A stretch of 64,000 nucleotides of DNA from Crossaster papposus (Eukaryota; Echinodermata; Asteroidea; Velatida; Solasteridae): the NCBI GenBank assembly GCA_037893245.1, contig JBAIAA010000544.1:620001-684000 (forward strand), written 5' to 3'. The notes beneath the pieces were generated by a model that was not told the DNA's origin, did not search any database, and saw only the letters and a program-made list of their open reading frames with translations. The first letter of the stretch is position 1; each line of letters opens with the position of its first letter. Positions 1 through 64,000 of this stretch are shown here, piece after piece. Both the position numbers and the translations under genes were made by a program.

Positions 1-3000
1 ATTCTGCAGAATACTGACAAACGAGGTCATGTCATATGAACATGAAGGGAAATGGAGGCAAGATTGCCTTCTGTGAGAGTGTCCTCATCAGAGTCGTAAA
101 TAATAGCACTTGCACCTGGGAAGTATTGTGCTGTTGACGAAAAAGAGCAATTGCAGAATACCCCGCCACGCAAAAGTAACTCCCTAAAAAAAGTCCTAAA
201 TTAAGCGGATACGGCTGGATAGATTCAGAAGCAAAGAGCCGCAGAGAAGAGATTATCACGAGAGGGCGCGGTTTTTCCCAACAAACAGGGTCGTAAACAC
301 TAGACTCGGTGCCAAGTCGGTAATAGTGGTCCACTCATTTCATTTTTCATTTTTCATTTATTATTTCTCAGGTGAACCAAAACATGACAAAATACAATGC
401 ATAATTAACAAAATACAATACATAGAGTACAGGACGAGACTGGTAACATCCCTGAAGGATTGCACGAACCTAATCACTATCTGGTGGCTCTCCCGTAATG
501 CTATCAGTTAACGACAGTTACAGTTAAACGTACAGTGATCATTTGTACAAGTTGTTGGTTATTTTTCTTTAAAACAATGATAATATCCTTAGAGTACGGA
601 TAACAATTACGTGACTGGTATTTACCAAATACCACTTAGGGAAAACATATGAGGACGAAGTTAATTATGCCCGAAGTCGAATTATCCCAGGTTTTGAATA
701 AAAGTGCCCAAGCTATGAAGAATGCTAGCAGAAACTTCTTGCGGAAGAGTGTCCCAGATGCGAGGGAATTAAACAAACAGAGACTAGCGGAAAAGCATTG
801 ATACGTGCTGATTGGTAGAAAAAATTAACTAAGTTTGTGGTACAAACATTTTGCAGCAAACACAGTGATCATTTGTACAATTTGTACAAGTTGTTGGTTA
901 TTTTTCCTTCAAAACAATGATAAAGTCCTTATACAATTACATGACTGGGCCAGATCTTAAATGTACTTACTGTATATATACGGGGGAGGTTGCGGTTGCC
1001 TCGTACCCAATTTGCAGAGTTCGAAGTTAAATTACCGACTTGGACAATTCGTTTTCAGTTTTGTACACAACCTATGACAATCGCTAGCGAATTCTATGCG
1101 AGCACTCTGATTGGTTTAGATTCCAGAGGGGATAAACATTTATGAGCACTGTATTCTACGCTGCTTCGCGTATTGTACTGGTACCCGGTACCACTGATCT
1201 CAAACTAGATAGGTCGAGCGTACGATAGGATAGCGAGCCGGCCGTGCGTGACGTGTGCCTTCGTCAAGTTCGTGCATGCGTACCGTAGACCGTCGAGAGT
1301 GACACAATTGGCAGCAGCGATGGTGGGTAAAATTGCATTACAATCCTTTGTAAATAATTAAATTTATTATATAAACTCGCAGACTGTACGATCAGTGATT
1401 TATCAGTGTAAAGAAATGTCAGGGCTACGGTTTTAAGTGAGATTTAGAAGAACATTGCTCTAGGCGAAAAAGTTACTTTCATTTTCAGCGAGATTTTTCT
1501 ATATATAATTGTGGTCCTATCTGTTTTTCCTCATGATTCTGGAAGTGTAGAGCCACCTATAGTACTAAATGCACGGTGTAGTCTAGGCCAAGGCTATCAT
1601 GGTGGAAGCATGGTTGAAGGATGTAGACACATATATTTCCAATACGTCAGAACAATTTCACCCATAAATCTTTCTTTAAAACGTAGTCCTGACATTCCTT
1701 ACAGTTAGTGCGCAAATAATATTTCACTCTCTAAAGAAATGACTATGCCAAATAAATTGAGAATTTTGTGTTTCTATAATACTTAATAGCGTCATGTTGC
1801 AACATTCTTTCCTTGGCATTTAATCTATACCTGTATATTTTCTTTCCTTGTACACTACAGCTAATTGGTTTACCCAAGTCCACTTCTTGCTACTAGGATT
1901 TCAGGCTGTACAGCTTTATAAATACGGCTGCACAAGTCACAGGACGAACTGCTCCCATTAATATGACAGAGGGATAACAGGCAGCGAATGTCAAAGCTTA
2001 TTTTGTTTAACCATCAGTAAACTACGGAAGCTTAATTGACCAACTACATTTTCCAAGATAAGCTATTTCCGTGTTCCATATTTCTTAGATGTGCTGTAAA
2101 AATATCGCAGAACTCTGCATCTTGGCATTTCATGTTTCAACAATAAATTAAAAACAAGTCACAAAATTATCTCGGTAACATGGAATTATACATAATATTC
2201 TTTAAGCTTTCGTAGTAATATGTGTTTCATGAAAACTGACAAATCTGGTTAAAATTGTATTGCAATACAGATGTTAAAATGACATGGATTTACCCAGTCA
2301 GTGTTCTCTACAGTCACTGTTTGCAGGGTAGCCCGCCCTGTGTAAATGTTACACTGTTCTGTCATATTTTTATGCCGCCCTGTTGAAATGTTATGCTGGC
2401 CTGTCAAATTTAGTTTTTCAATCACGGTTTTATACAGAAATTGTGGTGTACAAATCTTTAATGTCGTGTTCATATCGCACAAATATCTAGAAACACTGAC
2501 TCATGATTCGAAGTTAAAGCCGTACAGGGTGTCCTATCAAAATTTGGCCAGTGAAGAACGCTGCCAAATGTATCTTTGCATAGTATCAACAATTATTATT
2601 TTAAAATGATATCGCAAGTTTATTTTTTGGTTTTAAATTCATAGAAAGTCGGGGGTTAATTTTTATTTTTTATTATTTTAGTTTTATAACAGTAAACAAT
2701 ACATAATAAGAATATTATTACTATGGCAGTAGTTATTACATGTTATCTGTAGTGTATCAATGCAAAATAAAATTGAATTATTGAATTATATGTTATTATT
2801 TACACGTGTGATTGGTATTTTGAATTGTGATTGATTTCAAGTTTCTCAAGTTCATAGTTTAAGCCATAGAGCTGTATCTTTATTATACAGCTATGGTTTA
2901 AGCTCAAACCACAAAATTTATTTTTTTCTGTCCACTTGTCCAGCAAGAATTGTTGGGACCCTTCCTAAAATATTTATTAAACATTAGGTCGATTCAAAAT

Positions 3001-4028
3001 CTGGACACTGCCTTTAAAACCCCACGAACAAACCAAATAATGTGCCAATTAAATTTTCTTGAAACAGACATTTTCTCTTTTAAATTTTATCATAAAACTG
3101 GCACTTTGTATTGTCTGAATATAAAATTTAATCAACAATTTCAAAAATGTTTTTAATACCAAAAAATATTGTTTTTCCATTTTCTATAGTTTGTGCATAA
3201 GGTTATAATGTGGAATTCTTTCCCCCAAAAAAAACTGAATAAAATGTTGAAGTTGGAAATGTAAAAAACAAATCTTGAAAATACTTGCACTGCATTGCAT
3301 CGTCTCACACGAATGTCTCGTATCTTTTCCCGAAAATAGATCTATTTAACATTCAAACTTGGCGTATACATGTCATTCTTGGGTGTTTTTATGTTTAACT
3401 TAATTTTTCTGATCAAACTGGATTGTTTTTGTGATATTAACTTCGTTTCCTGTGATATTATATTCGTTTTCTCGGTCGTGCGCTATACGAACATGTGTAC
3501 GCCCGCAGTGTTTTTAAACCACCTTTACAGATCTCGTACAACACATGTGGTTAAAAGAGGTGTTCAGCAACTATTTTTTGTTTACGTAGATCATTCTCAT
3601 TACTTCAAGGGTTCGTACTTTGTATTGTGTAACCAAAAAGAAAAGAAAAAAAACTCCATGTCTATGGTGTAACATTACAAAAGTATATAATAGAGCATAC
3701 ACAACTCAAATAAATCAAGTATACCACAATGATACATTTTATTGCAACACGCAATTTGACCTAGCTGAGTGTGTTGGTCGTTAAACATCACCAGATCTAG
3801 AAACATGTTCCCAATGTATTGAGAAGAACTTCCCATGTAACGGAATGGATGAGTCTATATTTGCATAGCAGTGCGCCATTGGATATCACTGCAGAAATTA
3901 TTGCATATGTATTGCGCTGCACGCATATATGAATAACGGTGCGAGAACGTATTGATCAAGTCGTTAGATTATGTCGCAACTTGGCACGTCACTAGTCTTA
4001 AACCAGCCGTGCGGATGGACTTCGACTA
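1..4028. other. Intergenic DNA, no supported gene
   Basis: AT-rich sequence with no convincing exon chain. It contains a diverged direct repeat of about 60 bases (near 532-590 and 862-925, starting with the word AGTGATCATTTGTACAA) and short A/T-rich stretches around 2620-2800. Short open frames here have no recognisable domain. Confidence 0.5.
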
Positions 4029-4600
4029 AAATTCACGGATGAAACACGACTATCTAACGACTTGTCATTAAGTCTACGTAAACACAGTCATATGCTGCCT
4101 TCCAATCGCGTCGTTTTTATCGTGTTCACCGTGAATTTCTCCATGTTCATGAGAGTGGGTTGCATAAGGTTGTTTCACGTTCCGCGGCCATCTTGGATTC
4201 AGCGCAAAAAGAGGTACCCAACTTACCCGGATGATAGCGTGTTTATATGGGTGTTCCCCTCTTCCTACATGTAGTAGGCCTACAGAGGGCGCTCTACTGA
4301 GCATGCGCAACTGGAACGTGAAACAACCTTATTGGTTGCATTACAAACGCTACCCACCAAGACGTACGCGCACACTAGTCGAGTTAGTCGTGCGGTAAGA
4401 ATATTCTTTATCGCGAGCAAGAACTCGAACTAAAATTCACGGATGAAACACGACTATCTAACGACTTGTCATCAAGTCTACGTAAACACAGTCATATGCT
4501 GCGTTCCAATCGCGTCGTTTTTATAGTGTTCACCGTGAATTTCTCCATGTTTACGAGTGGGTTGCATTGGTTGCATTCCAAACGCTACGGGTGCACCGGC
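4029..4600. repeat. Duplicated fragments of a TIR element family
   Basis: A block starting AAAATTCACGGATGAAACA at 4029 recurs almost unchanged at 4431, 402 bases downstream, and runs for about 140 bases. Both copies contain the word CCAATCGCGTCGTTTTTAT, which is also the left terminus of the full-length element at 62065-62404. This is therefore a tandemly duplicated, truncated relative of that element. Confidence 0.7.
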
Positions 4601-5100
4601 CTAATTCAAGTCCCATTTAAAACAGTGTAAAATCAACAATGTTTAGGACCAAGTTTCATGCACACCGACATCACTGGGGTTTATCAAACAACAATCAGAT
4701 TATTGTCTTGGTCTTTATCTTTCCATTTCTTTTCAATTTTTAGTAGGTTAGCCGATTACATTTTTTAATATTCACACCAAAAGAAACTCACCTTCCGAAA
4801 AGTGATACTTCCCGAGCCTGAAAGCAGCCATTTTACAAATGGCATCCCTCCACATTCTAGGGCAATTATAGGACCCATTTTTCAACCGTAATTTTGTCAA
4901 GTCTGCCCTCAGATTGAAGCTCAAAAACCAGGGAGTTGATCCTATGCTATATTTAGGCTACACAATCCCACCATTTCTTTCACCAAACGGCATCCTTTTT
5001 CAAAAGAAATTGTGGGGGCACATTTCATGCAAATGACCTCGCGTAGAAATTCTCCTTTCAATTAGGGTGGTGCACCCCTAGCCTACCCACCAAGACTATA

Positions 5101-5282
5101 CCCAGCACGATATATGGCAGAGGGGTACCCCCCTCTTATCCCTATACTTTATACGCACTCAACACTATTGTAACCTAACCCATCCCCCCTTGAAACCTAA
5201 AAGGAATTCCTGAGATTCCGGGAACACAATGGTCAACACAAAAGAGGGGGGGGGGGGGGGTTTCTCTGCCACATATCGTGCT
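5101..5282. mobile_element. Short TIR element (MITE), CCCAGCACGATATG family
   Basis: Starts CCCAGCACGATATATGGCAG and ends CTGCCACATATCGTG plus a short tail, so its ends are inverted copies. The interior carries a G-run and the word GGAATTCCTGAGATTCCGGG. Other copies in this window are at 54201-54377, 36733-36930 (inverted) and 36032-36584, 27441-28100 and 35608-43236 (interrupted). It has no coding capacity. The left flank of several copies is TATA. Confidence 0.8.
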
Positions 5283-5440
5283 TCATATGACCAAGACGCA
5301 CGCGCAAGGATATTCTTTATCGCGAGCAAGAATTCGTACGTGAACCAACACGCATGCGCGAGTATTTCATTCGTTTATGAAGTCGTAAACATGGAGAAAC
5401 AAATTCCAGTGTATATCGTACACTACATTGAATGAAAACG
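5283..5440. repeat. Fragment of the 62-kb TIR element family
   Basis: Contains ATTCTTTATCGCGAGCAAGA and CGTGAACCAACACGCATGCG in the same order as the full element at 62065-62404. It directly abuts the preceding short TIR element. Confidence 0.6.
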
Positions 5441-5508
5441 ACTCAGCGCGCATGCGGGGGGCGAGTAGCTATTTTAGCTATGCTTGGAATTTTACGGGTT
5501 CATGTGAC

Positions 5509-5625
5509 CCTTGCGTCAAGACCGAGCTGTGAAACAAATCTCGTGATAACCAAAGGCGCCCTCAATAAGCCCGTTGTCGGAGTATCGATGATTGATGAAC
5601 GGCATAACTCGGTCTTGGAGCAATA
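5509..5625. repeat. Short TIR element with GTCAAGACCGAG / CTCGGTCTTGGA ends
   Basis: The ends CAAGACCGAG (5518 on) and CTCGGTCTTGGAGCAA (5609 on) are inverted copies. The interior words GAAACAAATCTCGTG and GCGCCCTCAATAAGCCC recur inverted inside the nested element at 60012-60434, and related ends occur at 39766-39896. Confidence 0.6.
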
Positions 5626-5699
5626 CTACACCTAACCCTGATTCACCGTCAGGGATATGTGTCCTTCATTAATACCATAAACAAACCCACAAGAACATC

Positions 5700-6240
5700 C
5701 GGTGTAGGCACATGCAAACGAATATACACGCATGCACGTCTAAATACTCACAGCGTTGTAAATACCTCCAATCATGGACTCCTCCCCTATTGTCCTATTT
5801 TGTTTGTGTTTTAACTGTGTTTAGCGAGTAAACACCTTTCTTGCTACCAGTTCATACAAAATGTTTAGAAGCTAAACGCACGTGTAACATCAATGTACAA
5901 TATGGCTAAACACTACCCGTCCTCGTGCTAAACATGTTTAGCAGTAAACATGTTTACAAACATAGCAAGAAAGTGTTTAGAAAGGTGTGTACTTGCTAAA
6001 CACAGTTTTCGCATGTATGTAGACTATATTGCCCTCAATAATTGTTCAAAATCTACTATTTGAATGCGTGTAAATGAACGGGTGTGTACAGTGTACCAAC
6101 ATTATACAACGCGCGTTGAGCATGCAGTTAAATAGGAGCATGCGCATACTAGGCCACCCACGAATATTGAGCGGTACGCTCCTAATTCAAAACTTTGAAA
6201 TTATTTAATTAATAACTCACCGTGGGCCGTATTGTTCGTG
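5700..6240. repeat. Dispersed repeat, shared with 15955-16375, containing a small TIR element
   Basis: Words such as TTATACAACGCGCGTTGAGC, GCATGCGCATACT and TTAATTAATAAC occur in the same order at 15955-16375. Embedded at 5817-6004 is a 188-base unit whose ends TGTGTTTAGCGAGTAAACAC and ACTTGCTAAACACA are imperfect inverted copies; it is probably a separate insertion. Confidence 0.6.
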
Positions 6241-6858
6241 CTATTTGTTTTTGCATTATTATTTGGTGCTAAATATTAGTTGTTTTTTTTAAGAAGTGCG
6301 CGTATTTGACCCGACCTTTATCCCTGTACCGGGTAACTACAAGATGAGAAACAGATAAGTATTACAGCTGTCCTGTTCGTATAACGCATTATCTCATCCG
6401 CTTACGTTACACGGCCAACAAAATAAGGTTGGTATGATAAGGTTCTTTTTCAAATATACTTCTAGAACAAGCTCTTGTAAAGATTTGACACTCACCTAAA
6501 GTAATTTATTTAAAGTTTGAAAACCAAAATGTTACTCTTAAAAGAGAAACAGGGCGACCGTTATACTAGGGGTAAAGTACCATGTGAATTGACGTGCTGC
6601 CATTTTGTTTTCCCTGTTATCAAAGACGCTTGGTGGTGCTACACCCCTCCACTCCCGTGCACAAATTGAGTCTCGTTTTGTATGGCTGTCACATGCGCAC
6701 AAATTGAGGCCAATGTCAACATTATAATTTCATCATATAACACCATCATACTGTTGAAGGAGAAATCACGTTTAGAAACAACTTTGTAGTGTTTGTTGAG
6801 TATTTTGTGTCTTCAATAAAATGTTTAGCCAACCAGCGACAGAAAGGTATATAACGTC

Positions 6859-6906
6859 GACTCGGGTTAGCCCCTTGCCACGTCATACTCGGGGCTTACC
6901 CGAGTC
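6859..6906. repeat. GC-rich hairpin
   Basis: GACTCGGGTTAGCCCC pairs with GGGGCTTACCCGAGTC across a 16-base loop, with one mismatched position in the 16-bp stem. No gene lies next to it, so a terminator role is not supported. Confidence 0.7.
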
Positions 6907-7223
6907 AGCCACCACACGAACCCTGCTTATCGTGGAACAGGGGGCGGGTTCGAGTAGCTCACCCGTGTAAGCGTTTGGCAACTTCGGTTCTCCGCGGAGG
7001 TTACACAGCACATCCTAACTTGACATTTTTCGAGATTTGTTAAATTCGATGCCCATTTTTAGGGCGCCGTTCACGGTATAACATTTATTGGAAACATGCG
7101 TACATTCCCCCTAAAACTTTACACAAAAGCTGTCTATATAATTGACTGTTAGAAAGTTACAAGATAATCGTAAAGTTTGCATTTGTTGTCACCATAATAC
7201 ATTGGCCCATCCTCCGGTGGGAA

Positions 7224-7262
7224 TTCCCCCCCCCCCCCCCCCCCTCCCACACCCCCACCGCC
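7224..7262. repeat. Poly(C) tract
   Basis: A run of about 20 C followed by interrupted C/A/T blocks. Similar C or G runs occur near 10522, 12029, 16442, 36066 and 36759. Their length may be unreliable in the assembly. Confidence 0.8.
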
Positions 7263-7674
7263 CCACGTGGTTTACACTATTTCTGTGCCACATCTCTGAG
7301 CTTTGCAAGGAAGAAACCGATGTCATTTAGCTGACCAAATTAACATAACCGCCCCTTCGTTTAGATGATAATAATTGTGTGTTTTTTTATATGATCCGTT
7401 GTATCATTTTATCTGTTCGAAAACCTGCTTACATGGTTGTTTTTTCCCACCATCTTGCAGTCGGCTATTGATAAGGGAACCGTAACTTGAACCCACGGTA
7501 AGCTTATTAGGCCTGTGTCAAACGTCGTGCTTGTGCCGTGTCGAATGCAATTCATTTCGGTGCGACCAAAGCGCGGCAAATTCTACACTTGCGTCAAACA
7601 AACTTCGAATGTAATACATCAAAACTGCCGTACCTAATAATCGCCAATAGAGACGTGCTAACATTCAATTTACC

Positions 7675-7930
7675 ATATTTAGGGAACAGACCAATATTAT
7701 GTCTGCGTGCAAACGCGTTCGAACGCGTTCCTTGCCGTTCTGCATGGGAGGCAATATAAATAAACAATATGCCCGTTCTAACGCGGTAGAACAGGGCAAA
7801 ATATGGCCCCCAGTGGGTCAGGAACATTGTACTGTGCTTTTGTTATGTCAAGTGTGCGTTCCGACGCGTGCGGAACGCAACAGTATAATGTATACATAAT
7901 GTACAGACAGGGTATAAACCAACGATATGG
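7675..7930. repeat. GTTCGAACGCGTTC-rich repeat, inverted relative at 10190-10320
   Basis: Contains AACGCGTTCGAACGCGTTCC, CCCGTTCTAACGCGGTAGAAC and CATATTTAGGGAACAGACC. Matching words appear in inverted order at 10190-10320. No coding potential was recognised. Confidence 0.5.
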
Positions 7931-8145
7931 TACCGGTCATTATTAGGCCTTATTGTTCTTTTACTACTTGAAAATATCGATATTTTTTGGGGGAAAAATC
8001 GGCGCCGATAATTTATATTTTAGATGACCCTTCAAAGAATCAAAGTATCAAAAAGAAATTCGTTTCAGTAGTTTCCATTAAATTAGACAAACGTCAACTG
8101 GTTTTAAGATATAAAGCTCTTATTTCGTTTAAAAGTCGCATTTAT

Positions 8146-8541
8146 TTAAAGGGATTGTATACGTTTGGTATTTACTCCAAAAATTAATGGCAATAAAAAC
8201 TTACTTGGTAAGAAGTACAGCAGCTTTGGATAGTATAATGCATTTTTAGAAACTTTTCACGTCGAAGTACTGCGGTTATGGAAAAAGATATCACTTTTTA
8301 TCCCAAAAAAATTTGAATCTGAGAAGCGTTACTGCAGTGACGTTTCTCAGATTGTGTATTCCAATGCAGATTATTCTTCCTGCGTGGACATAACCGCTCC
8401 AGCTTTTCGGCAATATCTCAAAATCGCTACCACCTTTTGAAATGAAATCTTTACAGGTTAATTGTATGGTATATATCTATAACTATATAGGATTGAAACA
8501 AACAGTGGGTTAAAATTACCAAACGTATACGATCCCTTTAA
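8146..8541. mobile_element. 388-bp MITE with TTAA target duplication
   Basis: Inverted ends AGGGATTGTATACGTTTGGT (from 8150) and the complement of ACCAAACGTATACGATCCCT (to 8537) are flanked on both sides by TTAA (8146-8149, 8538-8541). An internal hairpin around 8316-8353 is built from AATCTGAGAA / TTCTCAGATT. It is non-coding. The TTAA target suggests mobilisation by a Kolobok- or piggyBac-type transposase; the source element is not in the window. Confidence 0.85.
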
Positions 8542-8742
8542 GTTAACGTTAATTTATTATCACATTTTGCCGAGACAGTTAAGTTAGTTGACTATTCTAT
8601 TAGTTATCCCAAGGGCGCGGGTGAAACACGGAGTAATGTGATGCGTCTTTGCCCCATATAGCACGAGGCCGAAAGCCGACGATCTGCAAGCAAACTTGAC
8701 CACCAGTAAAAATAACACCGACGGCGTTGTGCGTGAAACCAG

Positions 8743-9219
8743 ATTGTTATACCACGGCAATAGATTGTGAATTTTTATTGGTCGAGAAGCGTTCACGTGA
8801 CATGCCACAAAAACGCATGTATCCGAGTGTGCCGATGTATATGAGCATGGTATGAGTGATGTACGCCGAGTACGCGTGGTACATGAGTTCATGTACCCCA
8901 CGGGGTACATGAACTTTCTTTTTCCAGGCCGCGGAATTTTTTTTTACACGCTAGCGCATAGCCTGGCCGGCCATTTATGTGATTATACCATTGAAGCGAC
9001 TGATATTAGAGTCTATCAACCATATTAGCTGGTACTACGTAAATTGATGTATGTTCCTGTGCGATGTAAACAGGGAACAGTGAAGTTAGCACTTTCGGCA
9101 ACGACTGACGACCGCCATTGTTGTTTACACCGGCTTTCGTTTATGCTGTTCGTCTGCTTTTTTTCTGTTCCAATTTTGCCTTATTTTCTCCGTAAGAATC
9201 TATTACCGTGGTATAACAA
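8743..9219. mobile_element. MITE-like element with 23-bp inverted ends
   Basis: TTGTTATACCACGG at 8743 and CCGTGGTATAACAA ending at 9219 form inverted termini of about 23 bp with one mismatch. The interior has no recognisable protein. It abuts the long hairpin that follows. Confidence 0.65.
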
Positions 9220-9220
9220 A

Positions 9221-9363
9221 ACAATTGTTGCCTGCTGTGAAATGGTCCATGGCGTTTTGTACACCCTCGGGGGCAAATGGCACCCTCGGCTTCGCCTCGG
9301 GTGCCATTTGCCCCCTCGGGTGTACAAAACGCCATGGACCATGTCACAGCAGGCAACAATTGT
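9221..9363. repeat. 143-bp near-perfect palindrome
   Basis: Arms of about 60 bases (ACAATTGTTGCCTGCTGTGA pairing with the matching complement ending at 9363) differ at one obvious position. The centre is CCCTCGGCTTCGCCTCGGG. Open frames on both strands exist only because of the symmetry. Two other hairpins in the window (44813-44956, 53998-54100) have a similar CTTCGC centre. Confidence 0.85.
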
Positions 9364-10189
9364 ATAATGTACCACGCGCGCATCGATAACAGTTTGTTTG
9401 TCTGTGAAGCAATCCCCAACCCTTGGCATTCTTTTAGGTATTGGAATATTTATATTAATACAATTATTATTTCCTATTGTATTCTTCTGCATGTATTGTT
9501 ATTTACTTGCTTGGCGTGATTAAAATATAGCTGGTCAAGGATTGTTGAAAAATAAGTCTGCAACTTATTTGTTTTTGCTAAAAGTAGGCCTAAGAGTTGT
9601 GATTTATAATTTAAGGTTTGTATACGAAACAAAAAGGTCAATATGAAATCATCTTGGTTTGCAAATTATGTTCAAGTTAACTTTATGTGAAAAGATGTAT
9701 GAATTCGCGTTAGTTTTAAGTTAAGCCTTATCCTGAAATTAAAAAACGCCGAGCTCTCCTGCTTTTCTAATTGCAGGTTAATGTACACGCATTGCTGCTA
9801 TTGGTAAAACGAATTTCTGATGGTTCCTAGGAATTCACAAGTTTGTGCCACGTTCACTATTAACATTCTAAAACAAACACGAAAGGGTAACAAAATCAAG
9901 CAATACATTTCTTCAAACTTTACAAATGCCTCTTCACCATGCTACACCTGCAAATAAAAAGACAACATGTTTAATAATACCGACATTAAGCGCGGACATT
10001 TATAAAGCGCACCTACTCACGATGTTTTTCGCAACGTCCGAGCTCTTTACTGTGAGTCTGAAATAATTATTAACGTGTACTTCGGGTACTTTTTGGTAGA
10101 ACCGTCGTTCAGTCTGTTGAGTGAGTCCCAGTGTTTACCATATGCTACACATGCACCGTGACCGCGCTATTGTATCAGTGTAAACCAGG

Positions 10190-10320
10190 AACGATTTCAG
10201 AACGGGGCCCGTTCGAACGCGGGAGAACGGGCGGATTAAGAACATGGGCCGTTCCTTCCCGTTCGAACGCGTTCGCACTCATAACATAATTTTGGTCTCT
10301 TCCCTAATAGTTAGTTCGCA
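10190..10320. repeat. Inverted relative of the 7675-7930 repeat
   Basis: Carries CCCGTTCGAACGCGGGAGAAC and CGTTCGAACGCGTTCGCACTC-like words, then TCTCTTCCCTAATAG. This is the complement order of the earlier repeat. Confidence 0.5.
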
Positions 10321-11656
10321 TTTTTTTAGAAACCAATATAGAGCCAGTTAAACTGGTTTCCTGACGGTACATTATTTCGACGGTTATAAATTGCTCCGTT
10401 TCATCTTAAGTGGGGTTTGGGAACCAGACTACAAGAACAAGATTGTTTTATTGGTTTGTCCAGCATCTACGAACACAAACCGTTAAGCAAGTCAGTGTAA
10501 TATTATTTGCTATACCAGGGTGCCCCCCCCCCCCCCCCCCCCCACCAAAAAAAAAAAGTAAACGGACAAGCATACTTCCATACCCTGGCATCAAAACTAC
10601 CTATACCAAATGGATAGAGAATCTAGTTTCTATATGAATAATGACACCACGATATCTTTAGCTCTAGATTTGTGAAGGACAGTCAGGTGTCCTTTCGCAT
10701 CGATAAACCGCACATGGCACAGTTTAGTTATTTCTCGGTGCGAACGAACCCCTGATTTCACTTTCAGAACAGGGTCTGGAGTTAAAACTACTATGGCCCA
10801 AATCAAAATATCTTGGTATCATATTTCTTCTAGAAAAATTCTCTATTGATATAGGTATATATAGTTTGTGCCTCAGAAGAGTGGACGTGTATGTTTGTCT
10901 GTTGAGATATGCTTGTCCGGGTTATTTTATTTTGGGCCACCCTGTATAGGGTGGATAAAAAACGAAACCGGAATAGCATTGCTAACAGAAGTAAGGCACA
11001 TGTGAATCAAAGGAAAATGTCCTCTGTTAAGGTTAAAACCCCTTTTTAAAATGACACCCAGATAATGTCATTGCATCACCAATTTTATGAAAGGGTCTAT
11101 TTAGGGAATTGCGCCACTTTCTTTCTTTCCGAACGAAGTTTGAAGGAAGACCATTGTATTAAACTGTACAAATTATATTTGCTGCATTGGCAGGCCTTTA
11201 CACATTGTTAAAAAGTGTTTTTTAACATTGCGCCAGTTGTTTTACTGGTTTTTGTGGGATGTTTCATTGGAAAGCTCATAACAAATGCATTGTTCGAAAA
11301 TTTTAAATTCAATTCGAAAATGTATTTTTCAGGGTACATCCCCGTAAAAGCACGGACGCACCAAATTTAAGAATAAAACTATCGTAGTTAAAATTATACC
11401 CATTTTGTATCAAACGCCAAACGTATTTTCGCATGTGAGTTTTGCAAAAAAGTGTGTATCTAGTTTCTAAGTTTTATCAAAGTTCTGCACTAAACAAATA
11501 ACAACGTGGGCAATTCTTGTTTGTCAAAACACATGTTGCCTTCGCCACTAACGGACGTACGTTTCTCCACCTGTGTTATCTCGTTTGAAAGGAAGTTTAA
11601 CGATAAGTAATCATTGTAATCGTAATTCCATTTTGATTATACAGACTGGAAAACAC
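10321..11656. other. Region upstream of the subtilase gene
   Basis: Holds a C/A homopolymer tract (10522-10558). A diverged segment at about 11115-11290 resembles 15742-15915 in intron 4 of the gene downstream (shared words TTTCCGAACGAA, GCATTGG and AAAAAGTG in order). No exon was recognised. Confidence 0.5.
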
Positions 11657-11689
11657 ATAAATACTCACGAAAACCAGTACGAGTCACTT
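11657..11689 (+). promoter_or_regulatory. Predicted TATA box and initiator of the subtilase gene
   Basis: ATAAATA at 11657-11663 lies 29 bases before the A of an initiator-like TCACTT at 11684-11689, the usual metazoan TATA-Inr spacing. A 5' UTR exon ending at 11709 (donor GTAAGT), an intron to 11814 (acceptor TTTACAG) and the start ATG at 11861 follow. This is inferred from sequence alone. Confidence 0.55.
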
Positions 11690-11860
11690 CAAACCTATCG
11701 TGAAGACTGGTAAGTTTTCCTAGGTTTTACACTTGAATATGTTACCATCATTTTGTGTATCATTTTGTCACGAAAAACGTACCAACTTGTCTAACCATCA
11801 TTTTAACTTTACAGGTGAGCTATCTGTTAGAAGTGTGCATACAAACCCTGCGAGTGAACC

Positions 11861-20194
<8,334 letters not shown>

Positions 20195-20287
20195 CTTCCT
20201 ATCAGCGATGTGACCATGTGATACTCCAACTGACCATGTCATACTCCAAGAATCATTCAACAAGATTTGAGAGGCGTAAGATGCAGA

Positions 20288-20293
20288 AATAAA
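20288..20293 (+). terminator. Poly(A) signal of the subtilase gene
   Basis: AATAAA lies 94 bases after the predicted stop codon at 20192-20194, consistent with a short 3' UTR. Confidence 0.6.
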
Positions 20294-20299
20294 CGGTGG

Positions 20300-22687
20300 A
20301 TCAAGATATTTAAGACTAAACTGTATAAAACTGATTGCTCGAAGCGTTTTGCCAAATTTTAACATGCGGACTCTGTCATAAACAAACGGCCATATCTTCT
20401 CAACATGAGGTATATGCCGTGGGCCAACTATCGACGTTTCTCCGCGCATTTCTCCACATGAAATAAGAGGAACAGCATTAACTCACTATCTGACGTTTCA
20501 ATTCTACCTGCTTAATATAATTCTTTCTTTCTGTCAATTTATGTCGGGAATCATTCAGTTTTGGTCAAGACCAGAAACACTGAAATCAGCAACAAAGAAT
20601 AAATAACATTAGGAGAGTCGTCTTAAAGGATGTTTAATAAGAGAGATTAAAGGCCGAATGCTTTATTAAGCTTCACAGAGAATGTATTAATTTGGTGAAA
20701 ATTGGAAACTATGATATCAAAAGCCTCTAATAAAATAAAGTAAACTTTAAAATTATTTGCTGTGTCCATTTGTTTTCTGTGTTTGTGTGCGTCTGTTTGA
20801 TGTAGAGTTGACCCGGCCAAACTATGGCAAATCGTGAATATTAACAAATATTTGCGACAAAAAGTTTACCTTTTAGATCAGACTAATTAACTTAAGAGCG
20901 GCGCGATATAAGCGCGGGAAGTGGGTGTGGCTATTATCCCATCCTTTTCATTTTCGCTGATGCCGTAGCAACGGAACTATAAAGACGAAAACAAAACCGG
21001 TTTGTATTGATGCATTGGCACCTGTGGAACATGAAAATATTACTTAAGAATAATTTTTCCTGACTTGTTTGCTGGTGTCTTGCATTTATTTGGACATCAT
21101 TTTCATGAAAATAACACACTGTTCCCACAAAATATCTATTTCCCGAAACAGATCATGAAATTACGTCTAGTGGGGAGGTGACTTAAATAGTTAGGGTAGC
21201 CATTCGCGGCAATATGTTCGGGTTGAAGTGCAGTGTCAATTATATATTTTTCATGAAAATATTGAAAACAATACTTCTGCATGTTTTAAGACCATTCGGT
21301 TGTAAAAAAAAAATGAAAAAGAAAATTGCATTTTGTATTAAAAACAAAACATTTTCGAAGGACCAAATAGCATCACATTAGACGATTTTTCGTAAAACAC
21401 GAAAATCGTGTTACAAAACGATCAGTAGCTGAGGGAAAAGGACAACCAGACAGCGATTTTAAAAGACGTTTTGGAGACTGCACGTGGGATTAACTATTTA
21501 GATTTTGTTCAAATGCTCCAATTGTTTCTACACAAAAATACAACAATTATAGCAGGGTCGAAAGTAGGGTCAAACAAAGTGAAATTGTTCAATCTACAAC
21601 TCGGAATTGTTTTAATCGAAACGAAACACGCACTAGACGAGTCAAAAAAGTGACCGAATTAGAAAGAAAAATATTTGGCTCACTTATTTATTTTATAAGG
21701 TACATTTTATTGACTTGCAAAAAAAGAAATACAAAAATCGCCATTAATATTTCCGGGAAAAGTGTTCACTTGTTCCCAATTCTAAATACAAAGTCTGACA
21801 ATGCAAATAAGGTTTTTAGTCTTAACTTCAATTATTGAAATCTTATTTGTATTTGAATTCAGCAGCTTCCAATAGTATTCCATACACATGCATAACTTCT
21901 GATAGCATGGGTCAACTTCGGTAATTCTTTTTTTTCAAAATGAGTAAGAGAACATGCTCTTTATTGACATGCTTGATTGGTGTATCAAATATGATTGCTT
22001 TTTAAGAAAAATAAACATATTTGATTGAAAACATGCTGTGTACAGTTGTAATTGTACACTACAGGACATGTCCTACGGTGTGTCGTAAGATATGCATTTT
22101 AGGACAGGCCTAGTAATAGCTTTTTGGTGCAACCGCAGTTACGACATGTCTTAGGGTTGTCCTAAATTTCTTATCTTACGACAAGCATTTAGGACATGCT
22201 TAGTACAACCGGCCCCAGCCTAGTACCAACAAGTACCAAGCTATCAAATAAAACTGGTTTCGTTCTCGTTCCCAAAAGTTTGATTAAAATGTAAAATTGG
22301 CTTTATTTGGCATGGCGCTAATTAGTCTTTGTCTGATCTAGTGCAACGCTGTGTCCGAAACGGGCGTCTAGAGCTACGGCTACGTTTATTGTCAGCACCG
22401 GCCATTTTGAAGAGCTGTCCGAAATGACGTCTAGAGCTACAGCTATGGCATCTAAATGTAGCCGTGAGAGTTGTTGTCTAGCTAGCAGCTCCCCTCGCGG
22501 CCGCGAAGTTAAAGTAAATGGCGACCGAGAGACTGACAGCAGCAGCAGGAACTGTCATTACAACAAGTGCGAGCATGACTAGCAATAGCATGACTGGCCT
22601 TGCATAAACCATTGAAACTCATAATTGTAAGTGTTTTGTCTTACGAATCTTTTGTCCTTTGATGAAAGAGCGTTTTGTGTAAAGAAA
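20300..22687. other. Intergenic DNA with an inverted-repeat patch
   Basis: Mostly AT-rich with no recognisable gene. Around 22055-22210 words such as GGACATGTCCTA, TCGTAAGATATGCATTTAGGACA and CTTACGACAAGCATTTAGGACA occur on both strands, suggesting a decayed TIR element. A CG-rich patch at 22335-22540 contains two related TCTAGAGCTAC(G/A)GCTA words and a 28-codon frame starting ATGGCGACC at 22518. Neither is supported as a gene. Confidence 0.45.
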
Positions 22688-22801
22688 TTCCGTATCCGGC
22701 CACCACTTTTTCACTCATTTTTTACCAAAAGTAATTCTCATTTGAGTAAATTAGATACTATTTTATTTCATAACAAATTTTTTTGGGTGGCCGGATACGG
22801 A
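22688..22801. mobile_element. 114-bp MITE
   Basis: Inverted termini TCCGTATCCGGCCACC (22688 on) and GGTGGCCGGATACGGA (to 22801) surround an AT-rich core. Non-coding. Confidence 0.8.
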
Positions 22802-23100
22802 CATTTCCCCCCAAAAAACTAACAAGTTACATAGCAACCAATGCAATGGGCCGTATGAATACAAACTAGCATTTTCTTTTACTACAAATTGTTAAAGATG
22901 GACTACAACGGAATAATGATAAAGGCTGTGTTGCTGTTTTTTGTTCGAGAAATGTATAATGATTACTAATATATTATTAGTATTCAATAAATCTTGTTCC
23001 TTCATGCAAAAAAACAACAAAATTGATCGGCGTTCTACGACCCAGAAAAACTCAGTTTCAGCAAAAGCCCTTAACTCATGAATAATTCATACTTTGTGTG

Positions 23101-23358
23101 TGACGTACTACCCATGAAAACGCATACATATGGTGGCCCTGAAGGGACTCCGCAGATCGCGAATATTGACGTCAAATTTGACGTCAATATTCGCGATTTT
23201 TGGGGAAAGTCGTGAATATCGACGTCAAATTTGACGTCAATATTCGCGACTTTTTTGGAAAGTCGTGAAATAATTGACGTCAAATTTGACGTCGATATTC
23301 GCGATCTGCGGAGTCCCTTCAGGGCCACCATGTATGCGTTTTCATGGGTAGTACGTCA
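23101..23358. mobile_element. 258-bp foldback element with GACGTCAAATTTGACGTC words
   Basis: Arms of about 70 bases: TGACGTACTACCCATGAAAA at 23101 is complemented at the right end, 23358. Inside the arms the GGCCCTGAAGGGACTCCGC block is followed by three palindromic units GACGTCAAATTTGACGTC separated by AAAGTCGTGAA spacers. Related arrays lie at 37781-38313 and 59772-60932. The open frames inside are a by-product of the repeats. Confidence 0.85.
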
Positions 23359-23803
23359 TCACTTTTCGCTGGTTTACAAGTCCGCTGGTACTATATCGTG
23401 GATTTCATTGTGGTTTTCAGTGGATCTTTGCCGGGAACCAGTACAGGGCGGGAAATTTCAAAATCGAAGAATCGAGGTCTAATTTTGTCGGTCAAATTGC
23501 AACAAAATTATTTAGAGAAAAACATGACCGTAACAATAAAGTGTTACCTGAACACAACATAAACAAGGTCCGATAATAAATTTAATGTGTGAGTTTTCGT
23601 TGTAGTCCATCTTTAAGCTTTTACTAGCATCTGTATGAATAAAAATGAAGCAAAGGGTTTTACTGGAAAGTATTTGCTAAAGACTAAAAGTATTTACTTT
23701 TTAGTTTCAAGCATTTGCTAGAATATTAGTATTTGCTTCATTTGGTATGAATAAAAATGAGTAAATGCTTCAGATTTGCAGTATTTACTCTTAATTTGTC
23801 AAG

Positions 23804-24262
23804 GTTGGGTCGGGGCTACCTTGAAAAAAGAAAAGCATAGACTTATATGAAAAATAGGAGCTTTTGTAGATGTGGTTAGGCAGGAAAGGGTATGAACATG
23901 GATTGTCTTGGATTAAAATACAAGCAGTTGTACTGATTTTGGGAAAGGAAATGAGACCGATAATTTGGATCGTATGAATACAAACTAGCAAATGCTACGA
24001 AGTAATGCTGCAACAAGTAAAAGTATTTACTTCGAAGTAAAAGCATTAAGGAAAAGCAAACGATTCAATTGTTATGAAGGTTGAGTCGGGGCTACCTTGA
24101 AAAAAAGAGAAGCAAATACTAATATGAAAAATAGGAGCTTTCGTATACAAGTGGTTATGCAGAAAAAAGGTATGAACATGGAAGATGGATTGTCTAGGAT
24201 TAAAATACAGGCAGTTGTAATTTGGGGGAGGAAATGAGACGTAGATAGCCGATAATTTCTTG
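23804..24262. repeat. Direct duplication, about 175 bp, 272 bp apart
   Basis: AAGGTTGGGTCGGGGCTACC at 23804 recurs as AAGGTTGAGTCGGGGCTACC at 24076. Both continue through AAAAATAGGAGCTTT, GTATGAACATGGA and GATTAAAATACA. GTAAA/TTTAC-type words with ATTTGC lie between and upstream. Confidence 0.75.
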
Positions 24263-25438
24263 CAATATTCCTGATACAGAAACGGGCATCATGACTGCGA
24301 AGCAGCAACTTGAGGTTCCGATTTTATTCAAACACCCCTGTCAGCGTACGTCTACATTATGCGAATATTGAATATGTTACGCTAATGATAACTATGCAGA
24401 GCCATGAAATTGGGTCGTGGGTTTCGCCATAGAGTGATATTATAGAAAATTAAGACCGCACTTACTATACTGTGCGCTACAGAAGATTGCTCATGGCTAA
24501 TGAGGTCATGAAATGGCAGACGCAGAGAGCAAAGGCGTAAAGCAGTGGACTGCAGTTGTATTACACGATAATATGACAGGCCAGATTTGCATGTTACTTG
24601 GTTTAACCCTCATGGTTTCACTTAAAATCGAAGTTTTTATTTTTGTTATTTATATATATAATAGAAACAGATGACATTATCGGGATGATCGTGGTGGTTA
24701 GGAACCTCGACTGTCGGCACCCCTATCCCAAAAAGTATTTACTTGTCGAAAGAGACGTTTCTGGTCTTGTTGACGTTGCTCTAATTTGTGCAGCCAAAGC
24801 ACGCACAAGTCTCAGGTAGGTCACCCCGGCATATTTTTGCCGCGCGCGGAAGAGAGATAAGAGAGATGAAAGAGATGCGTAGAGGCTACGTAAACCATAC
24901 ATTCTTTTTGGCCAGTTATAAAATGGCGTCCATGCATCTTTGTCGGAACAGGGTCAAGTGCGCTTTCTATTTTCTAATAAGATAACTCTATGGGTTTTGC
25001 TTTTTTGCGCTTCTAAAAGCCCTTTAATTTAGACAGGAATTGAAAAGACATTTTTCACGAGGAAGACATCTTGGTAGTTTTCCTTGAATGTATTTTATAA
25101 AGTTTGAACTGTTAAATAAGATGGTGCCAGACAAAAAAAAAAAAAAAATTTTTAATGTGGCTTAAAACATTAAGGTACGTTTAATCACAAATTTGTAATT
25201 ATTTATCAGAAAAGAATAGTATTACTTTATAGTTAATTTGAGGTCATTTATATTCAAACGTTTAAATTTTACCTCACTTGTTAAGAATGTTATTTTTACC
25301 CGGAAAATTGTGGGTTTTTTTACCTAGAAAAGTGTTATTTTGAGCCACAAAAAAGTGTTTTACCTAGAAAGAGTCTAGCCAAATAGAACCATTATTACCG
25401 GTCAATCTGACCTGAATGTTTTAGATGTTAAAACTAAA
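24263..25438. other. Intergenic DNA 3' of the FkbM gene
   Basis: No exon recognised. It contains a short A-run at 25133-25148. No canonical AATAAA for the minus-strand gene was found close to its stop codon; ATTAAA complements occur near 25149 and 25178 and might serve. Confidence 0.4.
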
Positions 25439-28400
25439 TTAAGGAAAATTTGACTTAGCAATGCATTCCTCCAAATCCACCAACTTGAAGCCCGATGTTT
25501 CCACCAGATAATCCATCATGAAGACAGAGTTCATGTAGGTATCGGATAGGTCGGTATCCAAGCACAGCACGCCCCCTCTGAGCTTGACGAGGGCATCGTG
25601 AATGAGGCGCAGTGCTTTGGGCACGCGATCCACGTCACGGTGACGGTAGTAGTTTTCAAACGTCAGCTCCTCCGGTGACCCTGTTCAAACATGGATTTAT
25701 AGCAATGACGTACACCCTAAAAACACATTGGTTGAAATAACCAACTGATTGGATTATGTGTCCAACCAATGAAATTGGTCAATTTTAACCAAAATAGCCA
25801 AAATAACCAATATTTTGATTTAAATTTACCAATATATTGGTTGGACACATATCTACCAATACATTTGTTATTTTCAACCAATCTGTTTTTAGGGTGTATG
25901 GGAAAACTGCTTCCGTAAGAGTCCCATAAGCTCCTGAATGTCTCATTAGTATTCAGTTCTTGGAGCAAGTAAATATATATTCGCCCCTGCTGGCAAGAGA
26001 TGAAATTACCGACAAACAGTACAGTGTTACAGGCATAAAAAATGTGACGTTTTCATATAGCAGCTTTACATCAATCTGAATTTGACTTTGTAAACAACAA
26101 CATGTAAACTTAGGCCAATATCCTGTACCCAAAATGACCTCGTTTGCGAACCAAAACATGGTCTACGTACTTACACGTTGCTATACACATACGGGCAAGC
26201 CATCTGCTTAAAGAGGGCAATCGAAAAACTGGATCGTTTAGTCTAAAATAGGATAAACATAGGGAAACTCGACCCGAAACCAAAACCGAACCGCCTAAAT
26301 AAAACCGATTTGGGTTCGGGGTACGTAAAATAACGTACGATCGGGTCAACTCGGCGTTGATGTAAGCGATGCTCGGATCGAATAGATCGGTTCAGTCACG
26401 TGAGCAACCGAAATACAACCGGGAAGGAATCAATTTCACTTGTTCAAGTTTAATCTCGCAGCAGTGTAAATACATTGTACGCTTTCTTAAAGGTAGGATA
26501 CACCATTTGGAGATGTTGAAAACAAAATCAACCGAATTATAAGGAAATGTCTTACTTATTTAAAAGTAAATAATGATTGTAGGCATCCAGCAAAATGATT
26601 ACGCTAGATATCCTGTAGTTCTTCCGGAAAAAAATGAATATTTTCCAAAAAATCGCGATCGCGAAAAAAACAAGAACAACATGCATGCTGGTTGAAAACG
26701 AACGCCGTTTTTCTTGCCATTTTTCTTGGCATCCATGATCGGACAGGTCAGTAACCAAGCAATTACCAAGGGTGTATCCTACCTTTACATCCAGCCATTC
26801 CTGATAATTGAAGCAATTACTAATCCTACCTTCAATTTGTAATTTGTCTTTTTAACTCGTGATTTACTCGATTAAAAAACACTGCATGACAAAACAGTGG
26901 GACAACCATTAACTTTTACCTTTTTTTCCCGGGAGTCGTACTGCAGGTTGCACAATTCTCAACCCCCTTCTGGTAATCTGCCTGATCATTCTTGAGATAA
27001 TTTCATCCCCCAACGACGGCAGGTAATAAGAGGACACGATGCCAATCTCCTCAAGACGCAAGATGGTGCTTATCAGCCCTTGCCGGAGCCACTCCGAGGG
27101 CATCATATCCAGGAGGCCCGGAGGCTGAGGCCCGTCCTCCCGAATCCCGATGTTGAAATGCTTGGCCCAGGACTTGACTGCCTCGGGGTACAGCTGAGCA
27201 AAGTCTCCGTAGACGAATAGAGTGGTGGAGACGCGGGGCTTGTGGGCGGCCAGGGTCGACACCACCGCATGTGCTCGTTTGTAGTTCATGCCCACGGCAA
27301 CAACAACGGCTACCGAGCTGCTGGCACAACTTGAGTAGATCATGCCACTCCTACCAGGAGTATGCACAGGGACCTGTTAGGAAATAAAAGATCACAGTGA
27401 AACGTACAACCGGAGCAGCTATATCGACGCTCTTACTATACCCAGCAAGATATGGGACCGGGCGACTGCCCTCTTAAGCCCTGTTTGCACTGGACTTAAT
27501 TTGGGCAAACTAACCGAGCCAATGGGTAACTTACCCATTTCAAGTCCAGTGCGAACAGCCTGGGTAACTTTCCTCACAGGTAACTTACCCACGCCGCGTG
27601 GGTAGTTTAACCGAGCCAAAGGTGCCCAGGAAGATTGACCAGGTCAGTTTAACCGAGCCAGAAAATCCAGTGCTGACGCGACGTCTCGGTTAAATCTTCC
27701 ATCACCCGGTGATGGAATATTTAATGTTGACAGGCTATAGTCGGGAACAGACGATCCGGTCGTCAAGTCGCGGTCATAGGTCATGCAGGGAGCCCTCTTT
27801 ATTGTTTTGGAGCCAGCTCGGTTAGTTTACCCATGGTCTCGGCAATTCTACCCGCGTCAATTAAATCCAAGTGCAGACGGTGGGAAGTTTAACCCATCGG
27901 AATGTTACCCGGCGTCATGGTACAGTTACCCAAAATGTTTATCCAGTGCGAACACGGCTTTAGTCCCCCCATACCTATACACTCCCTAGACTATTGTTAC
28001 CTAACACCCAGCCCCCTAAAAACCTCAATAGAAACCACAACATTCCGCAAGCACAATGCCCGCCACAAAGGAGTGGGGGGGTTTAGGTTTCCCCCTTTTT
28101 AAAAACAAGCTCTATAGGGGTAAAAATGGGTCAGGGTTACGTTGGAAAAAGTGAATGAGAACACTTGAGGAGATCACAGTCACTGACTGTGAGTAAACCT
28201 AATATTTTGATAACTACACAAATTCAAAGGAATGTCCACACAAGGTACCGGTATATAATGTAGACCTGAGTATGTGCATTCAAATAGTGGACGTAGAACA
28301 ATAGAGGACAATAAGGTCAACGATTGACAGAAAGTCCAAGATTGAAATTTGTTTGCTAAACAAGAGAAGAACAATGGGGAGTCCAATTGGCAGTTAAGGG

Positions 28401-31400
28401 TGTACCGGGAACAAAGGGCAACAATGGGACAATAGTACGTGCAAGTCCTGTCTTTAGAAATGGGAGTACATTGTACCCCACAGGCTAATGCTACATGTAT
28501 GTATTTTTAGATTTCTAAGGAGACAAAGGAAAACAAAAGAAGGGAAGTAAAGTAGAACAATAGAGGTACCCCACAACCAATGGCGTGCCCAATGGGGATG
28601 AGTTCGTATCCGCATTCAAATAGTGGACATAGAACAATAGAGGGTCTACGATTGACAGAAAGTCCACGATACAAAATTGTGTACAAAACCTATGGGAAGC
28701 CTTCCCAACAGTTAATTACAAACAAACGATGGACAATTGGGGGTCCACTACGAAAGGTGTTTACACACTGGTCATGCAGGTGAGTTTGTTTTTGATTGAA
28801 ATAGGAGACGTATGACAATAGAGGACAATAGGGTCCCCTATTTCGAAAAGGTCCCCTATTTCGAAAAGGTCCTCGATTCCGATTCGCGTTAAAAAGAAGG
28901 ACAGTAGGAGGTCCTTGATTGGAGGCGCGCGTATACACACTTGAGTTAGTATTTCTTAGGCACTGTGGACCTCCGAACAATTGATGCCCACAGGATGCGG
29001 AAAGAGGTTCTGGTTTGTGGACTTGGACAGGTCCACAGTCCGTTTTGCCTTCTCTGAAACAGAGCTTTAGAGGAAAAATGGGTTAGGGTTATATAGAAAA
29101 GGAAAGGGGAACAGATGAGAGGCCCAAATTCAAATTTGGGGTTAAATTTGGGGTTCTCTCAGTCCCATATAATTGCTTCATATGCTCTGATTCACTGATC
29201 ATGATCCGGATCTCTGCGCGGAACAAACTTTAAAAATCGAAACTTGCTAACATTTAAACCCCATTTTAAAGGTAGGATACACCCTTTGGTAATTGCTTGA
29301 ATTATCATGAATGGGTGAATTCGGGGGTGTATTATATAGTAAAAGTCGACCTGTGCGAGGTTTTACAATCATTAATGCTGAGAAAAGCAGGAAAAACGGC
29401 GTTCGTTTTCAACCGGCGTCAAGCAGTTGTTCTTATGTTGTTCGTAAATTGTTTTATTATAAATAAAAAAAAATCGTAACAATTACGGGATATCTAGCGC
29501 CATAATTTCGACATTTTTTACTTTTAAATAAGTAAGATATTTCTTAATATTTGTTCGTAGTATTTTTTGTTCGATATCTGCAGAAGGTATATCCTTAATA
29601 CATCCCTAATGTTTTTATATAGACAATCATCCAGTGCTACATACAATAATCCTGACCTTAATAGGGTTCAGTTCCTCGATATCTCCGTACGTTCTTCTCT
29701 CTCCAGCCCAGGATATCATATTCATGTCCAATTCCTTAATGTCATCGCGGATCTTATCTTTGCCATTCTGAACCCAGCCGGATGGTTGGTAGTCGTGGTA
29801 TTCGCCGTAGTACCTGTTCAGATGAGAACATTTCGGAATCTGCAGACATGCCCCGGTGGGTTTTGCATTTGTTTATATAGGCCCTATACAACATTTGCTT
29901 TTTCTGTAATTTTCAAAAATGGGTGGGTATTGGGGATTAATATTGTATAGTATAGGTTTTACCGGCCACTATAAAACATCTTTCCTTCAAATTAATCAAC
30001 TTCTGCATACAATTACGTCCGAGAAAATAAATCATACGCTTTTACAAAATCAATTAGGTCTGTTATCATTTAATTTTAACGTTTGGTCACTCTTTTTAAA
30101 GATTTGATATAGAAATACAGATCGAATTCGTCTTCAATTTAAAGAAATTAATCTGATGTGTGCTTGACTCAAGCACACATCGGACTAATTTAAGTGGCAT
30201 TAGTCTGAAATTGATTTATTTAAGACGAATTCAATCTCTGAATGCTGCCTTTCGGCAACAGCTTAGACGAAATTGATCTGCAATGACGAATAATCCCAAG
30301 CCAATGTTTAAAGGGAAACGCCACCATAGTTTATAATTGCATAATGTTAAAGAGTGTCAATTGCCATTGTGACTTGATTTTTATTTCATTTTTATCGGTT
30401 TCGGTAATCATATAAAACAGAGGTTTTCTCGCACTGCGCTAACCGTCATGCGAGCCGCCATTTTGTTCTAGCTTATCGGTACATCCGAGATATTGTGACG
30501 TAGTGTCTGCACCATCAGTACGCGAAGCCCAATCAATAGCGGCACTGCACGCGCAAGGAATGCAAGTGAATTCCTCTGTGTATGGCATAGTGTATACATA
30601 ATGTGTACTGTACATGTAAAAGTGGGCTCAAAATCATACGGAGGACCTGATGCTATAATTACTAGCTCACAGATGTTCTATTCTTCTCAAAAATACAAAA
30701 ATAAACGATAGTTTGTGGCGCGTCAAGTCGATATTCTGCACAGAAATGCAATACGTGTACTCGCAATAGTCGGGCGCCGTACAGCATACATCTGCATAAT
30801 GTAGTTGGCCGCGTCAAGGTAGGGTACCAGTGCGAACAACACGCAATAAAGCGATGTGCATTGAGGTGCAGACACTACGTCATAATGTCCCGGGTGAGGC
30901 GGGAAATTTGAACACTATGAACGCGCCCTTGTACTCCTGAATCGTGAATATAATAGACGCTTGAGTCGTTCTCGATAACAAATCAAAACAAATTCTCTGC
31001 GGAGTCAGTATGTTACCATATATTCTTGTAGACTAGGTAAAATATTATTGAGCCTGGAATTTCCCTTTAAATATAGTCACCAAATTTTGAAATTGAATGG
31101 TAAATGACTTTTTGGTTTGTTAAACACGTTTTAAAAAATGATCTCGGACAAAATTGAATGTGGGAGTTAGTGAATTTGAATGATTTCTTTTTCTCTGAAA
31201 ATAGCCGGGAAAACCTATATTAAGTTATTCCCATGAATGGTTTTACTTGTCTATGTATGTAGCAAACACGTTGTTGTCCAGCATATTACGCAGTATGTCG
31301 TATTCGGCGCCCTCAACGTCCAGTTTGAAGATGATGTAATCATCAGGAGAGAATGTCTGCGCAATCCATTTGGAGAGGTCAATGACCGGAATAGTCTTCC

Positions 31401-34400
31401 GTACGGAAAGTTTACGACCTCCGCCTATCAGGAGGCAAACAAAGAATCACATAGGATGTTGCACTTTAAAACCTGAAGGGTTAACAATTAGGGATCAGGC
31501 AAAGCAGATGTTTGAAGGAAATGAGAAAATTTCAAGTTACGAAAATACTTAAAAACTTAAAGGTGGCTCAATGAATTGGGGTTATGACGTAAGTGGTGTT
31601 TTTGTATTGGACTTGACTGGGCTTGGTGAGGACGCACTATACATTGGCACTGACGGGGTACCAGGAACAAAGGGTAACAATAGCGACATTGGTACCCGAT
31701 GAGTTTTTCTTTAAAAATCTATAGTATACTAGTACAGCAGATAGGTGATGAGATTATGCCTTTGATGATACAAGCATGGGATTTGGCACACATTCCGGTT
31801 ATATTATGAGAAAAATATTTGGATATAGGACCATCGCAAAATTTGAAAAACAAGCAATTTTCAAAATTTACAAAATGGCTGACATACTTGTTTATGCTAC
31901 CTAAAAGTCAAATCTGCGATGACCCAACATGCAAATAATATGTCATGACATACTCGGACTGTGTGCCAAATTTCAATTTTCAAAGGCATAATTCCCCTAA
32001 ATATTTCCCCTATCTGCCCCACTAGATTGGGCTTGGTTGGTCAAGGTTATGTTGGGTACGGTCGTGTTTTGGGGGGGAGACGTACGAATTAAATACTTTG
32101 GTTATGAAAACGTACCTGTTTTGTTATTTTTGCGTTCGGATTCGAATACGAAGAGCGTGCCGCCTCCCCATTGCATGTCGGCGCCGGCATTGAGACCCTT
32201 TTTTGGTCCCCATACCATCTCAGAATATGCCGTCATGTTACCTGATATAGGTTAATGAAAACCAATGCTGTTGGTAATTTATTGGGGTATTTACCAGGCC
32301 GCCACAGAACTTTAGAACGCTGAGGTGGGGTTTAACTATGAACCAACGGTTGGATCACACTGATCGGGATCGCTGAGACGGGGTTTGACTGTTAAACAAC
32401 GGTCAGATCACACTGATCGAGATCGCTGAGACAGGGTTTGACTGTGAAACAACGGTCGGCTCACACTGATCGAGATCGCTGAGACGGGATTTGACTGTGA
32501 AACAACGGTCGGCTCACACTGATCGAGATCGCTGAGACAGGGTTTGACTGTGAAACAACGGTCGGCTCACACTGATCGAGATCGCTGAGACAGGGTTTGA
32601 CTGTGAAACAACGGTCGGGTCACACTGATCGAGATCGCTGAGACGGGATTTGACTGTGAAACAACGGTCGGCTCACACTGATCGAGATCGCTGAGACGGG
32701 GTTTGATTGTGAAACAACGGTCGGCTCACACTGATCGAGATCGCTGAGACAGGGTTTGACTGTGAAACAACGGTCGGCTCACACTGATCGAGATCGCTGA
32801 GACGGGGTTTGATTGTGAAACAACGGTCGGCTCACACTGATCGAGATCGCTGAGACAGGGTTTGACTGTGAAACAACGGTCGGGTCACACTGATCGAGAT
32901 CGCTGAGACGGGATTTGACTGTGAAACAACGGTCGGGTCACACTGATCGAGATCGCTGAGACAGGGTTTGACTGTGAAACAACGGTCGGGTCACACTGAT
33001 CAAGATCGCTGAGACGGGGTTTGACTGTGAAACAACGGTCGGATCACACTGATCGAGATCGCTGAGACGGGGTTTGACTGTGAAACAACGGTCAGATCAC
33101 ACTGATCGAGATCGCTGAGACGGGGTTTGACTGTGAAACAACGGTCGGATCACACTGATCGAGATCGCTGAGACAGAGTTTGACTGTGAAACAACGGTCG
33201 GGTCACACTGATCAAGATCGCTGAGACGGGGTTTGACTGTGAAACAACGGTCGGATCACACTGATCAAGATCGCTGAGACGGGGTTTGACTGTGAAACAA
33301 CGGTCGGATCACACTGATCAAGATCGCTGAGACGGGGTTTGACTGTGAAACAACGGTCGGGTCACACTGATCAAGATCGCTGAGACGGGGTTTGACTGTG
33401 AAACAACAGTCGGATCACACTGATCGAGATCGCTGAGACGGGGTTTGACTGTGAAACAACGGTCAGATCACACTGATCGAGATCGCTGAGACGGGGTTTG
33501 ACTGTGAAACAACGGTCGGATCACACTGATCGAGATCGCTGAGACAGGGTTTGACTGTGAAACAACGGTCGGGTCACACTGATCAAGATCGCTGAGACGG
33601 GGTTTGACTGTGAAACAACGGTCGGATCACACTGATCAAGATCGCTGAGACGGGGTTTGACTGTGAAACAACGGTTGGGTCACACTGATCGAGATCGCTG
33701 AGACAGGGTTTGACTGTGAAACAACGGTCGGATCACACTGATCGAGATCGCTGAGACGGGGTTTGACTGTGAAACAACGGTCGGATCACACTGATCGAGA
33801 TCGCTGAGACGGGGTTTGACTGTGAAACAACGGTCGGCTCACACTGATCGAGATCGCTGAGACGGGGTTTGACTGTGAAACAACGGTCGGCTCACACTGA
33901 TCGAGATCGCTGAGACGGGGTTTGACTGTGAAACAACGGTTGGGTCACACTGATCGAGATCGCTGAGACGGGGTTTGACTGTGAAACAACGGTCGGATCA
34001 CACTGATCAAGATCGCTGAGACGGGGTTTGACTGTGAAACAACGGTCGGATCACACTGATCGAGATCGCTGAGACAGGGTTTGACTGTGAAACAACGGTC
34101 GGATCACACTGATCGAGATCGCTGAGACAGGGTTTGACTGTGAAGCAACGGCTGGCTCACACTGATCAAAATCTGGAACTGTGTAAAACAATATACCCTC
34201 AGGCTCGTTTGAATCACACTTTAATACATTTCTTGTCAAAGGTAATTTTGTTTGTAAATGAAACTAAGGCCTTTAGAGGGATGCCTACTGGAAGCCCTTT
34301 TTGGACATGGCCTAATTTAGAAGCGGCCTGAGATAAAATCCTTATAGCACTACTCTTTTAAAAAAGGAACAAGCAACAAAACTACCAACCGTCTTTGCCA

Positions 34401-37400
34401 GCTACGCCAACGGGGCAATGAAGGTGGTGCTTATCGTACGGTTCAAAATACGGTGCCAACCGCTCGTCGATTTCGAAGGAGTGGATGATGAAATCTCGTC
34501 CTCCGGGGTAGGTCTCGCGGAATAATTGAACGGTGGATGCCACGTTGGCGCCGCAGTCCAGCAAGATCTTCCGTTGTTTCGTTGGCTCCCATGTCATCTT
34601 GGGTTTGTCTCTGTGTAAATTTGGCAGAGCGTATACCTCTTGATCCAAAGCAGCTCTGTTGCAGAATAAAAGAATCACATTATCTCATGAAACTTAATCG
34701 GAGGGTAAAGGAATGCGGTGGTTTTGTTTTTTCAAAAGGTGGCGAGAGGCAGTTGGTCGCCGTAATGCTCGCATGCTAAATTCAACATAACAAGCCTTTC
34801 TTTAGGGGGGGGGCGGGGAGATTAAAAAAAAATCTGAATTTCTAACTATAGGTTTACCCGGACTATATAGCAACATTTGCACATTAATTTGTAAAAGATG
34901 CATTCGTTTTCGTGCGAAATAGTATGAACGTTCACAATCCCGTTTTCTATTTAACTTTTTCTTAATTATAAATTATATTTCCATTAATTATATTTCCGTA
35001 CGATTTCTCGAATGTGCACTGAATTTGGTATCGATAATTCAGTTTAGCGGTAATGGCAGGCTAGTATGCTTTTGAATATTGCTAGATGTTTGAAGAAGAA
35101 ACCTCAGCTATACAAGCGGACAAATTTCATAATTCCTGGTACAAAAACACGGAGCGTTATACAGACGCATCATGTCTGACATCTTTCTTCTACTTTTTGG
35201 TTTGGTAGAAGCGTGTGAATTGTAGAAGCGTGTGATATCGCGATTGGGACGTCTTGAAAAAAAGTGATGCCCTCCTTGATATAGGGCCTACCCCCTGGGG
35301 TTTGGTTGAGTACTTTTCTAAGAATTACAGGCTTATTATTTTATGAAGTCACAAAAGTACATTTCTTTGTTTACAATTTGTAGTGACTAAAAACAATCTG
35401 TTTGGGCACCAACTGTTTCATATACATCATATGACTAAGGACGTATAATTATTTAAGAAACTATAATGTGGTCATTTTGCTGACATTAGCTCGTTTCTGA
35501 CATATGGGTTTTTGAAACCCTTGCTTTATCTTCGATTCAGCTTTTTCTCCGCGGCGGTATAGACCGCCACGCATTGCTGCACATTTGTAATGGACTCTGC
35601 ACTTATACAGATGAAGCAAGATATGAGACTAAAGGACCCCCTTTAATTTGTGGTTTCTCGGGAATTCTTTATAGGTTTTTATGGGCAGTGCTTTAGGTTG
35701 CAACAGTCTAGTACCGTTTTCACACTACTCTGGTAATTAATCACCCGGGTAGTTGGCCATACCCAGGTAGAAACTAACCCGGACAATCGGTTTCACACTA
35801 AAAAGTTAACAGCGCAATTCAGCTTACCCGCTTTAGTGCGCACCCGGGTAATTTTGTAACCGCGTTCATCATGACTAAGCAAACGACAACCCAGAGAATG
35901 TGCATTGCAATGTGCATGATAATGTACTATTTCTGACTTGTATTTCTGAATTTCGCAATTGTTATGAAATGCACGTGACTGTATAAAATGACAAGCCGAT
36001 AGAAAAATGTGTTCCCCTGATGCTATACGTACCCAGCACGATATGTGGCAGAGGGGTAGGCTACCCCCCCCCCCCCCCCCCCCCCCCCCCCCGCCCCCCC
36101 CCCATTATCCCTATACACACGAACTCTCAAATTTGTATCCTAGTGGAGACATCTCTTTGTTCTCGTGTACAAACTGCTTAAAAAGTCGGGCACCTTTTTC
36201 AAAATGCTCCTATTTCAACCACAATTAATTTCCTGGGTTGAAATTTCGACCTAATATACCCTATATCATACCCTAACCCAAACACTAACCCTAACCCACA
36301 TCCTAAACCTATTTTTTGAGTAATTTGAGGCACACTCCAAAAATCTAATTCGGGAAATTCCCTGTGGCGACCTATTCATCTATAGAAATTTACCCTCCGG
36401 CGTCCTTTTGTCTCCATTATACACATTGTGTTCAGGTCTCCAGAGGGTACCGAATTTCAGATCACTCAACACTATTGTTACCTAACCCATCCCCCCTTGA
36501 AACCTAAAAAGAATTCCTGAGATTCCGGGAACACAATGGTCAACACAAAAGAGGGGGGGTTTTCTCTGCCACATTTTTGCTTCATAAATGTCCCCTGCCA
36601 TGTGGTGCATCATGTGGCAGCGATGCACATGTACGTGTTAAGACTGGTGCCTTGCATTTTAGTGTACGTAAAACAAACTTATCAAAAAGAGTTACCGAAC
36701 ACTACGGACTGGTGCAGTACGCACATGTACCATGAAGCGCGATATGTGGCAGAGAACCCCCCCCCCCCCCCCCCCCCCTCTTTTGTGTTGACCATTGTGT
36801 TCCCGGAATCTCAGGAATTCTTTTTATGTTTTAAGGGGGGATGGGTTAGGTAACAATAGTGTTGAGTGCGTGTACGGTGTAATGTATAGGGATAAGAGAG
36901 GGGTACCCCTCTGCCACATATCGTGCTGGGTATAGTACGTAGTACACTTAAAAATAAAGCCATTACAACAAGGGACTACTAAATAAATTACGTCAATTTT
37001 TGACATTCGCAGCGCGCACGCGCGCGCAAGGCTGGCTGCGCTGATAAAACTCGACGAACGGACCCGGTGTGGCGGTCTCACTTCTCTAGTCTAGTCCTAG
37101 ACCCTTGTGTTATTTCGGCGCCCACGCGCGCAGATTCGTTAACGCTGTCTCTTTTTCAAATCCCGACTTCGTGTGCGTTGGTGTCTCACGCATGCGTAGT
37201 TTACATAATGCAGCTGGATCCATACTCGCACTGGAGCCGACGTTTGACAAACGTACATGATTTTGGATTCCCCAATGGGTCTAGCACTAGTTGGCAATCA
37301 ATTGTTAACTTTAACCTTAGTTTTCGACGAATCTCCCTCGCTTTTCCGAGGGATCCAATCAGCGACCGAGTTTGAGCCTCATCATGAATTATTCATTATA

Positions 37401-40400
37401 CACAAATATAAGATACTGTGTGTGTGTGCACACAAGACATTGTACATGTACAATGTACATGTATGTGATGGTGACTGTATGCACGTGCATTGCGCGAAAT
37501 GTGCAGACTTTTAATAGCATTGTACATGCTGTACGTGTGTCCGATCTTCCGGGGCATGGCAGTGCAAGCTAGCTACAGCCACCGGTACCGTACCGCGGGT
37601 CTGCCCGCTGCAGCATCGCTATGTTATGGTGCTTCAGCGCGGTGCGTTTTTTTGTATTCCAGTGTATCGAACGTACAGTACGTCAGTATTAGCCTCAAAT
37701 CTAGTGAGGTCGTGCTTCATTTTGGCAAACAGTTAATTACTTGCAAAAACTACCTTTCCCTGAAATAAAAGGGGAAATTTATGGTGGCTCTGCATGGAGG
37801 GACATAAAAGTCGTGAATTTGTTTGCGAGTAGTTGTGAAACTATTCGCGACTTGTCGTGAATTTATTCGCGACTGGTTGTTAATATTTTTTGCGACTGTT
37901 CGTGAATATTTTTGCGACTAGTCGTATAATTCGTGATTATTAGTAAATATTTTCGCTACTAGTCGCGAATTTTTTTCGCGACTATTGAAAATATTGACGA
38001 CTATTCGCGAAAAAATATTTACGACTAGTCGCAAAAAACAAGTCGTAAACAATTCAGGACTCAAATTTGCGACTTGTCGTTAATTTATTTGCGACTGGTC
38101 GTAAATATTTTTGCAACTAGTCGCAAATAATTTCACAACTAGTCGTGACAAAATTTGCGACTAGTCGCAAATTTTGTCACGACTATAGTTGTGAAATTAT
38201 TTGCGACTAGTTGCAAAAATATTTACGACCAGTCGCAAATAAATTAACGACAAGTCGCAAATTTGTCGCGAAAATGTTCACGACTTTTGATATCCCTCAG
38301 GGCCACCATATAAATTAGTAGCCCCAGTCCCACTGAAGCCGGATATGCTACGGATCGCCCCGGATCGCCCCGGATGAAACTACGTTTGATCCGGGGTGGT
38401 CCGGAAAGGCAATCCAAAACAAAGTGACATGTTCCCCGATCCTACTACGGTTCTACTACGGTTTGACTACGGTTCTGCCACGAATGGGCCCGGATCACCC
38501 CGGTTCAAGCCTGTTTTTCCCCCATGACCCCGGATGGTCACGGATTCACTACGGTTCCGCCACGGTTTCACTACGGATATGCGCCACGGTTCATCCCGGA
38601 TGTGCCACGGTTCACCCCGGATGACCCCGGATACACTACGGTTCATCCCGGTTCATCCGGGAAATACCGTGGTGACACCGTAGTGAATCCGTGGTGATCC
38701 GTAGTGGAACCGTAGTGGAACCAACTCCCGTTTCATCCCGGATAAACACGGTTACACTACGGTTACGCTACGGTTTATCCCGGATACACTAGGGATCATC
38801 ACGATCGCACTACGGTTTCACTACGGTTCTTCGCCGCCCCCCTCTCCCTTCCCGGATGGCCCCGGATCACTCCGGATGCTAGATGCTGATCCAGGGTGAC
38901 GCTCGACTTCCCGAACTCACTACGGATGTCCCCGGATGGTCCCGGATGCATGGCCCCGGATAGTCCCGGATAGTCCCGGATTATCACGGTTTGACCAAGG
39001 TTCCACTCCGGATGACCCCGGATATGAACCGTAGTGCATCCGGGTTGATCCGTAGCGTATCCGGCTTTCGGTGGGACTGGGGCTTTGGAGGTTTTCACCA
39101 TAGAGCAAAGTTGTTTCAATCAACAAATTCACCCGCAGTCACAAATAAACGCCGGGGCAGCTATGATTTGCTGTGTCAATGTACATGTAAAGTACATGTA
39201 CATGTACATGTACATATGTACATGTACTGTATGGTGCGAAATACGGTACCTCTGGAGACGTGAACACAACGGGGACAATGGGAGTAAAAAGGTCTCCAAA
39301 GGGTGATTTATATTTAGGTCTCCATTAGGAATTTCACGAATTAGATTTTTGGATTGTACTTAAAAGCTAGGGTTAGGATGTGGGTTAGGGCATGGAGAAA
39401 TAAGGTTAGTGTTTGGGTTAGGGTATAATATAGGGTATATTGGTTGGAAATTTCAACCCAGGAAAATAATTGTGGTTAAAATGGGAGCATTTTGAAAAAA
39501 GTGCTCGACTTTCTAACCATTTTGTACACGAGAACATGTCATGTTCGGTAAGGGAAGCCATGTCTCCGTCCACAGTGATACAAAAATGCGAATACATGTA
39601 CAGTATAGTAGAGTACATGCACATCACGGCCGGGTCAATCGCAGCGTGTACGCGTGTAACGTTTTGCGTAACCCTCGCACGAATTTGCCTATAACCGTCC
39701 ATCATTATCACGTGATATGAATAATGCATATATTACAATAGTCTGACCACGCCCCCTGTGTGCCAACTTGTCCAAGACCTTCGAGTGAGTCCACTGAGTT
39801 CGCGGGTGCGATTCGTCTGTAGATAGCGCCCTCTATAACATCGGTGGTTTGTGTCATCGCGGAATAAACAACACGAAGGTCTTGGAACCAAGACTACACT
39901 TCTCCGGCGTGCTAGCTTCTCCGAAAGGGCAATAACGCTTCAACACGCATGCGCAAAATTGCGCAGTGGTTTACATTTTTGCCGACTTTATTCTGTGTGC
40001 TGAGTTCTATTTGGTGATGTACTGGTGAACGTAAGATTGTAGGTTGTGTCTACGTTACAGGGTACCAGTACAGGGCGCTCGCGTCAAAATTGTACTATAC
40101 TGCTATGCTGTACTATAGACTAGTACTAGTCGGTCTTTTGCTTCGACACGGCGGCGTCGGCAGACAGTCATGACGGCCAGACTCGCTTCTGACAAGAAAA
40201 AGAGGGATCGTATTATCTTCTATCTATCTGATGACTTTTGCATTTATTTATAATAATATTAATAACGAATAGGCCTATATGTAATGCGGTGGTATCCATA
40301 AATGTATACATAGTCCACCTCATATCTTTCCCATTATAACATTATAAAATTGTATAATGCACGTAAAAGAACCCAGAACATTTATCGCTAAGAGAACTGG

Positions 40401-43400
40401 TTCGCCCCGGTGTTCCTGGCTGACACAGCCTCTGTCTACGGGTTTCTTCTGGCTTACGAGCTACAGTGCCTTGAGCGCTTTTGAAGGATCCTTGGTTTCA
40501 TTACCAGAAAATAATAATAATATAGGTTTTCCCGGACGATATCGCAAAATGTGCACATAAATTTGTAACTGGTGCATTCGTTTTCGTGCGAAATAGTATG
40601 AACGTTCACATTCCCGTTTTCTATTTAACAATACATAATTCGTTTTTGCATAATGGTGCATCCAGTCGTAAGAAATCATCACACGATTTCCCGAATGTGC
40701 ACTGAATTTAGTATATTGATAGTTCATTTTAGCGCGAATTTGAATGCACACCCGCAATCATGTTTTCCTTTTAATTTATCAACAATCAATTTCGCTAAAT
40801 GTGCAGCCGATTTTCTACGCATTTGTATGCCTGGTCAAGCATTGGAATCCATATGTGTTATCAAAAGTAACATTATTGGGAATTAAACCAGGTGGTCTCG
40901 TCTTTGAAACTACCAAAAAAATGCTATATAAACCACTAAGTTGAAGAAAAAAAATCTGTCTTTGCTCAGCATTTACCACGATCGCATCATATAGCTAGAC
41001 TTTACTTTATTCCCGCTAAAGTTTCCAATAATGGCTGCAAGAGGGAGATACAGACGAGTCTCGGACGTTGATCGAAATAGTCTTATCGATGCCTTTGAGG
41101 CTGACGACGCGGACTACTTAGATGTAGCAAATAGACTGGACATCAACCACTCATGTCTTGGTGGACAATTCATTAACGGATAGACAATTGAACTGATAAA
41201 ATGATAGAGAAGTCATTAACAAAAACAAAATAACCTAAATTCTTCAAAATCCTCATTTGGATAAATTCCTAAGTAGCCTCAATCCTGCAAATTCATCTGA
41301 TGCATCAACTTCCAAGTGACCTCATTCCTGCAAAAACCTCCAATTTGCAAAGAGGATTTTGGAGGATTTGGGATGGTTAGGGTTAAAATAAATTTAAGAG
41401 CCAACACATAAATGATCAATTAGTCCCACGATACATTGATTTATTAATGATTTAATCCAAGTTGTATCGTGAGTTATATAGCCATATGTACTTTATTGAA
41501 ATTGAACGCAGAATATGCGAATTTAAATTATAACAAATGAAAAAGAATATTCAATTCAGGCCGTGACACCATGAAAAATCGATTTGCTGCGAAATAGATT
41601 GCACACTCTTAATAATCGGCCACGCATACGTCAAACCGAAAGCCCAATCACGTGTTTGTAATCGTTTAAATGAAACGCTAAGCACATTCATTTATTTGAA
41701 TTAAACAAAATAAAATTGAATGCTCGTTTTTGCGAAAATGAAACTCGGACATACGTCGTTCTGAAATTCAGCGCGAAATTGAATACATATTTTACAAATG
41801 AATGTGCACATTTTGCGATATCGTCCGGGAAAACCTATAATAATAATAATAATAATAATAATGCGAGTGCTCAGACTCAGAGATATAATTAAAGCTTCTC
41901 CTCAGTTCAGTCAATCATCCCCTGATAAACAACTTGCTACAATCTTCAAATTAAATTATTTTCCAATTTGTGTGGATCCTGTTGCCCAATTTGGTTGTCT
42001 TTTCCCTATATAGTTATCTGAGTGATCAGTTAACGAAAATTGGTCCTGAAACCAGCCACACTTTGTCATAAATGCGATGACAAATATGGTGATAGCGCCC
42101 TCTGTTGGTAGCCCGGAATCAGGAGAAGTAAGCACAGCGGATAAATGAGTATGTGATTGTAACGTGCTAACTTATCCGCTCAATCCGCCCGGAGAAGCTA
42201 GCACGCCGGAGAAGTGAGACCGCCACACCGGGTTGAAGAAAACCCAGCGAGCATTCACACTTCTGAAAGTAACCCGGAGAATTGTCTCAAGGCCGGTGTG
42301 GACGGTAATTCTGTCCCCCGGTAAAATTGTCCGGGGGGACAGAATTACCTAGGTAAAAGTGTCCCACTGGAGCCGTTAATTCCGTCCCCCTCCAGGTTAT
42401 TCTGTCCCCTCTCTGTCCCCCAATGTTCCACACATAAGTGGTTATTTTGATGATATTTCAATGAAAAGCCCACATGGTATTTATTATTTGGACTTCTGTT
42501 CCCTTCATCGATTTATCAAAAATAAAAATATAAATATAAATAACTTTATTAATTAAATCAACCGATCTACGTTTCTGCGCGAAAGGGAAAATAGCAGTAA
42601 TCAGTATTTTCAGACTTCTTGCACGCGTACAAATTCTGTATACCCAGCACGATATGTGGCAGCACTTTTGACCACCTGTAATTTGTAGTACGCTACACAT
42701 CCTACAGTCTGCCACAAATGATGCACCATGAAGGGGTGAACCTGTACTACACTGGTTGTTGCGTCTAGTGGGTGCTAGACTTGTGACGTTGCACGGGACA
42801 ATTTTACCAGGGGGACACGTTTAACGTTGGGCAGGGAGACAGAATTACCTGGAGGGGGACAGAAATACCTAGGTAAATGTGTCCCCCCGGACAGATTTAC
42901 CGGGTCACGGCCTGGTAAGTTTGTCCGGGGGGACACATTTACCAGGGGGGACAGAATTACCTTTCACACCGGCGTTAACCCAGAGGTTAATGGGTTAACT
43001 CCCCTCGCGAATAGGGTTAGAAATTAGGTGGGGTTTCGAGGCAGTCAACCCGCAGAATGTCTAACCCCGAGAAGTGTAGTGTGAACGCTCCAATTTATCC
43101 GGGTAATCTCGGGGTTAAATATAATCTCGGGGTTAACCCCGAGATAACCCGGGTAACTGCATAGTGTCAAACCGGTATCAAGAGTATACGTGTATGGGGG
43201 ACTAAGGAGTCCCTTTGGTCTCACATCGTGCTGGGTATTGTACTCGATACCACGTATACGGGTCGATCACCACGTTTGTGGGTCTACCGCAGGTCAACTC
43301 ACCCACTCTTACGAGTGCCATCCCGGGAGACATATTTGAAATTCGCCGTTTCCAGGTTCTCTAACAGCTGATTACTTCGAAGACGGAATTTCCCCGAGTC

Positions 43401-43481
43401 GCCTAAGAATAGGGACGGGACCAGTCCCAGCACGAAGCCAGTGGCCAAGCCTAAAAGAGCCGAGCGTGTTGATAGTCGCAT
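25439..43481 (-). CDS. FkbM-family methyltransferase, membrane-anchored, with novel C-terminal domain (7 exons)
   Basis: Exons in coding order: 43481-43303, 34655-34390, 32241-32116, 31424-31247, 29813-29657, 27373-26920, 25680-25439. Phases match at every join and give 533 aa. Residues 8-28 form one membrane helix (type II anchor). The Methyltransf_21/FkbM fold spans about 86-270: SAM motif I ILLDCGANVAST (90-101), the acidic FEID (120-123) and the hallmark KLDVEGAEYDIL (224-235). Such enzymes O-methylate sugars or other small groups; the substrate is unknown. Residues 303-533 form a second folded region with no family I recognise. The start is the Met after a TTTCTAG acceptor-like site; the frame stays open 49 codons further up, so a longer N-terminus is possible. 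The exon 2 donor is the weak GTTGGT. A luminal Golgi location is inferred from topology. Confidence 0.88.
25711..25898. mobile_element. 188-bp TIR element in FkbM intron 6
   Basis: TACACCCTAAAAACA at the left end and TTTTTAGGGTGTA at the right end are inverted copies. The interior is built from ACCAAT/ATTGGT words (for example AACCAATATATTGG-like pairs). Non-coding. Confidence 0.75.
26487..26786. mobile_element. About 300-bp MITE, GTAGGATACACC family, in FkbM intron 6
   Basis: Left end AGGTAGGATACACCATTTGG preceded by TTAA; right end CCAAGGGTGTATCCTACCTTT. It is inverted relative to the copies at 29270-29594 and 47767-48036; a truncated copy begins at 60203. The interior contains ACTTATTTAAAAGTAAATAATGATTGTAGGCATCCAGC-type sequence common to all four. 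Confidence 0.8.
27441..28100. mobile_element. CCCAGCACGATATG-family MITE split by another MITE (FkbM intron 5)
   Basis: Host halves: 27441-27477 (CCCAGCAAGATATGGGACCG) and 27961-28100 (ATACCTATACACTCCC through TTCCGCAAGCACAATG). The insert at 27478-27960 has ends GCCCTGTTTGCACTGGACTT and the complement of TCCAGTGCGAACACGGC, with TTAA on the left edge. Its relative is the element at 44572-44798. Confidence 0.7.
28110..29100. repeat. Direct repeats in FkbM intron 5
   Basis: AGAACAATAGAGG with GATTGACAGAAAGTCCA recurs at about 28294 and 28630. A GTCCCCTATTTCGAAAAG word is tandemly doubled near 28843-28868. A left segment (AAAAATGGGTCAGGGTTA, 28122) returns near 29075. Overall this looks like a partly duplicated non-coding block. 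Confidence 0.55.
29266..29598. mobile_element. MITE, GTAGGATACACC family, TTAA flanks (FkbM intron 5)
   Basis: TTAA at 29266-29269 and 29595-29598 flank a 325-base element starting AGGTAGGATACACCCTTTGG. It is closest to the copy inside the P-type transposon at 47767-48036, sharing GGTAATTGCTTGAATTATCA. It lies 58 bases from exon 5 of the FkbM gene. Confidence 0.8.
30124..30232. repeat. Foldback with GAATTCGTCTT ends (FkbM intron 4)
   Basis: GAATTCGTCTT near 30125 pairs with AAGACGAATTC near 30221. Nested inside is the perfect hairpin GATGTGTGCTTGA / TCAAGCACACATC around 30156-30182. Confidence 0.65.
30307..31071. mobile_element. About 760-bp TIR element with TTTAAA flanks (FkbM intron 4)
   Basis: TTTAAAGGGAAA begins at 30307 and TTTCCCTTTAAA ends at 31071, placing TTAA duplications at both edges. 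The interior is non-coding, with scattered ATGACG/CGTCA words. It ends 176 bases from FkbM exon 4. Confidence 0.65.
32311..34170. repeat. 53-bp minisatellite, about 35 copies (FkbM intron 2)
   Basis: The unit contains CACACTGATCGAGATCGCTG then AGACGGGGTTTGACTGTGAA then ACAACGGTCGG. Copies are nearly identical, and variants are confined to a few positions (GATCGAG/GATCAAG, GGGG/AGGG, CGGAT/CGGGT/CGGCT/CAGAT). The first copy is degenerate and the last is truncated. Variants recur in runs, implying segmental expansion. There are no spacers, so it is not a CRISPR array, and it carries no open frame of note. Confidence 0.95.
34847..34960. repeat. Solo end of the 1.3-kb TIR element family
   Basis: TATAGGTTTACCCGGACTATATAGCAACATTTGCACATTA, then GTGCATTCG-like and TTTTCGTGCGAAATAGTATG words, match the left end of the element at 40521-41839. 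No right end is adjacent. A short match to the opposite end (CCGGGAAAACCTATAT) occurs at 31206-31221. Confidence 0.6.
36032..36584. mobile_element. CCCAGCACGATATG-family MITE interrupted by a GGAGAC-ended element
   Basis: Left half 36032-36120 (with a C-run), right half about 36462-36584. The insert, about 36144-36442, starts GGAGACATCTC and ends GGTCTCC. It carries telomere-like CTAACCC words near 36270-36300. The same insert family is found inverted at 39253-39568. Confidence 0.65.
36733..36930. mobile_element. CCCAGCACGATATG-family MITE, inverted orientation
   Basis: Runs from GAAGCGCGATATGTGGCAG to CTGCCACATATCGTGCTGGG. It lies about 150 bases from the interrupted copy at 36032-36584 and is opposite in orientation, so the pair could form a large hairpin. 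Confidence 0.75.
36945..37780. other. Non-coding stretch in FkbM intron 1
   Basis: CG-rich patch near 37010-37150 and (GTACAT)-type palindromic words near 37435-37465. The open frames have no recognisable domain. Confidence 0.4.
37781..38313. mobile_element. Foldback array of GCGACTAGTCG words
   Basis: Ends ATGGTGGCTCTGCATGGAGG and CCTCAGGGCCACCAT are inverted copies. The interior is dense with AGTCGC/GCGACT and TCGTGAA words that pair across the element (for example TTTGCGACTAGTCGCAAA at 38154-38171). Termini resemble 23101-23358 (GGTGGCCCT...GGGAC). Confidence 0.75.
38321..39083. mobile_element. 763-bp TIR element rich in CCGGAT/ACGGTT words
   Basis: GCCCCAGTCCCACTGAAGCC at the left end is matched, with one extra base, by the complement at the right end (39083 inward); similarity runs on through CCGGATA and GCTACGGATC. 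The interior is a degenerate array of CCCGGAT, CTACGGTT and CACGGTT words. There is no real coding frame. It starts 8 bases after the previous foldback. Confidence 0.8.
39253..39568. mobile_element. GGAGAC-ended MITE
   Basis: Inverted relative of the insert at 36144-36442, with ends CTGGAGACG and ATGTCTCC. It shares GGGTTAGGGTATA, GGAAATTTCAACCCAGGAAA and TTTTGTACACGAGAACA in complement order. Confidence 0.65.
39766..39896. repeat. Short TIR element, CCAAGACC ends
   Basis: CTTGTCCAAGACCTTCG and CGAAGGTCTTGGAACCAAG are inverted ends. Related to 5509-5625 and to the 60012-60434 element. Confidence 0.6.
40521..41839. mobile_element. 1.3-kb TIR element with remnant transposase exon
   Basis: About 38-bp inverted ends (TATAGGTTTTCCCGGACGAT at 40521, complemented at 41839) both sit in AAT repeats. 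A short frame at 41031-41183 encodes a plausible helix-turn-helix start of a transposase. The rest has no coding capacity, so this looks like an internally deleted, non-autonomous copy. Confidence 0.75.
41031..41183 (+). pseudogene. Truncated N-terminus of a transposase (HTH-like)
   Basis: Fifty codons starting ATGGCTGCAAGAGGG and ending TAG. The middle (LIDAFEADDADYLDVANRLD, residues 19-38) has the spacing of a paired-like helix-turn-helix, as at the start of many Tc1/mariner- or IS630-type transposases, but the frame ends soon after. It lies inside the 40521-41839 element, which supports decay from an autonomous copy. The superfamily cannot be fixed from 50 residues. Confidence 0.4.
42304..42961. 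mobile_element. 658-bp TIR element with GGTAATTCTGTCCCCC ends
   Basis: GGTAATTCTGTCCCCC at 42304 and GGGGGGACAGAATTACC ending at 42961 are inverted, with additional GGACAGAATTACC words inside both flanks. It interrupts the ACCCGGGT/GGGTTAA-rich element (words GCCGGTGTG before and CACACCGGCG after). A fragment of CCCAGCACGATATGTGGCAG lies within it at 42644. Confidence 0.7.
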
Positions 43482-43629
43482 TGTTACTAGAAAGGAAAAA
43501 AAAGAAACAAGTGCATGTGAGAGAAGTGTTGAAAAATAGTGTTCCTTCCTCTGTACGTGCATGGACGGACGTTGCAAGACACAATTTGCAGGGTCGCGTG
43601 AGCGTGTTGTATATTTAAACGACATCATT

Positions 43630-44416
43630 TCATGTTCTGGAAGTAGCTTAGGAACTGTACTTTCATTTAAAAACTAAACATTGGATGTTTTACTAAGTTG
43701 TAGGAATGTGTAAGCTTACGTGAATTATCTTTAAATTCGCTTTTGATCACACCCAAATAGAGTGTCGTAGAAACAGTGCCCTGAGGGTCGCACATACCAC
43801 ACATTATTTGTGCAGCAGATGACATGACTACACCTCATGCATAGCATAAGCATATTCATGAGCAAATTGGAGCGCGTCATTGGCCGATTCCGCCGCGCGT
43901 CCGGGAAGCGGGGGGTTTTTCTAGGATGGTTAGGGTAATTATCATAAAATGGGTGGTTCAAGACCCCTCACGTCTTGATTAATTAGTAGTTTTAACAATG
44001 ACGGTAATATATTGTTATTGCTCATTCAACTAGTTACATGCACGTAGCCTAGAGGTAGGTACATTAAAGCACTTAAAAAACGGCTTCTGTGGATAAAGGA
44101 TAAGGGTACGTTAGGTTATAGGTTCTTCGACTGGGGTTCAAATTCGGTCTCTGCTTATTTTTCATTGACTACTTTTGGTCTCCAAGTTTGTTGTTGGAGT
44201 GAGTTTAATTTAGTAGGAGAAGTAAGGGTCTTCCACTGAGTGTAGTGTATATACGCCCATTTATGCTAAGTGGCCTCATTCGTCCTGTGAAAAAAATACG
44301 CGTCCGGGAAGTAAAAAGTCATGTGACGTCATCCTGGTGGGTATCCAGCTCGCTGCCGTGCAGTATTCTTTTCTGGTAGCACAAAACAAACCCTTTGGAA
44401 CCCGCCTCGTATAGAC
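43630..44416. other. Intergenic DNA between the FkbM gene and the orphan exon
   Basis: No gene recognised. A GGGGTTCAAATTCG word at 44135 resembles a pol III B box, but no A box is suitably spaced. TGACGTCA (CRE-like) occurs at 44324-44331, upstream of the next exon. Confidence 0.4.
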
Positions 44417-44562
44417 ATGTATTATGTGGCATGTAATCTTTACGGAACCAGTTTCAGTAACATTACTAGACTTCCGTCATTGACTGACGAAGAACTTGAA
44501 TATCTTGTCCTGAATAAAAATGAAAAATCTACAAAGGCCGTTACCGACAAGGCAGTGAATAT
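44417..44562 (+). CDS. Orphan first exon, possibly Crypton-like
   Basis: Opens ATGTATTATGTGGCA and gives 48 codons plus two bases before a good donor (AAT AT|GTGAGT). The segment SLTDEELEYLVLNKNEKSTK (residues 21-40) followed by AVTDKAVN resembles the N-terminal region preceding the tyrosine-recombinase fold in Crypton-derived and related repeat proteins. That resemblance is from memory and weak. No following exon was found: a MITE begins 5 bases into the intron and the P-type transposon lies 420 bases on. It may be a broken gene. Confidence 0.35.
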
Positions 44563-44567
44563 GTGAG

Positions 44568-44802
44568 TTAAGCCGCGTTCGCATTGGACTTGTTTTGGTA
44601 AAACCTACGGAGACTGTTGTCAACTTTAACCAAATTAAATCCAATGCGGACAGAGGGTAACATTGTCAAATCGTCCATTTTACCCTCCGTAACAGTAAGA
44701 TCTACAGGACCAAGCTTCTAGCGGAGGATTTAACACCGTGAACTTTGACAATCACGTACGGTAACTTTTGACAATATTAAGTCCAATGCGAACGCGGCTT
44801 AA
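44568..44802. mobile_element. 227-bp MITE, TTAA target
   Basis: TTAA (44568-44571, 44799-44802) flanks GCCGCGTTCGCATTGGACTT and its complement. It is related to the insert at 27478-27960 (CACTGGACTT and GCGAACACGGC words). The left TSD overlaps the donor region of the orphan exon. Confidence 0.85.
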
Positions 44803-44812
44803 AAGAAATACA

Positions 44813-44956
44813 ACATGGTTTATTTCCAGAAAATAGTGGAAATTACTGGTCCCTCTATGTAGGTCAGCTCAACTACCTCCCTCCGCTTCGCGTCGGGATG
44901 TAGTCGAGCTGACCTCGGGACCAGTAATTCCTACTACTTCCCCTCAAACCATGCTC
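44813..44956. repeat. Palindromic element with CCGCTTCGCG centre
   Basis: CATGGTTT...GGAAATTACTGGTCCC pairs with GGGACCAGTAATTCC...AAACCATG. The inner arms AGGTCAGCTC / GAGCTGACCT flank the centre CCGCTTCGCGTCGGG. It ends 28 bases before the P-type transposon. Confidence 0.75.
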
Positions 44957-44983
44957 TATTTGAACAGCCTGTATGGGTTGGAC

Positions 44984-45015
44984 CATGGAGGTAGGAAACA
45001 TGGAGTTAGCACGAA
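44984..45015. repeat. Left terminal inverted repeat of the P-type transposon
   Basis: 32 bp; the word CATGGAG occurs twice within it (44984 and 44999). Identical to the complement of 53540-53571. Confidence 0.92.
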
Positions 45016-45119
45016 CTGGCGATCACACAGACAGAGTCTCATGCCGCGGTCGTAAAATCAGTAGGACACCCCATTTCGCTAATCGAATTACCTGCGGTCA
45101 GCCGACTCTCGAGAGCGCG

Positions 45120-45197
45120 CGCAAAGCATTATGGGAGTAGCGGCAGCAAGGTTGCGCATGCGCATCGCATAAAGAGGTTGATAAAGATGGCGGCGTA
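45120..45197 (+). promoter_or_regulatory. Predicted TATA-less promoter of the PHD gene (NRF1- and YY1-like sites)
   Basis: TTGCGCATGCGCATCGC at 45152 contains a full NRF1 palindrome (GCGCATGCGC). AAGATGGCGGCG at 45185 is a YY1-type motif that overlaps the start codon. CATTATGGGAGTAG at 45127 resembles part of a ZNF143 site. A TGCGCATGCGG word also occurs near the opposite end (about 53337). Inferred from motifs only. Confidence 0.45.
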
Positions 45198-47766
45198 CGG
45201 TAAAGACGAGTTTTATTTCGGCTCAGACTTGAGCGATTTTTCCGATGATGAAGAATTTGTTGACGAAAGTTTGGTATCTGATGATGAAGGAGACATTCTA
45301 AGGTATTGTGTATGTGGTTTACAAGCGACCACAGACATGATTGCGTGCGATGGCGACGGTTGCAAAATCGAATGGTTCCACTACGAATGCGTTGGCTTAT
45401 CAGCCGACACAATTCCCGAAGCAACGTGGTTTTGCGAACTTTGTCGTCCACCTGTGAATAATGGCAAGTTTTCGTTTAAGAATTCATGTAAATCTATCAA
45501 TATTTCCCTCTTTTTGTATTTTATAAGTTTTGTCAATAACTTGAGATTACTGATTAGTCTTTATTAAAAAATTGCCGCAAAAAAAGTGATGCTCGTAAAA
45601 TTGTATAAATGTTGACACAATTTTTTAAATAAATTTGAACAGTTCCTTTGGCTAGAAAATGCATTTTTTTGCATGTTTTGCATCACGCGCGTGGAGATTA
45701 TTTTCTTTTTAAATTTCGTGTTGTGTTGATTACTACTAGACTGGCTAGCGCCTGTGTCGTTTGTCATTTTACTTTAAAATTTTTAAATATCCTGCCCTCC
45801 ATTTTTATTCCTTTATGCTACAACTCCAAGTACAATCATGGAGGTAAAAAACATGGACATTTTCTAATTACGCAAGCTAGTTTGGCAAGTCCATAAAGTC
45901 TTTTTTTCTCTTGCAGGAACAGAAACTACACAAATGCCGTCTTCAACTGCATCAACAGAACCAGAACCAGAGACAGAGCAAACGGCAAAGAGAACAGTCG
46001 CAGCATCAAGCTCTCTCATGACATTGACAGAGAGCACAAAGCCTAACGAGACTTCAAAGAAGATTCAGAAGAATGGTATGAAAATACTGCTATTTCATCA
46101 TGTGAATTGTTATTGCGACAAAACAAAGTAAATGCTGTAACTTTATGTATTTTTTTAATTGGGGGTCTCCATTTTTTCAGTGGCACAAATTTAAACTCTA
46201 ACATTATTAAAATATATATTTCAATTCCTGTTATGTACAGTACTGGGAATTTACAGTAAAAGTTGGAGTTGATATACATGTATAAAGATAACTTTTTGAA
46301 TAACAAAATTTCTCCAAACTTTTAAAAGTTAAACTATTTCTTGCTTTAAAACAGCTTTGAAATCTGTGCCCAAGACTGCTTCATCCGAGTTAGAGCAGGA
46401 TCAACCAGCTGTCTCCAATTCGTTGACCAGGAGTGCAACGTCTAAAGACAAGAAGAAAACAAAGGACCCCCCAAAACAGCCGAAAAAGTCAGGTAATGTA
46501 AATAGCTGTTGCATATCTTTTTACAGTTACAGAATGTTGGTCCTTGCAATTTTGTAAAAGATAACTACATATGATCTAAGAAGATACAATGTACATGTAG
46601 TCATACATTGTATTTATTGTACCTGTACCATGACTGGAGAATGGTGAATAACAAAATGTTTGTTTTATACATGTATTCCTTTTTCTGGGTTTGCAATATC
46701 TTCCTTTTAAAAATTTTTAATTTTTTTTTTCTTTTTCTCTGCAGCTCTGAAGAAGCCACCTCGTAAGTTTACAAACCAAGATGCAGACGAGAGAGCACCC
46801 CATTACTTCCGCACAGCCCTAGAACAAGCAAGACAACAGCCTACATTCAAATCTAGCTTTCCGTTAGCACTTTGTATTATGGGTCTGTTAACGGCACTGT
46901 CTGGATTAACAGAATCAAGTACATTCATTGCCTTCGCAGAGTCTATCGTCAGTGCCTTGTGGCTTGTCGTTACAGCCGGAGATGAAAAGTTTCTCAGGCC
47001 AGAGTGTATGGACCTGGTGTGGAACAAGTTTCACACGTATAAGATTCAAAGTAATGATCAATGGATAGAATTTCTTGAGTCAGTTGAAATTGACAGTAAC
47101 GGCCCACATGTTTTAATACTTTACCAATATCTTCTTCAGCAAGTTTTGAACTTGTTAGTCAAAGACCGTTATAATACAGATAAACCTCCCGAGCTGAAAA
47201 ACAGTGTTGATAAGCCAATAACAAAACAGGAGGAACAAGTGCTCAGATATGTTGCGGGATATATACCATTTGCTTTGCATAAAAAATTTATTAAACAGGT
47301 AAACAAAACGGCTTCAACATTTTGTGAAATTTTGAATTCATGGCGCACTTGTAGCACAGACACTGAAAAAACCTTCCTAGAGTATACTAATGAATGGATA
47401 CAACGTCAAAACCGAGGAGCTTTGTTTCATGTTAATGATGATGTGTATATATTGTTTAGAACTATGGAGACAGATACTAGATTGTTCTTATCTAAAGAGA
47501 ATTTGGATAACTTTAGAGGCATCGACATTAAGAGCAGCCTTAAGGACATAATTTTATCACAAAATCGTCTTCATAATTACTGGTGTAATCTTACACGGGA
47601 AAAAATTACAGGTGACCTTTCTAAACGACTCCTCAATTCCGTTGTGAACCTGTGGATTAAAATTAGAATTAAGGCCTTCATTAAAGTTTATTTGGATTTG
47701 AAAAAGGCCACTGGTAAAGCATCTACAAAATCTGAAAAGGCTTTGCGCAAGAGTCTTAAATCTTAA
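45187..47766 (+). CDS. Transposon-borne PHD-finger protein (4 exons)
   Basis: Exons 45187-45463, 45917-46075, 46355-46492, 46745-47766 join in phase to 531 aa. The first intron has a GC donor (AATG|GCAAGT); the GT alternative leads to a stop. Residues 15-36 are acidic. Residues 40-86 are a complete C4HC3 PHD finger (C41, C43, C54, C59, H65, C68, C83, C86) of the ING type: YCVCGL, MIACDGDGC, IEWFHYECVGL, WFCELC. Tyr40, Met51, Asp55 and Trp63 sit where ING proteins form the H3K4me3 cage. Residues 94-200 are a low-complexity S/T/K/E linker. Residues 200-531 are a helical domain with VLRYVAGYIP at 357-366, a phrase found in several transposon-associated proteins. No catalytic motif was seen. It lies inside the TIRs with the transposase, so a targeting or cofactor role is inferred. 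The stop codon lies within the TTAA target site of a MITE. Confidence 0.88.
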
Positions 47767-48040
47767 ACGAAGATACACCATTGGTAATTGCTTGAATTAT
47801 CATGAACGGGTGGATTTTATAGTGAATATCGTTCAACTGACACGTCTGAAGTTTGACTATCAATAATGCTGAGAGAAGAAAAAAAACGGCGTTTGTTTTC
47901 TTGTGGTTTTTTAAGTTAATTTTTCAGAACAGTTACAGGATTTAGCGCAATCCTTTTGCTGGATGTCTACAATCATTATTTACTTTTAAATAAGTAAGAT
48001 ACATCATACATGTAATTTGTTTCGGTATCCTATCTTTTAA
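47763..48040. mobile_element. MITE nested in the P-type transposon, GTAGGATACACC family
   Basis: TTAA at 47763-47766 and 48037-48040 flank a 270-base copy that starts ACGAAGATACACCATTGGTA and ends CGGTATCCTATCTTT. It is very close to 29270-29594. The stop codon of the PHD gene (TAA) is part of the left TTAA, so the insertion leaves the reading frame intact and supplies 3' UTR. Confidence 0.8.
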
Positions 48041-48287
48041 GTACGTGTACAAAGTCCAACTTATTTAAGCCTGATAACAAAACAAAATCATACTCCCTAA
48101 CTAGAGTATTTTACTAAAAATAAATATGTACAAATGTATACAATGAAAAGCCTATATAATCCAACTGTTTGTCCATGCAAATTAATAGGTATTTTTAGGT
48201 CTGAAAATTATACTTGTTGCATGTATTCAGTACAAAATCCCACTTAAAATCATATTTTACAAGCTTGTCAGAAGAACTGTTCTTGTA

Positions 48288-48354
48288 AATAAAACTCGGC
48301 TGCAAGGCTTTAGAATTCCGATCATAACTTGCTCATTTTATGGCTTTGTTTATT
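48288..48354. terminator. Back-to-back poly(A) signals of the two transposon genes
   Basis: AATAAA on the plus strand at 48288-48293 (PHD gene) and AATAAA on the minus strand at 48349-48354 (transposase). Cleavage 15-25 bases downstream of each would put the two mRNA ends within a few tens of bases of each other. An earlier AATAAA lies near 48117 on the plus strand. Confidence 0.55.
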
Positions 48355-48615
48355 CTCTTTAATCCTGTCGGGCATAGAAAAAAATGTTGCATCCTGACCC
48401 GCCTTTTTTTCTATCATCTCAATGTTGAAAGGACATGAATTTGGGATCGAAAAACATTTTCAATTCTGTTGGGAAACACTTGGGAAATGTTCTAGACTCT
48501 CCATCGACTTTGTACATAACCGCTGAATTGGCATCAGGATACTACAATCTTTCCCAAGGAGGTATTCCTCTCCCTCCCCTAATTAACATTTTGTTGAGAG
48601 CTTACTAAATTTCAT

Positions 48616-51600
48616 CTATTTTCTTCTTGGAAGTGGGGTGTCATCAATGATGTTGTAGCCATCCTCTCTATTGACATTTTTACTGTTACCCTTCTTGGAT
48701 GCCTTGATGCTCCTGGAGGCTACGTGAAGAGCTAACATGTTATGGCCAAACTGCTCCACAGTAGGGTTGTCCCAAGATCCACCTACGCCTCGCTGTTTAC
48801 TAAAGTACTCCTCAAGTGGATCCTGGTTTAGTTTCTCTGACAGGAGGTACTTTACATCAGGGTCTTGTAAAAGTTCTGTTGCCAGTTCTACAAATGAGTA
48901 AACTGGAGGGGAAAAAATAACACAAAATGTATTTATTTATGTCATTTTTGGATGAAGGGCAAAGTTTAGGTGTTCATGTTGTTTCATTAACATAAGTTAA
49001 CAAACAACCCTCTTGATCTTTCACCCATTGCCAAATAAAATAAGAAGTGGACTATTTTTTAGACTGTTCCTCGTCGTTGTAAACTACAGTAATTTACAAA
49101 CAAGAGATAACAAATAAAAGCAGAGTGGGGTTATATTTTGTTGACAAACCTGTAATGCGTAGTCCATCTGAAGTCTCCTTGCTGAGGCACATGCTCTTCT
49201 TGGTTTTCTGGTCCAAATCAGGGATGGCTTGAACTTGGTCTTCCCATTCCTTCAGGAACCCAAGAAAGTCTCCAGTAAGCCACTACAAATATCAAATAAT
49301 AACCGCATAAAAGGTAATATCAAGGGTGTAAAATTCTAGGCAAGCACAGTATTTTTTTTTTTCATGACTTAGTTTTAAAGCGGAAAAAAAAAAAACGATT
49401 TAAATATTTCTGAAAAAAAACCATGTACATGTACAATACAACTGTTTGTATCCGAGGTCTAATGTTGAACGCTGAATATTGAAACATTTTAAATAAAAGA
49501 AGATAGTACTGTAAACATACATACCTTGAAACGCCAATCATCCGGAGAGGTGTATGGGGCCAAGGCTGGTTTCCGGGACCGGATCCCCTGGTGAGTATTG
49601 CTTACGTTCAAACAGTCAAAGAACTGGTCCATGTACTGGATGAATTTAACAATTGATGATGTGTTGCTACGGCCCACAGACTCGAAGCAATTGGCAACTG
49701 TGCTGCTGAGTACCTAACAAATAGAAAATAAAGGTACAGCATTGAACACAATTGGGTTACACAATAGTGACAACTAATTTTATATCATTTCCACGGGAAC
49801 AAAGATTCAATGATTTATGGCTATATTGGTGGAAAAGCCTTAACATATCTTTCTGCATTTCACTGTATGAATTTGAGACACTACAACAAAAAGTGCTCAA
49901 CTTTAGGTTGGTATTAAATGTAAACATTATATTTCCAACATGTGAACAATATATGACAATTTCAAAACGTTACAAAAATTAAATGGCATACCTGTACAGC
50001 CATGTAAACTCTCATTCTGAGACTCGGGGTGAGATGAAGGTGTTCGTAACTAATCTTGTGCAATCTCCGTAGACCAGGTGATAATCTCTCCAGCCCAGCA
50101 TCCCACTCGTACAGTTGCAGCAACTGAATCCACGAGATGCTCTGCTTGTTGTACTGTATAAATAAAAAATGAAATTTCAATTTTACCCGTACAAAAATAA
50201 TAAAAAAGTTTTTAGATCTGCTTTAATGTAAGCTTTTTAGGTATAATCCTTAATAATTAAGTACATGTATTATCAAGGATGTGTTGCAATCAAATCGAAG
50301 TACAATACCACTGTACAAAACAGGGGTCTGTTCGTTCATTTATAATGATTTGTGGAAGTAGGATAATACCTAACATTTTATATTTCGGGAGCAAGATCAG
50401 GGGATTTTCATGAAAGCAAAAAATGTATTTATTAAACAGAATTAATATCACAAAAATAATTTTAATAAAGACTTACCACAAGATTCTTGGTTTTGTTATT
50501 GTAGCCCGAGTTCTCCAAGTTGTTGCGTGTTGTTTTCATTAGGTGAGGGACATCACAGACAAAGTATATTTTCCTTGCCGGATCAAGCGGATGAGGAGTG
50601 AAGTACGTTAATGCGGAGGAAGACTCGCATTTCTGTAATCTGTACAGCTTTCTGTTAGCCGATGCCCCGTCACTGACAAATGCCCTAACTTTGAAGCCAG
50701 CAGTTTCTACAAACATAACAGCCTCAGCAAGGCATGGATACAGCTGGCTACTTGACACACCCTCACTCGGATAGTAAGCCACAGGTGCATGAAGGCTAGA
50801 AAATAAACCTCGAATCATGAACACCAAAACATGCGTAGCCAGATGTACCTCCTCTTCACCTCTACACCGTTGTTCAAATTGCCGAATTTCATGAGCAATA
50901 TTCCCCATGTCAGTGAAGCCAATCAATTTGCCAGACCTTACCGAATATACCAGCCCTCTCTTCACTTTCATCTCATCGAATAGCAAGCTCACATTCCTTT
51001 CAATTTCTGGACGACTTTCCAGCTTCTCGTCCTCTACAATTCTTTTCAGCATTTCAAAACTAAAACCTGGTGCCACATCGGCGAAATGGCTGTAGGAATG
51101 TAGAGTGGTCGGGTGAGGAAGCTTGATAAAGCCAGACTCTCGCATCAAATTATATGCCGACGACGACTTACTGTGTAGAGCAATGCACCAGCGTATGATA
51201 GCTGGATGCCAGCGCATCTGCTTTCCTTGGGATGTTGCAGCCATCTGCTGGTCCCACAGAAGTCTGGCAGGAGACCCATCTTTTAGAAGCTCATTGATTT
51301 CAGGATTTGGAGTCTTCAATGTCGACCGGAGCATCTCCTCTTGTTTTGCGTCAACTACTAGACTCTCATCTCTTACCAGAGACGAAACTTTCTCTTGAAG
51401 TGCAGAATTTTTGCGCTTTAGGCTGCGTCGGTCAGCTTGGAGGGAGCTTGCCTTCTGCTGCAGCTGCTGGTGTGTCATCGTCTTGTTAGGTATTGTGGAT
51501 GATGCAGTGATGACCGCTGTCCTTTTTGCTTTCATCCGGCCTGCCATACCAGCTAAATCACTGCGATGTATTTTGCAGATGTCACATCGTTGACTTGACT

Positions 51601-52312
51601 TTGCTATCAAAAGTTTGCATCGCTTATGCCGGATCGTGCCACAAAGAACTACATCTTGAGGTGTTATTGATGTTGGCACCTGACCCTCCGGACCCTTTTT
51701 CAAATTTAGAAGCTCTCCGAAGTCGTTATTGCCCTCGCAAATAACACTGGTTGATATCCAGTTACATAAGTGGGTGCAGCGATCCAAATCAATGGCTGAA
51801 GTAGTACCTGCATCATTGCTGACATCAATGCCTAAAACTGTCAGAGCCCATGAACAGTTTTGAAATATTGACAGGTACACAATGGGGAATCCTGCGGAAT
51901 TCATCTTCACGATCTGCAGCTTGTCAACCGAATACCAAGTTTGAAGATGATGCTCCCTGGCAATACCTTCAAAAGGACGGAGCTCCTCATCAATGGGCAA
52001 TGGAACCACTCTCAGGCTGCAGCTGTCGCATTTAGACTCAGTGAACACTGCTATTTCTATGTTGCACGTGGCCATCTTCATATTCCGCCCACTGTACTTG
52101 GACCACCACTTCATTAATTTTAGCTGGCAGGGCTTGCATACATATGGAGGATGCACACTGGTGACATCATCTTCAACAACCACACCAAACGCTTCTTTAA
52201 TTCTTCTTGAAATGCTCTCTTTCTTGACAGGATTGCGCCCTTTTACTTGAGCGCCTGTCTTCCCACACAATCGACAAATACCCTGTAAACACTGAGAATG
52301 TGGACTGCTCAT
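48616..52312 (-). CDS. P-element/THAP9-type transposase with RAG1-like N-terminal zinc module (5 exons)
   Basis: Exons in coding order: 52312-50477, 50153-49992, 49713-49525, 49282-49150, 48902-48616; 868 aa, all phases consistent. Residues 12-75 are a zinc module (CRLCG at 13-17, HPPYVCKPC at 54-62) that is not a THAP C2CH finger. Residues 224-249 hold further Cys/His pairs (RCDICKIH). A coiled coil lies at about 279-316. Residues 366-410 match the helical region of P transposases. The RNase H-like core has Asp446 (LLFDEM), Asp548 (VSDGASANR) and the CDVPHLMKTTRNN motif (586-598). The last exon supplies the catalytic Glu in LNQDPLEEYFSKQR (798-811) plus DNPTVEQF. Length fits the family (about 750-900 aa). 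It would cut and paste the surrounding element, using GTP if it follows Drosophila P. A 5' UTR intron is possible (acceptor CACTCTAG ending at 52361). Confidence 0.92.
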
Positions 52313-52360
52313 GATGGGAAACAGCGCAACAGCAACACAGAGATACTCCTAGCTGTATAC

Positions 52361-53423
52361 CTAGAGTGAAAAAAAATATGTAAATTTCAGATTTTTATAA
52401 TATAACAACATTACTACTGTACAATACCGATACATGAGCAACGATCTGCAACACACAAATAATAACAATTTGTGCAACGTACGTTTGAAAAAAAAGAGGG
52501 CCCAGGCATACCTATTTTAAACAAATGTTTACCAGGCATTAGTTACAAATGTTTGGTTTTAAACATCTTTTTATGAACTAACATTTTCATGTCATAAATA
52601 TGCTGTGCCAGACACTTTAACGTTAGTCAATATTTACAATAAATAATTATTAATTGTTTATTATTTAATTAGCCCTAGACTGGGCCCTAATTTTATAGTA
52701 AGGCAGGCCTACATGTACCATGGAGGACTACTAACATTAGGCTCTAATGACGTTATCGTTTATTTGGAAAAAAACGTTATAAATATAAATGTCATTAATT
52801 ATTTGTGTACTTAGGATAATTTGGCGATTAATTAGGGCCTAGGCCTTAGTCCTATTATTTTATTTTTATTTTTATTAATTATTAAATAATTGAAGAAACT
52901 ATAAAAAATGCTTTTATTTACCCTATCAGTTTCTCACCTAATACTAGTACTAAGCCTACTACATGAATGTCAGTGATTTAATCATGAATAATCACTCCAT
53001 TCCATCTTGAATTTCTAAGTGTAAACAAAAAATGACGATTTTTCGAAAAAAAATTCCAGCAATGCTCCCGCAATCGAAATGCATTACCGAAAAGTGTATG
53101 AGCTCATCTTTTCATTCCTGCACTTTTCGCGACCGGTGGGTACTAAAAACACGGTAAAATATCACAAAACGTATCTAGGTAAAACCAGAGATTTCAACAT
53201 TCATAAAAATATGATTTTTGTCCAAACCTTGCCCAGGAACGTCCAATTTTGATGATCCAAACACCGATAGACTCAGAAAAACGCGATCAATTCAACGGAA
53301 AAGATGGCGCAGACATAACACAGCTTAAAACACTACTGCGCATGCGGTTTTGTTTCGAGTGTGTTTGTTCGAGCAGTGGGTATTACCTCCAGTGTGGATT
53401 TCGCATGACTGTGTGGCTTGGAT
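52361..53423. other. 5' region of the transposase gene, inside the transposon
   Basis: AT-rich, with no further coding exon recognised on either strand. On the minus strand GCAAG|GTTTGG near 53230 is a possible donor of a 5' UTR exon joining at 52360. The CG-rich part at 53280-53340 with TGCGCATGCGG may hold the promoter. Confidence 0.4.
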
Positions 53424-53539
53424 CCGCGGCATGAGAATCTGTGCACACAGAGCGTTATCGCGGTCGTAAATCTGTCGCGCGCAGCGGGTGGCTCCATAGG
53501 TTTTGTGCAGGCCAGATAACCACGTTAATTGCGCTGGGA

Positions 53540-53571
53540 TTCGTGCTAACTCCATGTTTCCTACCTCCATG
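53540..53571. repeat. Right terminal inverted repeat of the P-type transposon
   Basis: 32 bp ending CTACCTCCATG; perfect complement of 44984-45015, followed by the GTTGGAC duplication. Confidence 0.92.
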
Positions 53572-53997
53572 GTTGGACTGTGTGTATTCTGATCATTTGT
53601 AAATATGTTTTATCGACAACTTTTGGTAAAGCTGATGTGAACACTCCAGCTTATTGATGTTTTCGGATACGTGTATTAAAACAAATATACTCGTATTCCA
53701 TGATTACATAAAGGTGTGCCGTCAATGTATACTGTCCAATCTATTTTCGGGTTTCAATTTGCTATATTCTCTAGTAATAGTATGAAGTTATTCACCTCTA
53801 AATATGACAATACCAAAAGAATTGGATCTATTCACAATATACCAATAGTCGTCACATAATAGAGCGTGTAAGAATACCTCGAGAAACCGAACTTCCGGGA
53901 CCATTCTCGTAAAGGGGTCGAGTCAACGTGTAAAGCGAGTAGTTTTCTTGAAATACTTTGTTTTCACGCTGTTCCTTTTACTGAAAGTTATGTATAG

Positions 53998-54590
53998 GAG
54001 AATACACGAGAAAGTGTTGATTCGTAATTACGAATTCCCGAGGCGCGAAGCGCCGAGTGGATTCTTAAATACGAATCCACACTTGCGAGTGTATTCTCTG
54101 ACTTAAACCATTGCGTCAACTGTCATCCAGTTGAGTGGACACGAAAAGGCATGCATTCTGGTATGGTGCGTGGCCTTGTATTGGACGCCTAATTTGTATA
54201 CCCAGCACGATATGTGGCAGAGGGGTAACCCCCTCTTATCCCTATACCTTATACACACTCAACACTATTGTAACCTAACCCATCCCCCCTTGAAACCTAA
54301 AAGGAATTCCTGAGATTCCGGGAACACAATGGTCAACACAAAAGAGGGGGGGTTTTCTCTGCCACATATCGCGCTTCATATGCTAATTTGCATGCAGGGT
54401 TTCTGGAGGATCTTACGTAATCAAGCTTTGGGTTAGTGTTGAGATGAAAACCGCGAATTCCTAACTTTACTTGTTGTCCAAAGCGTAGATTCGTAGATAC
54501 GAATCCAAACTTTTTGTCCAAAACGGTCGATTCGTAGATACGAATCCACACTTTTAACAATGGAGTGACGTCATAGCAATGGTTTAAAAA
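53998..54590. mobile_element. CGAATC-rich palindromic element, interrupted by a MITE
   Basis: A hairpin at 53998-54100 (GAGAATACACGAGAAAGTGT ... ACACTTGCGAGTGTATTCTC) has the centre GAGGCGCGAAGCGCCGAG. The related palindromes GATTCGTAGATACGAATCC recur near 54488 and 54529. TTAAACCATTGCG at 54104 is complemented by GCAATGGTTTAA near 54572. The CCCAGCACGATATG-family MITE at 54201-54377 lies between. Confidence 0.55.
54201..54377. mobile_element. CCCAGCACGATATG-family MITE (177 bp, intact)
   Basis: Starts CCCAGCACGATATGTGGCAG and ends CTGCCACATATCGCGCTT. The interior is nearly identical to 5101-5282 (TTGAAACCTAAAAGGAATTC, CTGAGATTCCGGGAACAC). Confidence 0.85.
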
Positions 54591-55139
54591 AAGTTTAGTC
54601 TAAATAAATGTTATTTTTCATTTCAATATACAAAATATCAACGATATATGAAATCAGGGAAAAGGAAAGCGAACAATTCCATTGTTCTCGTTTACGGGCT
54701 AGTTTTGTCAAAAGCGTAGACCACATGTAGTATAAGGCGGTCGTCGTGCATATCCAAGTCAAGTTAAGTCAATCTTTATTCATCTCACAAGGGTAATTGG
54801 AAGCTCGTGTACAATAAAAACATTAACAACATTAAAACAGTAACATGTACACTTTTTAACAATTACAACGATTACAATTCTTAAAATGTGATCAAATTTA
54901 ATCCCATATAATAAACTAAACAATTCTTATCCATGCAATTTAAAATTGAAAATAAACGCTAAAATGAAACGAATTGTTATAATGCTTTATTGCATGTGGT
55001 ATTTGAAGGAGGATGGATGTCGGTTCGTGGCCGCATAGGGCACGCGCATTCGACCTGATATTGGGATCATCTTATCCACAAGTCGGTCACAGAACGAATT
55101 TTGTCATCCATTAGCATAGTTAGTTTGGAGGTCACCTAT

Positions 55140-55374
55140 GCCAATTTCATGAAGCTGCTAAGCACACAAATTTGCTTAGCACAAAAAAGTCTTGCTCAGT
55201 AAAAGCAGGTTACCAGCCAAAACTCTCTGTGCTTTCATGCAAAGCAAAAACCAGCTGAATACCAGTCACAAACAATATACGTCACCTGAAAAGTTGGTTC
55301 GTTACCCTGTTTTTGCCAAGGTAGAATGTTCATGCTAAGCACATTTGTGTGCTTAGCAGTTCCATGAAATTGGC
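55140..55374. mobile_element. 235-bp MITE inside the LINE
   Basis: GCCAATTTCATGAAGCTGCT and the complement of CAGTTCCATGAAATTGGC are inverted ends, each followed by AAGCACA. A relative is at 61042-61248. Confidence 0.8.
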
Positions 55375-56021
55375 CCCTGATCCTTGTATACCGAATCCAC
55401 TGACGGCCGCGATTCTTCAATAATCCTTTATGCTTCTATTGCAATCCTTTCTATGCGGTCTTTGTCACATTGCCTAACATTTCCACCCCAGCAGATAAGG
55501 CAGTATAGCTCCAAACAATAGCAACCACAGTGTCGTAGAATGTTGCTAAAATTCTACCATCAACATGAAACGAGTTTAGTTTTGTTAGTTTCCTCAAACA
55601 GAACATGCGAGAATTTACTTTTTTTCACAATGAAATCTGCATGTTCACTGTCAATGTCGATACCCAAGTATATGAAGTAGCATGTTCTGGTTGGCTAGAT
55701 GACATCCTATAATTTATATTTGTAGTTTTAGTTTGAGTTAATTGGAATTACAGTAACTGTAATTAACTGACTAAGTAACTGACAAATTATTGAAGTTGAT
55801 TTGTGTATACGTGATCATCATTCTTACTCATTAATCTAATCATCACAGTGTCATCAGCAAATGTAATAAGGGGGACACGACGTTTTAGAGGACCTGCAAT
55901 CTGAAATGTATAATAACAACAGGAACGGAGCCAGAACCGTACCTTGTGGAACACACATGTTTGAATGAATCACACTAGACCGTGTTTAAATAGTGTTCAT
56001 TTTAACATATTGAGAACAATT

Positions 56022-56434
56022 TGTGACCTGCTCCCACGAAAACGGCGTAAAGTCGCGCTATGTTATATTTAGTTATGATTGAAAATAACCGATTTGACAG
56101 TGGGGAATCGTTTTGGGGGTTTTGGCATTATACAATTCCTACATATGTTTTCTTTCAAACTACTAAGTATGTTTTGCAAAAGATTAGCAGAAAAAAATTA
56201 AATTTGATTTTACTGAGCGTACCCAAGAAGTAAAATGTAGCGAAATTAATTCTTAACTATTCTTGATGTGTAGGCTAATGACCGCTGGTTTTGCTCAATA
56301 TTATATATATGTTAAATACCCTACCCAATGAATTATATATCATTTTAAAGCAAAGATTCAAGGAATCGGGAAATACCAATATCTTAAAATATCAAATTGT
56401 CAACTTTACTCTAATTTCGTGGGAGCAGGTCACA
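56022..56434. mobile_element. 413-bp TIR element inside the LINE
   Basis: TGTGACCTGCTCCCACGAA at 56022 and TTCGTGGGAGCAGGTCACA ending at 56434 are perfect 19-bp inverted ends. AT-rich interior without a supported gene. Confidence 0.85.
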
Positions 56435-56466
56435 TTTGTCAAAAAAATTAGAATCGAAGACAAAAG

Positions 56467-56923
56467 CATCCTGAGCCACGCAGCGTCTTTACGCGCTTTC
56501 AATAGCGCTCAAACTATTACCCTGCTGCGGACATTCGGGCGTTTGTAAAAAAACAGCCCAAGGCATGCGAATTAACCAACTTCGACCCCAACGCGCATTT
56601 CTATTGGCCCATTCGCTTGGATATCTGAGGTGTTCTCACAAATGTTCATCCTCCCACGTAAAAAATTAAATTAATCGGAACAATTGTAGAAATTAACGTA
56701 CAGAACGTGAAATAAAGCTTTGTTGTTATATAGTATATAGAATAAGAAACATAAAAGACTGACGTAAACGCCAATAAAATCAAGTATAGTGGTGGAAATT
56801 GTCATTTTACCAAGGGTGGACGTTCATATCATGTATTGGCCAACTTGTTTAATGATTGCTGCGAATGTCCGCATTTAAGGGCGACGATTCAAGAGCCCGT
56901 TAAACTCTACGTGGCTCAGGATG
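56467..56923. mobile_element. 457-bp TIR element inside the LINE
   Basis: CATCCTGAGCCACG at 56467 and CGTGGCTCAGGATG ending at 56923 are inverted; the flanks on both sides carry GACAAAAGC on opposite strands, so the true ends are a little further out. GCGTCTTTACG and AATGTCCGCA-type words also pair internally. Confidence 0.7.
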
Positions 56924-57829
56924 AGACAAAAGCGACTTTGGTACATCACAATGATCTAGTAATTACTGAATGAGTATACGTGACTGGACATTATTAAATA
57001 CTGACGAGAAATCCAAGAACATTACTCTAGCAAAATGTCCACAATAGGCTCGCTCTAAGTGAGTAACTTATCCAAACAGATTTATATTGCGACTGCAACT
57101 ACAATTTCTCTGATAGGCAAACTGCATTGGGTATGATAAACCTGGAAACAAAATCAAACAAAATATTCTTAAAAAATCGTTCACGCACTTCCATTGGTAC
57201 GGCTGTTAATGCAACTGGTCTGAGGTCATTCATGCATGTAATAATTGAATTTTTAGGGATAGGAATAATACATGAACATTTCAAAAGTCTAGGAATGGAC
57301 CTGGTGCTAAAAGATAAGTTAAAGTTGACAGTAACAAGTCTTGAAAGCTGACTAGAACATGATTTTAAAATCTTTGCAGAATATCCATCTGGTCCTGCAG
57401 CCTTAGATACGTTCAGTTTTTTAAGCCGACGACGCACTATCTGTTCAGATACACTCAATTCATATGGATCTAAATAATTCTGTAATATTTCATAAATGCT
57501 GTCAATTTTATTGTGAAAATCATGTTAATCAAAACAGTTATAAAATTCATTTATTCGATTTGCATATTCCACTGATGTGTCCGGTAATTGGCTATTCTTG
57601 TTTTGGTCCATTTGAATATCCACTTGGGAGTCTCATTCCTTTCCAATCAATCTTGTCCTTGTATTTAGCCTTCTCTCAAGTATAGCCTTCTCCGCTGACG
57701 TCCGCACACGTCAGCGCACCGACATGCAGGGGCCGGGCTTTCTTTTCACCCAATGATCCAATCACGTTGGAACTTGTACACTCAGGTCAAACGTTTTTCT
57801 GATTTTGTTCAATAATTTAGACAGTCGTG

Positions 57830-58600
57830 CATCACAGATAATAAATGATGCGTCAAAGGACTCATTTAGGTGAGTCATTGATTTGTCCGTGTTGTGACAC
57901 ACTGTTGGACTTCAGCGAGTCATTTGACTCAATGGAGATGAGTCTCGTGACTCGGGCTGGAATAATATGTAGGTATATTGACTCCCTTTGTTGCATGTAA
58001 CTGAGTCACCATATTGTCCGTGTACATGTAGTGACACACTGCCATAATTTCAAATGAGTCAAATTACTCAGAATGCAATACAGACGAGTCTTATGACTAA
58101 CAAAATGTCTTTTAACCGAGTCACCCATACTTTTATTCAACTCAATTTATTCTAGCATTTCATTCAATTCAAAAAACAAATAAAACACAAAAGTAAAACA
58201 AGCTTTAAGGTATAGTGTATAAAACAGGGTTCCCATAAAAATTCATGACTTTTCCAGGCCAAAATTTAAAGTTTATTCGACCAATAATAGAATGTTATCA
58301 GAGAAAAACTCTGGCCAGCTCCCACTGTGCGACTGCAATTTCAAGATGGTGGACGCTCGAGCTGTACTGGTTTCCCATGCGTTCTCACAAGGGCGTTCTC
58401 ACAAATTGACACAGTGCTGAGTAAACAGACTCATTTGTGGGTCACCGATAAACAATACGCGAAACAATCTATATTGACACAGTAAGCAAATTGCAGTGAG
58501 TCTGATGCGACGCATATTGTTTCATATTTAAGTCAATTTTAATATGACTCATGAAAATTGTCCAAAAATGAGTCAAGCGACACACACATTTGTATGTGTG
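57830..58600. repeat. GAGTCA/TGACTC word-rich block
   Basis: More than ten GAGTCA or TGACTC words occur, often as pairs (ACTCATTTAGGTGAGTCA at 57860). TTGTCCGTGT-type words followed by GTGACACACTG recur at about 57890 and 58016. Clear outer inverted ends were not found. It may be an element of the same word-array style as 18493-19367. Confidence 0.45.
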
Positions 58601-59771
58601 CATGTTTAATACATAGTAAAATTGAATTTATCATCCACATTTATGGCCGTTTCATGGTTCAGATCTTCGTAAAAACAAGGTTTTACAATGTATAGAAAAC
58701 TAAATCAACCACACGTAAAAGCACTATAGCCGGCGGCTCGGTTGTGCCCGGAAGTTCAATCGTGACCTTTGTACGCGAGACTTAAACGGTCTATTCTGGT
58801 AGAATACTTTCGGGCACACATTATATTTCCAATAAAATTGACTTTGATATAAAAATACGTGTTTTTTCCCCAATCACTCTGTATACACCGTGTCCCTAAA
58901 AATGGTGCCTTTTTAATCATACAGTTACGAAAAATGCTTTAAAACAGCTACGCACTCGGAAAAGACTACAACATTGGCTTTCAAATGATTTTTAATAAGT
59001 TCATCTGATTTTGTTTTGTCAGTTCAGAGATAGTACCCCGAATCGAAGTTGTGCCGCTTTTTAGTTTGATTTAATAGGTCCAATCCGAAGACAAAAACGC
59101 ACCTTTACGATTGGACTTCAAAGGAGATCAGAAAGGTGTGAACATATTATGTAATAGCTTAATTGATCTTAAGATTAAATAGGTTATTATGAAGAGGTTT
59201 AAAAGAAAATGTTCATTAGGCCTACATTCTCACATACAGATCACCCATGTGTGAAATGCTGGTATCATTCTTAGAAATACAACCAACTGCAACAACTTAC
59301 CGGAAAAATGTCCTAATGAAGCAGTGGATGTTTTTTGGAGTCCTTGTTGGAAGTGATGTCAAGTTCTTACATTGAACTACTTTGTAAACAAATTGTTATT
59401 ATAATTTGTTTAAAGCTTTTTATTCTGAGAGGCAAATGATGAAGAGAGGCTCACTATCCACGCTGTGAATTCGTTGTATGCCTTATTACTAATTGTTGAT
59501 ACACATACACACACCTACGCAACAGCTAGGGCATCCAATAACTCTTTTGCATTTTGTCAATAATTATGCCCGTGTTTCATATGCCACATATACCAGTTGG
59601 ACCTACATTGATTTGTTATGAAGCCGGGCTAAGTCGTATGTTTGTCAATGCGCACAGCTGGTGAAAATCAAAAAGCCAATATAAGTTTATTCCGATAGCC
59701 CGCACAGAAAAGGCCTTAGTGTTTGCATTCTGGCGAGAAAAACAAATTGAGGAAACGCAGTCTAAAACGAG
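58601..59771. other. Intergenic DNA, nothing recognised
   Basis: AT-rich sequence without a supported exon, RNA gene or clear repeat. Confidence 0.5.
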
Positions 59772-60932
59772 AATGAACGTCAATATTCGCGTCAAATTTC
59801 ACGACTTTCCCCGAAAGTCACGAATATTGACGTCAATATTCGCGACAAAATTCACGATTTTCCCCCAAAGTCGTAATATTGACGTCAATATTGTCGTCAA
59901 ATTTCGCGACTTGCCTCTAAAGTCGCGAATATTGACGTCAAATTCGACGTCAAATTTGACGTCAAATTTCACGACTGGACCTAAATGTTGACGCGCATTT
60001 TTCTTCCAGCAAGCTAGGTTTTGGCTAGTCTTGCTCCAAGACCGAGTTTTTCATTTGTCCAGGGCGCGCCGTCCGTCTAGTCTATGCAGTTCTTCCATCA
60101 TCCATACTCAGAAAACGGGCTTATTGAGGGCGCCCTAGATTTTCACGAGAGATCAGTGGATTTGTTTCAAGTTTAGAAACAAATCTCGTGAACTGAACTT
60201 AAAGGTAGGAAACACCATTTGCAAATATCGAAGAAAAAAATTACTACCGAATTATTAAGAAATATCTTACTTATTTGAAAGTAAATATGATTTTAGGCAT
60301 CCAACAAAATGATCACGCCAGATATCCTGTAATTATTCCGAAAAATGTAATTTAATAAAACTAAATTCCCCGGAAGGCGCGCCCCGAACAAATGAAAAAC
60401 GCTGTCTTGGAGCAAGACTAGCCAAAACCTAGCGTGATGAACAAAAATTCGCGTCAAAATTTATGTCCGGTCGTGAAATTCGACGTCAAATTTGACGTCA
60501 ATATTCGTGACTTTGGGGGCAGGTCGTGAAATTTGTGGTCAATATTGACGTCAATATTCGCGACTTTCGGGGCAAGTCGTGAATTTTGTCGCGAATATTG
60601 ACGTCAATATTCGTTACTTTCGGGAAAAGTCGTGAAATTTGACGCGAATGATCGACGTCAATATTGACGTCAATATTCGCGACTTTGGGGGCAGGTCGTG
60701 AAATTTGTGGTCAATATTGACGTCAATATTCGCGACTTTCGGGGCAAGTCGTGAATTTTGTCGCGAATATTGACGTCAATATTCGTTACTTTCGGGAAAA
60801 GTCGTGAAATTTGACGCGAATGATCGACGTCAATATTGACGTCAATATTCGCGACTTTGGGGAAAGTCGTGAAATTTGTTGCGAATATTGACGTCAATAT
60901 TCACGTATGCGTGTCCCTCCAGGGCCATTATA
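59772..60932. mobile_element. Foldback array of GACGTCAATATTCGCGAC words, interrupted
   Basis: Left part 59772-59990 and right part 60440-60932 are built from AATATTGACGTCAATATTCG words with AAAGTCGTGAAATTTG spacers, in opposite orientation. The right part contains a 172-bp unit in tandem (60511 and 60683, beginning CTTTGGGGGCAGGTCG). The right end TGTCCCTCCAGGGCCATTA resembles termini of 23101-23358 and 37781-38313. Another element is inserted at 60012-60434. Confidence 0.75.
60012..60434. mobile_element. TIR element nested in the foldback array and itself containing a MITE fragment
   Basis: GCTAGGTTTTGGCTAGTCTT at 60012 is complemented by AAGACTAGCCAAAACCTAGC ending at 60434. Further inward CATTTGTCC/GAACAAATG and GGCGCGCC words pair as well. 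From 60203 a truncated GTAGGATACACC-family MITE (AGGTAGGAAACACCATTTGC) follows TTAA. Confidence 0.75.
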
Positions 60933-61041
60933 CTTGATGGATGCAGCTACGTAACCGCGACGAATTTAACTTTCAAGTAAAACAAACGTGTTTGTGTGTT
61001 TATGAGGCCAGAGGACAATTGCTTTTTTGTTGCTGTGCTAG

Positions 61042-61248
61042 AGCCATTTTAATGAACCTGCTAAGCACTAAACAAAAATAATTCTTATAGCATGAAAACT
61101 CTTCCTTAGTAAAAACAGTGTAAACCAAATTTATATATTTAAATATTGTTTGTGACTGGTATTCAGCTTATTTGTACTTGTCATGAAAAGCACATGGGCT
61201 AGTAACCCGTTTTTACTAGCAACTTGTTGCTTAGCAGCTCCATTGGCT
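61042..61248. mobile_element. MITE related to 55140-55374
   Basis: GCCATTTTAATGAACCTGCT and the complement of TTAGCAGCTCCATTGGC are diverged inverted ends. It shares CTAAGCAC and GTGACTGGTATTCAGCT-type words with the copy inside the LINE. Confidence 0.65.
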
Positions 61249-62064
61249 CCTAGTCAATCGAGGCAGATCCGTGAGAGAGTAACACAATCAACAAGAGTTC
61301 TTTTCTGCCCTTTGTTAACATTGTGTGTTACAATTTCAATACCTATTTTATTAATTCGTTGCCGGATTCAAGTTACTTTTATTGTAATTTAATTATATTA
61401 GAAACAATTACATTTTGTTTGTTTCTTTCTAAAACCGTTTTGTACTAATGAAGTTTAATTTAAGCACGTGGTTTTGGGCGTCACATGAAAACACCATCGG
61501 GTTCAAGTATATCATTTGTCAGTTGTCCATTTTTATCGTTTGAAGTCACAATGAGTTCTGAAAATCTAAAGAATGTCTTCGACAACTAATTACCTGACAA
61601 AGTTTTAGCTCTGTCAGTGTCGTATATTCCGAGAAAATAACAAGATTTCGATTTTGAACCAATTGTAAGCCCACATCTTTACTAACTTTTTTTATTTTAT
61701 GTATCTTAAATTTATGTATCTTAACTTCCTCTGCTTACAAGTTATAATGTCTCTTTTTAATTTAGTTAATAGCCCTCCAACCCCAAAATCTTCAAAGAAA
61801 CTCTGCCTACGTACGTTCTACTACCCCGAAATCACACCCTTGGAATACACGGATGTGGTGCCCATTAAGTAAAGACTCCTTATTTTATTACACCTCCTAC
61901 TTCATTCAATATTGATGTCAGCCCTCTCCCTCGGTTTTAGTGATCCGTTGGGTTCAGACATTCTGTGGTACTCAAGCTACTCACCTTCAAGCTCATCACT
62001 GTACATTGTATAGTACCGCCGATGCGGGCGCCCTCTAAGTTATGTATGTCTGTGCGTAGGCTAT
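61249..62064. other. Intergenic DNA, nothing firmly recognised
   Basis: AT-rich. A short frame at about 61774-61872, preceded by a TTTAATTTAGTTAATAG acceptor-like run, could be exon-like but has no recognisable domain and no partner exon. Confidence 0.35.
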
Positions 62065-62404
62065 ATACTGCGTCCAATCGCGTCGTGTTTATCGTGTTCA
62101 CCGTACATTTCTCCATGTTCACAAGTGGGTTGCATTCCAAACGCTACTCACCAAGACGCACGCGCACAGTCGAGTTAGTCGTGCGGTAAGGACATTTTTT
62201 TATCGCGCAAGAACTCGTACGTGAACCAACACGCATGCGCGAGTATTTCATTCGTTTATGATGTCGTGAACATGGAGAACAAATTCCACCTCGAGTTCAC
62301 CACTGGTGAACACGAGTTACCAGGCGATTAGAACGCCATTATACGACCCGTGAACCAGAACTCATGAACACGACGACTACACGACGCGATTGGAACGCAG
62401 CATA
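62065..62404. mobile_element. 340-bp TIR element, TGCGTCCAATCGCGTCG ends
   Basis: ATACTGCGTCCAATCGCGTC at the left end is matched, with one indel, by the complement of ACGACGCGATTGGAACGCAG plus CATAT at the right end. TGTTCACC/GGTGAACA words pair internally. This is the full form of the fragments at 4029-4600 and 5283-5440. Confidence 0.8.
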
Positions 62405-63536
62405 TGTCAACGCAATGACCTTATTTTCTTTCAGACATTGTCAAAAAGTAAAAAACTGCCATAAAACGATGTGCATAACCAGACCACTGCCAAACATAAA
62501 GGGATAAACAGATCAACCTAACAAAAAACGAATTATAAAAATATATATATAATTAGTTTTTATATATAATATACAAACACAATACTATATAAAACTATAA
62601 GATAAAAACATTAACAAAAAGTTGTATAAAAAACAAATCAAGCAACAGTAAAAGATTATACAAATACTTTAGCAAACAGGCTAAACGAAAACTATAAAAA
62701 GACAAGAACGAAACAGCATTCGAAACAGCAAACTAAAACAGCATTCGAAACATTCTGATCGCATTCGAGGGAGAATCGAAACGGAAAGCCACTTTAAATC
62801 CTGCCAATGTCCCGGTTTGAATTCATCTTTTTGTTAATTATTTTGTTCACAAACAATTTAATATTCCCGCCCGAATGTGGCGCGAATTTAGAAAAATTCT
62901 TCCGGCTGGTTCTGCTTGATTCCTGCTGCCCCGGAAGAAGTTAGACGGGGGGGTATTAGGAAGCCTGTCTTAGTCCGAACAAGATGTCATTACCAGCGTA
63001 GTAGTAGTGCCTATTAGATGTGTATTTGCGCGTGTCCAGCTCACAACTCGCGCATGTTTACAAACAATAGAAATGTCTATTGTTCAAACGAATTCATCCG
63101 ATGGGGCTGAGTGGGCAAAATTGCGTAATGCGTTCCAAAGAAATTAGACCTCCTTGGCGCCGCGGCGGCATGGTGCAGCCAGTGGTACCAGCATCGAATG
63201 GATGGTGGTCAAGTGGAGCTGCGTAGGTTTTGTGATAAAAACATGACATTTTGTCATACATTGTATTTTTATGGGGTCAAAATGGGCTAAAAATCATTTT
63301 TACAAAAAGATCGCGAACCAGTCCAAACTTTCGAGTCTTGTCCATTAGTCAGAATTATTTTGTCTGGAAACCAAACTAGCAGAAACAAGGGTCCAACAAG
63401 TTTCGTCTTATTTTCTCAATTTCTCGAGAGTTTGTCCTATTTTGTCTTTGGAAAATTTATTTGGCGGAAATGGAATGGTGGTTTTTGGTCAGACCATGCC
63501 TTAGCAAACGCTTGAGGGCGCCCTCGATTGTAGGTC
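62405..63536. other. Intergenic DNA
   Basis: A/T-rich low-complexity tract at 62540-62620 and repeated AAACAGCATTCGAAACAG words near 62713-62755. No gene recognised. Confidence 0.5.
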
Positions 63537-63705
63537 AACTCGCCCCCTGACCATCTCGCCCCTTACCTACTCGCCCCTTACCAACTCGCCCCCTGACCGA
63601 CTCGCCCCCTGACCGACTCGCCCCTTACCAACTTGCCCCCTGACCGACTCGCCCCCTAGCCGACTCGCCTCCTGACCGACTCGCCCCCTGACCGACTCGC
63701 CCCTC
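63537..63705. repeat. 16-bp minisatellite
   Basis: About ten copies of ACTCGCCCCCTGACCG with variants (CCCCTTACC, CTAGCCG). No flanking gene identified. Confidence 0.9.
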
Positions 63706-64000
63706 GTTTGATTTATGGACCTTGTACGATCGATGTACATCATGTATATTCGTTACCATAAAATTCGTCATTTTGAGGAATAAAAACGAACTCTCAACTT
63801 AGACATTTTGCGGACTGATCAGAGGAAGCAAAAAATAGGCTGCAAGAATGCGACTTCCAAGATAATGGAAATTAACGGACAACTTTCTAATATTCTTCCT
63901 CAAGTAAAGTTGTGTACAATTTATTTACATTAGGCATACAAAGAAATGATTCAAATATTATAATTAAGGAGAAATCTACAATGTGATGGACTGGACTGGA
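63706..64000. other. Window end, nothing recognised
   Basis: AT-rich, with no open frame or repeat of note. Confidence 0.5.

Follow-up and report, generated by a model that had tools for sequence, protein, structure and literature searches.

Can a transposon of the P superfamily carry the two accessory parts that are typical of the RAG system, a RAG1-type zinc region and a PHD-bearing partner? The question is raised by an 8,588-bp interval within the window, the whole 64,000-nucleotide stretch of Crossaster papposus DNA that was analyzed, for which the original prediction had proposed both parts together with a P-type transposase inside one pair of terminal inverted repeats (TIRs). This composition was borne out. 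The likeness of each accessory part to its RAG counterpart held only in part.

Boundaries and coding capacity of the element

The element comprises the following features.

44977-44983: target duplication GTTGGAC, left copy, 7 bp
44984-53571: whole element, 8,588 bp, bounded by TIRs
44984-45015, plus strand: left TIR, 32 bp
45031-45049, plus strand: left subterminal repeat, inverted partner of 53424-53442
45187-45463, plus strand: partner exon 1, acidic N-tail and ING-like PHD finger, GC donor
45917-46075, plus strand: partner exon 2, linker
46355-46492, plus strand: partner exon 3, linker
46745-47766, plus strand: partner exon 4, C-terminal domain of about 340 aa and stop
48616-48902, minus strand: transposase exon 5, C-terminal part of the RNase H domain (D801, E804) and stop
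49150-49282, minus strand: transposase exon 4
49525-49713, minus strand: transposase exon 3, later GTP-binding insertion (S669, F698, D699, N702)
49992-50153, minus strand: transposase exon 2, GTP-binding insertion (K645, V661)
50477-52312, minus strand: transposase exon 1, zinc module, middle domain, coiled coil, HTH and N-terminal part of the RNase H domain (D446, D548)
52019-52312, minus strand: RAG1-N-terminus/ZAD-like zinc module, residues 1-98 (C13, C16, H54, C59, C62, C95, C98)
53424-53442, minus strand: right subterminal repeat
53540-53571, minus strand: right TIR, 32 bp
53572-53578: target duplication GTTGGAC, right copy, 7 bp

The ends were exactly as predicted, with TIRs identical at 32/32 positions and directly flanked by the GTTGGAC duplication, to which two further matching bases on each side belong. 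The subterminal inverted repeats span 19 nt (95% identity, exact core of 13 nt). The ends of the element and its relatives begin with CATG or CATA and follow the pattern CAT(G/A)GAG. A search of the 1.02-Gb source genome with a 30-mer of the TIR, suggested in the original prediction, returned 28 matches, 27 of them exact, against 0 for the reversed control; a chance origin of the TIRs was rejected. It revealed 10 additional TIR pairs of the same family, all with exact 7-bp duplications. Duplications of this length were found at 11/11 same-family insertions and in 6/6 other families.

Both genes were intact and transcribed towards each other inside the single TIR pair, the partner on the plus and the transposase on the minus strand. 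The predicted transposase (868 aa, five exons) contains no stop, and each of its introns is GT-AG; the predicted partner (531 aa, four exons) is likewise stop-free and has a GC donor at intron 1. Open reading frames of 616 and 295 codons are present in the element. A stop-free run of at least 295 codons occurred in 0/300 simulated first-order Markov sequences of the same make-up, in which the longest run was 213 codons and the mean 119.

Three P-type Pfam models matched the transposase above their cut-offs, TNP-like_RNaseH_N (1.8e-26), TNP-like_GBD (1.3e-10), and TNP-like_RNaseH_C (1.6e-5), as did the solved structure of the Drosophila P transposase, 6p5a, with an E value of 1.9e-21. The catalytic residues D446, D548, D801, and E804 align to D230, D303, D528, and E531 of P, and the residues at the nucleotide site are identical to K385, V401, S409, F443, D444, and N447. 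Positions N376, D379, and K400 of the P nucleotide region differ, in a stretch that is poorly alignable. These P-aligned catalytic and nucleotide-site residues were unchanged in six other families from the same genome, with the partial exception of C273, which has T at the S409 position and in which the F443-N447 stretch did not align. With its RNase H fold, GTP-binding insertion, and intact D, D, E/D site, the predicted protein was assigned to the P superfamily. Since the superfamily is held to be defined by its catalytic domain and not by duplication length, the 7-bp duplication, compared with 8 bp in Drosophila P, was taken as a variant. A THAP finger is usual, though not universal, at the N terminus of this superfamily. 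The THAP model gave no match in Pfam scans of the transposase; among P-like relatives in the genome, C117 likewise had no THAP match, and none was seen by eye in C463.

The zinc module and the PHD partner

Eight residues of the zinc module (C13, C16, H54, P55, C59, C62, C95, and C98) were kept in 7/7 families, and in the alignment the order of the three CxxC pairs, with HP before the second pair, is that of RAG1. When the N-terminal profile built from the seven families was compared with PDB, the three best matches were RAG1 chains (E values of 1.5e-5, 0.005, and 0.005), and profile comparison with RAG1 by hhalign gave 89% and an E value of 2.2e-6. By profile similarity, the matched region corresponds to RAG1 residues of about 100 to 215. 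The Pfam model RAG1_imp_bd matched 7/7 families at E ≤ 1 (best, 1.7e-6); two families exceeded its cut-off and five fell below it, one of these without a match at E ≤ 0.1. The link requires the isolated N terminus or the seven-family profile as the query: a scan of the whole 868-aa protein at E ≤ 1 listed neither RAG1_imp_bd nor the ZAD model, zf-AD. The predicted RAG1-type N terminus thus stood as a profile link, whereas exclusivity to RAG1 did not, because the module scores equally well against ZAD. The zf-AD cut-off was exceeded by two of the seven families, and the RAG1 fragment itself matches zf-AD below the cut-off. We conclude from these profiles that the module is probably homologous to both the RAG1 N-terminal region and ZAD. 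A CDIC knuckle (residues 243 to 246) was rejected as a third RAG1 knuckle, as its score was reached by 854 of 3,000 shuffles. Searching the genome with RAG1_imp_bd at E ≤ 0.001 identified three other loci and recovered none of the present elements. Single-sequence structure predictions for the first 174 aa of the transposase and for the C-terminal domain of the partner were poor (mean pLDDT values of 31 and 40).

The partner's PHD match (1e-5) lies above the Pfam cut-off. In PDB, its finger was closest to YNG2 and ING proteins (3.3e-13 and weaker), and the 20 best matches were ING/YNG-type proteins, including PHO23 and png2, which we take to be of this type. The Y/F, M, and W residues, positions that in PHD fingers form the methyl-lysine cage and that in this element are Y40, M51, and W63, were kept in 7/7 families. 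The finger was therefore classed as ING-type, with aromatic and methionine residues suited to methyl-lysine, and histone binding is predicted from these residues. Of the RAG-type histone-reading partner that had been proposed, it is the PHD finger that was recovered; no kelch or RAG2 model matched the partner in Pfam, and the invertebrate RAG2L PHD pattern fitted 0/7 families. Given an ING-like finger and the lack of any kelch match, we regard the partner as an analogue of RAG2 and not a homologue. Its C-terminal domain, the longer and strongly conserved part of the protein, had no match in PDB, and its Pfam matches were weak, single-member, and unconvincing. NCBIfam gave nothing notable, and no relatives were found among viral contigs and prokaryote genome contigs.

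Recurrence of the gene pair and competing explanations

The gene pair is not a one-off; besides this element, at least six more transposon families carry it, all seven being from this one genome. The six that were read whole have perfect TIRs of 23 to 32 bp and 7-bp duplications and hold the two genes in the same convergent arrangement, with identities to this element of 45 to 51% in the first transposase exon and 40 to 51% in the partner domain. Genome searches scored the best 81 of 173 and the best 72 of 250 candidates. Among the loci listed, 12 had a long transposase first exon, covering residues ≤6 to ≥611 and falling into about seven sequence groups, and each of these exons had a convergent partner gene 2.6 to 4.6 kb away. 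The claim that the PHD gene is tied to the transposase was upheld from the other side as well, with convergent transposase sequence at all 21 listed partner loci with at least 200 aa aligned. Transposase and partner distances correlate (Mantel r of 0.92, 2 of 5,040 permutations). Transposase matches that were partial or broken and had no partner match close by occurred at C305 (443.9 to 502.8 kb), C556, C513, C191, C359, C282, and C165 (215 to 219 kb), and C579 holds degenerate pieces of both genes on the same strand. Within the element's own family, partner first-exon sequence was still present at 12 of the 16 other TIR loci read, and partner exons 2 and 3 were conserved in the C146 copy. Comparison with one other long, broken copy gave a partner dN/dS of 0.26 over 400 codons (Fisher P of 0.0024), a signal of purifying selection.

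Very probably, this locus is a recently inserted and apparently complete member of a two-gene, cut-and-paste clade of the P superfamily. The transposase would cut and join the element ends with GTP as a cofactor, the zinc module may aid dimerization or end recognition, and the partner's C-terminal domain would bind the transposase. The partner could then tether the complex to open chromatin that carries H3K4 methylation and so bias where or when the element moves.

Recent uptake of a host PHD gene by a P element, which would make the pair a local accident, would account for the finger's best PDB matches, which are host ING/YNG proteins, and PHD fingers are common among host domains. The presence of the pair in seven diverged families, the pairing of 12/12 listed exons, the retention of first-partner-exon sequence at most of the TIR loci read, and the correlated distances of the two genes make this most improbable, and one-off capture was rejected on the multi-family pairing. 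A single recent duplication of paired loci is also unlikely, given partner-domain identities of 39 to 67% between families. That the element is instead a Transib-derived RAG-like (RAGL) transposon encoding RAG1L and RAG2L has virtually no chance of being correct: convergent genes, TIRs, a RAG1-like N terminus, and a PHD partner do reproduce the RAGL layout as described (PMC7204232), but the reading is refuted by the P-type catalytic core with its GTP-binding insertion. It is further opposed by the unmatched kelch and RAG2 models, the absence of the RAG2L pattern, and the duplication of 7 bp, compared with the 5 bp given for Transib and RAG (PMC8355894).

Elements of this kind might already be known, either in repeat databases or as N-RAG-TP, a mobile element of the mollusc Aplysia with RAG1-N-terminal-like sequence (PMC8355894). 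We consider this unlikely, although not far-fetched; the passage describing N-RAG-TP presents it as RAG1-N-terminal-like throughout and names neither a P-type core nor a PHD partner. A slightly better, yet still minor, chance is that the partner's main role is to regulate or inhibit transposition, or to act as a chaperone for the transposase, with the PHD finger not steering target choice. The length and conservation of the C-terminal domain favor such a role, and P elements make repressor proteins, which sets a precedent. Conservation of the Y/F-M-W set in every family is, on the other hand, what would be expected if histone reading matters.

Under the two-gene P-superfamily reading, the RAG layout, that is, a transposase with an N-terminal zinc module and a separate PHD protein, convergent between inverted repeats, would not be confined to the Transib/RAG lineage; it would also have originated, or been put together, in the P superfamily, which is unrelated. 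Phylogeny could then be used to test where the RAG1 N terminus came from, and the need of a transposase for a histone-reading partner could be studied in an independent system. The clade also brings a conserved 340-aa domain without a counterpart in PDB, and since several copies look intact it is open to functional tests. We consider it doubtful that the P superfamily evolved a two-component system of zinc-headed transposase and histone-reading partner in parallel to RAG and that this clade or its relatives were the source of the RAG1 N-terminal region.

Comparison with known systems

With Drosophila P (6p5a/6pe2), the element shares the RNase H fold with its GTP-binding insertion, the catalytic and most of the checked nucleotide-site residues, a short target duplication, and ends of the CATG type (CATG in P, CATG or CATA here). 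It differs in the length of the duplication (7 versus 8 bp), in having a RAG1/ZAD-like zinc module in place of the N-terminal THAP finger of P, in a transposase that ends 36 residues beyond the stretch matching P residue 559, and in its second, PHD-bearing gene.

RAGL/ProtoRAG elements and vertebrate RAG1/RAG2 have in common with it TIR-bounded convergent genes and a PHD-bearing partner, and RAG1 shares the N-terminal zinc module, including the order of its three CxxC pairs. The catalytic cores are unrelated, the duplication is 7 bp instead of 5 bp, and no RING model matched here; the partner lacks a kelch match and has an ING-like finger that is N-terminal and differently spaced. Chapaev and Chapaev3 transposases are described as carrying a RAG1-N-terminus-like zinc module, the Chapa domain, on a Chapaev-type core, and the description does not mention a PHD partner (PMC4411706). 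Aplysia N-RAG-TP, according to its description, shares the RAG1-N-terminal-like sequence and differs in consisting of that alone (PMC8355894). ZAD (zf-AD) proteins share the N-terminal CxxC...CxxC module, from which the present one is set apart by its linkage to a transposase and by two features held in common with RAG1, the third CxxC pair and the HP before the second pair.

Structure of the element and its transposase core

The element and other features of the window are as follows:

44984-53571, transposon of 8,588 bp with two terminal inverted repeats (TIRs) and a target duplication
45031-45049 and 53424-53442, subterminal inverted repeat of 19 nt (95% match), inward of the TIRs
32314-34167, 53-bp unit repeated in tandem (35 copies, 95%)
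14909-18489 (+), open stretch reading like a subtilisin-type protease (translation by eye)
34385-34684 (-), open stretch reading like an FkbM-type methyltransferase (translation by eye)

As originally predicted, the left and right 32-bp TIRs proved identical on sequence comparison, GTTGGAC flanks the element on both sides as a 7-bp target duplication, and two intact genes converge between the TIRs. Gene models comprise a stop-free transposase of 868 aa (minus strand, five predicted exons) and a PHD-finger partner of 531 aa (plus strand, four predicted exons), with stop codons 849 bp apart. The predicted introns are all GT-AG, the sole exception being a GC donor in intron 1 of the plus-strand partner gene. 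Open reading frames in the element extend to 616 and 295 codons; the longest stop-free run in 300 simulated sequences with a dinucleotide makeup like that of the element was 213 codons.

The transposase is P type, as anticipated. Three core Pfam models exceeded their cutoffs: two for the P-type RNase H domain, N-terminal (1.8e-26) and C-terminal (1.6e-5), and one for the GTP-binding insertion (1.3e-10). The P-element HTH matched at 0.0011, under its cutoff, and no THAP model was matched in the Pfam scans. Drosophila P transposase was the top solved structure (6p5a, 1.9e-21); its chain has 569 residues and was aligned up to residue 559, and the window transposase stops 36 residues further on. 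Both proteins have the same four active-site residues, with D446, D548, D801, and E804 aligned to Drosophila D230, D303, D528, and E531. Six of nine further Drosophila residues looked up in the nucleotide-binding region, putative GTP contacts among them, are also identical (K385, V401, S409, F443, D444, and N447); N376, D379, and K400, in a poorly alignable stretch, are different. The two-gene element is complete, and its catalytic residues are intact.

NRF1-like (TGCGCATGCGCA core) and YY1-like (AAGATGGCG) motifs occur at both element ends (45153-45164, 53338-53345, 45184-45192, and 53301-53309). They precede the two genes or coincide with their starts, recur at a few sites elsewhere in the window, and may represent TATA-less, housekeeping-type promoters. 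The 3' region of the partner gene carries a dispersed repeat (47760-48005, ending about ATTTACTTTTAAATAAGTAAGATA), probably a nested short interspersed element; relatives near 26550-26631, 29263-29539, and 60263-60359, and in several of the other loci read, are approximately 71 to 87% alike (one short piece, 96%).

Copies, related families, and gene pairing

The source genome (1.02 Gb, 1,841 contigs) gave 28 matches to a TIR 30-mer (control, 0), representing eleven pairs, the window's included, plus six unpaired ends. Besides the window, 16 loci carry such matches, and each was read. The search for further copies proposed with the prediction yielded ten more pairs, each with an exact 7-bp duplication; none is complete, which leaves the window copy as the sole full one of its family among the TIR loci seen. 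Nine of the ten are 0.8 to 2.8 kb in length, and transposase coding sequence (E ≤ 1e-4) is absent from all 16 loci. TIR copies devoid of the PHD gene, together with that gene standing alone elsewhere, had been named as counterevidence; the start of partner exon 1 is retained at 12 of 16 loci, with stops in several. The 6.9-kb copy on contig C146 keeps most of the partner gene, interrupted by an insertion and a frameshift, and its comparison with the window partner gave a dN/dS of 0.26 (400 codons, 11 synonymous and 11 nonsynonymous changes; Fisher P = 0.0024). The short copies appear to be passengers, and the window copy could mobilize them.

The partner protein has at least 85 genomic matches (81 of 173 candidates scored) and the transposase first exon at least 80 (72 of 250 scored). 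The predicted gene pair recurs: the same convergent arrangement was found beside all 12 long first exons and all 21 long partner loci listed. These 12 exons span residue ≤6 to ≥611 without a stop, each with the partner gene 2.6 to 4.6 kb away; they are not independent, falling into approximately seven groups by score and identity, two of which have three near-identical members each. The 21 partner matches, including the window's, cover at least 200 aa of the C-terminal domain, and 19 are stop-free. A convergent first-exon match lies within 12 kb at 18 of them; at the other three (C430, C381, and C603), the 1.5-kb flank holds 3' exons of a convergent transposase or a piece of its N terminus. 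At C165 and C525, where this flank contains no transposase, a 3' exon lies just past it.

Six further families, read whole, have perfect TIRs of 23 to 32 bp after removal of duplication bases, all beginning CAT(G/A)GAG, lengths of 8.6 to 9.2 kb, and 7-bp duplications in every case. Zinc, catalytic, and nucleotide-site residues are kept, save in C273 (one S-to-T change and one unaligned stretch); the C890 transposase is frameshifted. Pairwise distances of transposase and partner across the seven families correlate with an r of 0.92, attained by 2 of 5,040 permutations. The window element belongs to a diversified clade in which the two genes have remained together.

Broken or partial transposase matches with no nearby partner match lie on C556, C513, C191, C359, C282, and C165 (215-219 kb). 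At C305:443888-502757, numerous disrupted pieces of transposase, with up to 92% identity to that of the window, are clustered without partner matches, and C579 carries degenerate pieces of both genes on the same strand. Distant P-like transposases (30 to 37% identity, alignment beginning at residue 152 or later) occur on C117, C463 (two), C648, C164, C725, C793, C56, C632, C901, C162, and C630. Among the matches listed, these contigs hold no long partner match; a PHD-only match lies approximately 75 kb from the C117 transposase. In the parts of the loci read, no zinc module was found by Pfam at C117 or by eye at C463. Thus, the zinc module and the partner co-occur in the loci examined.

The zinc module and the PHD partner

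The predicted RAG1-like N terminus gained support from profiles but not from a Pfam scan of the whole transposase, in which neither RAG1_imp_bd nor zf-AD reached E ≤ 1. Isolated residues 1 to 116 matched zf-AD (1.9e-4) and RAG1_imp_bd (2.3e-3), both under cutoff, and a single-sequence PDB search ranked RAG1 first at an insignificant 0.58. Pairwise alignment with mouse RAG1 matched three CxxC pairs and an HP motif in order, with a score attained by 0 of 5,000 shuffles, or 2 of 5,000 with Cys and His fixed. When the seven-family alignment was used as a profile against PDB, RAG1 chains took the top three places (1.5e-5, 0.005, and 0.005; next, 0.099), and hhalign to RAG1 gave 89% (2.2e-6, 36 columns). 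Individually, seven of seven members matched RAG1_imp_bd and five of seven zf-AD at E ≤ 1; C273 and C890 exceeded both cutoffs, and C248 had no match of any kind at E ≤ 0.1. A RAG1 fragment, differing from the PDB chain in some letters, matched zf-AD at 0.0012, under cutoff. These results group the module with the RAG1 N terminus: profiles show the link clearly, and single sequences show it at the limit of detection. Both regions look related to ZAD.

A genome-wide RAG1_imp_bd search (E ≤ 0.001) recovered none of these elements, and 14 control genomes gave nothing. Three other loci exceeded the cutoff, two with alignments covering model positions 81-270; they may be genuine genes of a RAG-like, Chapaev-like, or N-RAG-TP-like kind:

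C616:877455-877709
C630:281266-281757
C117:2901849-2902340

For the RAG-type partner that had been proposed, the PHD finger was confirmed (best matches YNG2 and ING proteins, 3.3e-13 and weaker), but the Pfam scan gave no match to a kelch or RAG2 model. All seven families keep Y/F, M, and W at ING-aligned positions, presumably the methyl-lysine cage. The invertebrate RAG2L PHD pattern, as quoted in PMC7204232, fits none of the seven fingers. The C-terminal 340 aa are 39 to 67% conserved between families, with an alignment core of EEEQVLRYVAGYIPFAL...QNRGGLFxVSDxVYLLFR; Pfam gave weak matches of single members only (best, 0.0036), and a PDB search gave none. Another partner-family PHD exon (54% identity, stop-free) lies at C544:691419-691706, 7.4 kb past the window's right edge.

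Proposed mechanism and classification

P elements transpose by a GTP-dependent mechanism. By analogy, the transposase would undergo GTP-dependent synapsis, cut at the TIRs, and insert with a 7-bp stagger. From its domains, the zinc module may serve dimerization or DNA contact; the partner could read H3K4 methylation through its PHD finger and contact the transposase through its C-terminal domain, tying movement to open chromatin. Alternatively, the partner may be a regulator or chaperone.

The RAG1 module was named the Chapa domain by Kapitonov and Koonin and reported in Chapaev, Chapaev3, and TransibSU, with no other transposable elements known to carry it in 2015 (PMC4411706). Aplysia N-RAG-TP, described in PMC8355894, might be the same kind of element as the one in the window. 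Membership in RAGL was rejected because of the P-type catalytic core and because of the partner, given its PHD and model comparisons. The window element has the two-component layout of RAG-type transposons but differs from them in its catalytic core, by which it belongs to the P superfamily.
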